The notes: generated by a model not told the origin, from the sequence alone. DNA of 64,000 bases from Flavobacteriaceae bacterium (GCA_947464335.1 CANHWG010000003.1:1-64000), one strand, 5' to 3'. Positions 1 to 64,000 are shown, numbered from the stretch's first letter. Made by a program: numbers and translations.

Positions 1-3000
1 ATTACCTAAATACGCCAATATCTCATCATTGATAACTGCTGCTGCTCTAATAGTATACGTTGCCGTATACGAACGCATCGCTTGTGGAATCGTTACAAAA
101 CGTGTTGGTAAAGTAACTTCTTGAACCTCGTTGGGCTGTCCCGCTTGAATCTTAGTAATGATAAAACGATACTTAAGATTCGTATAAGGTGACAATGAAT
201 ATGGTAAAGCCGAAACTGCATTTGAAAACAAAGTTAAGGTTGCTGTAGTTGAGGTCATGTTTATTGTAGGAGCTGAACAACTTTCATTAGTAGCACCACT
301 ACAGTTATCATCGATACCGTTATAGCATATCTCAATTACACCTGGATTGATAGCTGCATTGCTATCGTTACAATCTCCTCCACCTGCTGTAGTTGTTGTA
401 TATCCTGAACCTGGTGAAGTACATGACGAAATTGAAGCACCTGTAAAATAACTATCTCCATCAGCATCTAAATACCATTGTAAAATAGGATTTACCGTTA
501 CTGTAAGATCTTGAGTCACAAAACAAGTATTTGTGGTAACTCTAAAACTGTAAGTTACTACTATTGGTGCATTAGTTGTGTTTACTAAAGTTTCACTGAT
601 ATTTCCTAATTGTGGTGTTGTAACCGCTGCATTACTAATGCCCGATACTGCTGCTCTTGTCCATGTTATGGTAGAACCAGTAAAAGTTGTCGTTGGTGTG
701 TAAGAAAAGTTATCTCCAGAACAAATACTTGCAGTTGATGCACTAGATAAAGCACTGTTTAATGGCAAAGCTATTGTTACTATTAAATCATCAATTCTCC
801 AGTTTGCAGTATTTGCTGAGGCACTTCCAGATCCATTATGCCCATATAATCTATAGGTAACTGCTGACGAAGTTGCAGTAGGGTTTGATAAAGTTGCCGT
901 TCGTAAAGCCCAAGTACCGTTATTTGATAATGTTCCTGTAGCTAAATCGGCAACATAACTGTCTGCACTTGACCTTAAAGTAAAGGCCTGAGGACCTGTA
1001 CTAGTTGATCTTGATCCAAAAGAAATATTCGTAAAAGTAATATTTCCTGAACTTGGAGTTACTGTAAATTCAAAATATGCCGAACCACTTGCAGCAGTAT
1101 TTAATACTCCAATCCTAGCGGCTGCACCTGCATTATTTGTACCAGAAGCTCCACTATAAGTAGTAGAAGAACTTGTACTTGAAATTAGAGGAGTAGTACC
1201 ATTATTATTTCCTTGTATTAAGTTTGAAACCGAAACTCCAGTCACCGTATTGCTAGAAGGTGATGCCGTTGCAAAATCCCAAGTCACTAAACCAATTTCT
1301 CCTACTGTACAAGGATTAGCCGTAATAGAAGCTGTTAATCCAGATGGCTGAACCAAGTTGTAATTAGAAACATCAGCACCGGTAATTGTACTCGAAGAGG
1401 TAACTGGCTTTGCTGTTCCCACATTGGCATCGGCAAAATTTGCAATTAAATTTAAACTAACTGCATCTGGAGAAATCACACCGCTTAATGTTCCCGATAA
1501 TGCTGCTGTTGTAGTTCCATCGTATGACTTATCAGCTACACTAGTTCCAGATATAGTAACATCTTTTTTAATAATGTCTGCTGATAAATTTAAGGTTCCT
1601 AGAGTATAATTTGCTAAAGAGCTGCCCGAAAGACTATATCCTGTTACTGAAACCTGTTTACCATTTCCTGCCGTTGCAGTCAAAAAGGCAGCAGTAGGCG
1701 ATCCCGTTAATAAAACATCTAATTCATCTCCAGAAAGTACTCCAGAAAGAGAAGCGGTTCCTGAAAGTGTGGCAACAGTTGTTCTATCGTATTCTTTGTT
1801 ATTTGCACTTAATCCAACAATATTTAATGAAATCAGTGTAATATTTGCTGTTAATCCTGTTGGCTGAATTAAAGTATAGTTTGTTGAGCCAGATCCTGAA
1901 ATCGTATACCCTGAAACGGATACCGGTTTCGCATTTCCAACCGAAGCATTATTAAAAGTTGCCACTGGACTTCCGTCTAAAGTGACAGAAAACGCATCTG
2001 CAAACTCAAGTCCAAACAAACTAGCTGTTCCGTTTATTGTTGCACTATCAGTGGTATCGTATTGCTTATTTGCAATAGAGATTCCGGTAATCGTTAAATC
2101 TTTTGGAGTAATATTAGCGCTTAAAATAGGTTGCGTTAAAAAGTAGTTTCCTGCTTTTGCCCCAGACAAAGATAAATTTCCAGTTACCGTTTTACCATTG
2201 CCTACATTGGCATCGTCAAAATTACCGGTACCAGAAAAACTGACATCATCTGAATTAATAACCCCAACTAAACTACCACCATTAATAATCGCGGTAGCAT
2301 CAGCATCGTATATTTTATTTACAGCAGAAGCTCCTGAAACTATAAGTTCTTTTTGATTAACAACCAAAACTTGTTGCACTTGAGTTGCTGGATTAAAACT
2401 TCCATTTCCTGCCTGTGATGCCGTAATGGTAACAAAACCAGCTCCAACAATTGTGATAGTACTACCAGATATGGTAGCAATATTTGTATCTGAACTCGAG
2501 TAAGAAACTGGCAAACCTGAATCTGATGTTGCCGTTAAGGAAAATGGTGTTACACCATAATTTACTGCCGATAAAGCTCCAAAACTAATAGTTTGATCTT
2601 GTAACCCAGACGATAAAATAGAAGCGGTTAACCCTGTTGGTTGTGATAAAGTATAATTGCTCGAATCAGCTCCACTAATTGTATAACCAGATACAGTAAC
2701 GGGTTTATTTGTACCCACTGTCGCATCATTAAAAAGTGCGACAGGCGCTCCGCCTAAAGTTACTGCTGTACCTACACTTTCTATTCCGTTTAATGTAGCT
2801 GTACCTGTTAATGTAGTTGTAGTATTGTTATCAAATGTTTTGTCATTTGCTGTTAAACCAGTTATGGTTAGTCCTTTTGCACTTACGGTGTTTGTGGCAT
2901 CTGTTGCCACATTTACTGTAGTAGCTCCAGTACTTGAAAGTTGTATGTTACCGGTTTTATTTCCAGCTGTTGCATTGGCGGCTAATCTTAAGAAAATAGT

Positions 3001-4020
3001 AGTACTGCTTAAAGTTCCGACACCACCAACATTTAAAGGGGAAGCATTGGTTCCAATTGTAGTAGAAAAACCAGAAGTAGTAGCCACCTCAAATCCTACT
3101 GGAGGAGTGATTGTAATTCCAGTGGATGCTGTCAGCCCTGAAGCAGAAACACTAAAGCTTGTATTTGAGGAAGCAGTTCCGTAGGTAGTACTTAAAGAAG
3201 TTGGAGTTCCTGTACTTGTAATTGAAGTATCTGAAGGTGTAACTGATGACCAAGTAGTACCTACTCGTATGCCATCATAACGGGCCAAAGTTGTTGTAGC
3301 AAATTGTCTTATTGCTACAGCAGCTAAAGCAGTAGCATCAGTTCCTGTAGTAACTGTTGTCAAATCAGGACTAGGTTCTATCCCTCCTGGTGTTGGGTTT
3401 ACATATAAAAACACACCATCGTTAGTAGCACCTGAATTAAAAGTATATTTAATTACAATCAAGTATGTAGTATTCAAAGCATAAGAGTATGGAGTATTAA
3501 CTGCTGTTTCACCACTTTTACTTATCCCAAAACGAACATTATTTGTTGCATTTTTTTGTATAGAGAATCTTCCGAAAAAACCTGAAGCAGAAGCTCCAGA
3601 GCTTTGACAAAAATGAAAGCTATAGTCTGTAGTATTAACAGAAGTAGCTGTATTTACCATAAAAGCACAATATACACTTCCAGAATTTGTTGAAGTAAAT
3701 GCTTTGTTTACATCCTCGCTGTTTCCAGAAGCTGAAGTTGCATTTCCAACACCTGAACCAGCATATCCTGAATAGGATAATCCGGGACTTGCAATAGTCA
3801 TAGGGCCTGTTCCTGATCCACTATGTGCCAACCATCCGTTAGCAGTTAAGTTAGTACCAACTGTTCCCGAAAAATCATCAACGAGTAATTGCCCCCAACT
3901 TACATTACATCCCAACAGGAATGTAAGGATTAAAACACTTAGCAGATTTTTTCTGCCTTTCTTCAATTCGCGAAACACTATCTCTGTGATTTCATGAAGC
4001 TTAACGTACTGTTTTACCAT
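1..4020 (-). CDS. Large secreted YDG-repeat adhesin-like protein, partial (C-terminus beyond window)
   Basis: This frame stays open from an ATG at 4020 to the window edge (1340 codons) and is missing from the ORF track because no stop lies in the window. The N-terminus (MVKQYVKLHEITEIVF...) has a long charged stretch, then a hydrophobic segment ending near SWGQ, so it is probably a signal peptide. LLGC inside it resembles a lipobox but is followed by a better signal peptidase I site. About 370 residues of Ser/Thr-rich beta-type sequence follow, then five YDG-type repeats (FDNNTT, YDADAT, YDTTDS, YDRTTV, YDGTTT), a jelly-roll-like segment and a DADGDSY...DCNDSNAAINPG motif of the MopE-like metal-binding class. 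Such proteins are usually exported by T9SS and sit on the cell surface, but the C-terminal sorting domain is not visible here. The function is inferred to be adhesive or structural. Confidence 0.85.
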   Translation of the reverse strand, partial: MVKQYVKLHEITEIVFRELKKGRKNLLSVLILTFLLGCNVSWGQLLVDDFSGTVGTNLTANGWLAHSGSGTGPMTIASPGLSYSGYAGSGVGNATSASGNSEDVNKAFTSTNSGSVYCAFMVNTATSVNTTDYSFHFCQSSGASASGFFGRFSIQKNATNNVRFGISKSGETAVNTPYSYALNTTYLIVIKYTFNSGATNDGVFLYVNPTPGGIEPSPDLTTVTTGTDATALAAVAIRQFATTTLARYDGIRVGTTWSSVTPSDTSITSTGTPTSLSTTYGTASSNTSFSVSASGLTASTGITITPPVGFEVATTSGFSTTIGTNASPLNVGGVGTLSSTTIFLRLAANATAGNKTGNIQLSSTGATTVNVATDATNTVSAKGLTITGLTANDKTFDNNTTTTLTGTATLNGIESVGTAVTLGGAPVALFNDATVGTNKPVTVSGYTISGADSSNYTLSQPTGLTASILSSGLQDQTISFGALSAVNYGVTPFSLTATSDSGLPVSYSSSDTNIATISGSTITIVGAGFVTITASQAGNGSFNPATQVQQVLVVNQKELIVSGASAVNKIYDADATAIINGGSLVGVINSDDVSFSGTGNFDDANVGNGKTVTGNLSLSGAKAGNYFLTQPILSANITPKDLTITGISIANKQYDTTDSATINGTASLFGLEFADAFSVTLDGSPVATFNNASVGNAKPVSVSGYTISGSGSTNYTLIQPTGLTANITLISLNIVGLSANNKEYDRTTVATLSGTASLSGVLSGDELDVLLTGSPTAAFLTATAGNGKQVSVTGYSLSGSSLANYTLGTLNLSADIIKKDVTISGTSVADKSYDGTTTAALSGTLSGVISPDAVSLNLIANFADANVGTAKPVTSSSTITGADVSNYNLVQPSGLTASITANPCTVGEIGLVTWDFATASPSSNTVTGVSVSNLIQGNNNGTTPLISSTSSSTTYSGASGTNNAGAAARIGVLNTAASGSAYFEFTVTPSSGNITFTNISFGSRSTSTGPQAFTLRSSADSYVADLATGTLSNNGTWALRTATLSNPTATSSAVTYRLYGHNGSGSASANTANWRIDDLIVTIALPLNSALSSASTASICSGDNFSYTPTTTFTGSTITWTRAAVSGISNAAVTTPQLGNISETLVNTTNAPIVVTYSFRVTTNTCFVTQDLTVTVNPILQWYLDADGDSYFTGASISSCTSPGSGYTTTTAGGGDCNDSNAAINPGVIEICYNGIDDNCSGATNESCSAPTINMTSTTATLTLFSNAVSALPYSLSPYTNLKYRFIITKIQAGQPNEVQEVTLPTRFVTIPQAMRSYTATYTIRAAAVINDEILAYLGN
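1500..2870 (-). repeat. Array of five YDG-type protein repeats inside the large secreted protein
   Basis: On the minus strand, five units begin with a D/N-K-x-(Y/F)-D motif near 2830, 2305, 2058, 1790 and 1518. Each continues with a xLSGxxxGV segment and ends in a VSGYxLSGxxxxNYxL block. The last four are spaced about 250-270 bp (83-90 residues). The first two are separated by an additional Ig-like segment. The units are divergent at DNA level, so this is an old protein repeat and not a recent tandem duplication. Confidence 0.75.
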
Positions 4021-4342
4021 GATCTTAATTGTTTAATTTATTCATTTGACAGCTACAAAATTAAATATAAATAAATACTAAAAAATAAAAACCATGTTAT
4101 CTAATCGTTAATCCATAGGTAGATGTATTTAGCCGATTATATAAGTATTTTGTCGGCACTTATAAACTTAACTATTTTTATTAAAGACAAAATATCTTCA
4201 TATTCTTACATTAAAATTACAAATTATAGAATTACAAAAAAACGAAAAAGTTTTAGTGATATTAAGTCTGTAATTAAACATATAGTTGTAAATAGAAAAA
4301 AAAATCCGCTTTCGCAGATAATTAAATGGAAATCAAATAAAC
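4021..4342. other. AT-rich intergenic region between rmlB end and the large secreted protein
   Basis: This stretch of about 320 bases has no convincing gene. Next to the large secreted gene it holds a minus-strand box CAAAATTA (4056-4063, read TAATTTTG) that fits the Bacteroidota -7 consensus about 36 bases before the ATG, without a clear -33 TTG. The 88-codon plus-strand ORF across it is Lys/Ile-rich, has no recognisable domain and runs into the 3' end of rmlB, so I treat it as spurious. Confidence 0.5.
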
Positions 4343-5389
4343 TTATTGATACTGTTTTTCATAATAGGTTTGATAATCTCCTGAAGTAACATTGGCCAGC
4401 CATACTTCGTTAGCCAAATACCAATCGATGGTTTTTTCAAGACCTTGCTCAAAAGTTACCGATGGTTTCCAACCCAACTCTTTATTGATTTTTGTAGCGT
4501 CAATTGCATATCGCAAATCGTGACCAGGTCGGTCTTTAACGTAAGTGATTAGTTTTTCAGATTCACCTTCTGGCCTTCCTAACTTAGCATCCATTTGGCG
4601 GCACAATAACGTAACCAAATCAATATTTTGCCATTCGTTAAAACCTCCAATATTATAGGTCTCGTGATTTTTTCCTTCATGGAAAACTAAATCAATCGCA
4701 ATGGCGTGATCTAAAACATATAACCAATCGCGTGTATACTTTCCATCACCATAAACTGGCAGTGCTTTATTATTGATAATATTATGTATAAACAATGGCA
4801 CCAACTTTTCCGGAAAATGATTAGGTCCGTAATTGTTAGAACAATTGGTTATCACATATGGCAATCCATAGGTTTCACCATAGGCACGCACAAAGTGGTC
4901 AGAACTGGCTTTAGAAGCTGAATAAGGTGAATTGGGGTCATAAGGAGTAGTTTCTGTAAATAATCCTTCAGCGCCAAGACTTCCGTATACCTCATCGGTA
5001 GAAATATGATAAAATCTTTTTCCATTAAAGTTTTCCTTCCAGATGGTTTTAGCGGCATTTAGCAAGTTCATAGTTCCAATGACATTAGTTTTCACAAATG
5101 CCAATGGATCGGTAATTGAACGATCTACGTGAGACTCAGCTGCTAAATGCAGTACACCATCAAATTGATGATTTTGAAACAACTCATTAATAAAATCGGC
5201 ATCAACAATATCACCTTTCACGAAAGTGTAGTTGGATGATTGATCAATATCGGATATATTCTCTAAATTACCTGCATAGGTTAAAGCATCTAGATTATAT
5301 ATATGATAATTAGGGTAATTGGTAACAAATCGTCTTACCACATGAGAACCAATAAACCCTGCTCCGCCGGTTATTAATATCTTTTTCAT
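4343..5389 (-). CDS. rmlB: dTDP-glucose 4,6-dehydratase
   Basis: This 348-residue extended short-chain dehydrogenase converts dTDP-glucose to dTDP-4-keto-6-deoxyglucose, an early step toward rhamnose and other deoxysugars. Visible are the N-terminal NAD-binding GGAGFIGSH, the HLAAESHVDRS segment, the RmlB-specific STDEVYG (Thr-Asp-Glu acid/base group) and the YSASKA catalytic Tyr/Lys. The length is normal. It is the last gene of the minus-strand polysaccharide operon, 118 bp after the TviB-like dehydrogenase. The partners rmlA, rmlC and rmlD are not in the window, so they must be elsewhere or the product feeds another deoxysugar pathway. Confidence 0.95.
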   Translation of the reverse strand: MKKILITGGAGFIGSHVVRRFVTNYPNYHIYNLDALTYAGNLENISDIDQSSNYTFVKGDIVDADFINELFQNHQFDGVLHLAAESHVDRSITDPLAFVKTNVIGTMNLLNAAKTIWKENFNGKRFYHISTDEVYGSLGAEGLFTETTPYDPNSPYSASKASSDHFVRAYGETYGLPYVITNCSNNYGPNHFPEKLVPLFIHNIINNKALPVYGDGKYTRDWLYVLDHAIAIDLVFHEGKNHETYNIGGFNEWQNIDLVTLLCRQMDAKLGRPEGESEKLITYVKDRPGHDLRYAIDATKINKELGWKPSVTFEQGLEKTIDWYLANEVWLANVTSGDYQTYYEKQYQ

Positions 5390-5507
5390 ATTTAAATCTT
5401 AAATAGCAATTCTTAAATTTTCACCAATAAGAAGTTAAGTACTATCATTAAGAAAATTAAGTCTATACAATCTTACTTCTAGTGAACACAATACTGAGCA
5501 CTGAACA

Positions 5508-6785
5508 CTAAAGTCTTCCGTCAGCTTTTTCGTTTAATACTCCTTTTACATCAAATAAAACACCATTTGGTTTTTTCAATTTCGATAAATCGATCGTAGT
5601 AAATTCTTGGTGTGCCACTCCCAAAACTATCGCATCAAATGTATCTAACGGTAGTTCATTTGTGGTAATTAACTTGTATTCGTGCTCTACTTCGGAAGGT
5701 TTTGCCCAAGGGTCGAAAATAGTAACCTTGATTCCGTAATCAGCCAGTGCGTGAATAACGTCTACAATTTTAGTATTACGAACGTCAGGGCAATTCTCTT
5801 TAAAAGTAATTCCCAACATCAGCAATTTAGCACCATTGATAGCAACACCTTTTTTAATCATTAGTTTTACTACTTGGGATGAAACATATTCTCCCATGCT
5901 GTCATTTAATCGTCTTCCTGCTAAAATAATTTCGGGATGATATCCTTTTTCTTGTGCTTTTTGAGCCAAGTAATAAGGGTCAACTCCGATGCAGTGTCCA
6001 CCAACCAATCCTGGTTTGAAGGGTAAGAAATTCCATTTGGTTCCAGCTGCTTCTAGGACAGCGTGGGTATCAATCTCTAATAAATTAAAAATTTTAGCTA
6101 ATTCATTAACAAACGCAATATTTATATCACGTTGTGAATTCTCAATTACTTTTGCTGCTTCAGCCACCTTTATTGAGGGTGCCAAATGGGTTCCTGCTAT
6201 AATAACAGATTTGTACAACTCATTTACTTTCTGCCCTATTTCAGGAGTAGAACCTGACGTTACTTTTAATATTTTCTCAACGGTATGCTCTTTATCACCG
6301 GGATTAATTCGTTCAGGAGAATAGCCTGCAAAGAAATCTTCATTGAATTTTAAACCGCTTACTCTTTCTAAAACAGGTATACATTCTTCTTCGGTTACAC
6401 CAGGATAAACGGTAGATTCATAAATAACAATATCTCCTTTTTTCAAAACCTTACCAACCGTTTCACTAGACTTATAAAGCGGCGTTAAGTCGGGACGATT
6501 ATTTTTATCCACAGGAGTTGGAACCGTTACCACATAATAATTACAATCTTTTATATCTTCTAAAGAACTACTACAGTATAAACCATTTGTGTTTCCGGTA
6601 GAATTTACGAGTACGTTTTTTAATGTAGTTTCATCAATCTCTAAAGTGGCATCTATACCTGAGTTGAGTTCTTGAATTCGGATCTGATTAATGTCAAAAC
6701 CTACTACAGGATACTTTGTAGCAAATAAACGTGCCAAAGGCAATCCTACATATCCTAAACCAATTACTGCTATTTTAATATTCAT
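5508..6785 (-). CDS. tviB: UDP-N-acetyl-hexosamine dehydrogenase (TviB/WbpO-like)
   Basis: This 425-residue nucleotide-sugar dehydrogenase oxidises C6 of a UDP-HexNAc to the uronate with two NAD+. It has the Rossmann motif GLGYVGLPL at the N-terminus, the central [11 protein letters not shown] segment and the catalytic cysteine motif [12 protein letters not shown] near residue 265. The opening ([18 protein letters not shown]...) is closer to the TviB/WbpO (UDP-GlcNAcA or UDP-GalNAcA) branch than to UDP-glucose dehydrogenase. The nearby TviC/WbpP-like epimerase supports that pairing. Substrate assignment is inference. It lies 39 bp after ugd in the same operon. Confidence 0.85.
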
Positions 6786-6824
6786 AAGATTTATTTTGAA
6801 ATGGAAGCAAATATACTTTTTTAA

Positions 6825-8216
6825 TTATTCACCAATAGATTGATATACAAAACCAATTGACTTAAGCTTTTCTCCGTCTAAAATATTTCTACCATCAAAA
6901 ACAAAAGCAGGTTTTAACATATTATCATAAATTTTTTGCCAATCGTAATCAATAAACTCATCCCATTCTGTCAATACTGCAATGGCATGAGCATTTTTAC
7001 AGGCATCATAAGGATTATCATAAGAGCTGATGTGATTTTCGTTATCAACAGGATTTCTTGTTTCAAGATAATTCAAATCGGAAATAACTTGTATTTGGCT
7101 CACTTTTGGGTCAAATAATGCAATTTTAGCTTGTTCATTTATTAAATCATCTGCTACATAAATTGCGGCCGATTCACGAGTATCATTGGTATCTTTTTTA
7201 AATGCCCATCCTAAAAAAGTTATTTTTTTTCCAGAAACCGTGTTGTAAAGTGTTTGTACAATATTTTTAGAAAATCGACGTTTTTGATGATCGTTCATTA
7301 TGATTACTTGTTCCCAATAGTCAGCGACTTCGTTCAAGCCAAATGCTTTAGAAATATAAACTAAATTCAAAATGTCTTTTTGAAAGCATGAACCTCCAAA
7401 ACCAACTGATGCTTTGAGAAATTTTGAACCAATTCTACTATCCATTCCGATTGCTTTGGCCACTTCATTAACATTAGCTTCGGTCTTTTCACATAACTCT
7501 GAAATAGCGTTTATTGAGGAAACCCGTTGCGCTAAAAAAGCGTTGGCTACCAATTTAGACAATTCGGAAGACCATACATTAGTCGTCAAAATACGATCTT
7601 TAGGAACCCAATTAGAATATACATCAACTAACGATTGTATAGCATTCTTACCTTCGGTTGTCATCTCTCCACCAATTAATACACGATCTGGATTTAATAA
7701 ATCTTGTACTGCTGTACCTTCTGCCAAGAATTCGGGATTGGAAAGAATTTGAAATTTAACACCTTTACCAGTATTATCTAAAATGCTTTTTAACGCTTCG
7801 GCTGTTCTAACTGGTAATGTTGATTTTTCAACTATAATTTTATTGTTTTTGGCAACTTTAGCAATTTGTCGGGCACAAAGTTCAATATGTTTCAAATCAG
7901 CAGCCATTCCTTTACCGGTACCATACGTTTTCGTTGGAGTATTTACCGAAATAAATATCAAATCAGCCTCATCAATAGCATTATCCACATCGGTTGAAAA
8001 AAATAAATTTTTTCCACGAACACGACCAACTATATCATTCAATCCTGGCTCATAAATTGGAATATTGTTTACGTCTTTATCGTTCCAAGCAGCTATTCTT
8101 GCTTCGTTTAAATCGACAACTGTAACTTTAATGTCAGGACATTTTTGTGCTATGACTGCCATTGTTGGTCCACCAACATAACCTGCTCCAATACAACAAA
8201 TGTTTTTAATTTTCAT
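6825..8216 (-). CDS. ugd: UDP-glucose 6-dehydrogenase, eukaryotic-type
   Basis: The 463-residue protein oxidises UDP-glucose to UDP-glucuronate for polysaccharide synthesis. It has the Rossmann motif [10 protein letters not shown], the substrate segment [10 protein letters not shown] and the catalytic cysteine in [14 protein letters not shown] near residue 265. Throughout ([43 protein letters not shown]-like [12 protein letters not shown]) it resembles the animal/plant UGDH branch more than the shorter bacterial Ugd. It sits between the epimerase (10 bp upstream) and the TviB-like dehydrogenase, so the operon has two UDP-sugar dehydrogenases side by side. Confidence 0.93.
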
Positions 8217-8226
8217 TCTAAATATA

Positions 8227-9207
8227 CTATTTTAAATTATCCCAATACCAATTTACAGCTTCTTTCAATCCTTGTTGGAAAGAAAAATTGGGAGTATAGT
8301 TTAATAATTTTTTTGCTTTTTCGATACTAGCCAAAGAATGGGGAATATCTCCAGCTCTATTGGGACCATGAATGACCTCTACATTTGCAATTGCTGCATC
8401 ATAATCTGAGAGATATTCTTTTAAAGAAGTTACCATTTCGTTTAGTGTAGTTCTATCTCCAAAAGCGGTATTGTAAACTGTGTTGAGGGCTTCTTTATTT
8501 TGAGTTAACATTGCTAATTCATTCATCTGAATTACATTATCAATGTAAGTGAAATCTCTTGAAAAATTTCCATCACCATTGATAACTGGACTTTCATGTT
8601 TCATCAACTGCATTACAAATTTTGGAATCACTGCTGCATAGGCACCGTTAGGATTTTGTTTTCTTCCAAAAACATTAAAATAACGTAGGCCTATAGTTTC
8701 TAAACCATAGGTTTTACTAAATATATCGGCATACAATTCGTTGACATATTTTGTAATGGCATACGGAGAGAGCGGCTTGCCGATTGTATCCTCTATTTTG
8801 GGTAAACTTTCGGAATCGCCATATGTTGAAGAACTAGCAGCGTATATAAATCTTTTTACGTTAGCCTCTTTGGAGGCAACCAACATATTTAAAAACCCTG
8901 AAACATTTACTTCATTCGTTGTTATCGGGTCATTTATTGAACGTGGAACCGAACCCAAAGCTGCTTGATGCAAAACATAGTCAACATTAATTACCGCTTC
9001 TTTACATTTCTCTAAATTTCGAATATCTCCTTCTATAAGTTTGAAATGATCATTCTTTTCAAAAAGAGTTAAATTATGTCTAAAACCAGTAGAGAAGTTA
9101 TCAAGGCATATCACAAAGTATCCTTTAGATAAAAAATACTCGCAAAGATTGGTTCCAATAAAACCTGCTCCGCCTGTAATTAATATTGCTGTTTTATTAT
9201 TTATCAT
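8227..9207 (-). CDS. tviC: UDP-N-acetylglucosamine 4-epimerase (TviC/WbpP-like)
   Basis: This 326-residue extended short-chain dehydrogenase has an NAD motif GGAGFIGTN and a catalytic Ser-Tyr-Lys set in [10 protein letters not shown] and [11 protein letters not shown]. The NYFNVFG-like segment [21 protein letters not shown] is typical of GalE-related epimerases of the WbpP/TviC group, which interconvert UDP-GlcNAc and UDP-GalNAc or their uronates. The start codon overlaps the stop of wzc (ATGA), so the two are translationally coupled. With the TviB-like dehydrogenase it would supply an amino-uronic acid precursor. Exact substrate is inferred. Confidence 0.85.
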
Positions 9208-11675
9208 TTACCTAATTTTTTTAACAAACGATATTTCCATTTGGCAAAAAACTCAGTTGGTTCCTCGTCTTCATAATATCCGCTTCCGTAACCATAGCCA
9301 TAACTATATCCGTATCCGTATCCGTAACCATAACCAACACCATACTTGGCTTTATTTTCGTAACCATTAAATATGATACTTACATTGTTAAGTTCACCTC
9401 TTTTGGTTCTATTATTAAGCAACACCAACATTTCTTTCTTAGTGAAATTCTGGCGAACAACATATAATGTTACATCGCAAAATTGAGATAATTCTAATGC
9501 ATCTGAAACAAGTCCTACTGGTGGTGTATCAAGAACAATATAATCATAACTTTTCTTTAACTCGTCAATCATTTCTTTCATCGAATCTCCTAATATCAAT
9601 TCTGATGGATTTGGCGGAATTGGTCCTGAAGTAATTACATCAAGAAAAGGAATCTGCGATTTCTGAATTACTTCTTCCAGTGTGTTGTCACCAATCAAAT
9701 AATTTACAGCTCCCAAATCATTCTGAATATTAAAATCGTCAAAGATTTTGGGTTTTCTCAAATCTAGACCAATAATAATAGTTTTCTTTTCACTCAAAGC
9801 AAAAACAGTAGCTATATTTAAAGAACAAAATGTTTTTCCTTCACCACTGACCGAAGAGGTAAGCATAACTGTTTTTGCGCCCCCTAATTTTTGTTTTTTA
9901 AATAAAAACTGTAAAGAGGAACGTATAGCTCTAAATGATTCCGAAAGTGCTGATTTTGGCCTTTCAAAAACTGACAAATTACTTTCTGAATATTTTACTC
10001 CAACAATACCAATTAGTGGTAGTTGTGTTTGAGCGGAAATATCTTCAATATTTTGAACAGAGTTACTGATAAAGAAAATAAAGAAAACTAATATCAAAGG
10101 AATAATTAGACCCATAAAAAAGGCCAAGACATAGTTAACACTTGTTTTTGGACCCATTAAACCTCCTCCAACATCTTTAGCAGGATCTATAAAAACAATA
10201 TCAGATAGATTAGCGGCTTTAACTATAGACGCTTCACTTCTTTTTTGTAAAAAAGTATTATAGATATTATCGCTCAAATTGTACTTTCTTGAAATATTTA
10301 ACCATTCTTGTTTATTCTGAGGAAGTTTACTTATTTCGTTTTCGATTTTTGCAATTTTTTGTTTGGAATTTATTAAATCTGACTGCAAAACATTTCTATA
10401 GGAACTGATATTTTCAATCAACACTTTTTTGACCGATGACATTTCATTATCAATTCTTTCATAATAAACTCCACCCTTAACGGAATAGGCCAATTCTGAT
10501 CTTTGTATAGAAAGTAAAATTAATTTAGATACATTAGAATTAATATTTATCTCTTCAATACCCGCAACGGTTGGAGCAGGTAATTTAGAATAATCTACAC
10601 TATTTTTAAGATAATCACTAAGCGTTTTAAGATATGATATTTTTCTTTCAACCTTATACTTTTCTTCGTCATAATCTTGCAATTGTTCTTTGTAGCTTAT
10701 ACCACCTTCTTCAATATCGATAATATTATTATTTCTCCCAAATTCTTTTAATTCATTACCAGAATCTTTTAAATCACCTTCCATTTCTTTTAACTTCTCA
10801 TCAATAAATTCAATGGTATTATCGGCAAACTTATTTTTACTATCTAATTGTCTTTTTATCAATACTCCTACCGTAGTGTTTAATAAATCGACCAATCGAT
10901 TTTTATTATTTCCTTGCATTCCTAATTTCAAAATAGAACCTGCTTTTTCATCTATTACTACATTAATTCCCATACAAGCTGAAACAGTAGTGTCAAAATT
11001 ATTACAACGAATTAAAATTTCTTCATTAGAATTGTCTCCGCTATAAGGAACTGCTATTAATTTCAAATGTAGAAAGGGTAAATTAATATCTTCTCCAAGT
11101 TTATAAACTCCTTTAAATTCTTTATTTTTAAGTTTTATAAATTCTTTTTTACCATCAATATATCTAATAATTTCAACTGTATCCGAAGGTAATGTTGCCG
11201 TTAGTTGAAACGAATCACTAGAAATCATTTTTATTTTAACAAACTCATCTAATAATTGAAACTGATTTTTATCAATTATGACTTTAAAGGGTAATTCACC
11301 ATATACATCTTTTAAGAAATATTTGGTTTGCTTCATATAATCAACATAAAACTGTAATTTATCTACTACTAATTCGTTATGAGATCTAGATTTAAGTGTA
11401 GTAGAAATCATTTGAACTTTATCCGAAGTACCACCCCAATTAAATACTAAACTGGTGTTAGAAGTAAAAAAAGGATTGTTCTCTTCTTGAATAGCTATTG
11501 TAGTTTCAATACTATAAATCTTTTGCTTACGAACATTAACTTGGTGGGCTATAGAAAAAGCAATAATAAGCCCAATAACAAACCACTTCCAATAACTTAA
11601 CGTTTTAATTAAAAAACCTTTAAAATCGAAGCTGTTATTTTTATCAAAAAAAGTAAAATCTTTTACGTCTAACAT
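9204..11675 (-). CDS. wzc: Wzc-type chain-length determinant / bacterial tyrosine kinase
   Basis: This 823-residue inner-membrane protein combines a Wzz-type polysaccharide co-polymerase with a BY-kinase. A membrane segment near residues 30-48 and another near 520-540 flank a long periplasmic part rich in coiled coil. The cytoplasmic kinase has Walker A SGEGKT (about residue 605), Walker A' GLDLRKPK and Walker B VLDTPPVG. The C-terminus carries a tyrosine cluster of 11 Tyr built of Gly-Tyr dipeptides, followed by a basic tail. The kinase autophosphorylates this cluster and cycles with Wza to control polymer export. It lies 12 bp after wza and overlaps tviC by 4 bp. Confidence 0.93.
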   Translation of the reverse strand: MLDVKDFTFFDKNNSFDFKGFLIKTLSYWKWFVIGLIIAFSIAHQVNVRKQKIYSIETTIAIQEENNPFFTSNTSLVFNWGGTSDKVQMISTTLKSRSHNELVVDKLQFYVDYMKQTKYFLKDVYGELPFKVIIDKNQFQLLDEFVKIKMISSDSFQLTATLPSDTVEIIRYIDGKKEFIKLKNKEFKGVYKLGEDINLPFLHLKLIAVPYSGDNSNEEILIRCNNFDTTVSACMGINVVIDEKAGSILKLGMQGNNKNRLVDLLNTTVGVLIKRQLDSKNKFADNTIEFIDEKLKEMEGDLKDSGNELKEFGRNNNIIDIEEGGISYKEQLQDYDEEKYKVERKISYLKTLSDYLKNSVDYSKLPAPTVAGIEEININSNVSKLILLSIQRSELAYSVKGGVYYERIDNEMSSVKKVLIENISSYRNVLQSDLINSKQKIAKIENEISKLPQNKQEWLNISRKYNLSDNIYNTFLQKRSEASIVKAANLSDIVFIDPAKDVGGGLMGPKTSVNYVLAFFMGLIIPLILVFFIFFISNSVQNIEDISAQTQLPLIGIVGVKYSESNLSVFERPKSALSESFRAIRSSLQFLFKKQKLGGAKTVMLTSSVSGEGKTFCSLNIATVFALSEKKTIIIGLDLRKPKIFDDFNIQNDLGAVNYLIGDNTLEEVIQKSQIPFLDVITSGPIPPNPSELILGDSMKEMIDELKKSYDYIVLDTPPVGLVSDALELSQFCDVTLYVVRQNFTKKEMLVLLNNRTKRGELNNVSIIFNGYENKAKYGVGYGYGYGYGYSYGYGYGSGYYEDEEPTEFFAKWKYRLLKKLGK

Positions 11676-11687
11676 GAAGATTGCAAT

Positions 11688-12476
11688 TTAATTTCTTAAC
11701 AACAAATAGGTGGTTGTTACTAAAGAAAGTAATGTTATTACTGTGGTTAAAGATTCAATTCCTGTTTTACCAGTACCCCAGGCCTTTTGTTTCAGTGGCT
11801 TTACATAAATATAATCATTGGGTTGTAAATAAAAACAAGGTGAACTTGTAGCATTACTATCTGTTAAATCAATACTAAACGTTTCACTTCCTTGAGGATA
11901 TCTTCTTATTACTTTTACGTCTTTTCTATCACCTGTAATTGTTATATCACCAGAATTTGCTATTGCTTCCATAATATTAACCTTATCCTGATATAACACT
12001 TTTGTTCCAGAAATTTCAACTTCTCCATTAATAGTGTATCTAAAACCACTTAACTTTACAACAACAAAAATTTCAGCTTCTTTTTTGAAGTATTTTTCAT
12101 TCAGTAATTTCTCAATTTTAATTATTACCTCTTCAATAGTGTAACCCAAAACATTTATTTCACCCAAAATGGGCAATCTAATATTTCCATGATCATCTAC
12201 AGAATATCCTGTGAAATAATTTACAGCATCACTTGCTGCTAAAGCGTTCTGACCGCTACTTGTATTAAATAATTCGACTAACTTTGAGTCAATAGCTTTT
12301 ATGGTAATCATCAAAATGTCGTTTGTTTGAAGACGATATGGTTTTTGTTGTACCTGTTCTATAATCTCATTTTTGGAATCGCCATTCTTTTGCAAATAGA
12401 TTAAATCCTTAGTGGGTATGCAGGAAGTAAATAAAATACTAAATAGGAAAAGTAAATATATTTTTTGTTGGTTCAT
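11688..12476 (-). CDS. wza: Polysaccharide export outer-membrane lipoprotein, Wza-like
   Basis: This 262-residue lipoprotein has a signal peptide with lipobox LFTSC (Cys19). A polysaccharide-export (Poly_export) domain begins near YRLQTNDILMITI, an SLBB-like segment lies around FRYTINGEVEISGTKVLY, and a hydrophobic C-terminal helix (TVITLLSLVTTTYLLL) probably lines the outer-membrane pore. Bacteroidota Wza homologues are shorter than the E. coli protein (about 380), so this length is normal. It is the first gene of the operon and has the best promoter match in the region upstream. It forms the trans-envelope channel with Wzc. Confidence 0.9.
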   Translation of the reverse strand: MNQQKIYLLFLFSILFTSCIPTKDLIYLQKNGDSKNEIIEQVQQKPYRLQTNDILMITIKAIDSKLVELFNTSSGQNALAASDAVNYFTGYSVDDHGNIRLPILGEINVLGYTIEEVIIKIEKLLNEKYFKKEAEIFVVVKLSGFRYTINGEVEISGTKVLYQDKVNIMEAIANSGDITITGDRKDVKVIRRYPQGSETFSIDLTDSNATSSPCFYLQPNDYIYVKPLKQKAWGTGKTGIESLTTVITLLSLVTTTYLLLRN

Positions 12477-12499
12477 TATTTTATATAAAAATTAGCAAA

Positions 12500-12529
12500 C
12501 AAAGATAGTTTTTCAATTCTAATTACAAA
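12500..12529 (-). promoter_or_regulatory. Promoter of the polysaccharide operon (wza first gene)
   Basis: Read on the minus strand, TTTG is followed after 18 bases by TATCTTTG, matching the Bacteroidota -33/-7 promoter with near-ideal spacing. The predicted start falls about 18 bases before the wza ATG. It separates the operon from recR, which lies upstream on the same strand. Confidence 0.7.
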
Positions 12530-12551
12530 AATGTAGTTTACTATTATTTTA

Positions 12552-13172
12552 TTATATGTTTTTTAAAGTGTTTTCAAACGGAACTCGATTTACTATACTT
12601 CGTCCTAAAGTCACTTCATCTGCATATTCTAATTCATCGCCAACAGCAATTCCTCTCGCAATAGTTGAAGTTTTAATATTGATTTCTTTTAACTGTTTGA
12701 ATATATAAAAATTGGTAGTGTCTCCTTCCATAGTCGAACTTAGTGCAAAAATCAACTCTTCTATTTCGCCTAATTTTACTTTTTCAATCAACGTAGCTAT
12801 ATTTAATTGACTTGGTCCGACACCTTCAATTGGCGAAATTTTACCTCCTAACACATGATATATTCCTTTAAATTGATTCGTGTTTTCAATTGCCATAACA
12901 TCACGAACATCTTCTACAACGCAAATCAATTTATGATTTCTATTCGGATTATTGCAAATCTCACAAAGATCCATATCAGAAATATTATGACAACTTTTAC
13001 AAAATTTTATTTCCTCTCGCATAATGGTTAATGCTTGAGATAAATAGTGAGTTTGTTCTGATGGTTGTTTTAATAAATGCAACACCAATCGCAAAGCGGT
13101 TCGCTTTCCAATTCCGGGTAATTGTGCCATTTCATTTACAGCTTTCTCGAGTAATTTAGAAGAAAATTCCAT
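12552..13172 (-). CDS. recR: Recombination mediator protein RecR
   Basis: The 206-residue protein is the usual RecR length. It has an N-terminal helix-hairpin-helix ([12 protein letters not shown]), a four-cysteine zinc finger ([18 protein letters not shown]) and a Toprim domain beginning at [15 protein letters not shown], followed by the YHVLGG segment. With RecO and RecF it loads RecA at gaps and ends in single-strand DNA. It is monocistronic by position, with the wza promoter downstream and a symporter divergently upstream. Confidence 0.97.
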
Positions 13173-13187
13173 GAGGCAAAAGTAGGG

Positions 13188-13328
13188 AATTTGAAAATTA
13201 GAAAATTTGAAAATTTGAAAATGTTTTATGAAGCTTAATGAAAAGATGCATTTTTGAAAATGCTATTGAAATAACAAATTTTGACTTTATGAACTAAATC
13301 ATTTCCAAATTTTCAAATTTTCAAATTA
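13188..13328. repeat. Inverted low-complexity repeat between recR and the symporter gene
   Basis: The left arm (13188-13223) contains GAAAATTTGAAAATTTGAAA and the right arm (13303-13328) contains TTCAAATTTTCAAATTACC, its reverse complement over about 20 bases with roughly 80 bases between. The arms are themselves built of a short GAAAATTT unit. Such a hairpin could separate the two divergent genes, or the arms may be a dispersed AT-rich repeat. Confidence 0.5.
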
Positions 13329-13371
13329 CCTCATTAATTTTTGTATTTTGGCCCACTGTAAAACCAAACTT

Positions 13372-14868
13372 ATGACGCCAATTACTATACTTATTATAAT
13401 CGTTATTTATTTCGGACTATTGATTTTAATCTCGAATATCGTAACCAAAAAAAGTACAGATAATGATACTTTTTTTAAGGCCAACAAAAACTCAAAATGG
13501 TATTTAGTAGCTTTCGGAATGATTGGTACTGCCTTATCGGGAGTTACTTTTATTTCGGTTCCTGGTGAAGTTGGAAATCCGGATATACAGTTTAAATATT
13601 TTCAGTTTATAATAGGAAATGCGCTTGGATTTTTGATTATTGCCAACGTATTGCTACCACTGTATTATCGCATGAATTTGACTTCGATTTACAGTTATAT
13701 TGAACAACGATTAGGTATCGTAAGTTATAAAACAGCGGCCTCTATTTTCTTAATCAGTAGAACAATTGGTTCTGCTTTTCGTTTGTATTTGGTAGTGATT
13801 GTTTTGCAACGTTATGTTTTTGATGCATTTAATGTTCCGTTTGCACTGACCGTTTTAATTTCTCTTGGGCTTATCTTTGCCTATACCTATCGTGGTGGTT
13901 TAAAAACCATAATTATTACCGATACTTTACAGACTTTCTTTTTAGTGTCTTCGGTATTTTTAACGATTTTCTTTATTTGTCAAAGTTTAGATTTGTCAAC
14001 GATTCAAGCGTTTGAAACGGTAAAAAACAGTAACTATTCTAAAATCTTCTTCTTTGAAGATTATCTCAAAGGAACCTATTTTTGGAAACAAATTTTGGGT
14101 GGAATCTTTGTAACGATTGCTATGGTCGGTTTAGATCAAGACTTGATGCAAAAGAATTTGAGCTGTGCAACCATTGGCGAAGCACAAAAAAACATGTATA
14201 CCTTTACTGGAATTTTTGTTTTGATAAATATCTTCTTCTTGAGTGTTGGAGCATTATTATATTTATTTGCCGAAAAAAATGGAATAGAGATTCCGATGGT
14301 AGATGGTGTGGCAAGAACCGATTTATTGTTTCCCGAAATCGCATTCAATCATTTAACAATCGTTCCGGCTGTGATTTTTTTATTAGGATTGACTGCTGCA
14401 ACATTTGCCACAACTGATTCGGCATTAACCGCATTAACGACTTCTTTTTGTGTTGATTTCCTTGGGATGGATAAAACTGAAAATCAAAATAAACCCAATA
14501 TTGTTAGAACAAGACATTGGGTTCATATCGGTTTTTCGCTCTTAATGTTTTTGGTAATCATAATTTTTTATGCCGTAAACGATGCTTCGGTAGTAAAAAT
14601 GATTTTTAAAGTGGCTTCTTATACCTATGGTCCACTTTTAGGATTGTATGCTTTTGGATTGTTTATGAAAACCAAAACGGTTCACGACAAATTAGTTCCA
14701 TTTATTTGTCTTTTGTCACCTGCGATTTGTTTTTTAATCAGTAGCTATTCTGTAGAACTTTTTGGTGATTATACTTTTGACAATGAGTTGATTATCGTAA
14801 ATGGTTTGATTACGTTTATCGGGTTACTCTTGATTAGTAAACCCGCGACTGAAAATACCCGATATTAA
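13372..14868 (+). CDS. Sodium:solute symporter (SSS family)
   Basis: The track opens at a TTG (13348), but the ATG at 13372 gives a natural N-terminus (MTPITILIIIVIYFG) and a 498-residue protein of typical length. The protein is almost wholly hydrophobic with about 13 predicted membrane helices. The segment FGMIGTALSGVTFISVPGEVG and later LTAATFATTDSALTALTTSFCVD fit the SSS sodium-site helices (the latter resembling the TM8 Ser/Thr sodium ligands). The substrate cannot be told from sequence, since the family covers sugars, sialic acid, proline and others. It stands alone between recR and a palindromic element. Confidence 0.85.
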   Translation: MTPITILIIIVIYFGLLILISNIVTKKSTDNDTFFKANKNSKWYLVAFGMIGTALSGVTFISVPGEVGNPDIQFKYFQFIIGNALGFLIIANVLLPLYYRMNLTSIYSYIEQRLGIVSYKTAASIFLISRTIGSAFRLYLVVIVLQRYVFDAFNVPFALTVLISLGLIFAYTYRGGLKTIIITDTLQTFFLVSSVFLTIFFICQSLDLSTIQAFETVKNSNYSKIFFFEDYLKGTYFWKQILGGIFVTIAMVGLDQDLMQKNLSCATIGEAQKNMYTFTGIFVLINIFFLSVGALLYLFAEKNGIEIPMVDGVARTDLLFPEIAFNHLTIVPAVIFLLGLTAATFATTDSALTALTTSFCVDFLGMDKTENQNKPNIVRTRHWVHIGFSLLMFLVIIIFYAVNDASVVKMIFKVASYTYGPLLGLYAFGLFMKTKTVHDKLVPFICLLSPAICFLISSYSVELFGDYTFDNELIIVNGLITFIGLLLISKPATENTRY

Positions 14869-14882
14869 AAAGGATTCCTAAA

Positions 14883-15025
14883 TAGCCCTGACCTGCAGGC
14901 AGGCAGGCAGGCAGGTTGTAGCGGTATCTTTTAGACCTGGCAGGTTTTGAAAACCTGACAGGTCTAAAAATATAGCGAAAAGCAGGAACATGGACAACAA
15001 GTTTGCCCAAACCGTTCGCTCCTAG
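14883..15025. repeat. Composite palindromic intergenic element, copy A
   Basis: The element starts TAGCCCTGAC and ends GCTCCTAG. It contains an AGGCAGG-rich arm with five tandem CAGG units (14896-14915), the words TAGCGGTATCTTTT and AAAAATATAGCG as outer stem, and an inner near-perfect hairpin TTAGACCTG...CAGGTCTAA (14931-14966). Its frame matches the element at 62132-62275. The right end supplies the TAG stop codon of the CoA-binding protein gene (15022-15024). Confidence 0.65.
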
Positions 15026-15387
15026 TATTGATTCGTAGCCAATAAAACCAACGTACAAGCTGCTTCAACTTTAATTCCGTTGCTTTCTAGTAATTGGTAA
15101 AATTGTGGGTTTTCGGTTCCTGGATTAAAGATGACTCTTTTCGGTTTGGTTTCGATGATGTAATTATAATAATCTCGTTGTCGTAACGGATTTAAATACA
15201 GAGTAACGGTATCAATATTTTTTAAAGGAATATTTTTGGTGCGTATAGCAATGCCTGCTACTTCACCCATATTAGAGCCAATCGCTATGACCGAGTGTCC
15301 TTTTTCTACCAACATAGTAATGGCTTTATAGGCATATCGATCTGGTTTTGTACTGGCGCCTAACACTACCGTTTTTTTATTTTTCAT
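15022..15387 (-). CDS. CoA-binding domain protein (YccU-like)
   Basis: This 121-residue protein is a single CoA-binding Rossmann domain: N-terminal TVVLGASTKPDRYAYKA, then VIAIG and a central TVTLYLNPLRQRDYYNYI, and FNPGTENPQF near the end. These fit the small stand-alone CoA-binding family related to the succinyl-CoA synthetase alpha N-domain. The cellular role is not known. A perfect TATCTTTG box lies about 20 bases upstream (minus strand, 15407-15414). Its stop codon falls in the end of palindromic element A, so the last residues could have been altered by insertion. Confidence 0.85.
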   Translation of the reverse strand: MKNKKTVVLGASTKPDRYAYKAITMLVEKGHSVIAIGSNMGEVAGIAIRTKNIPLKNIDTVTLYLNPLRQRDYYNYIIETKPKRVIFNPGTENPQFYQLLESNGIKVEAACTLVLLATNQY

Positions 15388-15406
15388 ATATTTTACTTCT
15401 TGGGTT

Positions 15407-15414
15407 CAAAGATA
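15407..15414 (-). promoter_or_regulatory. -7 promoter box of the CoA-binding protein gene
   Basis: CAAAGATA on the plus strand reads TATCTTTG on the minus strand, a perfect TAnnTTTG box 20 bases before the start codon. No clear TTG is seen at -33. Confidence 0.5.
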
Positions 15415-15481
15415 ATAGTAACTTTATAATCAGAAAGGTTTATTTAACTTCTATTTAATAATCAAAGTAAAAGTCAGGGGT

Positions 15482-15489
15482 TATCTTTG
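15482..15489 (+). promoter_or_regulatory. -7 promoter box of the marC gene
   Basis: TATCTTTG ends 11 bases before the ATG at 15501, so the transcript would have a leader of only a few bases. No Shine-Dalgarno sequence is visible, and the leader is A-rich, as is usual in Flavobacterium. Confidence 0.5.
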
Positions 15490-15500
15490 CAAAAAAAACT

Positions 15501-16124
15501 ATGGAACTTTTTATTTTTCTACTTGCGGCACTTTTTTCAGTCCTTAATCCAATTGGAACGGTTCCGATATTTGTAGGTTTGACGCAAGATTATACCCAAA
15601 AAGAGCGATCCAAAGTATCTTTACTCACGGCTTTGAATGTGTTTATCATCTTAATAATATCTTTTTTTGTTGGTCAATATGTTTTAGAATTTTTCGGAAT
15701 AACCATTACGGCACTCCGAATAGCTGGAGGTATAATCATTGCCAGTTCTGGTTTTTCTTTGCTCAACGGAAAATTTAGCAAAAACAGAGGTATTGATAAA
15801 AAGGTAGAGGAAGACATTCAAATGAGAAATTCTATTGCACTAACGCCTTTAGCAATGCCTATGCTTGCCGGACCTGGCTCTATTTCTTTATTAATAGCAT
15901 TTTATCAGGAACATAACTCAACTAATGAAATTATTATTTCTACTCTGGCCATAATGACAGTAGCTGTTCTTATTTTCTTAATTTTGCGCAGTGCTCATTA
16001 TTTGGCAAAAATTCTGGGGCAATCGGGAATTGTGGCAATTTCTAGAATTATTGGATTTCTAACCATAGCTATCGGAATACAGTATATTATCAGTTCTGTT
16101 TTGAGTATAATAAGAGGAATATAA
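15501..16124 (+). CDS. MarC family integral membrane protein
   Basis: This 207-residue protein has six predicted membrane segments. The MarC family signature is clear: LFSVLNPIGTVPIF near residues 11-24, IAGGIIIASSGFSLL near 71, and the second-half repeat IALTPLAMPMLAGPGSIS. The family was once linked to multiple antibiotic resistance, but no transport substrate is established. It is a single-gene unit with its own -7 box and a strong hairpin terminator just downstream. Confidence 0.92.
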   Translation: MELFIFLLAALFSVLNPIGTVPIFVGLTQDYTQKERSKVSLLTALNVFIILIISFFVGQYVLEFFGITITALRIAGGIIIASSGFSLLNGKFSKNRGIDKKVEEDIQMRNSIALTPLAMPMLAGPGSISLLIAFYQEHNSTNEIIISTLAIMTVAVLIFLILRSAHYLAKILGQSGIVAISRIIGFLTIAIGIQYIISSVLSIIRGI

Positions 16125-16160
16125 TTTTGAAAGAATAAGAGAAAAAAATTCTAAATATAA

Positions 16161-16207
16161 AATCCCAAATTCCAGCTGCTTATTATTGGAATTTGGGATT
16201 TTTCTTT
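16161..16207. terminator. Bidirectional terminator between marC and ctlX
   Basis: AATCCCAAATTCCA (16161-16174) pairs perfectly with TGGAATTTGGGATT (16187-16200) and is followed by a T-rich run. The genes converge here, so it can serve both. Nearly the same arms recur at 51214-51262. Confidence 0.8.
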
Positions 16208-16216
16208 TTTTAAGAA

Positions 16217-17152
16217 TTAATTTTTAGGAAGAAAAATTTCAGCCATCATACAACGAGCACTTCCACCCCCACAAGCTTCGATGGTATCTAAACTAGAATG
16301 TATGATTTCTACATGTGCTTCTAATTGAGAAATTTGCTTTTTAGTCAAACTTTTATACGCTGACTCACTCATCACAAGATATCGTTTGTCATTTTTACCT
16401 TTAACTTCTAACATATTTCCAGCAAAATTATTGACTTGCTCTTCGGTAATTAAAATGATTTCTTTATCATCGCCTTTAAGACTATCCAATACCATTTTGC
16501 GCTCTTTTTTATCATCAATACAATCGGCACAAATCACTGCAAAAGTATCTCCAAGACACATCATTACATTAGTATGATAAATGAGTTTTCGTTCCCCATT
16601 TACGGTTTGAAACGCTTCGAAAATGACAGGCGTAAATTCGAAATCTTCGCAAAACTCAATCATCAATTCTTCTTCGGCTCTTGGCGAAAGTGCACAATAT
16701 GCTTTACCATTTTCTCTATCTAACAACAAGCTTCCTGTTCCTTCTAGAAAAACATTATCGTCTTCGGCTTGGGTATAATCCATGATTTCTTTAATGACAA
16801 AACCCTCATCTTCTAAAACATCTAAGATATCTTCTCGTCGTTCGGCACGTCGATTTTCAGCAAACATCGGATATAAAACTACATCACCACTTTCGTGAAA
16901 TGAAATCCAGTTGTTCGGAAAAATACTATCGGGTGTATTGGGCTCTAAAGTGTCTTCTACAACAATTACATTCACCCCAACTTTTCGCAATTTGGATACA
17001 AAAGCATCAAACTCTTGTTGCGCTTTGGCATTTACGGTTTCTGTAGATAAACCGTCAAGTACTTTTTGGTAATAATTATTGATAGCGGTTTGCTCATTCA
17101 TTCTGAAAGCAACAGGACGAATCATGAGTATGGAATTGGTAGTTTGTTTCAT
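16217..17152 (-). CDS. ctlX: Amidinotransferase-fold hydrolase, CtlX-like (citrulline/arginine-related)
   Basis: The 311-residue protein belongs to the arginine deiminase / amidinotransferase superfamily. Visible are the IRPVAF N-terminus, the PNNWISFHESG segment, a glutamate/aspartate region (DNVFLEGTGSLLLDR), the catalytic His in HTNVMMCLG and the nucleophilic Cys near residue 301 in GGGSARCMMAEIF. RefSeq-type annotation of such flavobacterial proteins is citrulline utilisation hydrolase CtlX. The physiological substrate here is inference from family. A TACCTTTG box (minus strand, 17198-17205) lies upstream. Neighbours give no pathway context. Confidence 0.85.
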   Translation of the reverse strand: MKQTTNSILMIRPVAFRMNEQTAINNYYQKVLDGLSTETVNAKAQQEFDAFVSKLRKVGVNVIVVEDTLEPNTPDSIFPNNWISFHESGDVVLYPMFAENRRAERREDILDVLEDEGFVIKEIMDYTQAEDDNVFLEGTGSLLLDRENGKAYCALSPRAEEELMIEFCEDFEFTPVIFEAFQTVNGERKLIYHTNVMMCLGDTFAVICADCIDDKKERKMVLDSLKGDDKEIILITEEQVNNFAGNMLEVKGKNDKRYLVMSESAYKSLTKKQISQLEAHVEIIHSSLDTIEACGGGSARCMMAEIFLPKN

Positions 17153-17222
17153 TTAATGTTGTATACTATTTAATTGGACCTTTCGAGTTTGGACCTTCAA
17201 AGGTAACAAAACCCGTTCAATA

Positions 17223-17249
17223 AAAAAGCACTCCTTCGAGTGCTTTTTA
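17223..17249. terminator. Terminator of btuB
   Basis: AAAAAGCACTC-CTTC-GAGTGCTTTTT is a perfect 11-bp stem with a four-base loop and T-runs on both sides. It lies just past the btuB stop codon on the minus strand. Confidence 0.85.
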
Positions 17250-17257
17250 GTCAAAAC

Positions 17258-19198
17258 TTACAAGAGAATATTTAACCCAATTCTAAAGTTTCTGCCTCGT
17301 GTGGAATACCCAATGTTTTCTACAAATTCTTCATTAAATAAATTGGTGGCGGCTCCAAAAATGGTCATTCGATTTTTAATTAATTCATATTTAATTGAAG
17401 CATTAACCAGTTGATAAGAATTCAATTGAGTTGTGATTACCCCAAAAGATGCTCCGTCAAAAAAAACATCGTTTCGAGCATTAAAATATTGATAATCTAG
17501 ATTTAAAAATGTTCTCGAAGTTGGTTGATAACCAATACTTGCATTGGCTTTGTGTTTTGGAATTAACCTATCTAATGCTTTATCAACTTGCGTGAAGGTA
17601 TAATTTCCGTTGAGTTGCCATTTTGAAGTTAGTGCAATATTCAAGGATGTTTCTAGACCTTTTGCTTTCGATTCTCCATTCACATTAACATAAAAAGCAT
17701 CATAAGTAACTGGGTCAAAATAAAAATCGATGGCATTGGTTTGATCACGATAAAAAGCTACAGCATTCAGTTTCACTTTTCTTTTTACCCATTCGGTTTC
17801 AAAACCAGCTTCTACTGTAGTATTTTTTTCTGGAGTTAAATTGGCATTTCCATATTCTGAATACAATTGATACAAACTTGGTGTAACAAAAGCCGTACTA
17901 TAAGAAGCTATAACTTTTAGCGGAAAAGAAGTTTTAAAATGGTAAGACGGATTAATATTATACACCAAATTATTTCCATAAGCACTATGATTATTTAATC
18001 GTGCTCCAGCATTAATATTCAATCCAAAATTTGAATTGTACACCAATGTGGTATAGCCATCAATAATATTAAACTTCGTATTTTCATTTTCAATTGTACT
18101 AAATGGCGTGTTGCTATTCATATCATTATATTGATAATTCGCTCCCAATATCACAAACCATTCTTTGTTTATGTTGTACTTATTAAATGCATCTATAACA
18201 ATACTTCTCGAATCATACACCGAATACTCTACGGTATTTGAAAATGTATTTAATTCACTGTAATCCCGTGTAATTTTGGTAAAACCCGAATTCAATACGA
18301 ATTCCCCTTTTTTATACTTATACTTTGGAGAAAACCCAAAACGCACTTGTTCTGAAGTAGTGATATTGGCATCTGTATCATTGAAACCCGTATTATCAAA
18401 AGTTCCGTCATAATCGTTTTTGATTCTGTCATAATTGCCAAAAAAGTCTATCGCCAATTTATCGGTCACTTTAAAACCAAGTTTTGTCAAAAGATTTTGT
18501 CTCGAAAAACTATCTAGTTCATAATTTTCTCCAGCAATTTGAGACATTCCTTTGGATTCGGTACTATTGAATCCCGCAAAATAATTTACATTCTTAGATT
18601 CACCACCAACAGAAAGTCCTTGATTAAAATCTTGTCCGTTATACTGATGATTGTCTGCCGTATTATTGGAACCGATAGTTACATAGGCATTACCTTGAAG
18701 TTCTTTTTTAGTTGCTTTTTTAAGTGTGATATTGATAACTCCCGTTGCCGCACCTGTTCCATATAAAGTACTGGCTGCGCCTTTCATCACTTCGATGCGC
18801 TCTACTTGTTCTACTGGCAATAAACGCAAATCATATTCAATACTAATTCCAGAGGCATCGGTAACTGGAATTCCGTCAATAAGAATTAACACTTGTCTGT
18901 TTCTTCCGCCCCGAATGTAGTATCCGAGATTTTTTCCGTTGGCCGATTGGTTCCCATTGATTTCAACACCTGTAACTTGACTTAAAACTGTTGCCAGAGT
19001 TTGTCCTGATTTTTTGGTTAAATCTTGTGCGGTGATTACTTCGATTACTTTTCCTGATTTTTCTTTGTTTTGTACAAATTTGGTATCGGAAACCACTACT
19101 TCATTTAGCAGATTTACTTTGGTTGAATCCTGCTCTTGCGCATAGACACAAGTGTTTAGCAATGCTACAATAGCAATTGCTTTAATTGTTTTTTTCAT
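17258..19198 (-). CDS. btuB: TonB-dependent outer-membrane receptor, vitamin B12 type
   Basis: The 646-residue protein has a signal peptide (to VYAQ), a plug domain (LNEVVVSDTKF, then VTGVEINGNQSANGKNLGYYIRGGRNRQVLILIDGIPV) and a 22-strand-type barrel ending in GRNFRIGLNILL. Barrel and plug match BtuB/FepA-class receptors without an added carboxypeptidase-like domain. Specificity for cobalamin is inferred from the B12 riboswitch directly upstream and the divergent btuF-btuC-btuD genes. The length (E. coli BtuB is about 614) is ordinary. A hairpin terminator follows directly, so it is transcribed alone. Confidence 0.93.
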   Translation of the reverse strand: MKKTIKAIAIVALLNTCVYAQEQDSTKVNLLNEVVVSDTKFVQNKEKSGKVIEVITAQDLTKKSGQTLATVLSQVTGVEINGNQSANGKNLGYYIRGGRNRQVLILIDGIPVTDASGISIEYDLRLLPVEQVERIEVMKGAASTLYGTGAATGVINITLKKATKKELQGNAYVTIGSNNTADNHQYNGQDFNQGLSVGGESKNVNYFAGFNSTESKGMSQIAGENYELDSFSRQNLLTKLGFKVTDKLAIDFFGNYDRIKNDYDGTFDNTGFNDTDANITTSEQVRFGFSPKYKYKKGEFVLNSGFTKITRDYSELNTFSNTVEYSVYDSRSIVIDAFNKYNINKEWFVILGANYQYNDMNSNTPFSTIENENTKFNIIDGYTTLVYNSNFGLNINAGARLNNHSAYGNNLVYNINPSYHFKTSFPLKVIASYSTAFVTPSLYQLYSEYGNANLTPEKNTTVEAGFETEWVKRKVKLNAVAFYRDQTNAIDFYFDPVTYDAFYVNVNGESKAKGLETSLNIALTSKWQLNGNYTFTQVDKALDRLIPKHKANASIGYQPTSRTFLNLDYQYFNARNDVFFDGASFGVITTQLNSYQLVNASIKYELIKNRMTIFGAATNLFNEEFVENIGYSTRGRNFRIGLNILL

Positions 19199-19311
19199 TC
19201 ATTTTAAATTTATTTCAGAAAATATACTTCTGAAAAACTTTAATAATCATGGGAGAAAAGCATAGAATTTACCCATACCCAAACCTTTTGTCCCGAAAGT
19301 TTGTTACTCGA

Positions 19312-19562
19312 TGAATTAGGCAGGTCTCCTGGCTTGCGTCTTGTTGTTGACCTTCCCATCCGCCTAGGCGGACAGTGGTTTTGTAGATAACAACAAGCTT
19401 GATAGCTTACAGTTGCGGGAACAGCTCGGGATTTTTGATTTTTAATTTCAGATTTTTGATTTCAGATTTTTAGTTCTGCTATCATCAATCGTTAGTCATC
19501 AATCTTCAATCACCCGATTCCCTTTTAATGCGATTTTGAAAAACAGAATCGCAACCTTAATT
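19312..19562 (-). promoter_or_regulatory. Cobalamin (AdoCbl) riboswitch controlling btuB
   Basis: Read on the minus strand, the leader contains TTAAAAGGGAATCGGGTGA, then GCTGTTCCCGCAACTGTAA, then CCACTG...GGGAAGG, and ends in the B12 box AGCCAGGAGACCTGCC (plus-strand 19320-19335). This order is diagnostic of the cobalamin aptamer. A P2-like hairpin (GCGATTCTG...CAAAATCGC) is at the 5' side. One arm contains the perfect palindrome TCCGCCTAGGCGGA (19359-19372), and another contains low-complexity AAAATCTGAAAT repeats. It would shut btuB off when cobalamin is plentiful. A TATATTTG box (19569-19576) lies just upstream. Confidence 0.95.
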
Positions 19563-19568
19563 CGAGGG

Positions 19569-19576
19569 CAAATATA
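19569..19576 (-). promoter_or_regulatory. -7 promoter box of the btuB riboswitch transcript
   Basis: The minus strand reads TATATTTG here, placing the transcript start a few bases before the riboswitch 5' end. No clear -33 TTG is seen. Confidence 0.55.
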
Positions 19577-19641
19577 CGATAGAAATGGGGTTAAAAGGAA
19601 AATATTTTCATAGCTTTACCACAACTATTAAATTCTTGATT

Positions 19642-20484
19642 ATGAAAAAGTTACTACTTCTAATATTAGTTTCAAACTTTGGTTTCTCACAACCAGGCGT
19701 CGAAGTTCGATTAGTAAATCCAAATGTTGGTACTCCATACTGTGGTTATTTTTTTAATGATTGGATGTGTAATACAACAAATGATGCAGGATTAAATGCC
19801 ATTTTTAATAATTATGGTGTACAATACTTCAAACAAAAAGGAGGTCATCCCTATTATACAAACACAGTGATTATGTCAATAAATGGTAGCTATCCTCAAC
19901 AATTTATATCTGATTTGTTGGCCTATTCTTCAGTAGTTGCTGCTGCCAAGTTTTGGAACCCTAGCACTTTCAGTGATGTTCTTATTCTAAGTTTAACTAA
20001 TGCTTCGGTTGGAAGCCCTACAGGAATTAACGGTAACATAATTGTAACAAATGACATTAACCTGAATCAAATATTTCAAACCTATAATGTTATTCAATAC
20101 TCGCTTTATGTTCCTTCAGTTTCACAAACTACTTATATTCTTACGTGCGATTGTGATGTTAACTTGCTCAAAACCGCTTTGGAAAATTATTCAACTGTTG
20201 TAAATCAGGTAAACATTTATAGTGCAATATTTTTGTCAAACACTGAATTTGAAAAACCAAAAGCCCTAATTTCACCCAATCCATTTTCAGATAATTTCAA
20301 TATAGAAAGTGAGCAAACTATTACCAACTATTCCATCGTTGATATCACAGGTAAAACTATTATATCAACTTCTTCTAAATCGGTATTAGACAATCAATCT
20401 TCACAATTAAGTGCTGGAATCTATATCTTAAATCTCGATTTTGATAACGGTCAAAAAGCCAATTACAAATTGGTAAAAAAATAA
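19642..20484 (+). CDS. Secreted protein of unknown function with T9SS type A sorting domain
   Basis: I chose the ATG at 19642 over the upstream start because it begins a clear signal peptide (MKKLLLLILVSNFGFSQ), giving 280 residues. The middle part has no domain I recognise. It contains pairs of cysteines (TPYCGYFFNDWMC and LTCDCDVNLL) and aromatic-rich stretches. From about residue 210, ISPNPFSDNFNIES...LSAGIYILNLDF...YKLVKK is a typical T9SS C-terminal sorting domain, so it should be secreted through the outer membrane and probably attached to the surface. It sits between the btuB riboswitch and btuF, which suggests but does not show a part in B12 capture. Confidence 0.8.
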   Translation: MKKLLLLILVSNFGFSQPGVEVRLVNPNVGTPYCGYFFNDWMCNTTNDAGLNAIFNNYGVQYFKQKGGHPYYTNTVIMSINGSYPQQFISDLLAYSSVVAAAKFWNPSTFSDVLILSLTNASVGSPTGINGNIIVTNDINLNQIFQTYNVIQYSLYVPSVSQTTYILTCDCDVNLLKTALENYSTVVNQVNIYSAIFLSNTEFEKPKALISPNPFSDNFNIESEQTITNYSIVDITGKTIISTSSKSVLDNQSSQLSAGIYILNLDFDNGQKANYKLVKK

Positions 20485-20509
20485 AACGTATTATTTACGG
20501 GTTTCGTTT

Positions 20510-20517
20510 TACATTTG
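20510..20517 (+). promoter_or_regulatory. -7 promoter box of the btuF operon
   Basis: TACATTTG fits TAnnTTTG and lies 21 bases before the btuF ATG at 20539. No cobalamin aptamer is seen before this operon, so it is not visibly under the same riboswitch as btuB. Confidence 0.45.
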
Positions 20518-20538
20518 TGGCAGTTGCAAAAAAGTAAT

Positions 20539-21675
20539 ATGAAATCCATTACCTTAAAAATTTTAATATCGTTTCTTGTCATTTTCCTTCAAAGTTGCAA
20601 AAAGGAAACCAAGTCGGAAACAAGTATTGCTTCCGGAAATACAGTACGTTACGCCAAAGGATTTTCGATTCAAAATTATAATGGCTATTCTGTAGTAACG
20701 GTTAAAAATCCGTGGCCCAAAGCCACCCAAACCTACACTTATATACTCAAAGAAAAAAACGGAATTATTCCTGATAGCTTGAAACAAAACATCATTATTG
20801 CTGTTCCGATAAAAACGATTGTAGTTACCTCAACCACGCATATTCCATCGCTTGAAATGCTTAACGAAGTGAATTCGCTGGTTGGTTTTCCGCACTGCGA
20901 TTATATTTCATCTGATAAAGTCAGAAAACGCATTGATGCTAAAAAAGTAAAAGAATTGGGCAACAACCACGATTTAAATACCGAAGCAATTTTAGACTTA
21001 CAACCTAATGTCATCATTGGCTATGGCATCGATAACAAAAACCCAACCCTTGATAATCTGCAAAAAAATGGTTTAAAAGTGATGCTCAATGGCGATTGGA
21101 ACGAGGAATCTGGCTTAGGCAAAGCGGAATGGATTAAATTTTTCGGAGCTTTATATGGCAAACAAAAACTTGCAAACAATATCTTTTCAAAAATTGAAAA
21201 AGACTTTTTAAAAACCATTGAAATTGCCAAATTGGCGAAAACGACTCCCACAATTTTAGCTGGAGATATGTTTGAAGATCGCTGGTATTTACCTAAAGGA
21301 ACCAGTTGGGGAAGTCTACTTATACAACAAGCCAACGGTAATTATTTATGGAAGGAAACCAGTGGCACCGGAAGTTTATCTTTATCCTTTGAAACCGTTT
21401 TTGAAAAAGCTGCCACTGCCAATGTTTGGATAACTTCGGGACAGTTTTCGAGCTTAAAAGAAATGACTGATGCGAATCCGCATTATGCGAAATTTGATGC
21501 TTTTGCAAATAAAAATGTGTTTTCCTTTAGTGGCAAGAAAGGTAAAACGGGTGGCATTTTGTATTATGAATTGGCGCCTAATCGACCCGATATAGTTTTG
21601 AAGGATTTAGTTAAGATTTTGCATCCTGAATTGTTAGCGGGTTACCAACCTTTTTTCTTTGAAAAATTAAAATAA
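20539..21675 (+). CDS. btuF: Vitamin B12 ABC transporter substrate-binding lipoprotein
   Basis: The track starts at a TTG, but ATG 20539 begins a lipoprotein signal (MKSITLKILISFLVIFLQSCKK), giving 378 residues. After an N-terminal extension (VRYAKGFSIQNYNGYSVVTV) comes a class III periplasmic-binding fold (IVVTSTTHIPSLEMLNEVN, LVGFPHCDYISS, EAILDLQPNVIIGYG, WIKFFGALYGKQKLA). The Cys is followed by Lys rather than acidic residues, so it lacks a surface-export signal and probably faces the periplasm. The stop is 1 base before btuC. Cobalamin specificity is inferred from the locus; a haem or iron-chelate role is the alternative. Confidence 0.85.
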   Translation: MKSITLKILISFLVIFLQSCKKETKSETSIASGNTVRYAKGFSIQNYNGYSVVTVKNPWPKATQTYTYILKEKNGIIPDSLKQNIIIAVPIKTIVVTSTTHIPSLEMLNEVNSLVGFPHCDYISSDKVRKRIDAKKVKELGNNHDLNTEAILDLQPNVIIGYGIDNKNPTLDNLQKNGLKVMLNGDWNEESGLGKAEWIKFFGALYGKQKLANNIFSKIEKDFLKTIEIAKLAKTTPTILAGDMFEDRWYLPKGTSWGSLLIQQANGNYLWKETSGTGSLSLSFETVFEKAATANVWITSGQFSSLKEMTDANPHYAKFDAFANKNVFSFSGKKGKTGGILYYELAPNRPDIVLKDLVKILHPELLAGYQPFFFEKLK

Positions 21676-21676
21676 T

Positions 21677-22708
21677 TTGAAAAACCGAAATTCCATATTA
21701 TTTTCTTCCTTGGTAGTGCTTTTGCTATTGACCTTCCTTTTGAATATTTCGTTTGGCCAAGTTGCCATTCCGATAAAGGAAGTTTTTAAAAGTGTATTCG
21801 GTGGTCACAGTTCTAAAGAAACTTGGGACTATATTATTTTGAATTTTCGCTTACCCAAAGCTATAACTGCAATTCTTGTTGGTATCGGACTTTCGATTTC
21901 GGGTTTATTGATGCAAACCTTATTCAGAAATCCGTTGGCCGGACCTTATGTTCTTGGTTTGAGCTCGGGTTCTAGTTTGGGTGTTGCGTTTGTAATTTTG
22001 GGTGCTGGATTTTTACCCTCTATTTTTTCTCCATTTTTATTGTCTTCGTATGGAATTATTTTAGCTTCATGCCTTGGAAGTTTATTGGTTTTAGCACTGA
22101 TTTTAATAGTGTCTAAACGACTTCGTGATACCATGTCAATTTTGATTGTTGGCTTAATGTTCAGCAGTTTTACAGGAGCCATAGTGAGTGTTTTTACCTA
22201 TTTTAGTTCCGCAGAACAATTACAGAAATACACCTTTTGGTCTATGGGAAGTATTGGGAATTTATCTTGGCAAAATATCCTCATTTTAGCCGTTTGTGTC
22301 TTTCTTGGATTACTTTTGAGTTTGTTATCCTTAAAATCATTAGACGCTTTATTATTAGGTGAAAACTACGCAAGAAGTTTGGGACTGAATATTTCAAAAG
22401 CACGTTATACCATAATTTTTGCTACCAGCATTTTGGCCGGAAGTATCACCGCTTTTGCCGGACCTATTGCTTTTATAGGGCTTGCCGTTCCGCATTTGGG
22501 AAAATTATTGTTCAAAACCAGTAATCATCAAATTTTATTCTTTGGAACGCTATTTATTGGTTCAATAATTATGTTATTTTGTGATACCGTTTCACAAATG
22601 CCTGGTTTTGAATTTACGTTACCCATAAATGCAATCACTTCTATTATTGGGGCACCTATGGTAATATGGCTGATTGTAAGTAGAAAAAATAAAAATAGTA
22701 TGATATGA
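21677..22708 (+). CDS. btuC: Vitamin B12 ABC transporter permease (FecCD family)
   Basis: The 343-residue inner-membrane permease has about ten helices and the FecCD signatures LPKAITAILVGIGLSISGLLMQTLFRNPLAGPYVLGLSSGSSLG and FAGPIAFIGLAVPHLGK. The reading frame starts with TTG at 21677, one base after the btuF stop. No ATG lies before the first helix, so TTG is the likely start and coupling to btuF translation is expected. It ends in an ATGA overlap with the next lipoprotein gene. Together with BtuF and BtuD it moves cobalamin across the inner membrane. Confidence 0.9.
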   Translation: MKNRNSILFSSLVVLLLLTFLLNISFGQVAIPIKEVFKSVFGGHSSKETWDYIILNFRLPKAITAILVGIGLSISGLLMQTLFRNPLAGPYVLGLSSGSSLGVAFVILGAGFLPSIFSPFLLSSYGIILASCLGSLLVLALILIVSKRLRDTMSILIVGLMFSSFTGAIVSVFTYFSSAEQLQKYTFWSMGSIGNLSWQNILILAVCVFLGLLLSLLSLKSLDALLLGENYARSLGLNISKARYTIIFATSILAGSITAFAGPIAFIGLAVPHLGKLLFKTSNHQILFFGTLFIGSIIMLFCDTVSQMPGFEFTLPINAITSIIGAPMVIWLIVSRKNKNSMI

Positions 22709-23145
22709 AAAATATAATCCGAAAAATGTATCTTTTGGTTATAGTTGCTTCTGCTTTTTTGCTATTTGGTTGTTCCGAATTATTAGATTGTGTGGCAAAT
22801 GCGAGACCAAACATAAAAAGCAAAGTGTTAAGTATTGGCACTTTTGGGATTACTTATAATGATTTTGTTGAAGCGGATATTATTAATGATAGTGATGACA
22901 ATTCTTATTATTATTCCTTTTCAATTAGTGGTAATTTCCCGCCAGGAATGTCTTATAATCAACAAGGAAATAAAGTTTTTTTTAATGGTAGCCCAACTCA
23001 ATCTGGAAGCTTTACTTTTAAAGTGAGTTTAACTGTTGATCCACCCGAATATTATGACCCAAACCAAGGTTTTTTTGAAGATGGAAACCGAATATGTTTT
23101 GGCAATGACACGACTGCAAAAGAATTCACCATTATTATTCAATAA
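22705..23145 (+). CDS. Small lipoprotein of unknown function inside the btu operon
   Basis: The 146-residue protein has a lipoprotein signal (YLLVIVASAFLLFGCSELLDC). The rest resembles one Ig-like fold: FSISGNFPPGMSYNQQG followed by FFNGSPTQSGSFTFKVSL matches the putative-Ig (He_PIG-like) pattern of PPG(L/M)... then GTPTxxGxYxF. Cysteines are at the lipidation site and in LLDC and RICFGN. Its start overlaps the btuC stop (ATGA) and its stop is 3 bases before btuD, so it is firmly within the transport operon. I know no function. A cell-envelope accessory of B12 uptake is a reasonable guess. Confidence 0.8.
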   Translation: MKNIIRKMYLLVIVASAFLLFGCSELLDCVANARPNIKSKVLSIGTFGITYNDFVEADIINDSDDNSYYYSFSISGNFPPGMSYNQQGNKVFFNGSPTQSGSFTFKVSLTVDPPEYYDPNQGFFEDGNRICFGNDTTAKEFTIIIQ

Positions 23146-23148
23146 GTT

Positions 23149-23934
23149 TTGGAACTGAATAAAAAAATACTGACCGCTTCTAATCTAAGTATTGGGTATG
23201 TTTCGAAAAAACATCAGAATATTATTGCCGAAAATTTAAATGTAAGCATAGAAAATGGGCAATTAATAGCGCTTGTTGGCGCCAACGGAATAGGAAAATC
23301 TACGCTATTACGAACATTAACCAGAATTCAGAAACCATTGACTGGAACGATAACACTTAATGAGAAAAACATTTTTTCTTATGATTCAATAGAATTGGCT
23401 CAAAACCTAAGTTTGGTATTGACCGAGAAATTACCGCCAAGTAATTTATCTGTTTTTGAATTAATTGCCTTAGGAAGACAACCGTATACGAATTGGCTAG
23501 GTACACTTTCTGAAATTGACTTAGAAAAAATTAATGCCGCAATAGCACTTACCCATACTGAACATTTAGTAGATAAAAAAATTCATGAAATTAGTGACGG
23601 ACAGCTTCAAATTGTTTTAATTGCTAGAGCTTTATCACAAGATACCGCTTTGATTATTTTGGATGAACCAACAACGCATTTAGATTTACATCACAAAGTT
23701 TCGGTATTTAAATTACTAAAAAAACTGACTGAAGAAACCAATAAAAGTGTCTTATTTTCGACGCACGATATCGATTTGGCTATTCAGCTTTCGGATGAAA
23801 TGATAGTGATGACTGAAGAATCTGTGGCTCAAGATCAACCGTGCAACTTGATTACAAAAGGTGTTTTTAATTCCCTTTTCAAAGATTCATCTATCACTTT
23901 TGATAGCGAAAAAGGAAAGTTTGTTATTAGTTGA
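23149..23934 (+). CDS. btuD: Vitamin B12 ABC transporter ATP-binding protein
   Basis: The 261-residue ATPase has Walker A GANGIGKST, the signature ISDGQLQ (a variant of LSGGQ), Walker B LIILDEPTTHLD and the H-loop STHD. This is the FecE/BtuD type that works with FecCD permeases. The frame opens with TTG at 23149, 3 bases after the lipoprotein stop. MELNKKILTASNLSIGY is a natural N-terminus and there is no nearby ATG, so TTG is probably used. It is the last gene of the operon. Confidence 0.9.
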   Translation: MELNKKILTASNLSIGYVSKKHQNIIAENLNVSIENGQLIALVGANGIGKSTLLRTLTRIQKPLTGTITLNEKNIFSYDSIELAQNLSLVLTEKLPPSNLSVFELIALGRQPYTNWLGTLSEIDLEKINAAIALTHTEHLVDKKIHEISDGQLQIVLIARALSQDTALIILDEPTTHLDLHHKVSVFKLLKKLTEETNKSVLFSTHDIDLAIQLSDEMIVMTEESVAQDQPCNLITKGVFNSLFKDSSITFDSEKGKFVIS

Positions 23935-23982
23935 TAATTGACAATGAATAATTGATAATTACTTTTATAAACTCAAAAATTA

Positions 23983-24441
23983 TTAACTTTTATTAATTGC
24001 TATCTGTCTTTTTGCTTCGCCAACCACAAATGCAACAGAATTGGCAATATTATAGCTTCGGATTAAATTGGACATTGGTATTTTTAAATGATTCTCAAAT
24101 TGATTTAAAAATTCTTCACTTAACCCCACACTTTCTTTACCAAAAACCAACCAATCGCCGTCTTGAAATTCTATTTCATACATTGATTTTGTGGCACGAG
24201 AACTAGTTAAGAAAACTCTTGATTTATCCGTGATTTGCGACATCCATTCGTCAACTGTTTCGTATTCTTTCCAATCTAAATGCACCCAATAATCTAAACC
24301 GGAACGCTTTAGATTTTTATCCGTTATTTCAAATCCGTAAGGTTTGATTAAATGCAAACGACTATTTGTGCCGACACAAAGGCGACCAATATTACCCGTA
24401 TTATTTGGGATTTCAGGTTCTACTAAAACAATGTTTAACAT
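23983..24441 (-). CDS. trmL: tRNA (cytidine/uridine-34-2'-O)-methyltransferase
   Basis: This 152-residue SPOUT methyltransferase of TrmL size methylates the wobble base of tRNA-Leu in E. coli. Motifs are MLNIVLVEPEIPNNTGNIGRLC at the N-terminus, then LVFGKESVGLSEEFL and the knot segment IPMSNLIRSYNIANSVAFVVGE. It is shorter than other SpoU enzymes because it lacks an extra RNA-binding domain, as expected. It stands alone, with repeat-like sequence upstream. Confidence 0.95.
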   Translation of the reverse strand: MLNIVLVEPEIPNNTGNIGRLCVGTNSRLHLIKPYGFEITDKNLKRSGLDYWVHLDWKEYETVDEWMSQITDKSRVFLTSSRATKSMYEIEFQDGDWLVFGKESVGLSEEFLNQFENHLKIPMSNLIRSYNIANSVAFVVGEAKRQIAINKS

Positions 24442-24572
24442 AGATTATTAGACTTATTAGATTGTTAGACTTCTTAGATTAGATTCGCTCCGTTGGGCTT
24501 CGCCTCAGGTTTTAGAATTCATTTACTCTAAGAGCGAAGCGTATCTAAAGACCGAAGGGCGTATCTAACTAT
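24442..24572. repeat. Repeat-rich spacer between trmL and rluE-like gene
   Basis: The first half is a run of near-tandem TTAGA(C/T/TT) words. The second half contains TCGCTCCGTTGGGCTTCGCCTCAGGT and several AAGCG(T/A)(A/G)TCTA words. The TTGGGCTTCGCCTC part resembles, in reverse complement, GAGGCAAAGCCGAA at 60221-60234. No gene is seen. Confidence 0.35.
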
Positions 24573-25145
24573 CTAAAAGCAAAGCGTGTCTACTTCGAGA
24601 ACTTCTCCTGCTTTTAAGTTTTGCAAATGTATGTTTCCTACTCGAATTCTCATTAATCGGAGTGTTGGAAATCCGACTGCTGCCGTCATTTTTCTAACCT
24701 GACGAAATTTGCCTTCGGTAAGCGTTATCGAAACCCAACTCGTTGGACCATGACGTTCATCACGAATTTTTCTACCTTCACCTATGCAAGCTGGAAGTTG
24801 ATTTACAATTTTAGCTTCACACATTTTGGTTGTATACCGGATTCCTTTAAATCCTATTTCAACTCCATTTTTTATTTGTTGGATTGCCTCTGGATTGATT
24901 AGACCATCTACTTGAGCATAATATTCCTTTTCAACCGTTTTATTTCGCACCATTTCGCTCATCATTCCGTCTGTTGTAAGCAAAAGCAATCCTTCGGAAT
25001 CTTCATCCAATCGACCAATGGCCATAGTGCCGGCAGGAAAATTATACAATTCTCCTAATAATTTTTTGTGTCTTTTCTTTTCATAGATAAATTGACTTAA
25101 ATAGCCATGAGGTTTATGAATTAGAAAATGATTATGATTTTGCAT
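24573..25145 (-). CDS. 23S rRNA pseudouridine synthase, RsuA/RluE type
   Basis: The track start is a TTG at 25160, which lies in the terminator of the upstream gene. ATG 25145 gives MQNHNHFLIHKPHGYLSQ and a 190-residue protein. The catalytic motif GRLDEDSEGLLLLT (Asp is the nucleophile) and the later RHGPTSWVSITLTEGKFRQVRKM and RLMRIRVGNIHL are characteristic. There is no S4 domain, as in RluE, which modifies U2457 of 23S rRNA in E. coli. The target here is inferred. Confidence 0.88.
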   Translation of the reverse strand: MQNHNHFLIHKPHGYLSQFIYEKKRHKKLLGELYNFPAGTMAIGRLDEDSEGLLLLTTDGMMSEMVRNKTVEKEYYAQVDGLINPEAIQQIKNGVEIGFKGIRYTTKMCEAKIVNQLPACIGEGRKIRDERHGPTSWVSITLTEGKFRQVRKMTAAVGFPTLRLMRIRVGNIHLQNLKAGEVLEVDTLCF

Positions 25146-25158
25146 GTATGAAGATAAC

Positions 25159-25193
25159 AAAAAAGACTATCAACAAAATTACTGATAGTCTTT
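25159..25193 (-). terminator. Terminator of the DUF4476 gene
   Basis: On the minus strand AAAGACTATCA (arm at 25183-25193) pairs with TGATAGTCTTTTTTG (25158-25172), with a ten-base loop and T-run. It directly precedes the rluE-like ATG. Confidence 0.75.
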
Positions 25194-25213
25194 AAATTTG
25201 ATTAGTTTATTTT

Positions 25214-26179
25214 TTATTGTCTACTCTGAACGTAATCTGACAATTCATCAACATTGGAACTAAATGAAAAGATTCCGTTTAATTTGAAATAGTTTCTTGG
25301 CTCAATACAAAAATCATAAGCATATTTGGCAAACTCCAATTTATTATCTTCAAAGCTAAAAGTATTTGCAATTTGAATAATTTGGTCTACGTTCAAACAG
25401 TTGGCTGTAATAACTTGCTTAGCTGTTTTTAACCTAGTATCTTCAAAACTTTGATTTTTTATTGTTGACAGTGCCGCATTGAAATTTCCGGGTGTCATAC
25501 ATGATCTTCCGCCGCAACCTATAATTGGCTCATTGTGATCCACAATAATTGTATTTGAATTATTTGTAGTCGTTGTAGTTGTAGTTTGAGTAATTGCTCC
25601 GCCACCAATGTTATCATTGATAGAAACGCCCATTCCCAAATTAACGCCACCAACATTTACTCCAACACCAACATTTACTCCACCAGAGTTTACTGCATTT
25701 GTTTGCGTAGTTGTTGTTGTAGTAGTTTGAGAAACGCCACCAATTGGTTGAGCAACAACAGGTCTTGGTTGACCATAGTGAATTACATGAACATTAGAAG
25801 GTGGAATAAAATCAGGAACAACAGGAATAGCTGAAAAATAATTCATCTTCATTTTGGTTTTGTTGTTTTTGTCTCTTCTAATTTTATAGGTAACATCGGT
25901 AAAAATACCATCAACATCAGCAATCATCAAATTGTTTTTAGAGACATCCGCTAATGATGGGTCAGCAAATCTGATTTTAGCATTGTAATAAGGTTGGTTT
26001 AAATCCTCAACTCTTAGATTGGTTTGTGGTGTGTCGTTAATGATTTCTCCATTCAAGATAAGGGTAAACTTATCACCGTCTTCAGAAAAAATAGTCAGGT
26101 GTCCAACTGGTCCACCAGGTTGAGCAAAAGTTAATGAAGAAATTAACAATGCTGCTAAGAATGTAATCTTTCTAATCAT
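25214..26179 (-). CDS. Secreted DUF4476 domain protein with low-complexity middle
   Basis: I chose the ATG at 26179 (MIRKITFLAALLISSLTFAQ, a clear signal peptide), which gives 321 residues. The N-terminal 110 residues form a beta-rich domain (HLTIFSEDGDKFTLILNGE...VTYKIRRDKNNKTKMK). The centre is low-complexity: two runs of seven threonines (TTTTTTT) and a Gly-Val-Asn stretch (GGVNVGVGVNVGGVNLG). The last 95 residues (MTPGNFNAALSTIKNQSFEDTRLKTAKQVI...) match DUF4476, common in Bacteroidota and of unknown function. The promoter is good and the gene is monocistronic. Confidence 0.85.
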   Translation of the reverse strand: MIRKITFLAALLISSLTFAQPGGPVGHLTIFSEDGDKFTLILNGEIINDTPQTNLRVEDLNQPYYNAKIRFADPSLADVSKNNLMIADVDGIFTDVTYKIRRDKNNKTKMKMNYFSAIPVVPDFIPPSNVHVIHYGQPRPVVAQPIGGVSQTTTTTTTQTNAVNSGGVNVGVGVNVGGVNLGMGVSINDNIGGGAITQTTTTTTTNNSNTIIVDHNEPIIGCGGRSCMTPGNFNAALSTIKNQSFEDTRLKTAKQVITANCLNVDQIIQIANTFSFEDNKLEFAKYAYDFCIEPRNYFKLNGIFSFSSNVDELSDYVQSRQ

Positions 26180-26202
26180 ATTTAATTTTTTTTTTAGTGT
26201 GA

Positions 26203-26236
26203 CAAATATATTTATTTTATTTTTTCGAGTTGTCAA
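26203..26236 (-). promoter_or_regulatory. Promoter of the DUF4476 gene
   Basis: On the minus strand TTG is followed after 23 bases by TATATTTG, and the ATG lies 23 bases further on. This is a good Bacteroidota -33/-7 match and supports the 26179 start. Confidence 0.65.
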
Positions 26237-26318
26237 AAACAATACCAAATAAAAAAGTAATTTATTAAAAATAGTAATTTGCTAGAAACTCTGTATATTT
26301 AAACTCTCTTAAATTATT

Positions 26319-27647
26319 ATGTCAATGAACGAGTCTTTACTCTCAGTATTATCATTTATAACGGCACTAGCTATAGGTATTTTTCTTGGAAAATTGTTGT
26401 TTACAGCCCAATCAAAATCTGAAAAATCTTCTTTAGAAGAAAAAATAAATGGGTTATTCCAACAAATTGAAAACTTTAAAAATCAGCTCAATCAAACTAT
26501 TCAAGAAAGAGAATCCATTAGAACAGAAAAAGAATCTTTAGCCATTCAATTATCTAAAAAAGAAACCGATTTTGAAAATTTATGGGAACGCAATAAAGAA
26601 CAAAAAGAAGAAGTGGAAAAATTGCAGGATAAATTCACTAAAGAATTCGAAAATTTGGCCAACAAAATTCTAGAAGAAAAAACTTCTAAGTTCACAGAAC
26701 AAAACAAAGAAAATCTCAAAAACATCTTAACACCATTACAAGATAAAATTCAACTTTTTGAAAAGAAAGTAGAAGACACTCATAAAGAAAGTATCGATTA
26801 TCATGCTGCTTTACGCCAGCAAATAATTGGACTGCGTGAAATGAATGAGCAAATGAGTAAAGAAACTTTGAATCTAACTAAAGCATTAAAAGGCGATAGT
26901 AAAATGCAAGGTAATTGGGGTGAATTAATTTTAGAAAGAGTATTAGAAAAATCGGGATTAGAAAAAGGTCGAGAATACGAAGTACAGCAAAGTTTTGTGA
27001 CCGAGGATGGAAATCGAGTATTTCCGGATGTTGTCATCAACTTGCCAGACGGGAAGAAAATGATTGTGGATTCTAAAGTTACTTTAACGGCTTATGAGCG
27101 TTATGTTAATGAAGAAAATGAAAATGATAAAGCACAGTACTTAAAAGAGCATGTCATATCGTTAAAACGCCATGTAGACCAATTGAGCGAAAAAAATTAT
27201 CATGATCTATACCAAATGGAAAGTCCGGATTTTGTATTGCTTTTTATTCCGATTGAATCCGCTTTTGCTTTAGCCCTAAACGAAGACACTTCTTTATACA
27301 ACAAAGCATTTGAAAAAAATATTGTAATTGTAACGCCATCTACATTGTTAGCTACTTTACGAACCATTGATAGTATGTGGACCAATCAAAAACAACAAGA
27401 AAATGCTTTAGAAATTGCGAGGCAAGCTGGAGCATTGTATGATAAATTTGAGGGATTTGTTACTGATTTAGTTAAAGTCGGCAATAAAATTAAAGACTCT
27501 AAAACAGAGTATGATAATGCAATGAGTAAATTAGTAGACGGAAGCGGTAACTTAATTAACAGAGTCGAAAACCTAAAAAAAATGGGCGCAAAAGCAAAGA
27601 AATCCTTACCCGAAAATATTTTACAAAGAGCTGAAAAAGATGAATGA
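26319..27647 (+). CDS. rmuC: DNA recombination protein RmuC
   Basis: This 442-residue protein is anchored by an N-terminal helix (SVLSFITALAIGIFLGKLLF). Residues 35-200 are a long coiled coil rich in Glu/Lys/Gln. The RmuC domain follows (GNWGELILERVLEKSGL, VNLPDGKKMIVDSKVTLTAYERY, FVLLFIPIESAFALAL, IVIVTPSTLLATLRTI), a nuclease-like fold with the usual D...DSK residues. It limits recombination at inverted repeats in E. coli. The end overlaps the thioesterase start by 8 bases. Confidence 0.95.
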   Translation: MSMNESLLSVLSFITALAIGIFLGKLLFTAQSKSEKSSLEEKINGLFQQIENFKNQLNQTIQERESIRTEKESLAIQLSKKETDFENLWERNKEQKEEVEKLQDKFTKEFENLANKILEEKTSKFTEQNKENLKNILTPLQDKIQLFEKKVEDTHKESIDYHAALRQQIIGLREMNEQMSKETLNLTKALKGDSKMQGNWGELILERVLEKSGLEKGREYEVQQSFVTEDGNRVFPDVVINLPDGKKMIVDSKVTLTAYERYVNEENENDKAQYLKEHVISLKRHVDQLSEKNYHDLYQMESPDFVLLFIPIESAFALALNEDTSLYNKAFEKNIVIVTPSTLLATLRTIDSMWTNQKQQENALEIARQAGALYDKFEGFVTDLVKVGNKIKDSKTEYDNAMSKLVDGSGNLINRVENLKKMGAKAKKSLPENILQRAEKDE

Positions 27648-28188
27648 ATTATATAAAAAGGTTGCTTCGTCAAAAATTACAATATCGGAATTGATGTTGC
27701 CTTCACACACTAATTTTAGCGGCAAAATTCATGGAGGTTATATTTTATCGCTATTAGATCAAATTGCTTTTGCTTGTGCCTCTAAATTTTCGGGACATTA
27801 TTGCGTAACAGCTTCTGTTGACACTGTTGACTTTTTGAATCCAATAGAAGTGGGTGAATTGGTAACGATGAAAGCTTCGGTTAATTATGTTGGCAAAAGC
27901 TCGATGATTGTTGGCATTCGAGTAGAAGCTGAAAACATTCAAACGGGGAAAGTAAAGCATTGTAACTCGAGCCATTTTACGATGGTAGCCAAAGACAAAG
28001 ACGGGAATAACACTCAAGTTCCGGGGTTAATTTTATCTAGTGACATCGAATTAAAACGATTTTTTAACTGTATTAAGCACATCAGTTTAAAAAAAGAAAA
28101 AAATCAACATGAAGAAATTTTTGATTATAAAGCGGCGTCTTCTTTAGAAATTTTAAAACAGTACAATGTCAAATTAGAGACATTTTAA
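27640..28188 (+). CDS. Acyl-CoA thioesterase (YciA/BFIT-type hotdog)
   Basis: The 182-residue protein is a single hotdog domain with PSHTNFSGKIHGGYILSLLDQIAFACASKFSG, the typical acyl-CoA hydrolase motif with Asn and Asp/His active-site residues, then VDFLNPIEVGELV and SMIVGIRVEAENIQTG. The C-terminal 45 residues form an extra charged helix. It hydrolyses acyl-CoA, and chain preference cannot be told. It is translationally coupled to rmuC by overlap, with no obvious functional link. Confidence 0.9.
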   Translation: MNELYKKVASSKITISELMLPSHTNFSGKIHGGYILSLLDQIAFACASKFSGHYCVTASVDTVDFLNPIEVGELVTMKASVNYVGKSSMIVGIRVEAENIQTGKVKHCNSSHFTMVAKDKDGNNTQVPGLILSSDIELKRFFNCIKHISLKKEKNQHEEIFDYKAASSLEILKQYNVKLETF

Positions 28189-28270
28189 TAATTGTATTAC
28201 ATTTTTCTTATTAAATCGAATCAATTTTTAATACAATCAAAATTTATAGAAAAATAAACAAAAAAAATAC

Positions 28271-28278
28271 TATTTTTG
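28271..28278 (+). promoter_or_regulatory. -7 promoter box of the first cytochrome/FG-GAP module
   Basis: TATTTTTG fits TAnnTTTG and lies 20 bases before the ATG at 28298. A corresponding box, TACATTTG (31614-31621), precedes the second module, so each module can be transcribed separately. Confidence 0.45.
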
Positions 28279-28297
28279 GGTGCAAAATTTTAAAAAT

Positions 28298-29392
28298 ATG
28301 ATAAAAAGATACCTTGCATTTGCCCTATGCATACTTTTAGCAGCAGCATACATTTCTTGTTCTGACGATGATGATGATTATGTACCAATTTCACCCGTTA
28401 CGGTAGACCTAACATCGGTTCCCTATCCTAAACTATCAGATTATAAATTTTTTCAAGGTAATCTTAAAGATCAAAACCCTTCGTTAAATGTTATTCCATA
28501 TGCTCCTGCCAGTAGTTTATTTACGGATTACGCATCTAAAAAGAGATTTATTTGGATGCCAAATGGCGCTACTGGAACCTATGTTGCTGATGATAAAATT
28601 TTAGATTTTCCTGTGGGAACGGCTCTAATTAAAACATTTTATTATACTACTATTCAGCCCGGAGATGTAACTAAAATAATTGAAACTCGATTAATGATTA
28701 GAAAAGAGGATGGTTGGAAATTTTATGAATATATATGGAACGAAGAACAAACTGATGCCGATTTAATGAACAGTTCTGATTTTTTGAATGGTAGTTCTAA
28801 AACCATATCATTTAAAAAACCAAATGGTGAATCCGTTACCACAGATTATAGAATTCCGTCTGATGCTGAATGTTTAGCTTGTCATAAAATTAATGAGATT
28901 CCAACTCCAATCGGAATTAAACCTCAAAATCTAAATCACAATTATAATTATGGTAATCAAAACAAAAACATACTACAAAAGTTAGTTGAGCAAGGTTATT
29001 TAGATAGTTATCCATCAAACATAGCTGCTGCAATTGATTATCATGATACTACAAAATCTTTAGAACTAAGAGCACGTTCTTATTTAGATATAAATTGCGC
29101 ACATTGTCACCAAGATGATGCGCGTTGCTTTTATAGACCAATTCGACTTGGGTTTGGCTTGACTAATATGGATTCTAACATTGGAATATGTGTGGATGCG
29201 GATGAGCCATTTAGTCCAAGTTTACAAAAGATAATCACTCCTGGAAACTTTAACAAGTCTGTGATGCATTATCGATTAAATTCGAACGATGAAAGTATAC
29301 GAATGCCTATGTTCGGAAGATCTATCATTCATGAAGAAGGCGTAGCCCTAATTAGAGAATATATAGCATCACTAACACAAACTTGTAATTAA
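28298..29392 (+). CDS. Diheme c-type cytochrome lipoprotein (SO2930-like), copy 1
   Basis: ATG 28298 (not the GTG at 28280) begins a lipoprotein signal ending ISC, giving 364 residues. The Cys is followed by SDDDDD, which fits the acidic surface-export signal known for Flavobacterium lipoproteins, so the mature protein is probably on the cell surface. Two haem c sites are seen: CLACH in the middle and CAHCH in YLDINCAHCHQDDARC. A Met in RMPMFGR may be an axial ligand. The conserved VDLTxVPYPKLSDYKFF N-terminus and whole layout match the SO2930/HNE_0200-type diheme family as I recall it. It pairs with the next gene (17-base gap). Confidence 0.85.
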   Translation: MIKRYLAFALCILLAAAYISCSDDDDDYVPISPVTVDLTSVPYPKLSDYKFFQGNLKDQNPSLNVIPYAPASSLFTDYASKKRFIWMPNGATGTYVADDKILDFPVGTALIKTFYYTTIQPGDVTKIIETRLMIRKEDGWKFYEYIWNEEQTDADLMNSSDFLNGSSKTISFKKPNGESVTTDYRIPSDAECLACHKINEIPTPIGIKPQNLNHNYNYGNQNKNILQKLVEQGYLDSYPSNIAAAIDYHDTTKSLELRARSYLDINCAHCHQDDARCFYRPIRLGFGLTNMDSNIGICVDADEPFSPSLQKIITPGNFNKSVMHYRLNSNDESIRMPMFGRSIIHEEGVALIREYIASLTQTCN

Positions 29393-29409
29393 TAAACAAT
29401 TCATATCTA

Positions 29410-31455
29410 ATGAAAAAAACTACCTTTTTAATTGCTTTGATTTTTAGCATGTCTTTTGTTAAAGCTCAAACAAATTGTGGTAACGCCGTATCGGTATTAT
29501 TAAACTCTACGACTACTGCACCTTCATTTACCAATGAAACAGGAACGCCGCCAACTGCGTTTTGTGGATTAAATAATAGCAACCAAAATCCAACCAAAGG
29601 AAAATGGTATAAATTTACCCCAACACAAAATATGAACATTACGGTAACTACTGTTTTGCCTCAAAATAATAATATTGATACTCGGTTAATTATTTATTCC
29701 GGCAACTGTAATGCCCTGGTTTGCGTAGGATCTAGTGATGATTTTAACGGAGCAAATACTTCAGAAGTGACTTTTGCTGCAACAATTGGAAGCACTTATA
29801 CCATTGCATTTGATAATCGTTTTAGTAATGCTGGTTTTGATTTTAAAGTTACAGAAGCTGCTCCTCCAGCACCAGACAGACTATCATTTACTTCTACTTC
29901 AGTAACAGGAATAACAGGTGGCTACAATAATTGTATCGCTGATATGAATGGTGATTTTTTAGATGATATAATTTCAGCTGTAAGTACAACACAATTAGTC
30001 ATAACCTATCAAGGAACAAATGGTGTTTTTACTTCTACAACATATCCACTAACAAGCACTTCCGTATTGCCTTCATGGAGTATTGCAGCAGGTGATTATG
30101 ACAATAATGGCTATAATGATTTAATTTATGGATCAGGAACTGGTGTAGCTTTTTTAAAAGCAAATAGCACAGGAACTGGTTATACAACAGATAGAAAGAC
30201 ACAATCCTATTTAGTACAAAGAACTAATTTTATAGATATTAATAACGATGGGAAGCTCGACGCTTTTGCTTGTGATGATAATGCCCCAAATAGATATTAC
30301 ATGAACGATGGAACAAACCTAAATCATATTCAAGGCGGAATTGGTGATTTCCCTTCTGGAGGAAACTATGCGTCTAATTGGTTTGATTATGACAATGATG
30401 GCGATATCGATATGTATATGGCAAAATGTGGTCAAGGTGGTTCTGGTGTTGGAGGTAATATTGATGAGTTTCATAGAAATAATGGTAATGGAACTTTTAC
30501 TAATGTAGCGGCATCTATCGGCATGGCTAATCCTGAACAAACATGGTCTGGCGCTTGTGGCGATTTTAACAATGACGGATGGATGGATGTAATCGTAGGT
30601 GTTAACTCGGCAAGCAATGGATATTCAAATGTGAAGAGAAATAATGGAGATGGAACGTTTACAAGTGTAACAGCAGGATCTGGATACGACACAAACACAT
30701 CGTTGGGTAGAGAATATGTAACACAAGATTTTGATAATGATGGATTCCTTGATGTGTTAGGTTCAGGTAGCAATATTATGTTTGGTGATGGAAACTTTCG
30801 TTTTACACCAAACCCAAACACCTATCCTGTCTCTAACTTTGATAGACCCATAGGTGATTTAAATAATGATGGCTTTTTAGATATCCAAAACGGAACTAAT
30901 GTTTTATTTAACAATGGAAACTCAAACAAATGGTTGAATGTAAACCTACGTGGAATAGAGAGCAATAGAAATGGTATAGGAGCACGAATTGAAATATATG
31001 GTTCTTGGGGCAAACAAATAAGATATGTGCAAAGCGGAACTGGTTTTCAAAACATGAGTACTATAACAGCTCATTTTGGAATTGGTCAAGCCACTACAAT
31101 TACTCAAGTTATCATTAAATGGCCATCAGGTACAATTGACACGCTAATTAATGTAAATCCAAATCAAAACCTTTTGGTAGTTGAAGGATCAACGCTTGCA
31201 ATTAATTCATTTAATAATGGAGTGTTTTCTATTTATCCAAATCCTGTAAAAAACAACATTAATATTCAGATAAAAGATACTATATCAGTTGTATTAAAAT
31301 CAGCTTTAGTATATGATTTAAATGGAAAAGTAGTTCTTTCAACAGACAATCTAAATCAACCTATTAATGTTGAAAATCTTGCATCAGGCACTTACATTTT
31401 ATCCATTTCTGATTCAGAAAACAGAAATTACAGTCAAAAATTTATCAAAGAATAA
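29410..31455 (+). CDS. FG-GAP/VCBS and ASPIC-UnbV repeat protein with T9SS sorting domain, copy 1
   Basis: The 681-residue protein has a signal peptide (to VKAQ) and a CUB/PPC-like N-domain (KGKWYKFTPTQNMNITV ... IDTRLIIYSGNC). Next comes a beta-propeller of FG-GAP/VCBS units with calcium-type loops such as DYDNNGYND, DINNDGKLD, DYDNDGDID, DFNNDGWMD and DLNNDGFLD. An ASPIC/UnbV domain follows (WLNVNLRGIESNRNGIGARIEI ... HFGIGQATTITQVIIKWPSG). The end (IYPNPVKNNINI...LASGTYILSISDSENRNYSQKFIKE) is a T9SS type A sorting domain. It is secreted and probably surface-bound. Function unknown; the partner is the diheme cytochrome just upstream. Confidence 0.88.
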   Translation: MKKTTFLIALIFSMSFVKAQTNCGNAVSVLLNSTTTAPSFTNETGTPPTAFCGLNNSNQNPTKGKWYKFTPTQNMNITVTTVLPQNNNIDTRLIIYSGNCNALVCVGSSDDFNGANTSEVTFAATIGSTYTIAFDNRFSNAGFDFKVTEAAPPAPDRLSFTSTSVTGITGGYNNCIADMNGDFLDDIISAVSTTQLVITYQGTNGVFTSTTYPLTSTSVLPSWSIAAGDYDNNGYNDLIYGSGTGVAFLKANSTGTGYTTDRKTQSYLVQRTNFIDINNDGKLDAFACDDNAPNRYYMNDGTNLNHIQGGIGDFPSGGNYASNWFDYDNDGDIDMYMAKCGQGGSGVGGNIDEFHRNNGNGTFTNVAASIGMANPEQTWSGACGDFNNDGWMDVIVGVNSASNGYSNVKRNNGDGTFTSVTAGSGYDTNTSLGREYVTQDFDNDGFLDVLGSGSNIMFGDGNFRFTPNPNTYPVSNFDRPIGDLNNDGFLDIQNGTNVLFNNGNSNKWLNVNLRGIESNRNGIGARIEIYGSWGKQIRYVQSGTGFQNMSTITAHFGIGQATTITQVIIKWPSGTIDTLINVNPNQNLLVVEGSTLAINSFNNGVFSIYPNPVKNNINIQIKDTISVVLKSALVYDLNGKVVLSTDNLNQPINVENLASGTYILSISDSENRNYSQKFIKE

Positions 31456-31478
31456 TTTGTATTTGAATACTTTTACAA

Positions 31479-31506
31479 AACGCTCTTAATCAAGAGCGTT
31501 TTTTGT
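31479..31506 (+). terminator. Terminator after the first cytochrome/FG-GAP module
   Basis: AACGCTCTT-AATC-AAGAGCGTT forms a perfect nine-base stem followed by TTTTTTG. It ends module 1 before the second module's own promoter. Confidence 0.85.
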
Positions 31507-31640
31507 TTATTAGAAGTTTAGTGAATTCTACTAAAACACATATAAATCAAAAGAATAAATAAAAAATTTTGGTCAAAATCTGTTAATTTTTTATAATTCA
31601 TGAATATAAATATTACATTTGACAGTATTTTAAAAAATCT

Positions 31641-32768
31641 ATGAGAAAACATTATTTTCTGTTATCTATTCTATTTCTATCCTTTACAATTATTATAGGT
31701 TGTTCAGATAACGATGAATATATACCTGTTTCTCCTGTAACTGTTGATTTGACTCAAGTTCCCTATCCCAAATTATCGGATTATAAGTTTTTTGAGGGTG
31801 ATATGAAAAATCAAATTCCATCCTTAAATGTTTTACCCTACGAACCAGCATCATCATTATTTTCTGACTATGCTCACAAAAAAAGATTTGTTTGGATGCC
31901 TAATGGAACGAAAGCAGCATTTGTAGCAGATGATAAAGAATTAGAATTACCTGTTGGTGCCGCTTTGATTAAAACATTTTATTACGATAATGTACAAAAT
32001 ATCACCCCAATAGGTGGAAGAAGAATTATTGAAACTCGGGTTATGATTAAAAAAGCAAGTGGCTGGATATTTGCTGAATATGTTTGGAACGCAGAACAAA
32101 CGGAAGCTTATTTTGACTTAGCTGGTAGTTTTACCGACATTTCTTGGAAAGACGAAAACAACATAATTAAAAGTACCAATTATAGAATTCCAACTGAAGT
32201 TCAATGTATTATTTGCCACAAGAATAAAGAAATGGTGGGAACTACCGAAATAACTACTTTTATCCCAATTGGTATTAAACCCCAAAATTTAAATTTTAGT
32301 TATACCTACGGTAATGAAACAAAAAATCAATTAACCAAATGGATTGAAGTAGGTTTTTTGGAAAACAATTTCACAATACCGTCCTCCGAAAATACAATAA
32401 TCAATTACAGCGATAATACACAACCTTTAGAAAAAAGAGTACGTTCCTATTTAGATATTAATTGCGCACATTGTCATGCCCCAAAGAGACATTGTGATTA
32501 TAGACCAATGCGTTTAGCTTTTAGTGAAACTGGTGGTGTAAATGGCCGAACGAATATGGGAGTTTGTGTAAATACTGAAGATTTCAGCTTTGCACCAGCT
32601 TTAACAAAAATTATCCAACCAGGAAATGTTAACAGGTCAATGCTTTTTTATAGAATTAACACCGCTGATGAATCCTTTAGAATGCCATTACATGGCAGAA
32701 CCATTAAACATGACGAAGGAATAGAAATGATGCGAGAATGGATAAATTCATTATCTGCATGTCCATAA
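31641..32768 (+). CDS. Diheme c-type cytochrome lipoprotein (SO2930-like), copy 2
   Basis: This 375-residue paralogue of the 28298 gene is alike end to end (VSPVTVDLTQVPYPKLSDYKFF, LNVLPYEPASSLFSDYAHKKRFVWMPNG, RSYLDINCAHCHAPKRHC, RMPLHGR). The lipobox IIGC is followed by SDNDE, again an acidic surface-export signal. Haem sites are CIICH and CAHCH. Differences are a slightly longer centre and altered residues around the first haem. The next gene starts 44 bases later, so the two are co-transcribed. The reaction is unknown; the family is predicted to carry electrons outside the cell. Confidence 0.85.
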   Translation: MRKHYFLLSILFLSFTIIIGCSDNDEYIPVSPVTVDLTQVPYPKLSDYKFFEGDMKNQIPSLNVLPYEPASSLFSDYAHKKRFVWMPNGTKAAFVADDKELELPVGAALIKTFYYDNVQNITPIGGRRIIETRVMIKKASGWIFAEYVWNAEQTEAYFDLAGSFTDISWKDENNIIKSTNYRIPTEVQCIICHKNKEMVGTTEITTFIPIGIKPQNLNFSYTYGNETKNQLTKWIEVGFLENNFTIPSSENTIINYSDNTQPLEKRVRSYLDINCAHCHAPKRHCDYRPMRLAFSETGGVNGRTNMGVCVNTEDFSFAPALTKIIQPGNVNRSMLFYRINTADESFRMPLHGRTIKHDEGIEMMREWINSLSACP

Positions 32769-32812
32769 ATAAAATCAAAAGTATAATCAAAAATAAAATC
32801 AAACTTAAAAAA

Positions 32813-34879
32813 ATGAAAAAATTTACTTTACTATTTACATTGCTCTTTTTTGTTCAATGGTCAAATGCACAAGACACCTGTGCTAGTGCATCTGTAATTT
32901 CTGGCCCAGGTACATTTGTTGTTGGTGTGATAAACGGAACAGCACCTACATTAATTTGTGCTGATAATGGAGTTAATGATCAGACAAATCCAGGTCCTAG
33001 AGGAGAATGGTATATTTATACACCTACAGCAAACCGCACTGTAACCATAACCACTGATATTGTTGCCAATACCCCAAGAAGAGACACTCGTATTCACGTT
33101 TATACTGGAACTTGTGGTTCATTAACTTGTTTTGCTGGTGATGATGATAGTGGTGCTGATTTTTCTTCGGTTGCCGTATTTAATGTAACAGCTGGTACAC
33201 CTTACATCATTGCTTTTGACAATAAATGGATGGGAGGAGCTCAAAATAATGGGTTTAGTTTTCAACTAACTGAAACAGCAATCGTTGTTCCTCCTGTAAC
33301 TCCAATTACCTATACAACACAAACAATAAGTTCTGTGAACAGTGCGTACAATATCTGTGTTACGGATATGGATGGTGATAAAATTGACGATATTGTGGGG
33401 GTAAGTTCTAATAATTTGAGAGTAAATTACCAAAGAACAGGTGGTACTTTTACAACGACTGATTATCCAATTTCAGGAGTAAGTGAAATGCCAACTTGGA
33501 GTATGGCCGCTGGAGATTATAATAGAGATGGTCAAACCGATGTGATTTTAGGAAGTGGGCAAGGATTATCTATATGGAAGTCGAACGGAAGTACTAATTA
33601 TACTAACATTACTCCGGGAAATTATATTTTTTGTCAGAGAACCAATTTTGCTGATTTAAATAATGATGGTAATTTGGATATTTTTTCATGCCATGATATT
33701 GCTCCAAATTGCTATTATTTGAATGCAGGTGGCACCACAAACAATTTAACCTTTTACCAATCAAACGTAACTCCAGGCGCTATGAGTTTAGGAATAAGCG
33801 GAGGTAATTATGCTACATTATTTTCTGATTTTGATAATGATGGTGACAGTGATGTTTTCATTTCTAAATGTTCTGGACCTCCATGTGAATTAATCAGAAA
33901 TGATGGAAATGGAGTCTATACCGATATTTCAGCAATTGCTGGAATTAATGTTACACCAATTCAAACCTGGTCATCTGCCATTGGTGATTTTGATAATGAT
34001 GGAGATATGGACATCATTATTACGGCAAGTTCAGGTACACATCGATATTTCAGAAACAATCTTGACACGACCAATAGCGTAGAAGAAGCATACACCAATA
34101 TTACTGCAGGTTCTGGTTGGGACACTAATGCATCAATCAATATTGACAATATAACTTATGATTTTGACAATAACGGATTTCTTGATGTAATAGGTGGTGG
34201 AAACAAAATCATGTTTAATCAAGGCAATAGTACTTTTGCTCCGATTAGTTATTCTGGAATTGCAGTTGGTGCTGTTGGCGATTTAAATAACGATGGTTTC
34301 TTAGATATTTTGAACGGAAGTACAATTCGTTATGCTGTTCCAAATACTAATAATTGGATTAAAGTTTCATTGCAAGGAATTCAGAGTAACATAAACGGAA
34401 TTGGGGCTCGAATTGAAATTTATGGCACTTGGGGCAAACAAATTAGAGATGTAAGAAGTGGAGAAGGATTTAAATTCATGAGTTCTTTAAATGCGCATTT
34501 TGGTATTGGTCAAGCAACAGTTATAGACAGAGTGGTAATTAAATGGCCTTCTGGGGCAGTTGATACTATAGATAATGTAAACATAAATCAAAGATTATTC
34601 GTTGTAGAAGGTTCAACCTTAGCTGTAAATGCATTCAATAATGGTGTGTTTTCGGTTTATCCAAATCCGGCAAAAGATGTGGTGAACATTCAATTCAAAA
34701 ACAATCTAAGCATTACTCCTACTTCAGCAGCTGTATATGATTTAAATGGTAAAGTGGTATTGAGTACATTTGATTTGACACAACCTATTAATATTGAAAA
34801 ATTAGCCTCTGGGACTTATATTTTATCAATCTCTGATTCAGAAAATAGAAATTACGGTCAAAAATTCATCAAGGAATAA
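32813..34879 (+). CDS. FG-GAP/VCBS and ASPIC-UnbV repeat protein with T9SS sorting domain, copy 2
   Basis: The track opens 75 bases upstream inside the cytochrome gene. ATG 32813 begins the signal peptide MKKFTLLFTLLFFVQWSNAQ and gives 688 residues. Domain order equals copy 1: N-terminal carbohydrate/CUB-like domain (RGEWYIYTPTANRTVTI ... DTRIHVYTGTC), FG-GAP propeller (DFDNDGDSD, DFDNDGDMD, DLNNDGFLD), ASPIC/UnbV (WIKVSLQGIQSNINGIGARIEI ... HFGIGQATVIDRVVIKWPSG) and a T9SS tail. The last 30 residues are nearly identical to copy 1, apart from a single change in the final motif (NYGQKFIKE against NYSQKFIKE). A bidirectional terminator follows. Confidence 0.88.
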   Translation: MKKFTLLFTLLFFVQWSNAQDTCASASVISGPGTFVVGVINGTAPTLICADNGVNDQTNPGPRGEWYIYTPTANRTVTITTDIVANTPRRDTRIHVYTGTCGSLTCFAGDDDSGADFSSVAVFNVTAGTPYIIAFDNKWMGGAQNNGFSFQLTETAIVVPPVTPITYTTQTISSVNSAYNICVTDMDGDKIDDIVGVSSNNLRVNYQRTGGTFTTTDYPISGVSEMPTWSMAAGDYNRDGQTDVILGSGQGLSIWKSNGSTNYTNITPGNYIFCQRTNFADLNNDGNLDIFSCHDIAPNCYYLNAGGTTNNLTFYQSNVTPGAMSLGISGGNYATLFSDFDNDGDSDVFISKCSGPPCELIRNDGNGVYTDISAIAGINVTPIQTWSSAIGDFDNDGDMDIIITASSGTHRYFRNNLDTTNSVEEAYTNITAGSGWDTNASINIDNITYDFDNNGFLDVIGGGNKIMFNQGNSTFAPISYSGIAVGAVGDLNNDGFLDILNGSTIRYAVPNTNNWIKVSLQGIQSNINGIGARIEIYGTWGKQIRDVRSGEGFKFMSSLNAHFGIGQATVIDRVVIKWPSGAVDTIDNVNINQRLFVVEGSTLAVNAFNNGVFSVYPNPAKDVVNIQFKNNLSITPTSAAVYDLNGKVVLSTFDLTQPINIEKLASGTYILSISDSENRNYGQKFIKE

Positions 34880-34897
34880 CAAGCTAATCATTTTTAT

Positions 34898-34933
34898 AAA
34901 AAAAACGTCCCGAATATTTCGGGACGTTTTTTT
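34898..34933. terminator. Bidirectional terminator between FG-GAP copy 2 and the DUF5777 gene
   Basis: AAAAAACGTCCCGAA pairs with TTCGGGACGTTTTTT across a TAT loop, with A- and T-runs on both flanks. The genes converge here. Confidence 0.9.
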
Positions 34934-34955
34934 ATTTAATTATTCTCACTTTATT

Positions 34956-35795
34956 TTAGAATACTCTTAATAAATTAAATCCAAAGAAAATATCGCCTTT
35001 AGTCCAATCTCCAGTTGTATTGCCTAAAAAACCCGCTTCATGAATTCCTTGAGAGCTACTTAAATGCATTTGAAATACATGACCTCCGGTTTCTAAATCA
35101 ACTCCCAAAGAAAGTGGATTTTTAAAAGGTGAAGTACTAGCTCTATTTAAATGAGCTGCATAATCTAAATTCACAGACCAACGCTTTGCAAATTTATACC
35201 TTCCTCCCATTCCGATAAGAAATTGACTATTGTCTTGATTGTCGTCAATAACAAAATTCTCATGCAAATAAGTTGGAGCCAATTGCAACGATAATTTATT
35301 ATTAAACTTTCTAGAAACTAATAATTGCGAAACATAAATTAATCTATTTTCAAATTCCATTTTTGGATAATTACTTTCTTTTAACGTATTATTAAAACCA
35401 ATACTTGAAAAAGCTGCTATTGCCACAGGAAAACCATTTTCTTCTTGTGATTTTAATAAAAATTTACCCGAAAAATCATAAGCCAATTCAGTTCTTCCGG
35501 CACTAACAGTCAACCAGTCACTTATACCATAAACAAATTTTAATTGAGTAACCGCATTATCAAGTCCGTACGCGCCTTCAAAACCATCCTTAAGTGAACC
35601 AAATCTATGGGCAACAATAAAATATAAATCGCCTTTTGCTGCTAATTTTGTAGATTCTAGATTTACAATTTTCAAAGCTTTAAAAGCTGATTCTACTTTG
35701 CTTTTGGATGTAGTTACTGTATCAATATCTTTTAACAAATCCTCTTGAGCAATCAAAGTAAAAGGCAACAATAGTAAAAGTGCTATTTTTTTCAT
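34956..35795 (-). CDS. DUF5777 family outer-membrane beta-barrel protein
   Basis: The 279-residue protein has a signal peptide (MKKIALLLLLPFTLIAQ). The rest has alternating aromatic and polar strands of a small beta-barrel, with NLESTKLAAKGDLYFIVAHRFG at the start and a terminal aromatic residue in DIFFGFNLLRVF, as in outer-membrane proteins. It fits DUF5777, which has no assigned role. The OB-fold gene lies 20 bases upstream on the same strand, and cytochrome plus YceI genes are divergent, a grouping I believe recurs in Bacteroidota. Confidence 0.8.
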   Translation of the reverse strand: MKKIALLLLLPFTLIAQEDLLKDIDTVTTSKSKVESAFKALKIVNLESTKLAAKGDLYFIVAHRFGSLKDGFEGAYGLDNAVTQLKFVYGISDWLTVSAGRTELAYDFSGKFLLKSQEENGFPVAIAAFSSIGFNNTLKESNYPKMEFENRLIYVSQLLVSRKFNNKLSLQLAPTYLHENFVIDDNQDNSQFLIGMGGRYKFAKRWSVNLDYAAHLNRASTSPFKNPLSLGVDLETGGHVFQMHLSSSQGIHEAGFLGNTTGDWTKGDIFFGFNLLRVF

Positions 35796-35815
35796 AATTA
35801 TTTTTGTTTATTCAT

Positions 35816-36205
35816 TTAATGATTAATGGTACATTGATCCATTTGGATCTCTTCTAAAATATCGTTGTATCCAATAACTCTACCTTTCAAAGTTATAGTA
35901 TTCTGTAATTTTATAGATTGATGTTTACCATTTGAATACCTAGCAAGTAGCTTATCATCTAACGTAATTATCATGTTTACTGAATCGATATTCGTAATTT
36001 TACCGTGAACTTCGATAGTCTTATCGCTATATTTTTTATTCGCTAAGCTATCGTTTTGTTTAAAAGCAGTATGAATTTCATTTACTGAAATTGAAAAAGA
36101 AGCAGTTTCAGTTGCAATATCTCTATGGTTTTTATAAACATAATTATAGCCAATCAAAGCCAAAGCTAAAAGGACAATTATAACAATTACTATTTTCTTT
36201 TTCAT
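35816..36205 (-). CDS. Membrane-anchored OB-fold (tRNA_anti-like) protein
   Basis: ATG 36205 is preferred over the TTG at 36214, giving 129 residues. An N-terminal helix (KIVIVIIVLLALALIGYNYVY) anchors it, and the rest is one OB-fold: VNEIHTAFKQNDSLANKKYSDKTIEVHGKI, then MIITLDDK and TLKGRVIGYNDILEEIQMDQC. This matches the tRNA_anti-like group of small envelope proteins, whose ligand is unknown. It is the first gene before DUF5777. Minus-strand boxes TAAATTTG and TAATTTTG lie just upstream. Confidence 0.75.
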   Translation of the reverse strand: MKKKIVIVIIVLLALALIGYNYVYKNHRDIATETASFSISVNEIHTAFKQNDSLANKKYSDKTIEVHGKITNIDSVNMIITLDDKLLARYSNGKHQSIKLQNTITLKGRVIGYNDILEEIQMDQCTINH

Positions 36206-36302
36206 AAAAATCAAAATTAAATTATCACAAATTTAAATTAATTAATAATAACTCAATATTTTTACTAACTTTATTATGTTTTTATAATTAAACAAAATTA
36301 CT

Positions 36303-36668
36303 ATGAATAGATTAATATCATCTTTACTTCTTATCTCTCTTGGATTACTTCAATTTGGATGCACAAATGATTCAGCATCCGACCTAGTTGAAGATTCAAT
36401 TATTGTTGAAGAAATTACGTTTACTAATACCGTAAAAAACATTGTGGACAATAACTGCATTGTTTGCCATGCAGCTACTCCAGTATTTGGAGCGCCAATG
36501 TCATTAGTTACCTATGCTGATGTTAAAAATGCAGTTCAAAATAATGGTTTACTAGATAGAATTTCAAGAGCTCAAGGTGAATCAGGATTGATGCCTATTA
36601 CAACAAGGCTACCACAAGCTACTATTGATAAAATTGAGAGTTGGGCTGAAAATGGATTTCAACAATAA
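36303..36668 (+). CDS. Monoheme cytochrome c-like lipoprotein
   Basis: The 121-residue protein has a lipoprotein signal ending LLQFGC, then an acidic linker. A short cytochrome c domain follows with the haem site CIVCH in NNCIVCHAATP. A Met ligand candidate is in SGLMPITTRLP. It is a small soluble-type electron carrier tethered to the envelope. It is followed after 5 bases by the YceI gene and is divergent from the OB-fold/DUF5777 pair. Confidence 0.85.
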   Translation: MNRLISSLLLISLGLLQFGCTNDSASDLVEDSIIVEEITFTNTVKNIVDNNCIVCHAATPVFGAPMSLVTYADVKNAVQNNGLLDRISRAQGESGLMPITTRLPQATIDKIESWAENGFQQ

Positions 36669-36673
36669 GAACT

Positions 36674-37213
36674 ATGAAAACAAATTTATTATACTTACTA
36701 ATTTTACTATGTTTGAACAGTTTTGCTCAAAACAAAATGTTAACTAAAGTAGGAAAAATTACTTTTGAAGCTTCTGTTCCTGCTTTTGAAGAAGTAAAGG
36801 CAAAAAACGAATCAGTAACTTTTGTAATAAACCCAAGTTCTGGAGAAATTGCAAGTTTAGCGTTGATTAAAGGTTTTCGATTTAAAGTGGCTTTGATGGA
36901 AGAGCATTTTAACGAAAATTATATGGAAAGCGATTCGTACCCTAAAGCTATTTTTAAAGGAAAAATTGAAAATTTTGATATAAATAAAATAACTTCAATA
37001 GCAAAAGATTACACCATTAAAGGTTCGTTAGAAATGCACGGAAAATCTAAGGACATTACAATTAAAGCAAGTATAAAAAAATCGGGGGAAGGAATTGATA
37101 TTAATTCAAACTTCACTGTAAACACAGACGATTTTGGAATAGAAATCCCAAGTGTTGTAAGTAAAAAAGTCTCCAAAAAAGTAGCCGTAAAATTTGAGGC
37201 AACCTTAAAATAA
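36674..37213 (+). CDS. YceI family periplasmic protein
   Basis: This 179-residue protein has a signal peptide (to NSFAQ) and a YceI-like lipocalin-type barrel: KVGKITFEASVPAFEEVKAKN, IKGFRFKVALMEEHFNENYMESDSYPKAIFKGKI and YTIKGSLEMHGKSKDITI. YceI proteins bind isoprenoid or similar lipids, for example polyprenoids or ubiquinone-like molecules, in structures solved. The ligand here is unknown. It is the second gene of a cytochrome-YceI pair, which fits a quinone-linked redox role. That is inference. Confidence 0.88.
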   Translation: MKTNLLYLLILLCLNSFAQNKMLTKVGKITFEASVPAFEEVKAKNESVTFVINPSSGEIASLALIKGFRFKVALMEEHFNENYMESDSYPKAIFKGKIENFDINKITSIAKDYTIKGSLEMHGKSKDITIKASIKKSGEGIDINSNFTVNTDDFGIEIPSVVSKKVSKKVAVKFEATLK

Positions 37214-37249
37214 AAATAAAGCTGTAATTATTTTACAGCTTTATTTTTT
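37214..37249. terminator. Bidirectional terminator that includes the Kir channel stop codon
   Basis: AAATAAAGCTGTAA pairs with TTACAGCTTTATTT and is flanked by A and T runs. The minus-strand channel gene ends inside the hairpin (stop at 37233-37235), so its last codons form one arm. Confidence 0.85.
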
Positions 37250-38189
37250 CATACGAATTCAGTTTGTCTATATGGAGAACTGTTTTATTTTGATTATCAC
37301 TTCTGTAAAACATGGGAGAAAATTTAGCTCCAAAAATAATTTCGTTAAATGAATATGATGTTCGCTTTACTACATTAGCACTATACATATCATCAAAAAC
37401 TTTTAAGAAAACTAATACCTCACCTTCTATTTTTTGATAATCTTCTTTTGTTAAACCATATAACGGACTGTTTTCATTGATAGGATGAACTAAAGTCCAA
37501 CTCAAATTTAATGCATTAATTTTGGATAATTCTAAATCAAGATTATAGAAAGTATTGGTCAATACTCCGTTAAAATCTATTTTCATTCCTAACGTAATTT
37601 TGACTTCACCATCACTCAAATTGGTATTCTTAAAAGGCGCCAATCTGAGCATTAAAGCAGTTCCGTCTTTATAAGGTGCAATTAGAGCATTTTCAGAAAA
37701 CTTAATATGCGCTTTGGGTTTGCTAAATCTACCATAAAATAAACCCGTTGCAATAGCAAAACTCAATAATCCGAACAAAGCTTCAACTGCAGCCACAAAA
37801 CTGGTCATAAACCCACTTGGACTTATATGCCCATACCCAACAGTAGTAAAGGTTTGAATACTAAAGAAAAACGCTTGACCAAATTTTTCAATAGAGGAAG
37901 ACGCTGTAACTCCGTTTAAATGTTCTACCCCGACAAGGTAATACAAACTGGCAAAAATAAAATTGACTAAAAAATAAAACAACGCAATGATTACTAAAAA
38001 CTTCCATCTCGGAATATTGAGCATCGTGTGATACCAACTTATGCTTTCAAAAAGACCTATTCCCGATTTTTTGACATTAGCGTTACCACTTTTAGTGATG
38101 AATCTACCTCCATAACTCGACGCATTGGTGCCAAAACCTGTATTGGCATCCGACTTTGCATTGCTGTTAACTTTTTTTAAAAAATCCAT
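37233..38189 (-). CDS. Inward-rectifier-type potassium channel (Kir family)
   Basis: The 318-residue protein has two membrane helices (FLVIIALFYFLVNFIFASLYYLV and TSFVAAVEALFGLLSFAIATGLFYGRFSKP) around a pore loop with the selectivity filter TVGYGH. The C-terminal half is the beta-rich Kir cytoplasmic domain (AHIKFSENALIAPYKDGTALMLRLAP...). The pore-flank sequence FSIQTFTTVGYGHISP fits bacterial KirBac channels. The stop of the acetyltransferase gene overlaps its start by one base (TGATG), so they are coupled. Confidence 0.93.
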   Translation of the reverse strand: MDFLKKVNSNAKSDANTGFGTNASSYGGRFITKSGNANVKKSGIGLFESISWYHTMLNIPRWKFLVIIALFYFLVNFIFASLYYLVGVEHLNGVTASSSIEKFGQAFFFSIQTFTTVGYGHISPSGFMTSFVAAVEALFGLLSFAIATGLFYGRFSKPKAHIKFSENALIAPYKDGTALMLRLAPFKNTNLSDGEVKITLGMKIDFNGVLTNTFYNLDLELSKINALNLSWTLVHPINENSPLYGLTKEDYQKIEGEVLVFLKVFDDMYSANVVKRTSYSFNEIIFGAKFSPMFYRSDNQNKTVLHIDKLNSYEKIKL

Positions 38190-38695
38190 CAGTTGTTTTT
38201 TATCAAATACTCCATAATAAAATCATCCATAACATAACTATTACCAATATCAATAATTTCTTCACCAACTAGAGTAAACCCTAGTTTTTCATAAAAAAAA
38301 CGGGAAGTATTATACTTATTCACATTCAAAAGTAAAGCATCTTGAAAATTTTGTTTTGCCTGATTTAGAATATAATCTATCAATAATTTCCCGGTTCCCT
38401 TTCCTTGTTGATTAGACAAAATATAAATCTTATGGATCTTTGTCTTTAAAGTTTGATTATAATTTAACTCATATGAAGCAAAACCAACTGGAGTTTCATT
38501 TTCTGTAGCTAAAATAAAATGATTCTTAAATTCATTGGCTTGCTTTTGTAATGACGAAACACTATAAATCATCTCCATCATATAGTCAAGCTGCTCCTTA
38601 CTTAGTATTGCTTTATAAGCAATAGGCCAAACTTCTTGAGCAATGGCTCTAATATTTATAAAATTTTTATCGGGATTTTCTACTATTGAAATCAT
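38189..38695 (-). CDS. GNAT family N-acetyltransferase
   Basis: This 168-residue protein is one GNAT domain. The acetyl-CoA loop QQGKGTGKLLIDYIL fits the (Q/R)xxGx(G/A) motif. Further marks are HKIYILSNQQ before it and NTSRFFYEKLGFTLVG after it. Substrate is unknown. It overlaps both neighbours (ATGA with the DUF1801 gene, TGATG with the channel gene), so the three genes form a tight unit. Confidence 0.88.
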   Translation of the reverse strand: MISIVENPDKNFINIRAIAQEVWPIAYKAILSKEQLDYMMEMIYSVSSLQKQANEFKNHFILATENETPVGFASYELNYNQTLKTKIHKIYILSNQQGKGTGKLLIDYILNQAKQNFQDALLLNVNKYNTSRFFYEKLGFTLVGEEIIDIGNSYVMDDFIMEYLIKNN

Positions 38696-39147
38696 TTATT
38701 AAATGCCGTTTCATATTTTTTTATCCAATCCGTTACAGAAACTCTTTTTGCTAATTCACTAATTAATTCAAAAGGAATATCATCCATCTTTTTAAATCGG
38801 ATACAACTTTTACCCATATCCAATTTAGTTTTACAATGTTTGGGATATTCAACTAAAAACCAGTTTAAAAGATTTTCATCTGCATAAATTCCCATATGAT
38901 ACAGAGCAATAAAATTCTTTTGCGAAGCCAAACTAATGAATGGCAGAGGTAATTTTGGGTCACAGTGATACCCTTTTGGATAAATAGAATGTGGTACTAC
39001 AAATCCTAACATCCCATAACACATCAGTTCTTCAAAACCTTCAGGTAGATTATTTTTAATAACTTCTCTAAGTTTAAGCATCGGTTTTTTTCTTTCTTCG
39101 GGAAGTTCTGATAAATAGTGTTCTGGAGTAAGCGCTTTAGATTGCAT
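38692..39147 (-). CDS. DUF1801 domain protein
   Basis: The 151-residue protein has the DUF1801 layout: YLSELPEERKKPMLKLREVIKNNLPEGFEELMCYGMLGFVVP, then LPLPFISLASQKNFIALYHMGIYA, GKSCIRFKKMDDIP at the end. Members are related to the YdhG/iron-chaperone-like fold; no reaction is known. It is the first gene of a three-gene overlapping unit with GNAT and Kir genes. Confidence 0.85.
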   Translation of the reverse strand: MQSKALTPEHYLSELPEERKKPMLKLREVIKNNLPEGFEELMCYGMLGFVVPHSIYPKGYHCDPKLPLPFISLASQKNFIALYHMGIYADENLLNWFLVEYPKHCKTKLDMGKSCIRFKKMDDIPFELISELAKRVSVTDWIKKYETAFNK

Positions 39148-39220
39148 CGATTTTTATTTAGTATCTCAAAAATAGAAATAATTTTAATAGATTTACGTTT
39201 TGATCATTTAACTATTGCTT

Positions 39221-40279
39221 ATGTCCAGAAATCCTTTAAGGAAAGACAAAACCTGTCTAAATTGCAATTACGTAGTTGAGAAAAGATTCTGCCCCAATTG
39301 TGGTCAAGAAAATACTGATACCCGAAAAACATTTCACCATTTATTTGTTCACTTTTTTGAAGATTTGACCCATTATGAGAATGCCTTTTGGAAAACCATC
39401 AAGAATTTAATTCTAAAACCTGCTTCACTAACCAAAGAATACCTTTCGGGCAAACGCCTTTCCTACTTAGCTCCAATACGATTATACATTTTCATTAGTT
39501 TTGTTACCTTCTTTATTATGAATGTTTTTCCAACAGATAAAGATGAATTGTTAGATATAAATCAAAACACTTCTGTGCAAATAACTGATAAAAATGGAAA
39601 AAAAATAGACAGCGTCATTTCTAAAAAAGCACTAAAAATGTCTGAATTATTAAAAGCTGAGGAAGAATCAAAAAGAAAAAATAATTTAAGCAATGAAGAG
39701 CAAAATGAAGGTTTTATAAATTTTGGGTATAAGAATTTAAAAGAATTAGATTCACTTCAAAAATTTGGTCCGGCAGAAGATAAATTAGGTGACTTTGAAT
39801 ACTATATCATAAAAAAAACGTTAGAAGTTAAAGCTAGATATAGTAAACCCGAAATGATGGAAAAATTTGCTGAGGGAATGATCCATAATTTCCCCAAAGC
39901 ATTGTTTATATATATGCCTTTGTTTGCTTTAATCTTATGGATTTTTCACGGTAAAAAACGCTGGTTCTATTTTGATCATGGTATATTTACCCTGCATTAC
40001 TTTTCTTTTTTATTACTTATTTCGCTGCTAATTTTCTTTTTCAATAAAATAATGAATTGTTTTGTCGATAATTCGGTAACTAACGTTATTCAGTTTTTTG
40101 GAAAAGGCATCTCTTATATTTGGATGTTTTATTATTTCTTTCCAGCACATCATCGCTTTTATGGTGAAACTAGAATGATATCATTTCTAAAAAGTGCAGC
40201 CATGTTTTGCATCAATATGGTTTTGATGACCATACTTCTACTAGTCTTAATTGTTTATACCTTTATTAATCTTCATTAA
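39221..40279 (+). CDS. DUF3667 membrane protein with N-terminal zinc ribbon
   Basis: ATG 39221 is taken rather than the TTG 6 bases earlier, giving 352 residues. The N-terminus is a zinc ribbon (CLNCNYVVEKRFCPNCGQ). Then comes the DUF3667 core (FHHLFVHFFEDLTHYENAFWKTIKNLILKPASLTKEYLSGKR) and four or five membrane helices separated by a charged, mainly helical loop of about 100 residues. The function is unknown. The peptidase gene begins 4 bases after the stop. Confidence 0.88.
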   Translation: MSRNPLRKDKTCLNCNYVVEKRFCPNCGQENTDTRKTFHHLFVHFFEDLTHYENAFWKTIKNLILKPASLTKEYLSGKRLSYLAPIRLYIFISFVTFFIMNVFPTDKDELLDINQNTSVQITDKNGKKIDSVISKKALKMSELLKAEEESKRKNNLSNEEQNEGFINFGYKNLKELDSLQKFGPAEDKLGDFEYYIIKKTLEVKARYSKPEMMEKFAEGMIHNFPKALFIYMPLFALILWIFHGKKRWFYFDHGIFTLHYFSFLLLISLLIFFFNKIMNCFVDNSVTNVIQFFGKGISYIWMFYYFFPAHHRFYGETRMISFLKSAAMFCINMVLMTILLLVLIVYTFINLH

Positions 40280-40283
40280 TATC

Positions 40284-41321
40284 ATGAATCAAAAAATAAT
40301 CATCCTACTTCTTTCATCATTAGTATGTATAAGCTGCTCAAGTAAAAAACCTACTTTAAATTCTGAAGTTAAAAAAACCAATTCATCCGATTATTTTCAA
40401 TCCATTTCCTTAGAGCGTTTGCAAACTAATTTAACAGTAATAGCATCCGATGAAATGGAAGGTCGTAACACCGGAACAGAAGGCCAAAAAAAAGCGGGAA
40501 GATATATCATAGATTTTTACAAAAAAAATGGCGTTGGTTTTCCTAAAGGCGCTTCAAACTATTATCAATCAATTCCAGCTTCCTATCTGAATGCAAAATA
40601 TAATGAAAACCTAAAAGATTCCGAAAATATATGGGCTTTTATTGAAGGTTCAGAAAAGCCAGAAGAAATTGTAGTTGTTTCAGCTCATTATGATCATGTT
40701 GGTGTTAAAGCTGGAGAGGTATATAATGGCGCCGATGACGACGGCTCGGGAACAGTGGCTATTATGGAAATTGCTGCAGCATTTCAAAAAGCAAAAAATG
40801 AAGGTCAAGGTCCAAAACGTTCCATTCTAATACTTCATGTAACTGGAGAAGAGCACGGATTACATGGCTCTCGTTTTTATTCTGAAAATCCGTTATTTCC
40901 ATTGGCCAATACGGTTGCTGATATCAATATTGACATGATTGGACGCAGAGATAAATTCCATGAAGACACAAACAACTATGTTTATTTAATCGGTTCTGAT
41001 TATTTATCTAGCGATTTGTTCACTATTTGTGAAGAGGTTAATAAAAAATACGACTTACTCACATTAGATTATAAATACAACGACAAAAAAGATCCTAATC
41101 GTTTTTACTATCGTTCCGATCATTATAATTTTGCTAAAAACGGTATTCCATCGGTATTCCTTTTCAACGGAACGCATGAAGATTATCACAAAGCTACTGA
41201 TGAAGTAACTAAAATTGAGTTTGATGCCCTAACCAAAAGAACGCAATATGCCTTTGCCATTGCGTGGGAAATTGCTAATAGGAAAGACAAATTAATAGTA
41301 GATAAAACAGATGGTCGATAA
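40284..41321 (+). CDS. M28 family metallopeptidase lipoprotein
   Basis: ATG 40284 begins a lipoprotein signal (LLLSSLVCISCSSKK), giving 345 residues. The M28 zinc ligands are visible in order: SAHYDHVG (His), NGADDDGSG (bridging Asp), HVTGEEHGLHGS (Glu pair), NIDMIGR (Asp) and RSDHYNFAKNGIP (His), with HEDYHKATDE near the end. It is an aminopeptidase of the envelope. Ser-Ser-Lys-Lys after the Cys lacks an acidic surface signal, so a periplasmic-facing location is likely. It is in an operon with DUF3667. Confidence 0.92.
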   Translation: MNQKIIILLLSSLVCISCSSKKPTLNSEVKKTNSSDYFQSISLERLQTNLTVIASDEMEGRNTGTEGQKKAGRYIIDFYKKNGVGFPKGASNYYQSIPASYLNAKYNENLKDSENIWAFIEGSEKPEEIVVVSAHYDHVGVKAGEVYNGADDDGSGTVAIMEIAAAFQKAKNEGQGPKRSILILHVTGEEHGLHGSRFYSENPLFPLANTVADINIDMIGRRDKFHEDTNNYVYLIGSDYLSSDLFTICEEVNKKYDLLTLDYKYNDKKDPNRFYYRSDHYNFAKNGIPSVFLFNGTHEDYHKATDEVTKIEFDALTKRTQYAFAIAWEIANRKDKLIVDKTDGR

Positions 41322-41331
41322 TTGATACAAA

Positions 41332-41362
41332 CAAAAAAAGTCCTGAAATTTCAGGACTTTTT
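41332..41362. terminator. Bidirectional terminator between the M28 gene and tRNA-His
   Basis: AAAAAGTCCTGAAA and TTTCAGGACTTTTT are perfect inverted arms with no spare loop, so about four central bases form it. It lies between convergent units. Confidence 0.85.
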
Positions 41363-41369
41363 AGTTAAG

Positions 41370-41444
41370 GGTGGCTGACCGGGTTCGAACCGGCGACCCT
41401 CGGCACCACAAACCAATACTCTAACCAGCTGAGCTACAACCACC
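41370..41444 (-). tRNA. tRNA-His (anticodon GTG)
   Basis: Read on the minus strand: acceptor GTGGTTG pairs with CAGCCAC, the D arm is GCTCAGCTGGTTAGAG, the anticodon arm TTGGT-TTGTGGT-GCCGA has anticodon GTG (plus 41407-41409), and the T arm has GGTTCGAACC. An extra 5' G opposite C73 is present, the mark of tRNA-His. CCA is not encoded, so it must be added. It stands alone with the terminator directly downstream. Confidence 0.96.
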
Positions 41445-41506
41445 ATTTTTAACGAGTGCAAATATAGTATAAATTCTATTCTACCTCCAAGAAAAAAATT
41501 AAAAAG

Positions 41507-42223
41507 TTACTTTAAATCACTTAAGCTATTGACGGCCAAATACCTTTCTACAGTGAATCCTTCAGCATATTCTACCCCAACTAATCTTCCAAAATCCTGA
41601 GAGCGATAATGAATACTTTCTAAGAAGTTTTTTGTAGCAATAGGCGTAATTGGTTCATTCGAGTTTTCTGAGTAAAACTGAGAACTATAGGCCAATATAG
41701 AAGTTGTTTTTGTATCAATAAACCCTGTAATATCAACTACAAAATCAGGCTCAATATTTTGCCATTGTAAATAATGATACACCACTTTTGGACGCCAAAC
41801 CTCTTGATTTTTACCCTCAAAATGAGTCTCTATTTTTCGTAAACCAGATAAAAAACAAGCATCTGAAACTAATTTACTTCCTTTGCTATGATCAATATGT
41901 CGGTCACGAATTGCATTGCAAAGCACAATTTCGGGTTGGTATTTTCGAATCATTTGAATGACTTTCAATTGATGTGCTTCATCGTTTACAAAAAAACCAT
42001 CGCGCATCTCTAAATTTTCTCTTACCGAAATACCTAAAATTTCTGAAGCTTTTTTTGATTCTAAATTTCTTATTTCAACCGAACCACGAGTGCCTAATTC
42101 GCCACGTGTCAAATCAATAATACCAACTTTTTTTCCCAAAGAAATTTCTTTAGCAATCGTGCCGCTACAACCTAATTCTACATCGTCTGGATGTGCTCCA
42201 AACGCTAATATATCTAATTTCAT
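41507..42223 (-). CDS. bshB1: N-acetyl-glucosaminyl-malate deacetylase BshB1 (bacillithiol)
   Basis: The 238-residue PIG-L-type deacetylase has the zinc motif GAHPDDVELG, then DLTRGELGTRGS, NAIRDRHIDHSKG (HxxH zinc ligand) and a C-terminal LAYSSQFYSEN and RSQDFGRLVGVEYAEGF, which are specific marks of BshB1. It removes acetate from GlcNAc-malate in bacillithiol synthesis, the low-molecular-weight thiol of many Bacteroidota. bshA and bshC are not in the window. Confidence 0.93.
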   Translation of the reverse strand: MKLDILAFGAHPDDVELGCSGTIAKEISLGKKVGIIDLTRGELGTRGSVEIRNLESKKASEILGISVRENLEMRDGFFVNDEAHQLKVIQMIRKYQPEIVLCNAIRDRHIDHSKGSKLVSDACFLSGLRKIETHFEGKNQEVWRPKVVYHYLQWQNIEPDFVVDITGFIDTKTTSILAYSSQFYSENSNEPITPIATKNFLESIHYRSQDFGRLVGVEYAEGFTVERYLAVNSLSDLK

Positions 42224-42281
42224 CTAATTTAAATTTATTCTGTCAGTTCATCGTAATCACAGCTCGAGTCAAAAATACATT

Positions 42282-43346
42282 TTATTGAATAATATTTTTC
42301 ATCGTCATCGATTTATTGACGGTTTCTAAATATTCTGCTGACGGTATGCTATCTTTTGTAATGCCACAACCAATGAACAACTGAGATTTATCTCTTACAA
42401 TTTTCATACAACGCAAATTTACATACAAATCAGACTGAGCTGTTTTAAAAGAAACCAAATCGAGATTTAATTCACCTAAAAATCCTGAATAATATTCTCG
42501 GTTATACCCTTCATTCTCAATAATAAATTTTTTGGCCGATTCCTTAGGCAATCCACATACTGCCGAAGTTGGGTGCAAAACTGCAATAACATTTTTTAGT
42601 AGCTTTTTAGATTTTAAAACGGCTGAAATATCTGTTTTGATATGCCAAATAGTACCCGCTTTTAAAGAATAGGGGCTGGATATTGTAATTTCTTTAACCA
42701 AATTTTCCAAACTATCTACAATATAATCAGTAACCAACTGCTGCTCTTCTGTTTCTTTCTTTTGCCAAATAATGGTATTTGATTTCGTTGCCAATTGAGT
42801 TCCTGCCAATGCCACAGTCTTTAAAATAGTTCCATCGGTTTTCAGAAATTGTTCAGGTGTAGCTCCAATCCAAGTGCCAATTTTGGGATGAAAAAAATAA
42901 TAATTGAAAGCACTGGAGTAGTGTTGAATCATTTTTCTGAAGGTCGTTTCAACATCAAAATCGGGAATCGTGATTTCTTCTTTTCTAGATACAACAACTT
43001 TTTGAAATTCATTTTTTTGGATTGAATTTAATGCCTTTTCAACTAAATCTTCAAAAAAATCTTTTCCAATTGATTTATGATCAGTAGAAATTTTAGCATC
43101 AAAAAAATAGCTTTTTTTATCAACTGATTCAACATAAACATCGGAATGTTCTATTGGAATATAGGGCGTTTCATCTGCATCAAAAGGTGCAAAAACAAAA
43201 CCTTTTTCTTCAAAAGTTTCTAAAAAATAAAGATGATCATTTTTTTGAAATAGTCCAATAATTTTATCCGAATCAGGTTTACAAAATAACACATAAGGTA
43301 ATTTTTGCTCTTGATGAATTTTGACTTTTAGAAATAAATCGGTCAT
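42282..43346 (-). CDS. menF: Isochorismate synthase
   Basis: The 354-residue chorismate-binding enzyme has the family signatures QKVVVSRKEEI, IGATPEQFL, LAGTQ and a C-terminal HPTSAVCGLPKESAKKFI, then YSGFLGEL and the LRCMKI segment. Lengths of about 350-400 fit isochorismate synthases of menaquinone synthesis. Salicylate or siderophore roles are an alternative. It overlaps the thioesterase gene (ATGA), which also fits menaquinone, where DHNA-CoA is hydrolysed. Confidence 0.88.
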   Translation of the reverse strand: MTDLFLKVKIHQEQKLPYVLFCKPDSDKIIGLFQKNDHLYFLETFEEKGFVFAPFDADETPYIPIEHSDVYVESVDKKSYFFDAKISTDHKSIGKDFFEDLVEKALNSIQKNEFQKVVVSRKEEITIPDFDVETTFRKMIQHYSSAFNYYFFHPKIGTWIGATPEQFLKTDGTILKTVALAGTQLATKSNTIIWQKKETEEQQLVTDYIVDSLENLVKEITISSPYSLKAGTIWHIKTDISAVLKSKKLLKNVIAVLHPTSAVCGLPKESAKKFIIENEGYNREYYSGFLGELNLDLVSFKTAQSDLYVNLRCMKIVRDKSQLFIGCGITKDSIPSAEYLETVNKSMTMKNIIQ

Positions 43347-43789
43347 CTTCTTCTAGGTAAAATCATGTTAGTTAACTTGCAAAGCGAAATTAATTTTCCT
43401 TCTTCATCGGTTATTTTCAACTCCCAAAGATGTAAACTTGCTCCTTTATGAATAATTTTGGCTGTACAAAAAACCGTTCCTTCCCGCTTACTTTTTAAAT
43501 GATTTGCCGAAATTTCAATACCACGCGCTTCTTGCTTTTCACTATTTATAAATAAAAAAGATGCTGCGCTTCCCACACTTTCAGCTAAAGCAACGGTTGC
43601 TCCTCCGTGAAGCAAACCCATCGGTTGATGAACTCTAGGATTTACAGGCATTTTGGCTGTTAAAAAATCTTCTCCTGCATCAATATATTCAATCTCTAAA
43701 GTGTTCATTAAGGTATTCTCACACCAGTTATTACATAGCTGGAGCATTTTTTCTTTATCAAATGTCATCGCTTTTTTTGTTTCGTTCAT
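43343..43789 (-). CDS. PaaI-type hotdog thioesterase (possible DHNA-CoA thioesterase)
   Basis: This 148-residue hotdog-fold protein has the motif HQPMGLLHGGATVALAESVGSAAS, including the HGG turn and catalytic Glu of the YdiI/PaaI group, then GIEISANHLKSKREGTVFC. Coupling by ATGA overlap to isochorismate synthase suggests it hydrolyses 1,4-dihydroxy-2-naphthoyl-CoA (MenI role), which is inference from neighbours. A general acyl- or phenylacyl-CoA thioesterase is the alternative. Confidence 0.82.
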   Translation of the reverse strand: MNETKKAMTFDKEKMLQLCNNWCENTLMNTLEIEYIDAGEDFLTAKMPVNPRVHQPMGLLHGGATVALAESVGSAASFLFINSEKQEARGIEISANHLKSKREGTVFCTAKIIHKGASLHLWELKITDEEGKLISLCKLTNMILPRRR

Positions 43790-44020
43790 TTCGGCCTTAT
43801 GGCTTCGGGTGTAAAAATACTATTTATTTAGCAGAGGGAAAACAAATCAAGTTTACGTTTTAACAGTCATTTGCAATAAAACGTACTATTTAACGTTATT
43901 ATATTACATTTTTAAATTTTCAAATTAATACTTACATTTACCACCCGAGCCCATTTGGCCAATTCGATGCTTTAGCTTAATAGACAAAGCAATTGTACAA
44001 CATAAAAATTCCTATAGCTG

Positions 44021-45559
44021 ATGCGTAAACTTATATTTCTATTTTTTATTGGTGTATTTATTTCTCTAAGTTCATGCCGTCAAGACTTTGTTTTTGAACC
44101 AAGCACTGGCGATTTAAAATTTTCGAGAGATACCATTTATTTAGATACTGTTTTTGCCAATATTGGTTCTAGCACTTATACTTTAAAAGTTTACAATAAA
44201 AGCAGTAAGGACATCAAAATTCCAACCATTCAATTAGGCAAAGGGCAAGCTTCAAAATACAGAATGACTGTTGATGGAATGACCGGTGAAAACAACCGCG
44301 TTTTTCATGATGTAGAAGTGTTGGCAAAAGACAGTATGTATATTTTTATTGAAACTACAGCTGGAATTTCAGATGCTAACCCAACAGATTTTTTATATAC
44401 CGACCAAATTCAGTTTGATAGTGGTGCTAATTTTCAGAAAGTAGAATTAGTAACACTTATTCAAGATGCCTATTTTATTTTTCCCAACAAGACCAATGGG
44501 GTTATTGAACAAATTCCAATTGGATTTAATGAAGATGGAACTGTATTAGAAACCAATGGTAGAAACCTAAGCAATAACCATCCTGATAATGGAGATGAAT
44601 ACTTGTTTAAAACAGACAAACCCTATGTCGTCTATGGCTATGCCAGTGTACCTAATGGGGAAACATTAACTATTCCGGGCGGAGCAAGAGTTCATTTTCA
44701 TGCAGATTCCGGTTTAGTGATACAACAAGGTGGAAGTTTAAATATAACTGGTTCAACTTCAAGTACAACTGCTTTAGAGAATGAAGTCATCTTTGAAGGA
44801 GATCGTTTAGAACCTGGTTTTTCTGATGTTCCAGGGCAATGGGGAACGGTTTATCTAAGACAAGGAAGTGCAAGTCAAATAACTAATTTAACACTCAAAA
44901 ACGCTATAGTTGGGTTGCTCGTTGAAAATAATGCCGGATTAATGAATATTACAGATACTCAAATTTATGATTGTTCCAATTACGGAATCTTAACTTATAA
45001 TGGAACTATTAATGGGAAAAAAGTAGTTATCAATAATTGTGGACAATTTTGTCTGGCTGCTGCACTAGGTGGTGATTACAATTTCACCAACTGTACATTC
45101 AATAATAATTGGAGTAGTTCAAAGCAATTAGCTGTGTATGTCTCCGATTATCTTAAAGATGCAACACCGGAAATCTTGCCATTAGTTCAAGCTAATTTTA
45201 CGAATTGTATTATTTATGGCTCTAATAGCAATGAAATCATATTAGAAAAAAGAGGTCCTGAGTCAGATTTCAATAAATTATTTCAAAATTGTCTTGTGAA
45301 AATTAATGTTACACCAGGTTCTGCAAGTGTTGCAAATCCTTTTTTATATGATGCTATAAGATTAGAACAAAATGGAAATAAAATAAATAAAACTCCAAAT
45401 TTCTTTGATGTAAACAAAAACAATCTGATTATTGGAGAAGATTCTTTTGCCAAAGGAATGGGAATTGACGCCGGAATTCCTTTTGATATTCTAGGAAATC
45501 CTAGAGTTAGTCCATATGATGTAGGTGCTTATAACTTTATCATTTTTCCTGCAGATTAA
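44021..45559 (+). CDS. Lipoprotein with right-handed parallel beta-helix
   Basis: The 512-residue lipoprotein has a signal ending SLSSC (Cys19) followed by RQD. The first 170 residues are Ig/CARDB-like (FSRDTIYLDTVFANIGSSTYTLKVYNKSSKDIKIPTIQ). The second half shows parallel beta-helix turns with Asn/Gly/Thr ladders (GSLNITGST, ITNLTLKNAIVGLLVENNAGLMNITDTQIYDCSNYGILTYNG). Its end, MGIDAGIPFDILGNPRVSPYDVGAYNF, is a common cap in such proteins. The ligand is unknown; carbohydrate binding would fit. Genes like this often precede purL in Flavobacterium as I recall. Confidence 0.75.
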   Translation: MRKLIFLFFIGVFISLSSCRQDFVFEPSTGDLKFSRDTIYLDTVFANIGSSTYTLKVYNKSSKDIKIPTIQLGKGQASKYRMTVDGMTGENNRVFHDVEVLAKDSMYIFIETTAGISDANPTDFLYTDQIQFDSGANFQKVELVTLIQDAYFIFPNKTNGVIEQIPIGFNEDGTVLETNGRNLSNNHPDNGDEYLFKTDKPYVVYGYASVPNGETLTIPGGARVHFHADSGLVIQQGGSLNITGSTSSTTALENEVIFEGDRLEPGFSDVPGQWGTVYLRQGSASQITNLTLKNAIVGLLVENNAGLMNITDTQIYDCSNYGILTYNGTINGKKVVINNCGQFCLAAALGGDYNFTNCTFNNNWSSSKQLAVYVSDYLKDATPEILPLVQANFTNCIIYGSNSNEIILEKRGPESDFNKLFQNCLVKINVTPGSASVANPFLYDAIRLEQNGNKINKTPNFFDVNKNNLIIGEDSFAKGMGIDAGIPFDILGNPRVSPYDVGAYNFIIFPAD

Positions 45560-45595
45560 TTTAAATTGCAGTTTTTAGGTTTCATTTATTTAACC

Positions 45596-45629
45596 TAAAT
45601 TTGCGACAATCTACCTGTCGGCAGACAGG
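45596..45629 (+). promoter_or_regulatory. purL -7 box and palindrome in the purL leader
   Basis: TAAATTTG (45596-45603) fits the -7 box 55 bases before the purL ATG, though the nearest TTG is 27 bases upstream, longer than usual. The leader contains CCTGTC-GGCA-GACAGG (45614-45629), a member of the dispersed palindrome family noted elsewhere in the window. Confidence 0.4.
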
Positions 45630-45657
45630 CAACAACACACACTAAAACTTCATTACA

Positions 45658-48600
45658 ATGATTCATTTCTTCGGAAACGAAAGTAACACTGTTTTTGCCG
45701 TTCAATCGCAAAACATATCGAGTGCAGACGAGTTATCAGCAGAAACTATCTCAAAACTTAATTGGTTATTTGCTAACGCACATAAAATAGAAAAATCCGT
45801 CCTGACGGATTTTTTTATTGGTCCACGTGCCGCCATGATCACACCTTGGAGTACCAATGCAGTTGAGATTACCCAAAATATGGGAATTGAAGGAATTATT
45901 CGAATTGAAGAATTCCAGAAAGTAACTCCTGATTTCAACGATTTCGATCCTATGCTATCCCAAAAATATAGTGAACTTAATCAAGAAATCTTTACTATCA
46001 ATATCAAACCTGAATCTATTTTAGAAATTGAAAATATTGATGCCTACAACAAACAGGAAGGTTTGGCATTAAGTGATGAAGAAGTTCAGTATTTAGAAAA
46101 TTTATCCAAAAAACTAAACAGAAAACTAACTGATTCAGAAGTTTTTGGTTTCTCTCAGGTCAATTCAGAACATTGCCGTCATAAAATTTTCAATGGAACT
46201 TTTGTGATTGATGGCATCGAAAAAGAATTGTCCTTATTCAAAATGATCAAAAAAACTTCGGAATTGAATCCTAATGACATTGTATCCGCATATAAAGATA
46301 ATGTGGCTTTTATCAAAGGCCCAAAAGTGACTCAATTTGCTCCCATGACTGGCGACAAAGCCGATTTCTATCAAGAAAAGGAATTCAACTCTGTCATTTC
46401 TATAAAAGCCGAAACCCATAATTTTCCAACCACAGTAGAACCTTTTAATGGAGCGGCAACAGGTTCGGGCGGTGAAATTCGCGACCGTTTGGCTGGTGGA
46501 CAAGGTTCATTACCTTTAGCAGGAACTGCCGTCTATATGACTTCTTATTCTCGTTTGCAAACTTCTGACTGCGCTCAAGGTGACAGAAATTGGGAAAATG
46601 GTATGGCCGAGAGAAAATGGTTGTACCAAACGCCTATGGATATTCTAATAAAAGCATCAAACGGTGCTTCCGATTTTGGTAATAAATTTGGACAACCTTT
46701 AATTTCAGGTTCTGTCCTAACCTTTGAACACGAAGAGCAAAACAGAAAACTTGGTTTTGACAAAGTAATTATGTTGGCAGGTGGTATTGGTTACGGAAAA
46801 GAAGAACAAGCCAAAAAACATAAACCTAAAAAAGGCGATACGATTGTAGTGCTTGGTGGAGAAAACTATAGAATTGGTATGGGTGGCGCTGCCGTTTCCT
46901 CTGCCGATACCGGCGCTTTTGGTTCTGGCATTGAACTGAATGCCATTCAGCGCTCAAATCCAGAAATGCAAAAAAGAGCAGCCAATGCCATCAGAGCTTT
47001 TGTAGAAAGTGATATCAATCCGATAGTCTCGATTCACGATCACGGAGCAGGCGGACATTTAAATTGTCTTTCTGAATTGGTGGAAGAAACAGGTGGATTG
47101 ATTAATTTAGATAAACTGCCGGTTGGCGACCCGACTTTATCTGCCAAAGAAATTATCGGAAACGAATCGCAAGAAAGAATGGGACTCATAATCGCTAAAG
47201 ATGATATTGAAACCCTTAGAAAAATTGCCGATCGTGAGCGTGCTCCTATGTATGAAGTGGGCGAAGTAACCGATGATCATCGTTTTACTTTTGAAAGCAA
47301 ATCTACCGGAAATAAACCAATGGATTTTGCCTTAGAAGATATGTTTGGAAGTTCTCCAAAAGTCGTTATGACCGATATCAATTCACAAATTAATTATACC
47401 GATATTTCTTATTCTCAAGATAAAATTAAAGCGTATGTAGAACAGGTTTTACAACTCGAAGCAGTGGCGTGTAAAGATTGGTTAACGAATAAAGTTGACC
47501 GTTGTGTGGGCGGAAAAGTAGCCAAACAACAATGTGTTGGACCATTACAATTACCTTTGAATAATGTAGGTGTTATGGCGTTAGATTTTCATGGCAAAGA
47601 AGGAATTGCCACTACAATTGGACACTCTCCAGTTGCTGCCTTAATTAATCCAACAGCGGGTTCTAGAAACGCTATTGGTGAAGCTTTATCGAATATTGTT
47701 TTTGCTCCAATGAAAGATGGTTTGAAAAGCGTTTCGCTTTCTGCCAATTGGATGTGGGCTTGTAAAAACGAAGGCGAAGATGCTCGTTTATATGAAGCCG
47801 TAAAAGCATGTTCGGATTTTGCTATCGAACTCGGAATCAACATTCCAACGGGAAAAGATTCTTTATCGATGAAGCAAAAATATCCCAATGATGAAGTAAT
47901 TGCACCAGGAACCGTGATTATTTCGGCAGCGGGAAATTGTTCCAACATTACAAAAGTTATTGAACCCGTTTTGCAGAAAGACGGCGGTTCTATTTATTAT
48001 ATCAATTTATCACAAGATGAATTTAAACTAGGTGGAAGTTCCTTTGCTCAAACCCAAAATAAAGTAGGTAAGGATACTCCAACCATAAAAAACGCTGACT
48101 TTTTCAAAAGAGCTTTTAATACAATACAAAATTTAATCAATGAGGAACTAATCATAGCCGGACATGACATTGGCTCAGGTGGCTTGATTACTACGTTACT
48201 AGAAATGTGTTTTGCCGATACTAATTTAGGAGCTAAAATAGATTTCAGTTCTTTTGCCGAAAAAGATTGGGTAAAAATACTGTTTGCAGAAAATATCGGA
48301 TTAGTACTTCAAGCAAAAGAAGATAACCTATTTGAAAATGCATTAGCAGGTTTAGAGTTCTTCAAAATAGGTTCGGTTCAAAATAAATCATCACTAGATT
48401 TTGGTGTTTGGAATTTTGATATTGAAACTTATAGAGATATTTGGTTTCAAACCTCTTTCCTACTCGATCAAAAACAAACTAAAAATAACAAAGCCAAAGA
48501 ACGCTTTGATAATTATAAAAATCTAGGGTTAAGCTATCAATTTCCAGCACATTTTACTGGAAAAGCACCTGTCATCTCGAGCGCAGTTGAGAGACCAAAA

Positions 48601-49338
48601 GCAGCCATCATCCGCGAAAAAGGAAGTAATTCTGAACGTGAAATGGCGAATGCAATGTATTTAGCTGGTTTTGATGTTAAAGATATTCACATGACCGATT
48701 TAATTTCGGGAAGAGAAAATTTAGAAGATGTTCAATTTATTGGTGCCGTTGGTGGATTTTCGAATTCAGATGTTTTAGGATCCGCTAAAGGTTGGGCTGG
48801 TGCTTTCAAATACAATGAAAAAGCAAATATTGCTTTGAAAAATTTCTTTAAACGAGAAGACACACTTTCGGTCGGAATATGCAATGGGTGTCAATTGTTT
48901 ATGGAATTAGAATTAATACATCCGGAACACGAAGTTCATGGAAAAATGCAGCATAACGATAGCCACAAACATGAAAGTATTTTTACTTCGGTAAAAGTTC
49001 AGGAGAATAATTCGGTTATGCTTAAAACCCTTGCCGGAAGTACACTTGGTGTTTGGGTTTCACACGGTGAAGGAAAATTCAAGCTTCCACAAGCTGAGAA
49101 TCAGTATAATATTGTGGCCAAATATGGTTACGATAGTTATCCTGCTAACCCAAATGGTTCCGACTATAATACCGCAATGATGTGCGACAAAACAGGTCGT
49201 CATTTAGTAATGATGCCACATATAGAACGTTCTACTTTTCCTTGGAATTGGGGGTATTATCCGAAAGACAAAAAAGACGAAGTTTCCCCATGGATTGAAG
49301 CATTTGTAAATGCTCGATTGTGGATTGATAATCTGTAA
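45658..49338 (+). CDS. purL: Phosphoribosylformylglycinamidine synthase, single-chain
   Basis: The 1226-residue protein fuses all PurS-like, PurL and PurQ parts, and makes FGAM from FGAR, glutamine and ATP in purine synthesis. Visible are the linker region (VFGFSQVNSEHCRHKIF), AETHNFPTTVEPFNGAATGSGGEIRD, HDHGAGGHLNCLSELVEE and GGKVAKQQCVGPLQLPLN. The C-terminal glutaminase starts near residue 980 (AAIIREKGSNSEREMANA) with nucleophile Cys in GICNGCQLF and acid/base pair in HIERSTFPW. The linker before the glutaminase holds an apparent repeat insertion (APVISSAVERP). A terminator-like hairpin lies in codons 45-53. Confidence 0.97.
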   Translation: MIHFFGNESNTVFAVQSQNISSADELSAETISKLNWLFANAHKIEKSVLTDFFIGPRAAMITPWSTNAVEITQNMGIEGIIRIEEFQKVTPDFNDFDPMLSQKYSELNQEIFTINIKPESILEIENIDAYNKQEGLALSDEEVQYLENLSKKLNRKLTDSEVFGFSQVNSEHCRHKIFNGTFVIDGIEKELSLFKMIKKTSELNPNDIVSAYKDNVAFIKGPKVTQFAPMTGDKADFYQEKEFNSVISIKAETHNFPTTVEPFNGAATGSGGEIRDRLAGGQGSLPLAGTAVYMTSYSRLQTSDCAQGDRNWENGMAERKWLYQTPMDILIKASNGASDFGNKFGQPLISGSVLTFEHEEQNRKLGFDKVIMLAGGIGYGKEEQAKKHKPKKGDTIVVLGGENYRIGMGGAAVSSADTGAFGSGIELNAIQRSNPEMQKRAANAIRAFVESDINPIVSIHDHGAGGHLNCLSELVEETGGLINLDKLPVGDPTLSAKEIIGNESQERMGLIIAKDDIETLRKIADRERAPMYEVGEVTDDHRFTFESKSTGNKPMDFALEDMFGSSPKVVMTDINSQINYTDISYSQDKIKAYVEQVLQLEAVACKDWLTNKVDRCVGGKVAKQQCVGPLQLPLNNVGVMALDFHGKEGIATTIGHSPVAALINPTAGSRNAIGEALSNIVFAPMKDGLKSVSLSANWMWACKNEGEDARLYEAVKACSDFAIELGINIPTGKDSLSMKQKYPNDEVIAPGTVIISAAGNCSNITKVIEPVLQKDGGSIYYINLSQDEFKLGGSSFAQTQNKVGKDTPTIKNADFFKRAFNTIQNLINEELIIAGHDIGSGGLITTLLEMCFADTNLGAKIDFSSFAEKDWVKILFAENIGLVLQAKEDNLFENALAGLEFFKIGSVQNKSSLDFGVWNFDIETYRDIWFQTSFLLDQKQTKNNKAKERFDNYKNLGLSYQFPAHFTGKAPVISSAVERPKAAIIREKGSNSEREMANAMYLAGFDVKDIHMTDLISGRENLEDVQFIGAVGGFSNSDVLGSAKGWAGAFKYNEKANIALKNFFKREDTLSVGICNGCQLFMELELIHPEHEVHGKMQHNDSHKHESIFTSVKVQENNSVMLKTLAGSTLGVWVSHGEGKFKLPQAENQYNIVAKYGYDSYPANPNGSDYNTAMMCDKTGRHLVMMPHIERSTFPWNWGYYPKDKKDEVSPWIEAFVNARLWIDNL
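45791..45816 (+). other. Terminator-like hairpin inside the purL coding sequence
   Basis: AAAAATCCGTC and GACGGATTTTT are exact inverted arms with two bases between, followed by further T. It has all visible marks of an intrinsic terminator but lies in codons 45-53 of purL, where the encoded peptide (EKSVLTDFF) is ordinary for the family. Confidence 0.6.
48571..48595 (+). repeat. Short palindromic repeat in-frame within purL
   Basis: GTCATCTCGAGCGCAGTTGAGAGACC resembles a dispersed repeat I recall from Bacteroidota intergenic regions (tcatctcgagcgcagtcgaga). Here it encodes VISSAVERP in the linker between the synthetase and glutaminase domains of PurL, keeping the frame. No second intact copy is seen in this window. 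Confidence 0.5.
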
Positions 49339-49349
49339 AAATCAAAAAG

Positions 49350-49796
49350 ATGAACTTAAAAAATGTAATCATTGCTTCTTTCCTATTCTTAACCCTCAAC
49401 AGTTTTTCTCAAAACTGGGATAAAATAGAAGCCAAAGACGGAATTCATTACATTTCTCATTATATGCATAATATCAATCTTGATATCCTTGGAAAGTATT
49501 TGTATAACGGACAAGAACCTGTAGTTGAACTCAACGAATACGGAATAGGATTCTATCAACTTCACGACCAACCCAAAAGACCCATGATCTGGGGTTTGGA
49601 ATGCGACGAATCAGGTGCGTTATTATATAAAAAAGGGTTTGACAATGCTAAATATATCCTTTGGTATCAATATACTACAAAACTAGAAGGTGATACGGAA
49701 GAAGATACTACTTGGAAATCGGTAGAATTTACGTTTCATTTTAACACCCATAAAATTTTCATACAAGGAGAACGAAGTAAAGATTATAAAGAGTAA
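49350..49796 (+). CDS. Secreted protein of unknown function downstream of purL
   Basis: The 148-residue protein has a signal peptide (MNLKNVIIASFLFLTLNSFSQ). The mature part is acidic and aromatic-rich (GIGFYQLHDQPKRPMIWGLECDESGALLYKKG). One cysteine is visible. I recognise no domain. It starts 11 bases after the purL stop, so it may be read as part of the same transcript, without evidence for a link to purine synthesis. Confidence 0.7.
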   Translation: MNLKNVIIASFLFLTLNSFSQNWDKIEAKDGIHYISHYMHNINLDILGKYLYNGQEPVVELNEYGIGFYQLHDQPKRPMIWGLECDESGALLYKKGFDNAKYILWYQYTTKLEGDTEEDTTWKSVEFTFHFNTHKIFIQGERSKDYKE

Positions 49797-49870
49797 ACAG
49801 TACTTATTTTGGGTAGCTAACACCTGAGTTTCTGATAAAAACTGTGAGTTTTTTTTTGACTGCTAATTAG

Positions 49871-49878
49871 TATCTTTG
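49871..49878 (+). promoter_or_regulatory. -7 promoter box of pepT
   Basis: TATCTTTG lies 14 bases before the pepT ATG (49893). No clear TTG at the proper distance; a T-run (TTTTTTTTGAC) is just upstream. Confidence 0.45.
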
Positions 49879-49892
49879 AAAAAAATAAACAA

Positions 49893-51167
49893 ATGCAACA
49901 TATTATTGACCGCTTTATTAGCTATGTAACTATCGATACCGAATCGGATCCTAATTCAGCCACAACACCAAGTACCAAAAAACAATTTGACTTAGCCAAC
50001 AATTTAGTAAAAGAACTCAAAGCGATTGGCCTAAAAGAAGTCACTATCGATAAACACGGTTACATTATGGCAACATTGCCATCAAATGTTGACCACGAAG
50101 TGCCCACAATCGGATTCATTTCTCACTTTGATACGACTCCCGATTTTACGGGAAAAGATGTAAAACCTCAAATTATTCCGAATTATGATGGTGGTGATAT
50201 TATCTTAAATGAGGAACAAAACATCGTTTTATCACCAAGTTATTTCAAAGATTTATTACTATATAAAGGACAAACGCTTATTACTACCAATGGTTTGACA
50301 TTACTTGGTGCCGATGACAAAGCTGGCATTACTGAGATTGTTACTGCCATGGAATATTTAGTAAATAATCCTCAAATTAAACATGGGAAAATTCGAGTTG
50401 GGTTCACTCCTGATGAAGAAATAGGTCGTGGTGCTGATTTATTTGATGTCGAAAAATTTGGTGCCGACTGGGCGTATACTATGGATGGAAGCCAGATTGG
50501 TGAATTAGAATATGAAAACTTTAATGCTGCTGGCGTTAAAATCATATTCAAAGGAAAAAGTGTGCATCCGGGATATGCCAAAGGAAAAATGATTAACTCG
50601 ATGCTTATCGCCAATGATTTCATCAACGAATTGCCAAAGCATGAAACACCTCAAGAAACCAAAGGATATGAAGGATTCTTTCATGTTACAGGAATATCAG
50701 GTAGTATTGAAGAAACCAAATTGGAATTAATCATTCGAGATCATGACCTAAAGAAATTCAAAAAAAGGAAAGAATTAGTTCATGATATCACTAAAAAATT
50801 CAATAAAAAATTCAAAAGACAATTTGGAGAAGATATTGTAATTACGGAGATCAAAGACCAATATTACAATATGAAAGAAAAGGTAGAACCTGTTATGTTT
50901 ATTGTTGATTTGGCAGAAAAAGCAATGAAAGCACTAGATATTAAGCCACTTATTAAACCCATTCGAGGCGGCACTGATGGTTGCAGATTGTCTTATATGG
51001 GATTGCCTTGTCCGAATATTTTTGCTGGAGGACATAACTTCCACGGAAAATATGAATATGTTCCGGTAGAAAGTATGCAAAAAGCGATTGATGTTATTGT
51101 AAAAATTGCAGAACTTACTGCAACGACAGATTTTTCAAATAAAAACAAGAAAAAAAAGAAAAAATAA
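49893..51167 (+). CDS. pepT: Peptidase T (tripeptide aminopeptidase)
   Basis: The 424-residue M20 peptidase cleaves the N-terminal residue of tripeptides. Zinc and catalytic sites are visible: [12 protein letters not shown] (His, Asp), [10 protein letters not shown] (bridging Asp), [12 protein letters not shown] (Glu pair), [17 protein letters not shown] and [28 protein letters not shown]. Length matches PepT (about 408-410) plus a C-terminal tail ending NKNKKKKKK, which is A-rich at the DNA level. It has its own -7 box and terminator. Confidence 0.96.
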
Positions 51168-51213
51168 AATTTTGAATCTTTAGCATAGATTCAACTATAA
51201 TTTAAAATAAAAC

Positions 51214-51262
51214 ATCCCAAATCCCAACTATACTAATTGGAATTTGGGATTTGTTTTTCTTG
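51214..51262. terminator. Bidirectional terminator between pepT and yajC
   Basis: ATCCCAAATCCCAA pairs with TTGGAATTTGGGAT with one wobble, loop of about nine bases, then TTTGTTTTTCTT. Its right arm equals that of the marC/ctlX terminator. Confidence 0.75.
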
Positions 51263-51276
51263 AGTTTATAAAAAAC

Positions 51277-51552
51277 TTATGCCTTTTTATTTAAAGCTGC
51301 TGTTAATTCTAACGAAATTGCAGAACGCTCCATTTTAAGTTTACCTGACATTGTTTCAACAACTACAGTCGTATCGGCTAATTCAGCAATCTTCGCATGA
51401 AGACCACTTTTGGTAATAATTTTATCACCTACTTTTAATCCGGCTTCGAATTCTTTTTCTTGTTTGATTTTCTTTTGCTGTGGTCTAATCATGAAGAAAT
51501 ACATTACCACAATAATTAATAAAAAGGGTAAAAATTGACTTAATTGTTCCAT
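51277..51552 (-). CDS. yajC: Preprotein translocase subunit YajC
   Basis: The 91-residue protein has one N-terminal membrane helix (FLPFLLIIVVMYFFMIRPQQKK) and the YajC motif (GDKIITKSGLHAKIAELADTTVVVET). It associates with SecDF in the translocon. It is the last gene of the ldh-nusB-DUF1573-yajC series and starts 9 bases after the DUF1573 stop. Confidence 0.95.
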   Translation of the reverse strand: MEQLSQFLPFLLIIVVMYFFMIRPQQKKIKQEKEFEAGLKVGDKIITKSGLHAKIAELADTTVVVETMSGKLKMERSAISLELTAALNKKA

Positions 51553-51561
51553 TGTATTTAG

Positions 51562-52044
51562 TTATTTAGTTTTTGACGGAACTTTGATATCCGCTGTTAT
51601 GATTAATACTTTATTTTTCTCTTTACAATTACTAGTTAACACAACAGACTTGGTATTGACACCGGATTTTCCTGCTGAATTAAATGATACTTTTATGGTT
51701 CCTGCTTTTCCAGGTTGAATAGCTGTTTTTGGATATTCTGGAACGGTGCAACCACAAGAACCTTTGGCATTTGTTATTAACAAATCGGCCTCACCTGTAT
51801 TTTCAAATTTGAATTCATGCTCTACTGTATCGCCTTGATTAATCGTTCCAAAATCATGTTGGTTTTTTTCAAACTTCATTTCTGGATATTTCCCATCTAA
51901 CGGAATGGAATCCTTTGAAACCGAAACATTAGGTTGAACATTTTCAGCAGCTTCAACACTATTGGTTTTTTTTGATTCCTTTTTGCATGCTATTGTAAAT
52001 ACAATAAACGATGCTAAAAAAAATAATTTCAATGTTTTATTCAT
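51562..52044 (-). CDS. DUF1573 lipoprotein
   Basis: The 160-residue protein has a lipoprotein signal ending TIAC and KKESKK after it. The core (EKNQHDFGTINQGDTVEHEFKFENTGEADLLITNAKGSCGCTVPEYPKTAIQPGKAGTIKVSF) is the DUF1573 domain with its typical CGCT pair. Structure is Ig-like. Function unknown. Between nusB and yajC, as usual in Flavobacteriia. Confidence 0.92.
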   Translation of the reverse strand: MNKTLKLFFLASFIVFTIACKKESKKTNSVEAAENVQPNVSVSKDSIPLDGKYPEMKFEKNQHDFGTINQGDTVEHEFKFENTGEADLLITNAKGSCGCTVPEYPKTAIQPGKAGTIKVSFNSAGKSGVNTKSVVLTSNCKEKNKVLIITADIKVPSKTK

Positions 52045-52055
52045 ATTCTAATTTT

Positions 52056-52994
52056 TTACATTAATCCGCGACCTGTCTTTTTAATCTTTCCTTCGCTTTG
52101 GAACTCTTTCACAAGATTATCTAAAATTCCGTTAATAAACAAACTACTTTTGGGAGTTGAATATTCTTTGGCAATTTCTAAATATTCATTGATAGTCACT
52201 TTAACCGGAATTGAGGGGAATTTTAAAAATTCACAAATTGCCATTTTGAGAATGATGGTATCAATTTCTGCAATTCTATCGGCATCCCAATTAGGTGTTT
52301 TGTCAATATATTCTTTGGCTAAATCTATTTCGTTGAGTACCGTCTTTTTAAACAAAAGACTAACAAATTCTTGATCTTCTTGGTCTTTGTATAATTTAGT
52401 TACTCTGAACTCTTCATTCGCAACAACTTGCTTTAGTTCTTTTAAAATCTGAGTATTTACTAACGGTATATCATCGATCCAAGTTAATTTGTTATCTTCA
52501 AGATATTCGTATAATTTTTCGTTAGGTGCAATCAGTTCAGAAAACATATCGATTACAAAGTCTTTGTCTTCCTCGAATGAAGACTTCTTGTTCATCATAT
52601 ACTTTCCATACAATGAACTTTGCTTAATTTCATTTAATAAAATTAAAATATAATCATCATTCATTGCCCAATTGGTAATTTTTCTTTTCTCTAAGGCAAT
52701 ACTCAAGGAATTACTATCTTCTAATAATTGAAGAACTGCATTATTGACAAATTTTCTGATTGGATTTTTTTCTTCCGATGTTGCTAAATGTTTTTTGCTA
52801 GAAGCTTCTAGATAGATCATTTCTTTCTTTCTGATTTCAATCAGAGAAGACAACATTATTAAATACAAATCCTGAATACTATCAATGCTATGAAGCAAAA
52901 ACTTTTCTTCTTTTTCAATATCATCAGAGTTTTTTTGATGCAATGCATAAATGGATTGCATTACTTTTACTCGAATATGTCTTCTGTTTAACAC
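52056..52994 (-). CDS. nusB: Transcription antitermination factor NusB, long form
   Basis: The 312-residue protein starts with GTG at 52994 (MLNRRHIRVKVMQSIYA), the natural N-terminus of this family, since the next ATG is inside the first helix. The N-terminal 140 residues form a diverged helical extension; the NusB domain proper is C-terminal (DWDADRIAEIDTIILKMAICEFLKFPSIPVKVTINEYLEIAKEYSTPKSSLFINGILDNL). E. coli NusB is 139 residues, and the extension is usual for Bacteroidota. It binds boxA RNA with NusE. Confidence 0.93.
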   Translation of the reverse strand: MLNRRHIRVKVMQSIYALHQKNSDDIEKEEKFLLHSIDSIQDLYLIMLSSLIEIRKKEMIYLEASSKKHLATSEEKNPIRKFVNNAVLQLLEDSNSLSIALEKRKITNWAMNDDYILILLNEIKQSSLYGKYMMNKKSSFEEDKDFVIDMFSELIAPNEKLYEYLEDNKLTWIDDIPLVNTQILKELKQVVANEEFRVTKLYKDQEDQEFVSLLFKKTVLNEIDLAKEYIDKTPNWDADRIAEIDTIILKMAICEFLKFPSIPVKVTINEYLEIAKEYSTPKSSLFINGILDNLVKEFQSEGKIKKTGRGLM

Positions 52995-53017
52995 GGATAA
53001 GAACTTTTTAAAATTAA

Positions 53018-53052
53018 CAAAGCGAAAGAAACTCTTTCGCTTTGCAAAAATA
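53018..53052 (-). other. Hairpin overlapping a -7 box between ldh and nusB
   Basis: CAAAGCGAAAGA and TCTTTCGCTTTG (53018-53044) are perfect arms with a three-base loop, without a strong T-run. The minus strand reads TATTTTTG at 53045-53052, immediately before the hairpin. Either the hairpin ends the ldh message or it is in the start region of the nusB message. Confidence 0.5.
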
Positions 53053-53073
53053 GGAATATTTTAAAAACTGCTA

Positions 53074-54180
53074 TTATTTATTAGCGTTTTCTTTTTTTCT
53101 TTGTTCGATTCTATTTTCAGCAATTTGCATAGCTGCTTGTTGCGTCGTTATATTATTGTCATCAGCAAATTTGAAAATTTCTAGAGTTGTGTTATAGATA
53201 TTCTCTGTTTTTCTAATTGCTTCTCCTTCACTATACTTTACCAATTCACCATATACATTAATAATTCCACCGGCATTAATTAAGAAATCTGGAGCATACG
53301 TTATGCCTCTTTCTCTTAAAATTGTCCCATGTGTTGCTTCAACCGCTAATTGATTATTGGCTGCTCCAGCAATTACTTTAGCTTTGATTTTATAAATAGT
53401 TTCATCATTAATGGTAGCTCCTAAAGCACAAGGCGAATAAATGTCAACATCGGCACTATAAATATCAGTACCCATAAAAATTTTGGCTCCGTATTTTGAT
53501 GCCATATTCTCCATTTTGTCTTGATGAATATCGGAAACAAAAACAATAGCACCTTCTTTGGTCAAATGACTGATTAAGGTTTCGCCCACATGTCCGGTTC
53601 CTTGAACCAAAACTTTTTTACCCTCTAAATTATCCGATCCAAATTGATATTTAGCGGCAGCTTTCATTCCCATATAAACACCATAAGCAGTAACCGGAGA
53701 AGGATTCCCTGAACCTCCTTTTTCTATAGAAATTCCAGTTACAAAATTAGTAACTTCATGAATCCTATCCATATCTTCTGTCGTAGTTCCAACATCTTCA
53801 GCGGTGATGTATTTTCCGCTTAACGAATTTACAAACTGTCCAAAACGTGTAATCATTTCTGGTGTTTTGTCAGCTTTAGCATCTCCTATAATTACGGCCT
53901 TTCCTCCGCCTAAATTTAAACCGGTAATCGCTGACTTATAAGTCATTCCTCTAGATAAACGTAAAACATCATTTAACGCTTCCCATTCGTTAGCATATTT
54001 CCACATTCTTGTTCCACCAAGAGCTGGTCCCATTACAGTATTATGGATTCCAATAATTGCTTTTAATCCAGTATCTTTGTCATTACAAAAAACAATTTGT
54101 TCGTGATTATCGAAAGATAGCTGACCAAAAACAGGGTCCATTTTTTTTAGCTCTGCTGGCGTAGTGATTTCTGATGTCAT
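53074..54180 (-). CDS. Leucine dehydrogenase-type Glu/Leu/Phe/Val dehydrogenase
   Basis: ATG 54180 gives MTSEITTPAELKKMDPVFGQ and 368 residues; the track's extra 20 residues have no family counterpart. Marks are GIHNTVMGPALGGTRMWKY, the catalytic Lys in RGMTYKSAITGLNLGGGKAVI and the NAD motif VLVQGTGHVGETLISHL. Leucine dehydrogenase reversibly deaminates branched-chain amino acids to 2-oxo acids. The TAATTTTG box upstream is only partial as a promoter. It leads the series ldh, nusB, DUF1573, yajC. Confidence 0.9.
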   Translation of the reverse strand: MTSEITTPAELKKMDPVFGQLSFDNHEQIVFCNDKDTGLKAIIGIHNTVMGPALGGTRMWKYANEWEALNDVLRLSRGMTYKSAITGLNLGGGKAVIIGDAKADKTPEMITRFGQFVNSLSGKYITAEDVGTTTEDMDRIHEVTNFVTGISIEKGGSGNPSPVTAYGVYMGMKAAAKYQFGSDNLEGKKVLVQGTGHVGETLISHLTKEGAIVFVSDIHQDKMENMASKYGAKIFMGTDIYSADVDIYSPCALGATINDETIYKIKAKVIAGAANNQLAVEATHGTILRERGITYAPDFLINAGGIINVYGELVKYSEGEAIRKTENIYNTTLEIFKFADDNNITTQQAAMQIAENRIEQRKKENANK

Positions 54181-54372
54181 GTTTAAAGTATTAATTAAAG
54201 CTTTTTTAAAAAGTGTATGCAAAATTAAAATTTTATTCAATAAAATTCACTCAAATCAATATAATTTGGCAATATGTTAATTAAATCATTTATAATAAAG
54301 AATATAATAATTTATTATTTTTTAATTTTTTAACATAAAATAAGAAAATAAATTTAGATTTATTTAATTTCA

Positions 54373-56130
54373 ATGAAAGAACTTCGCTATTTAAACAAAT
54401 ACTTTGTCAAATATAAATTCCATTTTTTATTAGGAATTATCATCACAATCATTGCTCAAATATTCTCTTTATTTACACCAAAACTCATCAGTAAATCATT
54501 TAAAGCTATAGAAGAGTTTCATAAAAACAATATTAGTCCTGAAATTGTAAAAACCGAGTTAGTAGAAAATATTTTTTGGATAATAGGTACTACTTTAATT
54601 GCCGGACTTTTGACCTTTTTAATGCGCCAGACGTTAATTGTTATGTCTCGTCATGTCGAATTTGATTTAAAAAATGAAGTTTTTAAACAGTATGAAATTC
54701 TTGACCATAACTTTTACAAACAAAATCGAACAGGAGATTTAATGAATCGCATTAGTGAAGATGTTGCTAAAGTCAGAATGTATGTTGGACCAGCCTTAAT
54801 GTATACCATTAATACGTTTATTAGATTTACGGTTGTAATCCTATATATGTATAATGTATCTCCGTTATTAACATTATACACTATTTTACCGTTGCCTATT
54901 CTTTCGTTTATTATATTCAGATTGAGCAAAGAAATTAATAAGCGAAGTACTATTTTTCAGCAGTATTTATCAAAAATTTCTAGTTTTACTCAAGAGATTT
55001 TTTCGGGAATTCGAGTAGTAAAAGCCTATTCACTAGAAAATCAGCATCAAAATAATTTAAATGAATTAGCCAAAGAAAGTAAAACCAAAAGTATGAGTTT
55101 GGCTCGAATTCAATCGTTATTTGGACCTTTGATGATTGCTCTAATTGGCGTGAGCAATTTGATTGTCATTTACTTTGGCAGTATGATGTATATAGAAGGA
55201 ACTATAAAAAGTATTGGTACCATTGCTGAATTTATATTATATGTTAATATGTTAACATGGCCAGTCGCCTCAATTGGTTGGGTTTCCTCGTTAGTTCAAG
55301 AAGCAGAAGCTTCCCAAAAACGTATTAATGAATTTTTGAAAATTGAGCCAGATATCAAAAATAAAGCTTCGGAAAACTCCATAATTAACGGAGAAATTGA
55401 GTTTAAAAACGTAACATTTACCTACGAAGATACTAATATCACCGCATTGAAAAATATCTCTTTTACAATAAAAAAAGGAGAAACTATAGCTATACTAGGT
55501 AAAACCGGCTCCGGAAAATCAAGTATTTTATCATTGATTACCCGAATGTATGATTGCAAAGAAGGTACTATTACTATTGATGGCAAAAAAATTGACCATA
55601 TTAATTTATATGATTTACGAAACAGTATTGGGATTGTTCCTCAAGACGCTTTTCTATTCTCAGACAGTATCAAAAATAACATCAAATTTGGAAAAGAAAA
55701 TGCTTCTGATGAAGAAGTAGTTAATGCTGCAAAAAAAGCGGTGGTTCATGACAACATTTTGAGTTTTACTAAACAATACGAAACCATTTTAGGTGAGCGT
55801 GGCATTACACTTTCGGGCGGACAAAAACAACGCGTTTCGATAGCTAGAGCCATTATCAAAAATCCGGAAATTTTATTATTTGACGACTGTCTCTCGGCGG
55901 TTGATACAGAAACAGAAGAGCAGATTTTGAATAATTTATTAGAAATATCTAAGGACAAAACAACCATTATTGTGAGTCATAGAGTATCTTCTGCTAAAAA
56001 CGCAGATAAAATTATCATTATCGAAGAAGGACAAATAATTCAAGAAGGTTCTCATAATCAATTAGTAAACCAAAAAGGGTATTATGCAGAATTGTATGCC
56101 AAGCAACTTTCAGAAAAAGAATTAAATTAA
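54373..56130 (+). CDS. ABC exporter, MsbA-like half-transporter
   Basis: The 585-residue protein has six membrane helices (first IIITIIAQIFSLF), then a nucleotide-binding domain with Walker A GKTGSGKSS, Q-loop PQDAFLFSD, signature LSGGQKQRVSIARAI and Walker B LLFDDCLSAVD, H-loop SHR. The residue after the Walker B Asp is Asp, where most active exporters have Glu, so hydrolysis could be weakened or a partner could supply the second site. Family: lipid A or peptide exporter. Upstream AT-rich, no clear promoter box. Confidence 0.9.
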   Translation: MKELRYLNKYFVKYKFHFLLGIIITIIAQIFSLFTPKLISKSFKAIEEFHKNNISPEIVKTELVENIFWIIGTTLIAGLLTFLMRQTLIVMSRHVEFDLKNEVFKQYEILDHNFYKQNRTGDLMNRISEDVAKVRMYVGPALMYTINTFIRFTVVILYMYNVSPLLTLYTILPLPILSFIIFRLSKEINKRSTIFQQYLSKISSFTQEIFSGIRVVKAYSLENQHQNNLNELAKESKTKSMSLARIQSLFGPLMIALIGVSNLIVIYFGSMMYIEGTIKSIGTIAEFILYVNMLTWPVASIGWVSSLVQEAEASQKRINEFLKIEPDIKNKASENSIINGEIEFKNVTFTYEDTNITALKNISFTIKKGETIAILGKTGSGKSSILSLITRMYDCKEGTITIDGKKIDHINLYDLRNSIGIVPQDAFLFSDSIKNNIKFGKENASDEEVVNAAKKAVVHDNILSFTKQYETILGERGITLSGGQKQRVSIARAIIKNPEILLFDDCLSAVDTETEEQILNNLLEISKDKTTIIVSHRVSSAKNADKIIIIEEGQIIQEGSHNQLVNQKGYYAELYAKQLSEKELN

Positions 56131-56200
56131 TTGTTGCTTCGTAACAAAAAAATTACCATTTTTGAACTGTATAGAAACACTATTAATTGACTGAAAGAAT

Positions 56201-56581
56201 ATGAGAGAAAATGATATGTTAGAAAAAGATGAGATTTTTTCTAAAGTTTTAAGAGCCGGAAGAAGAACCTACTTCTTTGATGTGAGAGCAACAAAAGCGG
56301 ATGATTATTACATTACCATAACCGAAAGTAAAAAATTCACAGAAGAAGACGGATCGTTTCACTTTAAAAAGCATAAAATATATTTGTATAAAGAAGATTT
56401 CTCAGCATTCACTGAAATTTTAGAAGAAATGACTGCTTATGTTTTAAACCACAAAGGCGAAGAAGTAATTTCGGAAAGACACCAAAAAGATTTTAAAAAA
56501 GAGTATGCTTCGGAATCCGAAAATATAGAACCTTCTAAAATTGATAAAAGCTTCACAGATATTGATTTTGATGATATTTAA
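56201..56581 (+). CDS. DUF3276 family protein (PUR-alpha-like nucleic-acid binding)
   Basis: The 126-residue protein has the DUF3276 core EIFSKVLRAGRRTYFFDVRATKADDYYITITESKKF, followed by KHKIYLYKEDFSAFTEILEEMTAYVLN and an acidic tail. This family is the bacterial counterpart of PUR-alpha; a Borrelia member binds DNA and RNA. Role in Flavobacteria is unknown. A terminator follows. Confidence 0.9.
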   Translation: MRENDMLEKDEIFSKVLRAGRRTYFFDVRATKADDYYITITESKKFTEEDGSFHFKKHKIYLYKEDFSAFTEILEEMTAYVLNHKGEEVISERHQKDFKKEYASESENIEPSKIDKSFTDIDFDDI

Positions 56582-56616
56582 ATCTAAAGTGACTAGTAAT
56601 TAGTCATTAATAATTT

Positions 56617-56648
56617 AGTCCAAAGCTGTTAGGTTTTGGACTTTTTTT
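56617..56648 (+). terminator. Terminator of the DUF3276 gene
   Basis: AGTCCAAA (56617-56624) pairs with TTTGGACT, with a nine-base loop and T8 run. The csaA gene converges onto its end. Confidence 0.8.
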
Positions 56649-56986
56649 TAGCCAATCCTCAGTCCATTCTCCACTTTCAAGTCCGAACTTAGCAATACAA
56701 TATCATCTTCGTTTACCGAACCCAACACCAAACAGTCACTTCTAAAATTTCCGATTTGTTTTTTGGGAAAATTGACCACAGCTACAATTTGTTTACCGAT
56801 TAAAACTTCTTTACTATAGCGTTTTGTGATTTGAGCCGATGATTTTTTTATGCCGATTACAGCACCAAAATCAATCGTTAATTGAAATGCAGGTTTTCGG
56901 GCTTGCGGAAAATCAGTAACATCGACGATCGTTCCTATTCGCATCTCTACTTTTTCAAAATCTTGCCAAGATAGTTTTTGTTCCAT
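56648..56986 (-). CDS. csaA: tRNA-binding domain protein, CsaA-like
   Basis: This 112-residue protein is one EMAP-II/Trbp111-type OB-fold: FEKVEMRIGTIVDVTDFPQARKPAFQLTIDFG, SSAQITKRYSKEVLIGKQIVAVVNFPKKQIGNFRSDCLVLG. CsaA binds tRNA and was first linked to export chaperone activity in Bacillus. It is alone on the minus strand. Confidence 0.93.
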   Translation of the reverse strand: MEQKLSWQDFEKVEMRIGTIVDVTDFPQARKPAFQLTIDFGAVIGIKKSSAQITKRYSKEVLIGKQIVAVVNFPKKQIGNFRSDCLVLGSVNEDDIVLLSSDLKVENGLRIG

Positions 56987-57093
56987 AAAATCGTTTTTGT
57001 ATAGTTTTTATATAGTCCTAAATGTAATAAAAACATTTTATTTCCCTAATTTTAATGAATTAATCACCCTAATTATTAAATCTAGTTTTCTTT

Positions 57094-58320
57094 ATGAAAA
57101 TAGCACTTTTTTCAAATGAATATCCACCTAATATTTATGGCGGTGCGGGAGTACATATTGATTTTTTAAGTCAAGAATTAGCCAAATTAGGACAAGTAGA
57201 AGTTCGTTGTTTTGGGAATCAAGAAGTAAATATTGAATCGATGCATGTTTTAGGAATTCAATCATCTCTTAACAAAATGGAAGATGATGAGAATCCGCAC
57301 CTCAAAATGTTTCATAATCTGAGCCGGAACGTTGAAATGGCTCAACACACGCTAGAAGCAGATGTTATTCATTGTCATACATGGTATACCCATTTGGCCG
57401 GAATTTTTTCTCGTGAATTATTGCAATCGCCTTTGATATTGACGACACACAGTTTAGAAACCCATCGCCCTTGGAAAGTGGAACAATTAGGTAACGGCTA
57501 TTTTCTTTCTCGTTGGATAGAACATCAGGCATACAACACGGCTGATGGCATTATTGCTGTAAGCGAACAAATGAAAAATGATGTGATTGAAGCGTATGGC
57601 GTTTCCGCCGAAAAAGTAACGGTAATTCACAATGGTATCGACCCTGATTTTTATACACCCACTTTTGACGATGAATTATTGAAAGAATATGGAATTAACC
57701 CAACTATTCCTTTTGTACTTTTCGTGGGTAGAATAACACGGCAGAAAGGAATTTCACAATTAATTTCAGCCGCCAAACATTTTAATTCCAATTGTCAAAT
57801 CGTATTGTGTGCTGGTGCACCCGATACGCCTGAGATAGAAAAAGAAACTGAAGCGCTTATTACCGAATTAAAATCGCAACGTGACGGAATAATTTTAATT
57901 TCAGAAATGTTGCCTCGAGAAAAAATTAAAGTGCTTTATAGCCATGCTCGTGTATTTGCTTGTCCATCGTTATACGAACCTTTTGGCATCATCAATCTCG
58001 AAGCCATGTCATGCGAAACACCTGTGGTAGGTAGCGCAGTTGGCGGCATTCCGGAAATTATCACAGAAGGAGAAACGGGTTATTTAATTGAACTAGAAAG
58101 TATTTCACGAACCGATTTCAATCCGAGACATCCGGAAACATTTCAAAGAAACTTTGCTGCCCAAGTCAACCGCTTATTAGATGATGAAAATTTGGCCCAT
58201 CAAATGGGAAAAGCTGGAAGAAAAAGAGTATTGGAAAAATTCAGTTGGGAATCAATCGCAAAAACTACTTATAACTATTATGAAACTGTTATAAGAAATT
58301 TTGAAAAAGAAAAAGCTTGA
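57094..58320 (+). CDS. glgA: Glycogen synthase, Corynebacterium-type (GT4)
   Basis: The 408-residue glycosyltransferase has the N-terminal FSNEYPPNIYGGAGVHIDFLSQ, then VIHCHTWYTHLAGI, VSEQMKNDVI, the nucleotide-sugar domain VIHNGID and FVGRITRQKGISQLI, and the C-terminal PSLYEPFGIINLEAMSCETPVVGS. It is the GT4 glycogen-synthase type rather than the 480-residue GT5 GlgA. In mycobacteria this type makes maltose-1-phosphate from ADP-glucose (GlgM), so either product is possible. Gene glgC follows 173 bp downstream. Confidence 0.9.
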   Translation: MKIALFSNEYPPNIYGGAGVHIDFLSQELAKLGQVEVRCFGNQEVNIESMHVLGIQSSLNKMEDDENPHLKMFHNLSRNVEMAQHTLEADVIHCHTWYTHLAGIFSRELLQSPLILTTHSLETHRPWKVEQLGNGYFLSRWIEHQAYNTADGIIAVSEQMKNDVIEAYGVSAEKVTVIHNGIDPDFYTPTFDDELLKEYGINPTIPFVLFVGRITRQKGISQLISAAKHFNSNCQIVLCAGAPDTPEIEKETEALITELKSQRDGIILISEMLPREKIKVLYSHARVFACPSLYEPFGIINLEAMSCETPVVGSAVGGIPEIITEGETGYLIELESISRTDFNPRHPETFQRNFAAQVNRLLDDENLAHQMGKAGRKRVLEKFSWESIAKTTYNYYETVIRNFEKEKA

Positions 58321-58349
58321 AAGTGAAAAGTGAAGAGTTAGAATTTGAG

Positions 58350-58430
58350 AGCTGCAACCCGACTTGAGCGGAGCTCTTTATTTATTGCCTTTTGGAGCAA
58401 GAAATAAAAGCGGGAGTGTAAGGCGGAATA
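58350..58430. repeat. Composite palindromic element, degenerate copy C
   Basis: Between glgA and glgC, the string GCAACCCGACTTGAGCGGAGCTCTTTATTT...AAATAAAAGCGGGAG follows the core of elements A and B (CCCGAC, AGCGG, T-rich arm, loop, A-rich arm, AAAGCGGGA), but the outer arms are reduced. Confidence 0.4.
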
Positions 58431-58493
58431 GTTGCCCCCAAAAAAAGTAGTACTAATGAGGAAAAATAGCATTCCTCGCAACGATAAAAAAAA

Positions 58494-59768
58494 ATGATAA
58501 ACAAAAGTACACTAGCCATTATTTTAGGTGGCGGACAAGGTTCGAGATTAGCACCTTTGACAGAAAGTCGTTCCAAACCGGCGGTACCGATTGCTGGTAA
58601 ATACCGTTTGGTTGATATTCCAATTTCAAACTGTATCAATTCTGACATTAAAAGAATGTTTGTTTTAACACAATTTAATTCGGCGTCACTGAACCAACAC
58701 ATCAAAAACACCTATCATTTTAGCCATTTTAGCACTGCTTTTGTAGATATTTTGGCAGCGGAACAAACGCCAGATAATCCAACATGGTTTCAAGGAACGG
58801 CAGATGCTGTTCGACAATGTATGAACCATTTCATGAATCATGATTTTGATTATGCGTTGATTTTGTCGGGAGATCAATTGTATCAAATGGATTTTAATGC
58901 CATGATACAAGCACATCATGATAGTGGCGCAAGTATCTCTATTGCAACTTTGCCAGTTGATGCAAAAGATGCTCCTGAATTTGGCATTCTAAAAACAGAT
59001 TCCAATAATTTTATTACTTCATTTATAGAGAAACCAAATGCCAGTTTATTACCTGAATGGACTTCGGAAGTGAGTGAAGAATCAAAAGCGGAAGGGAAAC
59101 ATTATTTGGCGTCAATGGGAATTTATATTTTTAATCGCGATTTATTAGTTGAGTTAATGGCGAATAAAGACACTAAAGATTTTGGAAAAGAAATCATTCC
59201 ACAAGCCATTGGAAAAGAAAAAATATTGAGTTACCAATACGAAGGTTATTGGACCGATATTGGAAATATAGACTCCTTTTTTGAAGCAAATTTAGGATTG
59301 ACCGATGATATTCCGAAATTTAATTTATTTGATAATTCTAGTAAAATTTATACTCGAGCCAGGGTTTTACCACCATCTAAAATCACGGGTGGTTCATCTA
59401 TCGATAAATCGGTAGTAGCTGAAGGATGTATTATTAATGGCGTAACCATAGAGCATTCTGTAATTGGGATTCGGAGTCGAATTGGATTTGGTTCTACCGT
59501 CATTGACTCCTATCTTATGGGAAATGATTATTATCAAAACTTAGAAGAAATCAGAACTAACTCTGCAAAAGGAGTAATCAATATTGGTATTGGAGAACGC
59601 TGTTTTATTAGCAATACTATAGTAGATAAAAATTGCAGAATAGGTAATGATGTTCGACTTAATGGTGGAAAACATTTAGAAGATAGTAATAACAAATTAT
59701 ACACGGTAAAAGATGGAATTATCGTTGTAAAAAAAGGTGCCGTTTTACCTAATGGGTTTACTGTATAA
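58494..59768 (+). CDS. glgC: Glucose-1-phosphate adenylyltransferase
   Basis: The 424-residue enzyme makes ADP-glucose, the donor for glycogen. Visible are IILGGGQGSRLAPLTESRSKPAVPIAGKYRLVDIPISNCINS, the middle GTADAVRQCMNHF and SGDQLYQMDF, FIEKPN and a C-terminal left-handed beta-helix (hexapeptides such as INGVTIEHSVIGIRSRIGFGS). It is the usual length. Together with the GT4 synthase it forms a glycogen pair; no glgB branching gene is in the window. Confidence 0.96.
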   Translation: MINKSTLAIILGGGQGSRLAPLTESRSKPAVPIAGKYRLVDIPISNCINSDIKRMFVLTQFNSASLNQHIKNTYHFSHFSTAFVDILAAEQTPDNPTWFQGTADAVRQCMNHFMNHDFDYALILSGDQLYQMDFNAMIQAHHDSGASISIATLPVDAKDAPEFGILKTDSNNFITSFIEKPNASLLPEWTSEVSEESKAEGKHYLASMGIYIFNRDLLVELMANKDTKDFGKEIIPQAIGKEKILSYQYEGYWTDIGNIDSFFEANLGLTDDIPKFNLFDNSSKIYTRARVLPPSKITGGSSIDKSVVAEGCIINGVTIEHSVIGIRSRIGFGSTVIDSYLMGNDYYQNLEEIRTNSAKGVINIGIGERCFISNTIVDKNCRIGNDVRLNGGKHLEDSNNKLYTVKDGIIVVKKGAVLPNGFTV

Positions 59769-59785
59769 AAAAACTAATGCTACTT

Positions 59786-60103
59786 TTATTGAGAATTAGC
59801 GGTTAAATAATTATAAATTTTTTCTCTATCAATATCAGAAATACCTGCTTCTTTTTGCATTCGATATATGATTGGTGACCATTGAGAAGCAGTAAAACGT
59901 TTAGGTTCAAATAATTCATGACATTTATTACAATTGTTTTCATATAACATTTTACCTTCGGTTAATTCAGGATTCAGAACTGTCGCAAATTCAATCGGTT
60001 TTGGTTCTTCTTTTTTTGCAACTTCTGTTGGAACGTTTGATTTTGTGGCACAAGAATAAATGATAACAGTTAAACTAACTATAAGAACTATTTTATTTTT
60101 CAT
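59786..60103 (-). CDS. Monoheme cytochrome c lipoprotein
   Basis: The 105-residue protein has a lipoprotein signal (VSLTVIIYSC) and a linker rich in Lys/Pro/Glu, then a short cytochrome c domain with haem site CNKCH in NNCNKCHELFEP. A possible ligand Met is in IIYRMQKEAG. It stands alone; electron partner unknown. Confidence 0.85.
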   Translation of the reverse strand: MKNKIVLIVSLTVIIYSCATKSNVPTEVAKKEEPKPIEFATVLNPELTEGKMLYENNCNKCHELFEPKRFTASQWSPIIYRMQKEAGISDIDREKIYNYLTANSQ

Positions 60104-60175
60104 ACTATTTGTTTTTTTGATGAAGGTTAAATGTAAAAAAATTCCCAGTAGTTATCTAAAGGGAATTTAATCTTA

Positions 60176-60260
60176 ATTAAATCTTAAGGCCTAAGCGCCA
60201 CCTGGATACTTCGCTAACCCGAGGCAAAGCCGAACTGAACGAAGTTAAAAAGTATACTGA
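60176..60260. repeat. Palindromic/repeat-like spacer near the PPIase gene
   Basis: Contains GCCACCTGGATACTTCGCTAACCCGAGGCAAAGCCGAAC TGAACG-type words. GATACTTCGCT and AAGTATAC at the ends suggest an inverted frame, and CCCGAGGCAAAGCCGA resembles, in reverse, GGGCTTCGCCTCAGGT in the trmL/rluE spacer. No gene seen. Confidence 0.3.
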
Positions 60261-60281
60261 ACTTTTTTTTAACGTTCGAAC

Positions 60282-61214
60282 CTATTTCACATCCATCAAT
60301 TCTACATCAAAAACCAAAGTTGCATTGGGTGGAATGACACCTCCAGCACCAGAAGCACCATAACCTAGATAGGAAGGAATAACAAAACGAGCTTTATCAC
60401 CCACTTGTAAAAGTGCAATACCTTCATCCCAACCTTCAATTACATGGCCTTTTCCTAATGGAAACTCGATTGGTTTTTTTCGAGGATAGGATGAATCAAA
60501 TGTTTTACCGTTTTCTAATTGTCCTGTGTAATGAACCGCAACTGTTTTACCAGCTTCAGCTTGTTTTCCGTTTCCTTTTTGGATGATTTTATAACGCAAA
60601 CCACTTTCTGTTTTATCAAAACCAGCGGCTAATTTTTCCATTGCTTCTTCAGCTTGCTTTTTAGCTTCTTCGATTCTTTTTAATCGAGAACCTTCAAAGG
60701 TTCGGAAAGCTTCAATCGCATTCCATTTTTGTGCTTCTTCACCTACTCTAACAATTTCTATATTCTCTATCAAATCACCTTGCGCAATGGCATCAACAAT
60801 GTCTTGACCTTCTATAACGTTTCCGAAAACAGTATGCTTGTCATCTAGCCAAGGAGTTGCCACATGCGTAATAAAAAATTGCGAACCATTGCTTCCAGGT
60901 CCTGAGTTTGCCATTGATAATACACCTGGAGTATCATGACGTAAATCCTGATGAAACTCATCGTCAAAGCTGTAACCTGGACCACCAGTACCAATACCTT
61001 GTGGGCAACCACCTTGAATCATAAAATCAGGAATTACTCGGTGAAATTTTAATCCATCGTAATAGGGTTTCCCCATTGGTTTAGCCGAATTTTCTAATTG
61101 TCCTTCTGCCAATCCGACAAAATTGCCCACTGTTCCTGGTGTTACGTCGTGAGTTAGTTTTACTAAAATTGAACCTTTGTTCGTATTGAACTTTGCAAAT
61201 ATTCCGTTTTCCAT
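60282..61214 (-). CDS. Cyclophilin-FKBP fusion peptidyl-prolyl isomerase
   Basis: The 310-residue protein has two different prolyl-isomerase domains. Residues 1-160 are cyclophilin ([44 protein letters not shown]). A charged helix ([19 protein letters not shown]) links to FKBP ([44 protein letters not shown]...[22 protein letters not shown]). No signal peptide, so cytoplasmic. This is the CFBP-type dual-family immunophilin known from Flavobacteria. Confidence 0.95.
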
Positions 61215-61279
61215 CTTTTGATTTTTATTTGTGGCGCAAATTTACAAATAAAATCTATTACGAACTACCTACAAAATAG

Positions 61280-61287
61280 TACATTTG
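61280..61287 (+). promoter_or_regulatory. -7 promoter box of the methyltransferase gene
   Basis: TACATTTG fits TAnnTTTG and lies 22 bases before the ATG at 61310. Confidence 0.45.
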
Positions 61288-61309
61288 AGAACTACATTAA
61301 TTTTTGAAA

Positions 61310-62110
61310 ATGGAAAATTTGCCAGATTATATCAAAATAAACAAACAAACTTGGAACAATAAAACTGATATTCATATCGATTCGGAATTTTATGATGTGC
61401 AATCATTTTTGACGGGTAAATCGACTTTGAACCAAATTGAGTTAGCCCTTTTAGGTAACCTATCTAATACAAAAATACTGCATTTACAATGCCATTTTGG
61501 TCAAGACTCGCTTTCGCTGTCGAGAATGGGTGCAAAAGTGGTAGGTATTGATTTTTCGGACAAAGCAATAGAAAAAGCCAAAGCGTTTAATGCAAAATTA
61601 GGTTTGGATGCTGCATTTATTTGTTGTGATGTTTATGATACTCCAACGCATTTAGACGAGCAGTTTGATATTGTATTTACGAGTTATGGAACCATTGGTT
61701 GGTTACCCGATTTAGATAAATGGGCCCAGGTTATCAGCCAATCTTTAAAGCCAAACGGCACTTTTATTATGGCAGATTTTCATCCTGTTGTTTGGATGTA
61801 TGACAACGATTTTAAAGAGGTTTTTTATAGCTACTTTAATATTGAGCCAATTATCGAAGAGGAATTGGGAACCTATGCCAATAAAGAAGCTTTACTTAGC
61901 AATCAAACTATTGGTTGGAATCATCCTATATCTGAAATAGTGAATGCTTTGATTGGTAACGGATTGGAGATAAATGCATTTAATGAATATGATTATTCTC
62001 CTTATGACTGTTTTAATGAAATGGAAGAATTTGAATCAGGTAAGTTTAGAATTAAAAATTTTGAAAATAAAATTCCGATGGTTTATTCGATAAAAGCTAC
62101 CAAGAAATAA
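61310..62110 (+). CDS. Class I SAM-dependent methyltransferase
   Basis: ATG 61310 (the track's TTG is 6 bases earlier) gives 266 residues. The SAM site is ILHLQCHFGQDSLSLSRMGAKVVGIDFSDKAIEKAKAFN, a Ubi-like/Methyltransf_11 pattern, followed by FDIVFTSYGTIGWLPDLDKWAQVI and LKPNGTFIMADFHPV. The C-terminal part has acidic and aromatic patches (NEYDYSPYDCFNEMEEFE). The substrate is unknown. Confidence 0.85.
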   Translation: MENLPDYIKINKQTWNNKTDIHIDSEFYDVQSFLTGKSTLNQIELALLGNLSNTKILHLQCHFGQDSLSLSRMGAKVVGIDFSDKAIEKAKAFNAKLGLDAAFICCDVYDTPTHLDEQFDIVFTSYGTIGWLPDLDKWAQVISQSLKPNGTFIMADFHPVVWMYDNDFKEVFYSYFNIEPIIEEELGTYANKEALLSNQTIGWNHPISEIVNALIGNGLEINAFNEYDYSPYDCFNEMEEFESGKFRIKNFENKIPMVYSIKATKK

Positions 62111-62131
62111 ATCTAGAATAGCACTATTGTT

Positions 62132-62275
62132 TAGCCCCGACCTGTCTGCCGAGAGGCAGGTTGCAGCAAGTATCCTTTTTTTTGTGCTGCTGAGCTTGTC
62201 GATGTGCAAAAAAAAGATACTGCGGAAAGCGAGACCTGCCTGCCTGCAGGCAGGTAAAGCTCCTCACATCGACCC
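62132..62275. repeat. Composite palindromic intergenic element, copy B
   Basis: Starts TAGCCCCGAC and ends AGCTCCT. It has a first palindrome ACCTGTCTGCCGAGAGGCAGGT, a long stem GTATCCTTTTTTTTGTGC...GTGCAAAAAAAAGATAC (62170-62220), the words GCGGAAAGCGAGA and a second palindrome ACCTGCCTGCCTGCAGGCAGGT (62234-62255). The order of blocks matches element A. It separates the methyltransferase and trmD genes. Confidence 0.65.
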
Positions 62276-62297
62276 TTTAACTTTGCTCGGAATAGAC

Positions 62298-62330
62298 TTG
62301 CTCGGTGTGACATACTATTTTATATCTTTG
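62298..62330 (+). promoter_or_regulatory. Promoter of trmD, giving a near-leaderless transcript
   Basis: TTG (62298-62300) is followed after 22 bases by TATCTTTG (62323-62330). The trmD ATG begins only 4 bases later, so the transcript starts at or beside the start codon. Confidence 0.65.
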
Positions 62331-62334
62331 CCCC

Positions 62335-63015
62335 ATGCGAATAGACATCATTACCATTTTACCCGATTTACTTCGAAGTCCTTTTGAGGGTTCTATTATG
62401 AAGCGCGCTATCGAAAAAGGATTGGTAGAAGTGCATTTTCATAATTTAAGAGAGTATACAACCAACAAACAAAAGTCGGTAGATGATTATCCGTTTGGTG
62501 GTGGCGCTGGTATGGTGATGATGGTGCAACCCATTGATGATTGTATTACCCATTTGAAAAGTCAACGAGACTATGACGAAATCATTTATATGTCGCCCGA
62601 TGGAGAAACGTTAAACCAAAAAATGGCTAACACGGCTTCGATGTATGAGAATATTATTATTCTTTGCGGTCATTATAAAGGAGTAGATCAGCGTGTTCGC
62701 GATCATTTTATCACCAGAGAAATTTCGATTGGCGATTATGTACTTTCGGGAGGTGAAATTGGTGCTATTGTGTTTTGTGATGCCATCATTAGATTAATTC
62801 CAGGTGTTTTAAGTGATGAAACCTCAGCTTTAACCGATAGTTTTCAGGACGGATTACTATCTGGACCAATATATACACGTCCTGCAGATTACAAAGGATG
62901 GAAAGTTCCGGAAGTGTTAACTAGTGGTCACTTTGCTAAAATTGATAAATGGCGCGAAGACAAAGCATTTGAACATACCAAGAATAGGCGTCCTGATTTG
63001 CTTGACAATGAATAA
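62335..63015 (+). CDS. trmD: tRNA (guanine-37-N1)-methyltransferase
   Basis: The 226-residue SPOUT enzyme methylates G37 of tRNAs ending in a purine at 36. Marks are the N-terminal [26 protein letters not shown], the knot [13 protein letters not shown] and [28 protein letters not shown], and the C-terminal NRRPDLL. Full length for the family. It lies just before rplS, as in many bacteria, but each has its own promoter. The peptide starts 4 bases after the -7 box. Confidence 0.97.
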
Positions 63016-63093
63016 TTAACAATTAACAATTGATAATGAGGATGTTAACTTGTAAAAAAAATATCAATTATCCATTGTCAATTATCAATTAAT
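63016..63093. repeat. AT-rich inverted repeat between trmD and rplS
   Basis: ATTAACAATTAACAATTGATAATGAGG on the left and TATCAATTATCCATTGTCAATTATCAATTA on the right share reverse-complementary words such as CAATTGATAAT. The same kind of AATTGACAAT/AATTGATAAT text is downstream of btuD (23931-23960). It may act as terminator or be a dispersed element. The right end overlaps the rplS -33 region. Confidence 0.45.
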
Positions 63094-63104
63094 TTTTATC
63101 TTTG
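63075..63104 (+). promoter_or_regulatory. Promoter of rplS
   Basis: TTG (63075-63077), a 19-base spacer and TATCTTTG (63097-63104) match the Bacteroidota consensus nearly ideally. The predicted transcript starts around 63111, leaving about 66 bases of leader. Confidence 0.75.
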
Positions 63105-63176
63105 CCCCCACATTTGACCAACCTCTGGCGAAAACCGTGAATGTTGCTCAGATTTAAAACCATAATTATTATTAAA
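63105..63176 (+). promoter_or_regulatory. Candidate L19 ribosomal-protein leader
   Basis: The leader contains CTCTGGCGAAAACCGTGAATGTTGCTCAGAT, with TCTGGC and GCTCAGA able to form a stem around a purine-rich loop. Autoregulatory L19 leaders have been proposed in Flavobacteria, as I recall. The fold and identity are not verified. Confidence 0.35.
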
Positions 63177-63527
63177 ATGGCAAATTTAGTAGATTTCGTT
63201 AATAACGAATTATCAACAAAAAAAGATTTCCCTGCATTTGGAGCTGGTGATACTATCACAGTTTACTACGAAATTAAAGAGGGTGAAAAAACAAGAACTC
63301 AGTTTTTCAAAGGAGTTGTTATCCAAAGAAAAGGTTCAGGAATGACAGAAACATTTACTATTCGTAAAATGTCTGGAGCAGTTGGTGTTGAGCGTATCTT
63401 CCCTGTGAACATGCCAGCTTTGCAAAAGGTAGAAGTTAACCAAAGAGGTAAAGTTAGAAGAGCTCGTATCTACTACTTTAGAGAACTTACTGGTAAAAAA
63501 GCAAAAATCAAAGAAAGAAGAAGATAA
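63177..63527 (+). CDS. rplS: 50S ribosomal protein L19
   Basis: ATG 63177 (the track opens 36 bases early) gives MANLVDFVNNELSTKKDFP and 116 residues, the usual size. Signatures: GDTITVYYEIKEGEKTRTQFFKGVVIQRKGSG, TFTIRKMSGAVGVERIFPVNMPALQKVEVNQRGKVRRARIYYFRELTGK. It sits at the 30S-50S interface. A terminator follows closely. Confidence 0.97.
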   Translation: MANLVDFVNNELSTKKDFPAFGAGDTITVYYEIKEGEKTRTQFFKGVVIQRKGSGMTETFTIRKMSGAVGVERIFPVNMPALQKVEVNQRGKVRRARIYYFRELTGKKAKIKERRR

Positions 63528-63546
63528 CACTTCCCTTTGTATTCAT

Positions 63547-63589
63547 AAAAAAATCCCATCCTGTTTTAAAAACTTGATGGGATTTTTTT
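63547..63589 (+). terminator. Terminator of rplS
   Basis: AAAAAAATCCCATC pairs perfectly with GATGGGATTTTTTT across a 15-base loop. Confidence 0.9.
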
Positions 63590-63707
63590 ATTATGATATT
63601 TATAACTTCATTTTTTATGAATTCTCTACTTTTCATAAGTTAAATTGAAAATATGATAATTTAGTAGATTTAGAGTTGGTTATTAATAGACTTTATACCA
63701 TAATAAT

Positions 63708-63715
63708 TATATTTG
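63708..63715 (+). promoter_or_regulatory. -7 promoter box of the isocitrate dehydrogenase gene
   Basis: TATATTTG fits TAnnTTTG, 35 bases before the ATG at 63751. A TTG is 29 bases upstream, too far to be certain. Confidence 0.45.
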
Positions 63716-63750
63716 TTACCGCAAAAAAAATAAAAATCAACCAAAAGCAT

Positions 63751-64000
63751 ATGACAAAAATTAAAGTAGCTAATCCGATAGTAGAATTGGATGGCGATGA
63801 AATGACACGAATCATTTGGAGTTTTATAAAAGAACAACTTATTCTTCCTTATATCGATTTAGATATAAAATACTTTGATTTAGGTATTGAGCACAGAGAT
63901 GCTACTAAAGATCAAGTTACTATAGATTCTGCTGAAGCAATCAAAAAATATAATGTTGGTATAAAATGTGCCACCATTACACCTGATGAAGAAAGAGTTA
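63751..64000 (+). CDS. icd: NADP-dependent isocitrate dehydrogenase, partial (C-terminus beyond window)
   Basis: ATG 63751 opens a frame that runs off the window (83 codons seen). The start ([27 protein letters not shown], then [17 protein letters not shown] and [19 protein letters not shown]) is the eukaryotic-type dimeric NADP-IDH, not the E. coli-type or monomeric form. It catalyses oxidative decarboxylation of isocitrate in the TCA cycle. The catalytic residues lie beyond the window. Confidence 0.93.

Follow-up and report, generated by a model that had tools for sequence, protein, structure and literature searches.

The cytochrome SO_2930 has been listed as an outer-membrane/extracellular protein in Shewanella (PMC4837345). 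In other Bacteroidota orders, the SO2930 cytochrome gene adjoins a gene for a TIGR03805-like parallel beta-helix protein, and on a Novosphingobium plasmid it likewise lies beside a TIGR03805 beta-helix gene; the original prediction for the locus described here had named this neighbour correctly. The partner in Flavobacteriales thus differs from that found elsewhere. Lipoprotein export signals have been published as SDDFE for Flavobacterium johnsoniae and SDDDD for Bacteroides fragilis (PMC5080379). A CRTAC1-type FG-GAP gene has been described beside haem and propeller subunits in hydrazine-synthase-like clusters (PMC12758564). The pair of genes reported below was not found in the open-access papers searched.

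Gene organization

The DNA analysed is a stretch of 64,000 nucleotides from a Flavobacteriaceae bacterium (GCA_947464335.1, CANHWG010000003.1:1-64000), here called the window. Positions 28298-34879 contain two operons, each with a diheme lipoprotein gene followed by an FG-GAP/UnbV propeller gene with a T9SS tail. Two such pairs had been predicted at these coordinates, and the open reading frames, the two CxxCH motifs in each lipoprotein and the profile matches bear this out. The units are composed as follows:

28271..28278, plus strand: TAnnTTTG promoter-like box of unit 1, at -27 from the cyt1 ATG
28298..29392, plus strand: cyt1, SO2930-like diheme c-type cytochrome lipoprotein, 364 aa, clade 1, ATG start
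29410..31455, plus strand: prop1, FG-GAP/UnbV propeller with signal peptide and T9SS tail, 681 aa, clade 1
31477..31502, plus strand: rho-independent terminator of unit 1, 11-bp stem, z=-4.3
31614..31621, plus strand: TAnnTTTG box of unit 2, at -27 from the cyt2 ATG
31641..32768, plus strand: cyt2, SO2930-like diheme c-type cytochrome lipoprotein, 375 aa, clade 2
32813..34879, plus strand: prop2, FG-GAP/UnbV propeller with T9SS tail, 688 aa, clade 2
34899..34933, plus strand: rho-independent terminator of unit 2, 16-bp stem

The GTG at 28280 chosen by the ORF caller is a mere extension of cyt1, which starts at the ATG at 28298. Each pair had also been credited with its own TAnnTTTG box and with likeness from end to end. 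Both claims hold: the box stands at the same distance before the two cytochrome ATGs and is absent upstream of prop1 and prop2, and the pairs match throughout, with 53% identity between cyt1 and cyt2 and 49% between prop1 and prop2. The probability that TAnnTTTG occurs in both 60-nt leaders by chance was 0.0026 in a first-order Markov simulation. Because a box precedes the cytochrome gene and a terminator follows the propeller gene, each pair is read as one transcription unit. The ends of the two propeller genes (31360-31455 and 34784-34879, ~95 nt encoding the end of the T9SS tail) share 85% DNA identity, compared with about 42-68% for the rest; this may reflect gene conversion or a constrained sorting signal.

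Cytochromes

Both cytochromes match TIGR03806 over their whole length (model positions 3-314; E=9e-85 for cyt1 and 2.4e-81 for cyt2), at 284.6 and 273.3 bits; the curated cut-off, 313.3, is 29 to 40 bits higher. Each has exactly two CxxCH motifs, located at the positions of the family: CLACH and CAHCH in cyt1, CIICH and CAHCH in cyt2. The relevant sites are:

28358..28378, plus strand: cyt1 lipid Cys21 and acidic, export-signal-like stretch CSDDDDD
28607..28633, plus strand: cyt1 FPVGTALIK motif; its last residue, near-invariant Lys112, aligns by profile with the P460 cross-link lysine
28871..28885, plus strand: cyt1 haem 1 site CLACH
29096..29110, plus strand: cyt1 haem 2 site CAHCH
29126..29194, plus strand: cyt1 partner-specific loop with Cys277 and Cys298 (CFYRP...GICV)
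29300..29308, plus strand: cyt1 RMP, whose invariant Met336 is presumed to be the distal haem 2 ligand
31701..31718, plus strand: cyt2 lipid Cys21 and acidic stretch CSDNDE
32205..32219, plus strand: cyt2 haem 1 site CIICH
32463..32477, plus strand: cyt2 haem 2 site CAHCH
32493..32570, plus strand: cyt2 partner-specific two-Cys loop (CDYRP...GVCV)

Acidic residues stand at +2 to +6 after the lipid Cys in both proteins, and the N-termini CSDDDDD and CSDNDE are similar to the export signals of F. johnsoniae and B. fragilis. Propeller-linked cytochromes (n = 91) have on average 2.8 acidic residues at positions +2 to +7; for nearby lipoproteins (n = 63), a background drawn with a crude regular expression, the mean is 0.94. 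This enrichment, together with the likeness to published signals, supports the earlier proposal that the acidic stretch is a surface-export signal, and the cytochromes are probably displayed on the cell surface. In beta-helix-linked cytochromes the acidic signal is sparse, and several have no lipobox.

In an alignment of 116 cytochromes, both CxxCH motifs and the residues Met336, Glu129, Arg131, Trp140 and Tyr145 never vary. The same alignment contains no other family-wide His or Met besides two near-conserved residues: His269, itself part of CAHCH, and His345, for which some canonical SO2930 members have Asp. This pattern of conservation suggests that haem 1 probably has no fixed sixth ligand and would be an open site. 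The loop after haem 2 carries Cys277 and Cys298 in all but one of the propeller-linked cytochromes (105/106), and the two residues are absent from the aligned beta-helix-linked ones.

Propeller proteins

The second gene of each unit had been described as encoding a propeller-type protein with a T9SS tail, and this is confirmed by scores above cut-off. Both prop1 and prop2 pass the Pfam cut-offs for FG-GAP_3, FG-GAP, UnbV_ASPIC and Por_Secre_tail (66.7 and 69.2 bits for PF07593, 102.3 and 125.2 bits for PF13517), and their tails score 45.9 and 45.1 bits with TIGR04183 (T9SS type A), for which the cut-off is 23. N-terminal signal peptides were judged by eye. The features of the two proteins are:

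30268..30279, plus strand: prop1 signature ACDD with invariant Cys288
30424..30435, plus strand: prop1 signature KCGQ with invariant Cys340
30973..31173, plus strand: prop1 UnbV_ASPIC domain
31231..31452, plus strand: prop1 T9SS type A sorting domain
33686..33697, plus strand: prop2 signature SCHD, Cys equivalent to Cys288
33866..33877, plus strand: prop2 signature KCSG, Cys equivalent to Cys340
34397..34597, plus strand: prop2 UnbV_ASPIC domain
34655..34876, plus strand: prop2 T9SS type A sorting domain

Cys288 and Cys340 are present in every cytochrome-linked propeller (106/106). The general UnbV proteins aligned have mostly Thr/Ser/Gly and Asp/Glu at the Cys288/Cys340 positions and never both Cys; unlike these, the propeller of locus L213 has both Cys and adjoins a partial (cut) SO2930 match. 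The exchange of the beta-helix for the propeller is thus accompanied by the acidic export signal, the two-Cys loop after haem 2 and the two invariant propeller cysteines. These sequence changes, which track the partner, point to the loop after haem 2 as the place in which to seek a binding surface.

Gene linkage across genomes

The original prediction depended on the two genes occurring together, and the gene-neighbour search that it proposed finds their co-occurrence to be near-universal. Public genomes were searched with the cytochrome alignment, which gave 80 loci; neighbours in these were called with custom profiles. The propeller gene starts directly downstream of the cytochrome gene in 78 of the 80 loci, or 78 of 79 that are evaluable, with a median gap of 26 bp; in L154, L078 and L112, counted among the 78, the propeller is cut by the contig end. 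The contig of L137 ends before the next gene, which makes this locus not evaluable, and the true exception among the 79 is an orphan cytochrome in Flavobacterium cyanobacteriorum (L152). Orphans are rare; an orphan propeller bearing the Cys signatures was found at L207. The linked pair occurs in Flavobacterium, Chryseobacterium, Epilithonimonas, Fluviicola, Kordia, Lacinutrix and other genera, as well as in 20 further Flavobacteriaceae regions, a few of which are from genomes already among the 80 loci. It often follows mscL and the aspartate-semialdehyde dehydrogenase gene (asd), and in other genomes sdhB, or rmuC and a thioesterase gene. That it stays intact in differing chromosomal settings indicates that the pair moves as a unit.

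Expansion of the module is uneven: cytochrome-cytochrome-propeller arrays occur in L131, L140, L148 and L153, and L140 has three propellers in a row. Window positions 34956-37213 hold, on the minus strand 3' of the pairs, genes for a DUF5777 outer-membrane barrel and an OB-fold (tRNA_anti-like) protein and, beyond those on the plus strand, genes for a monohaem CIVCH lipoprotein and a YceI protein, 5 bp apart. In several Flavobacterium relatives, open reading frames sized like the DUF5777 and OB-fold genes come after the module. The DUF5777, OB-fold, monohaem and YceI genes were considered as parts of the module and rejected, as they do not track the pair in other genera. A secreted DUF4476 protein with Thr-rich stretches is encoded on the minus strand at window positions 25214-26248.

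Other SO2930-type genes were also found. A third cytochrome of this type in the same genome (L057 7580-10338, contig C21) directly follows a gene for a DUF6029 barrel and has neither of the loop cysteines; the DUF6029 barrel is perhaps another type of SO2930 partner. Diverged SO2930 cytochromes in L060 and L062 come after open reading frames of about 1005 and 610 aa, which are SusC/SusD-like by size alone. One genome encodes a 1600-aa fusion protein (L059 5097-9899) that combines a glucose/sorbosone (PQQ-type) dehydrogenase domain, an SO2930 diheme domain, Big_2 domains and a T9SS tail. This fusion supports the view that an SO2930 cytochrome can serve a secreted oxidoreductase.

Origin of the two copies

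Trees were built with FastTree. In the cytochrome tree (137 sequences), copy 1 groups with Chryseobacterium in a clade of 17 rows (support 100), and copy 2 belongs to another, of 39 rows (support 99); the propeller tree has matching clades of 16 rows (support 100) and 36 rows (support 100). The nearest relatives are in Flavobacterium, and F. sedimenticola, F. terrisoli and one MAG share the four-gene order. In L090, the two units stand in reversed order, with each cytochrome type still beside its propeller type. Ten genomes contain two pairs, and among these every comparison in which the difference was clear (21 in all, L090 included; threshold, 0.08 or more in the cytochrome identity sums) was concordant between cytochrome and propeller, the remaining comparisons being near zero. 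Physical linkage alone would suffice for such agreement between the cytochrome and propeller trees, which is possible without contact between the proteins.

A recent local tandem duplication was considered for the window and rejected, as the copies fall in separate, well-supported clades. By their placement in the trees, the two copies are ancient paralogues, and the pairs move as units. Of the tandem duplication originally predicted, the two side-by-side diverged copies stand, and the local duplication diverging in place does not. Tandem arrangements are present in other genera as well, with an independent tandem in marine genera (L043, L044, L046).

Possible relation to cytochrome P460

The N-terminal half of the cytochromes has weak profile similarity to cytochrome P460 (PF16694), reaching the C-terminal CxxCH, with a probability of 76% and a score of 35.6 in hhalign. 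The maximum for this comparison was 22.5 in 100 column shuffles and 27.9 in 50 unrelated real families. Lys112 is conserved at 97% and aligns with the P460 cross-link position, as deduced from an alignment with McCP-beta Phe61. The window cytochromes themselves gave no match to PF16694 at E<=5, and the relative L035 reached 19.1 bits against a gathering threshold of 27.

The fold search was done with an AF2 model of the cytochrome with a pLDDT of 95.2; an earlier model from 14 sequences was poor (pLDDT 66), and its fold search was set aside. There was no P460 chain in the 50 best matches and no solved structure of any fold at E<=0.001, the top match, 3msw of Bacteroides fragilis, being not significant. 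A PDB sequence search with the 14-sequence cytochrome profile returned nothing, and a wider profile only short cytochrome c matches around haem 1. With Pfam scores below threshold and P460 absent from the 50 best fold matches, P460 membership is kept as a lead only. The short Bacteroidota lipoproteins L174, L175 and L176 match P460 weakly (YPVGT...GWDFF...CxxCH) and could be intermediates between P460 and the SO2930 N-terminal half.

Proposed function

In the reading favoured from the anatomy of the proteins, a haem enzyme or redox protein sits on the cell surface and the propeller serves for binding. Each pair would be a transcription unit for an extracellular haem-protein/propeller complex with a redox function and an open haem 1, which we hold to be moderately probable. 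Gene linkage, co-inherited pair types, export signals, haem motifs and the partner-tied loop and Cys signatures are observed; surface display, physical contact, the open haem 1 and redox function are what we infer. After periplasmic maturation and then lipidation, the cytochrome would be brought by its acidic export signal to the outer face of the outer membrane and displayed there. The propeller would leave through the T9SS and dock on the cytochrome, in the role that the TIGR03805 beta-helix has elsewhere. Haem 2, with its CxxCH and invariant Met (His/Met), would transfer electrons. Haem 1, as the open site, would be where a small substrate or oxidant arrives, with the calcium-binding propeller holding the substrate or partner. 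The two paralogous copies, kept side by side, probably have different specificities.

Alternatively, the pair could be a surface electron-transfer wire for respiration or redox balance, in which both haems shuttle electrons without catalysis at haem 1 and the propeller is an adhesin or dock for minerals, humics or other cells. Diheme c-type proteins at the surface are a typical feature of extracellular electron transfer, an outside location is given for SO_2930 of Shewanella (PMC4837345), and the sequences of FG-GAP propellers are similar to those of integrin alpha heads and CRTAC1; however, the pair has two haems only, one of them without a conserved second ligand, and neither a porin-cytochrome conduit nor a multihaem partner is encoded beside it at the locus, and we regard such a wire as somewhat unlikely. 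A more specific enzyme would follow if SO2930 combined a P460-type haem domain, with haem 1, Lys112 as a possible cross-link and Glu129 and Arg131 in the pocket, and a class I cytochrome c domain. Flipped to the surface in Flavobacteriales and joined by the T9SS propeller, it might act on NO, hydroxylamine or peroxide. We treat this as a tentative and unlikely proposal; to our knowledge, this class of enzyme is undescribed on the outside of Bacteroidota.

The cytochrome might instead be a structural or sensory lipoprotein anchor, its haems serving stability or signalling; activity would then lie with the propeller, which could, for instance, be an adhesin for glycans or proteins. Calcium loops, T9SS export and extra N-terminal domains on the propellers suggest surface architecture, as does the Ig-type Big_9 spacer in some cytochromes (L040). 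An anchor is nevertheless hard to reconcile with the invariance of the CxxCH motifs and the five residues named above in 116 cytochromes, or with the retention of the SO2930 cytochrome family elsewhere beside an unrelated beta-helix partner, and this account is decidedly unlikely. That the genes are neighbours merely through shared regulation or chance, the proteins working apart, would suit the orphans at L152 and L207; adjacency that is near-universal in several contexts, rearrangement by units, subtype-matched pairing and paired sequence signatures make it highly improbable.

The function of the pair is probably extracellular. If haem 1 is open and reactive, the surface haem enzyme would belong to a large group of aerobic environmental bacteria. 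Cultivable Flavobacterium and Chryseobacterium carry the pair, which makes gene deletion feasible. The SO2930 haem family, spread over several phyla, is tied to two unrelated partner folds by lineage.

Comparison with known systems

To P460/cytochrome c'-beta proteins (PF16694) the N-terminal half of the window cytochromes bears a weak profile similarity that ends in CxxCH and places a near-invariant Lys at the cross-link position; the window proteins differ in scoring below the Pfam cut-off and in having an extra beta-hairpin and a fused second haem domain. SusD-type surface lipoproteins also have acidic residues right after the lipid Cys (PMC5080379), but the window pair is a haem protein module and not a SusCD pair. 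In the hydrazine-synthase-like clusters, the HZS alpha and beta-gamma homologues belong to families other than those of the window proteins, and no sequence link between the two sets was found. The closest PDB relative of the propeller by sequence is cartilage acidic protein 1 (9etn). Window propellers and CRTAC1/ASPIC-UnbV proteins have FG-GAP repeats followed by a UnbV_ASPIC domain in common, whereas the two invariant Cys, the T9SS tail and the linkage to a cytochrome distinguish the former.

The system of TIGR03806/SO2930 with TIGR03805 shares with the window pairs the whole-length cytochrome match, two CxxCH motifs, a lipoprotein or signal peptide, and a two-gene arrangement with a secreted beta-rich repeat protein. 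In contrast, the window cytochromes fall below the family cut-off, form a separate clade and carry a strong acidic export signal. Their partner is an FG-GAP/UnbV T9SS propeller encoded downstream, where the canonical partner is a beta-helix encoded upstream, and the CxYRP/GxCV two-Cys loop stands in place of the canonical GPAxxSG...KxPxAAGxGxG loop. The module is built from known families and is a conserved version, in Flavobacteriales, of a known, uncharacterised SO2930 pair.
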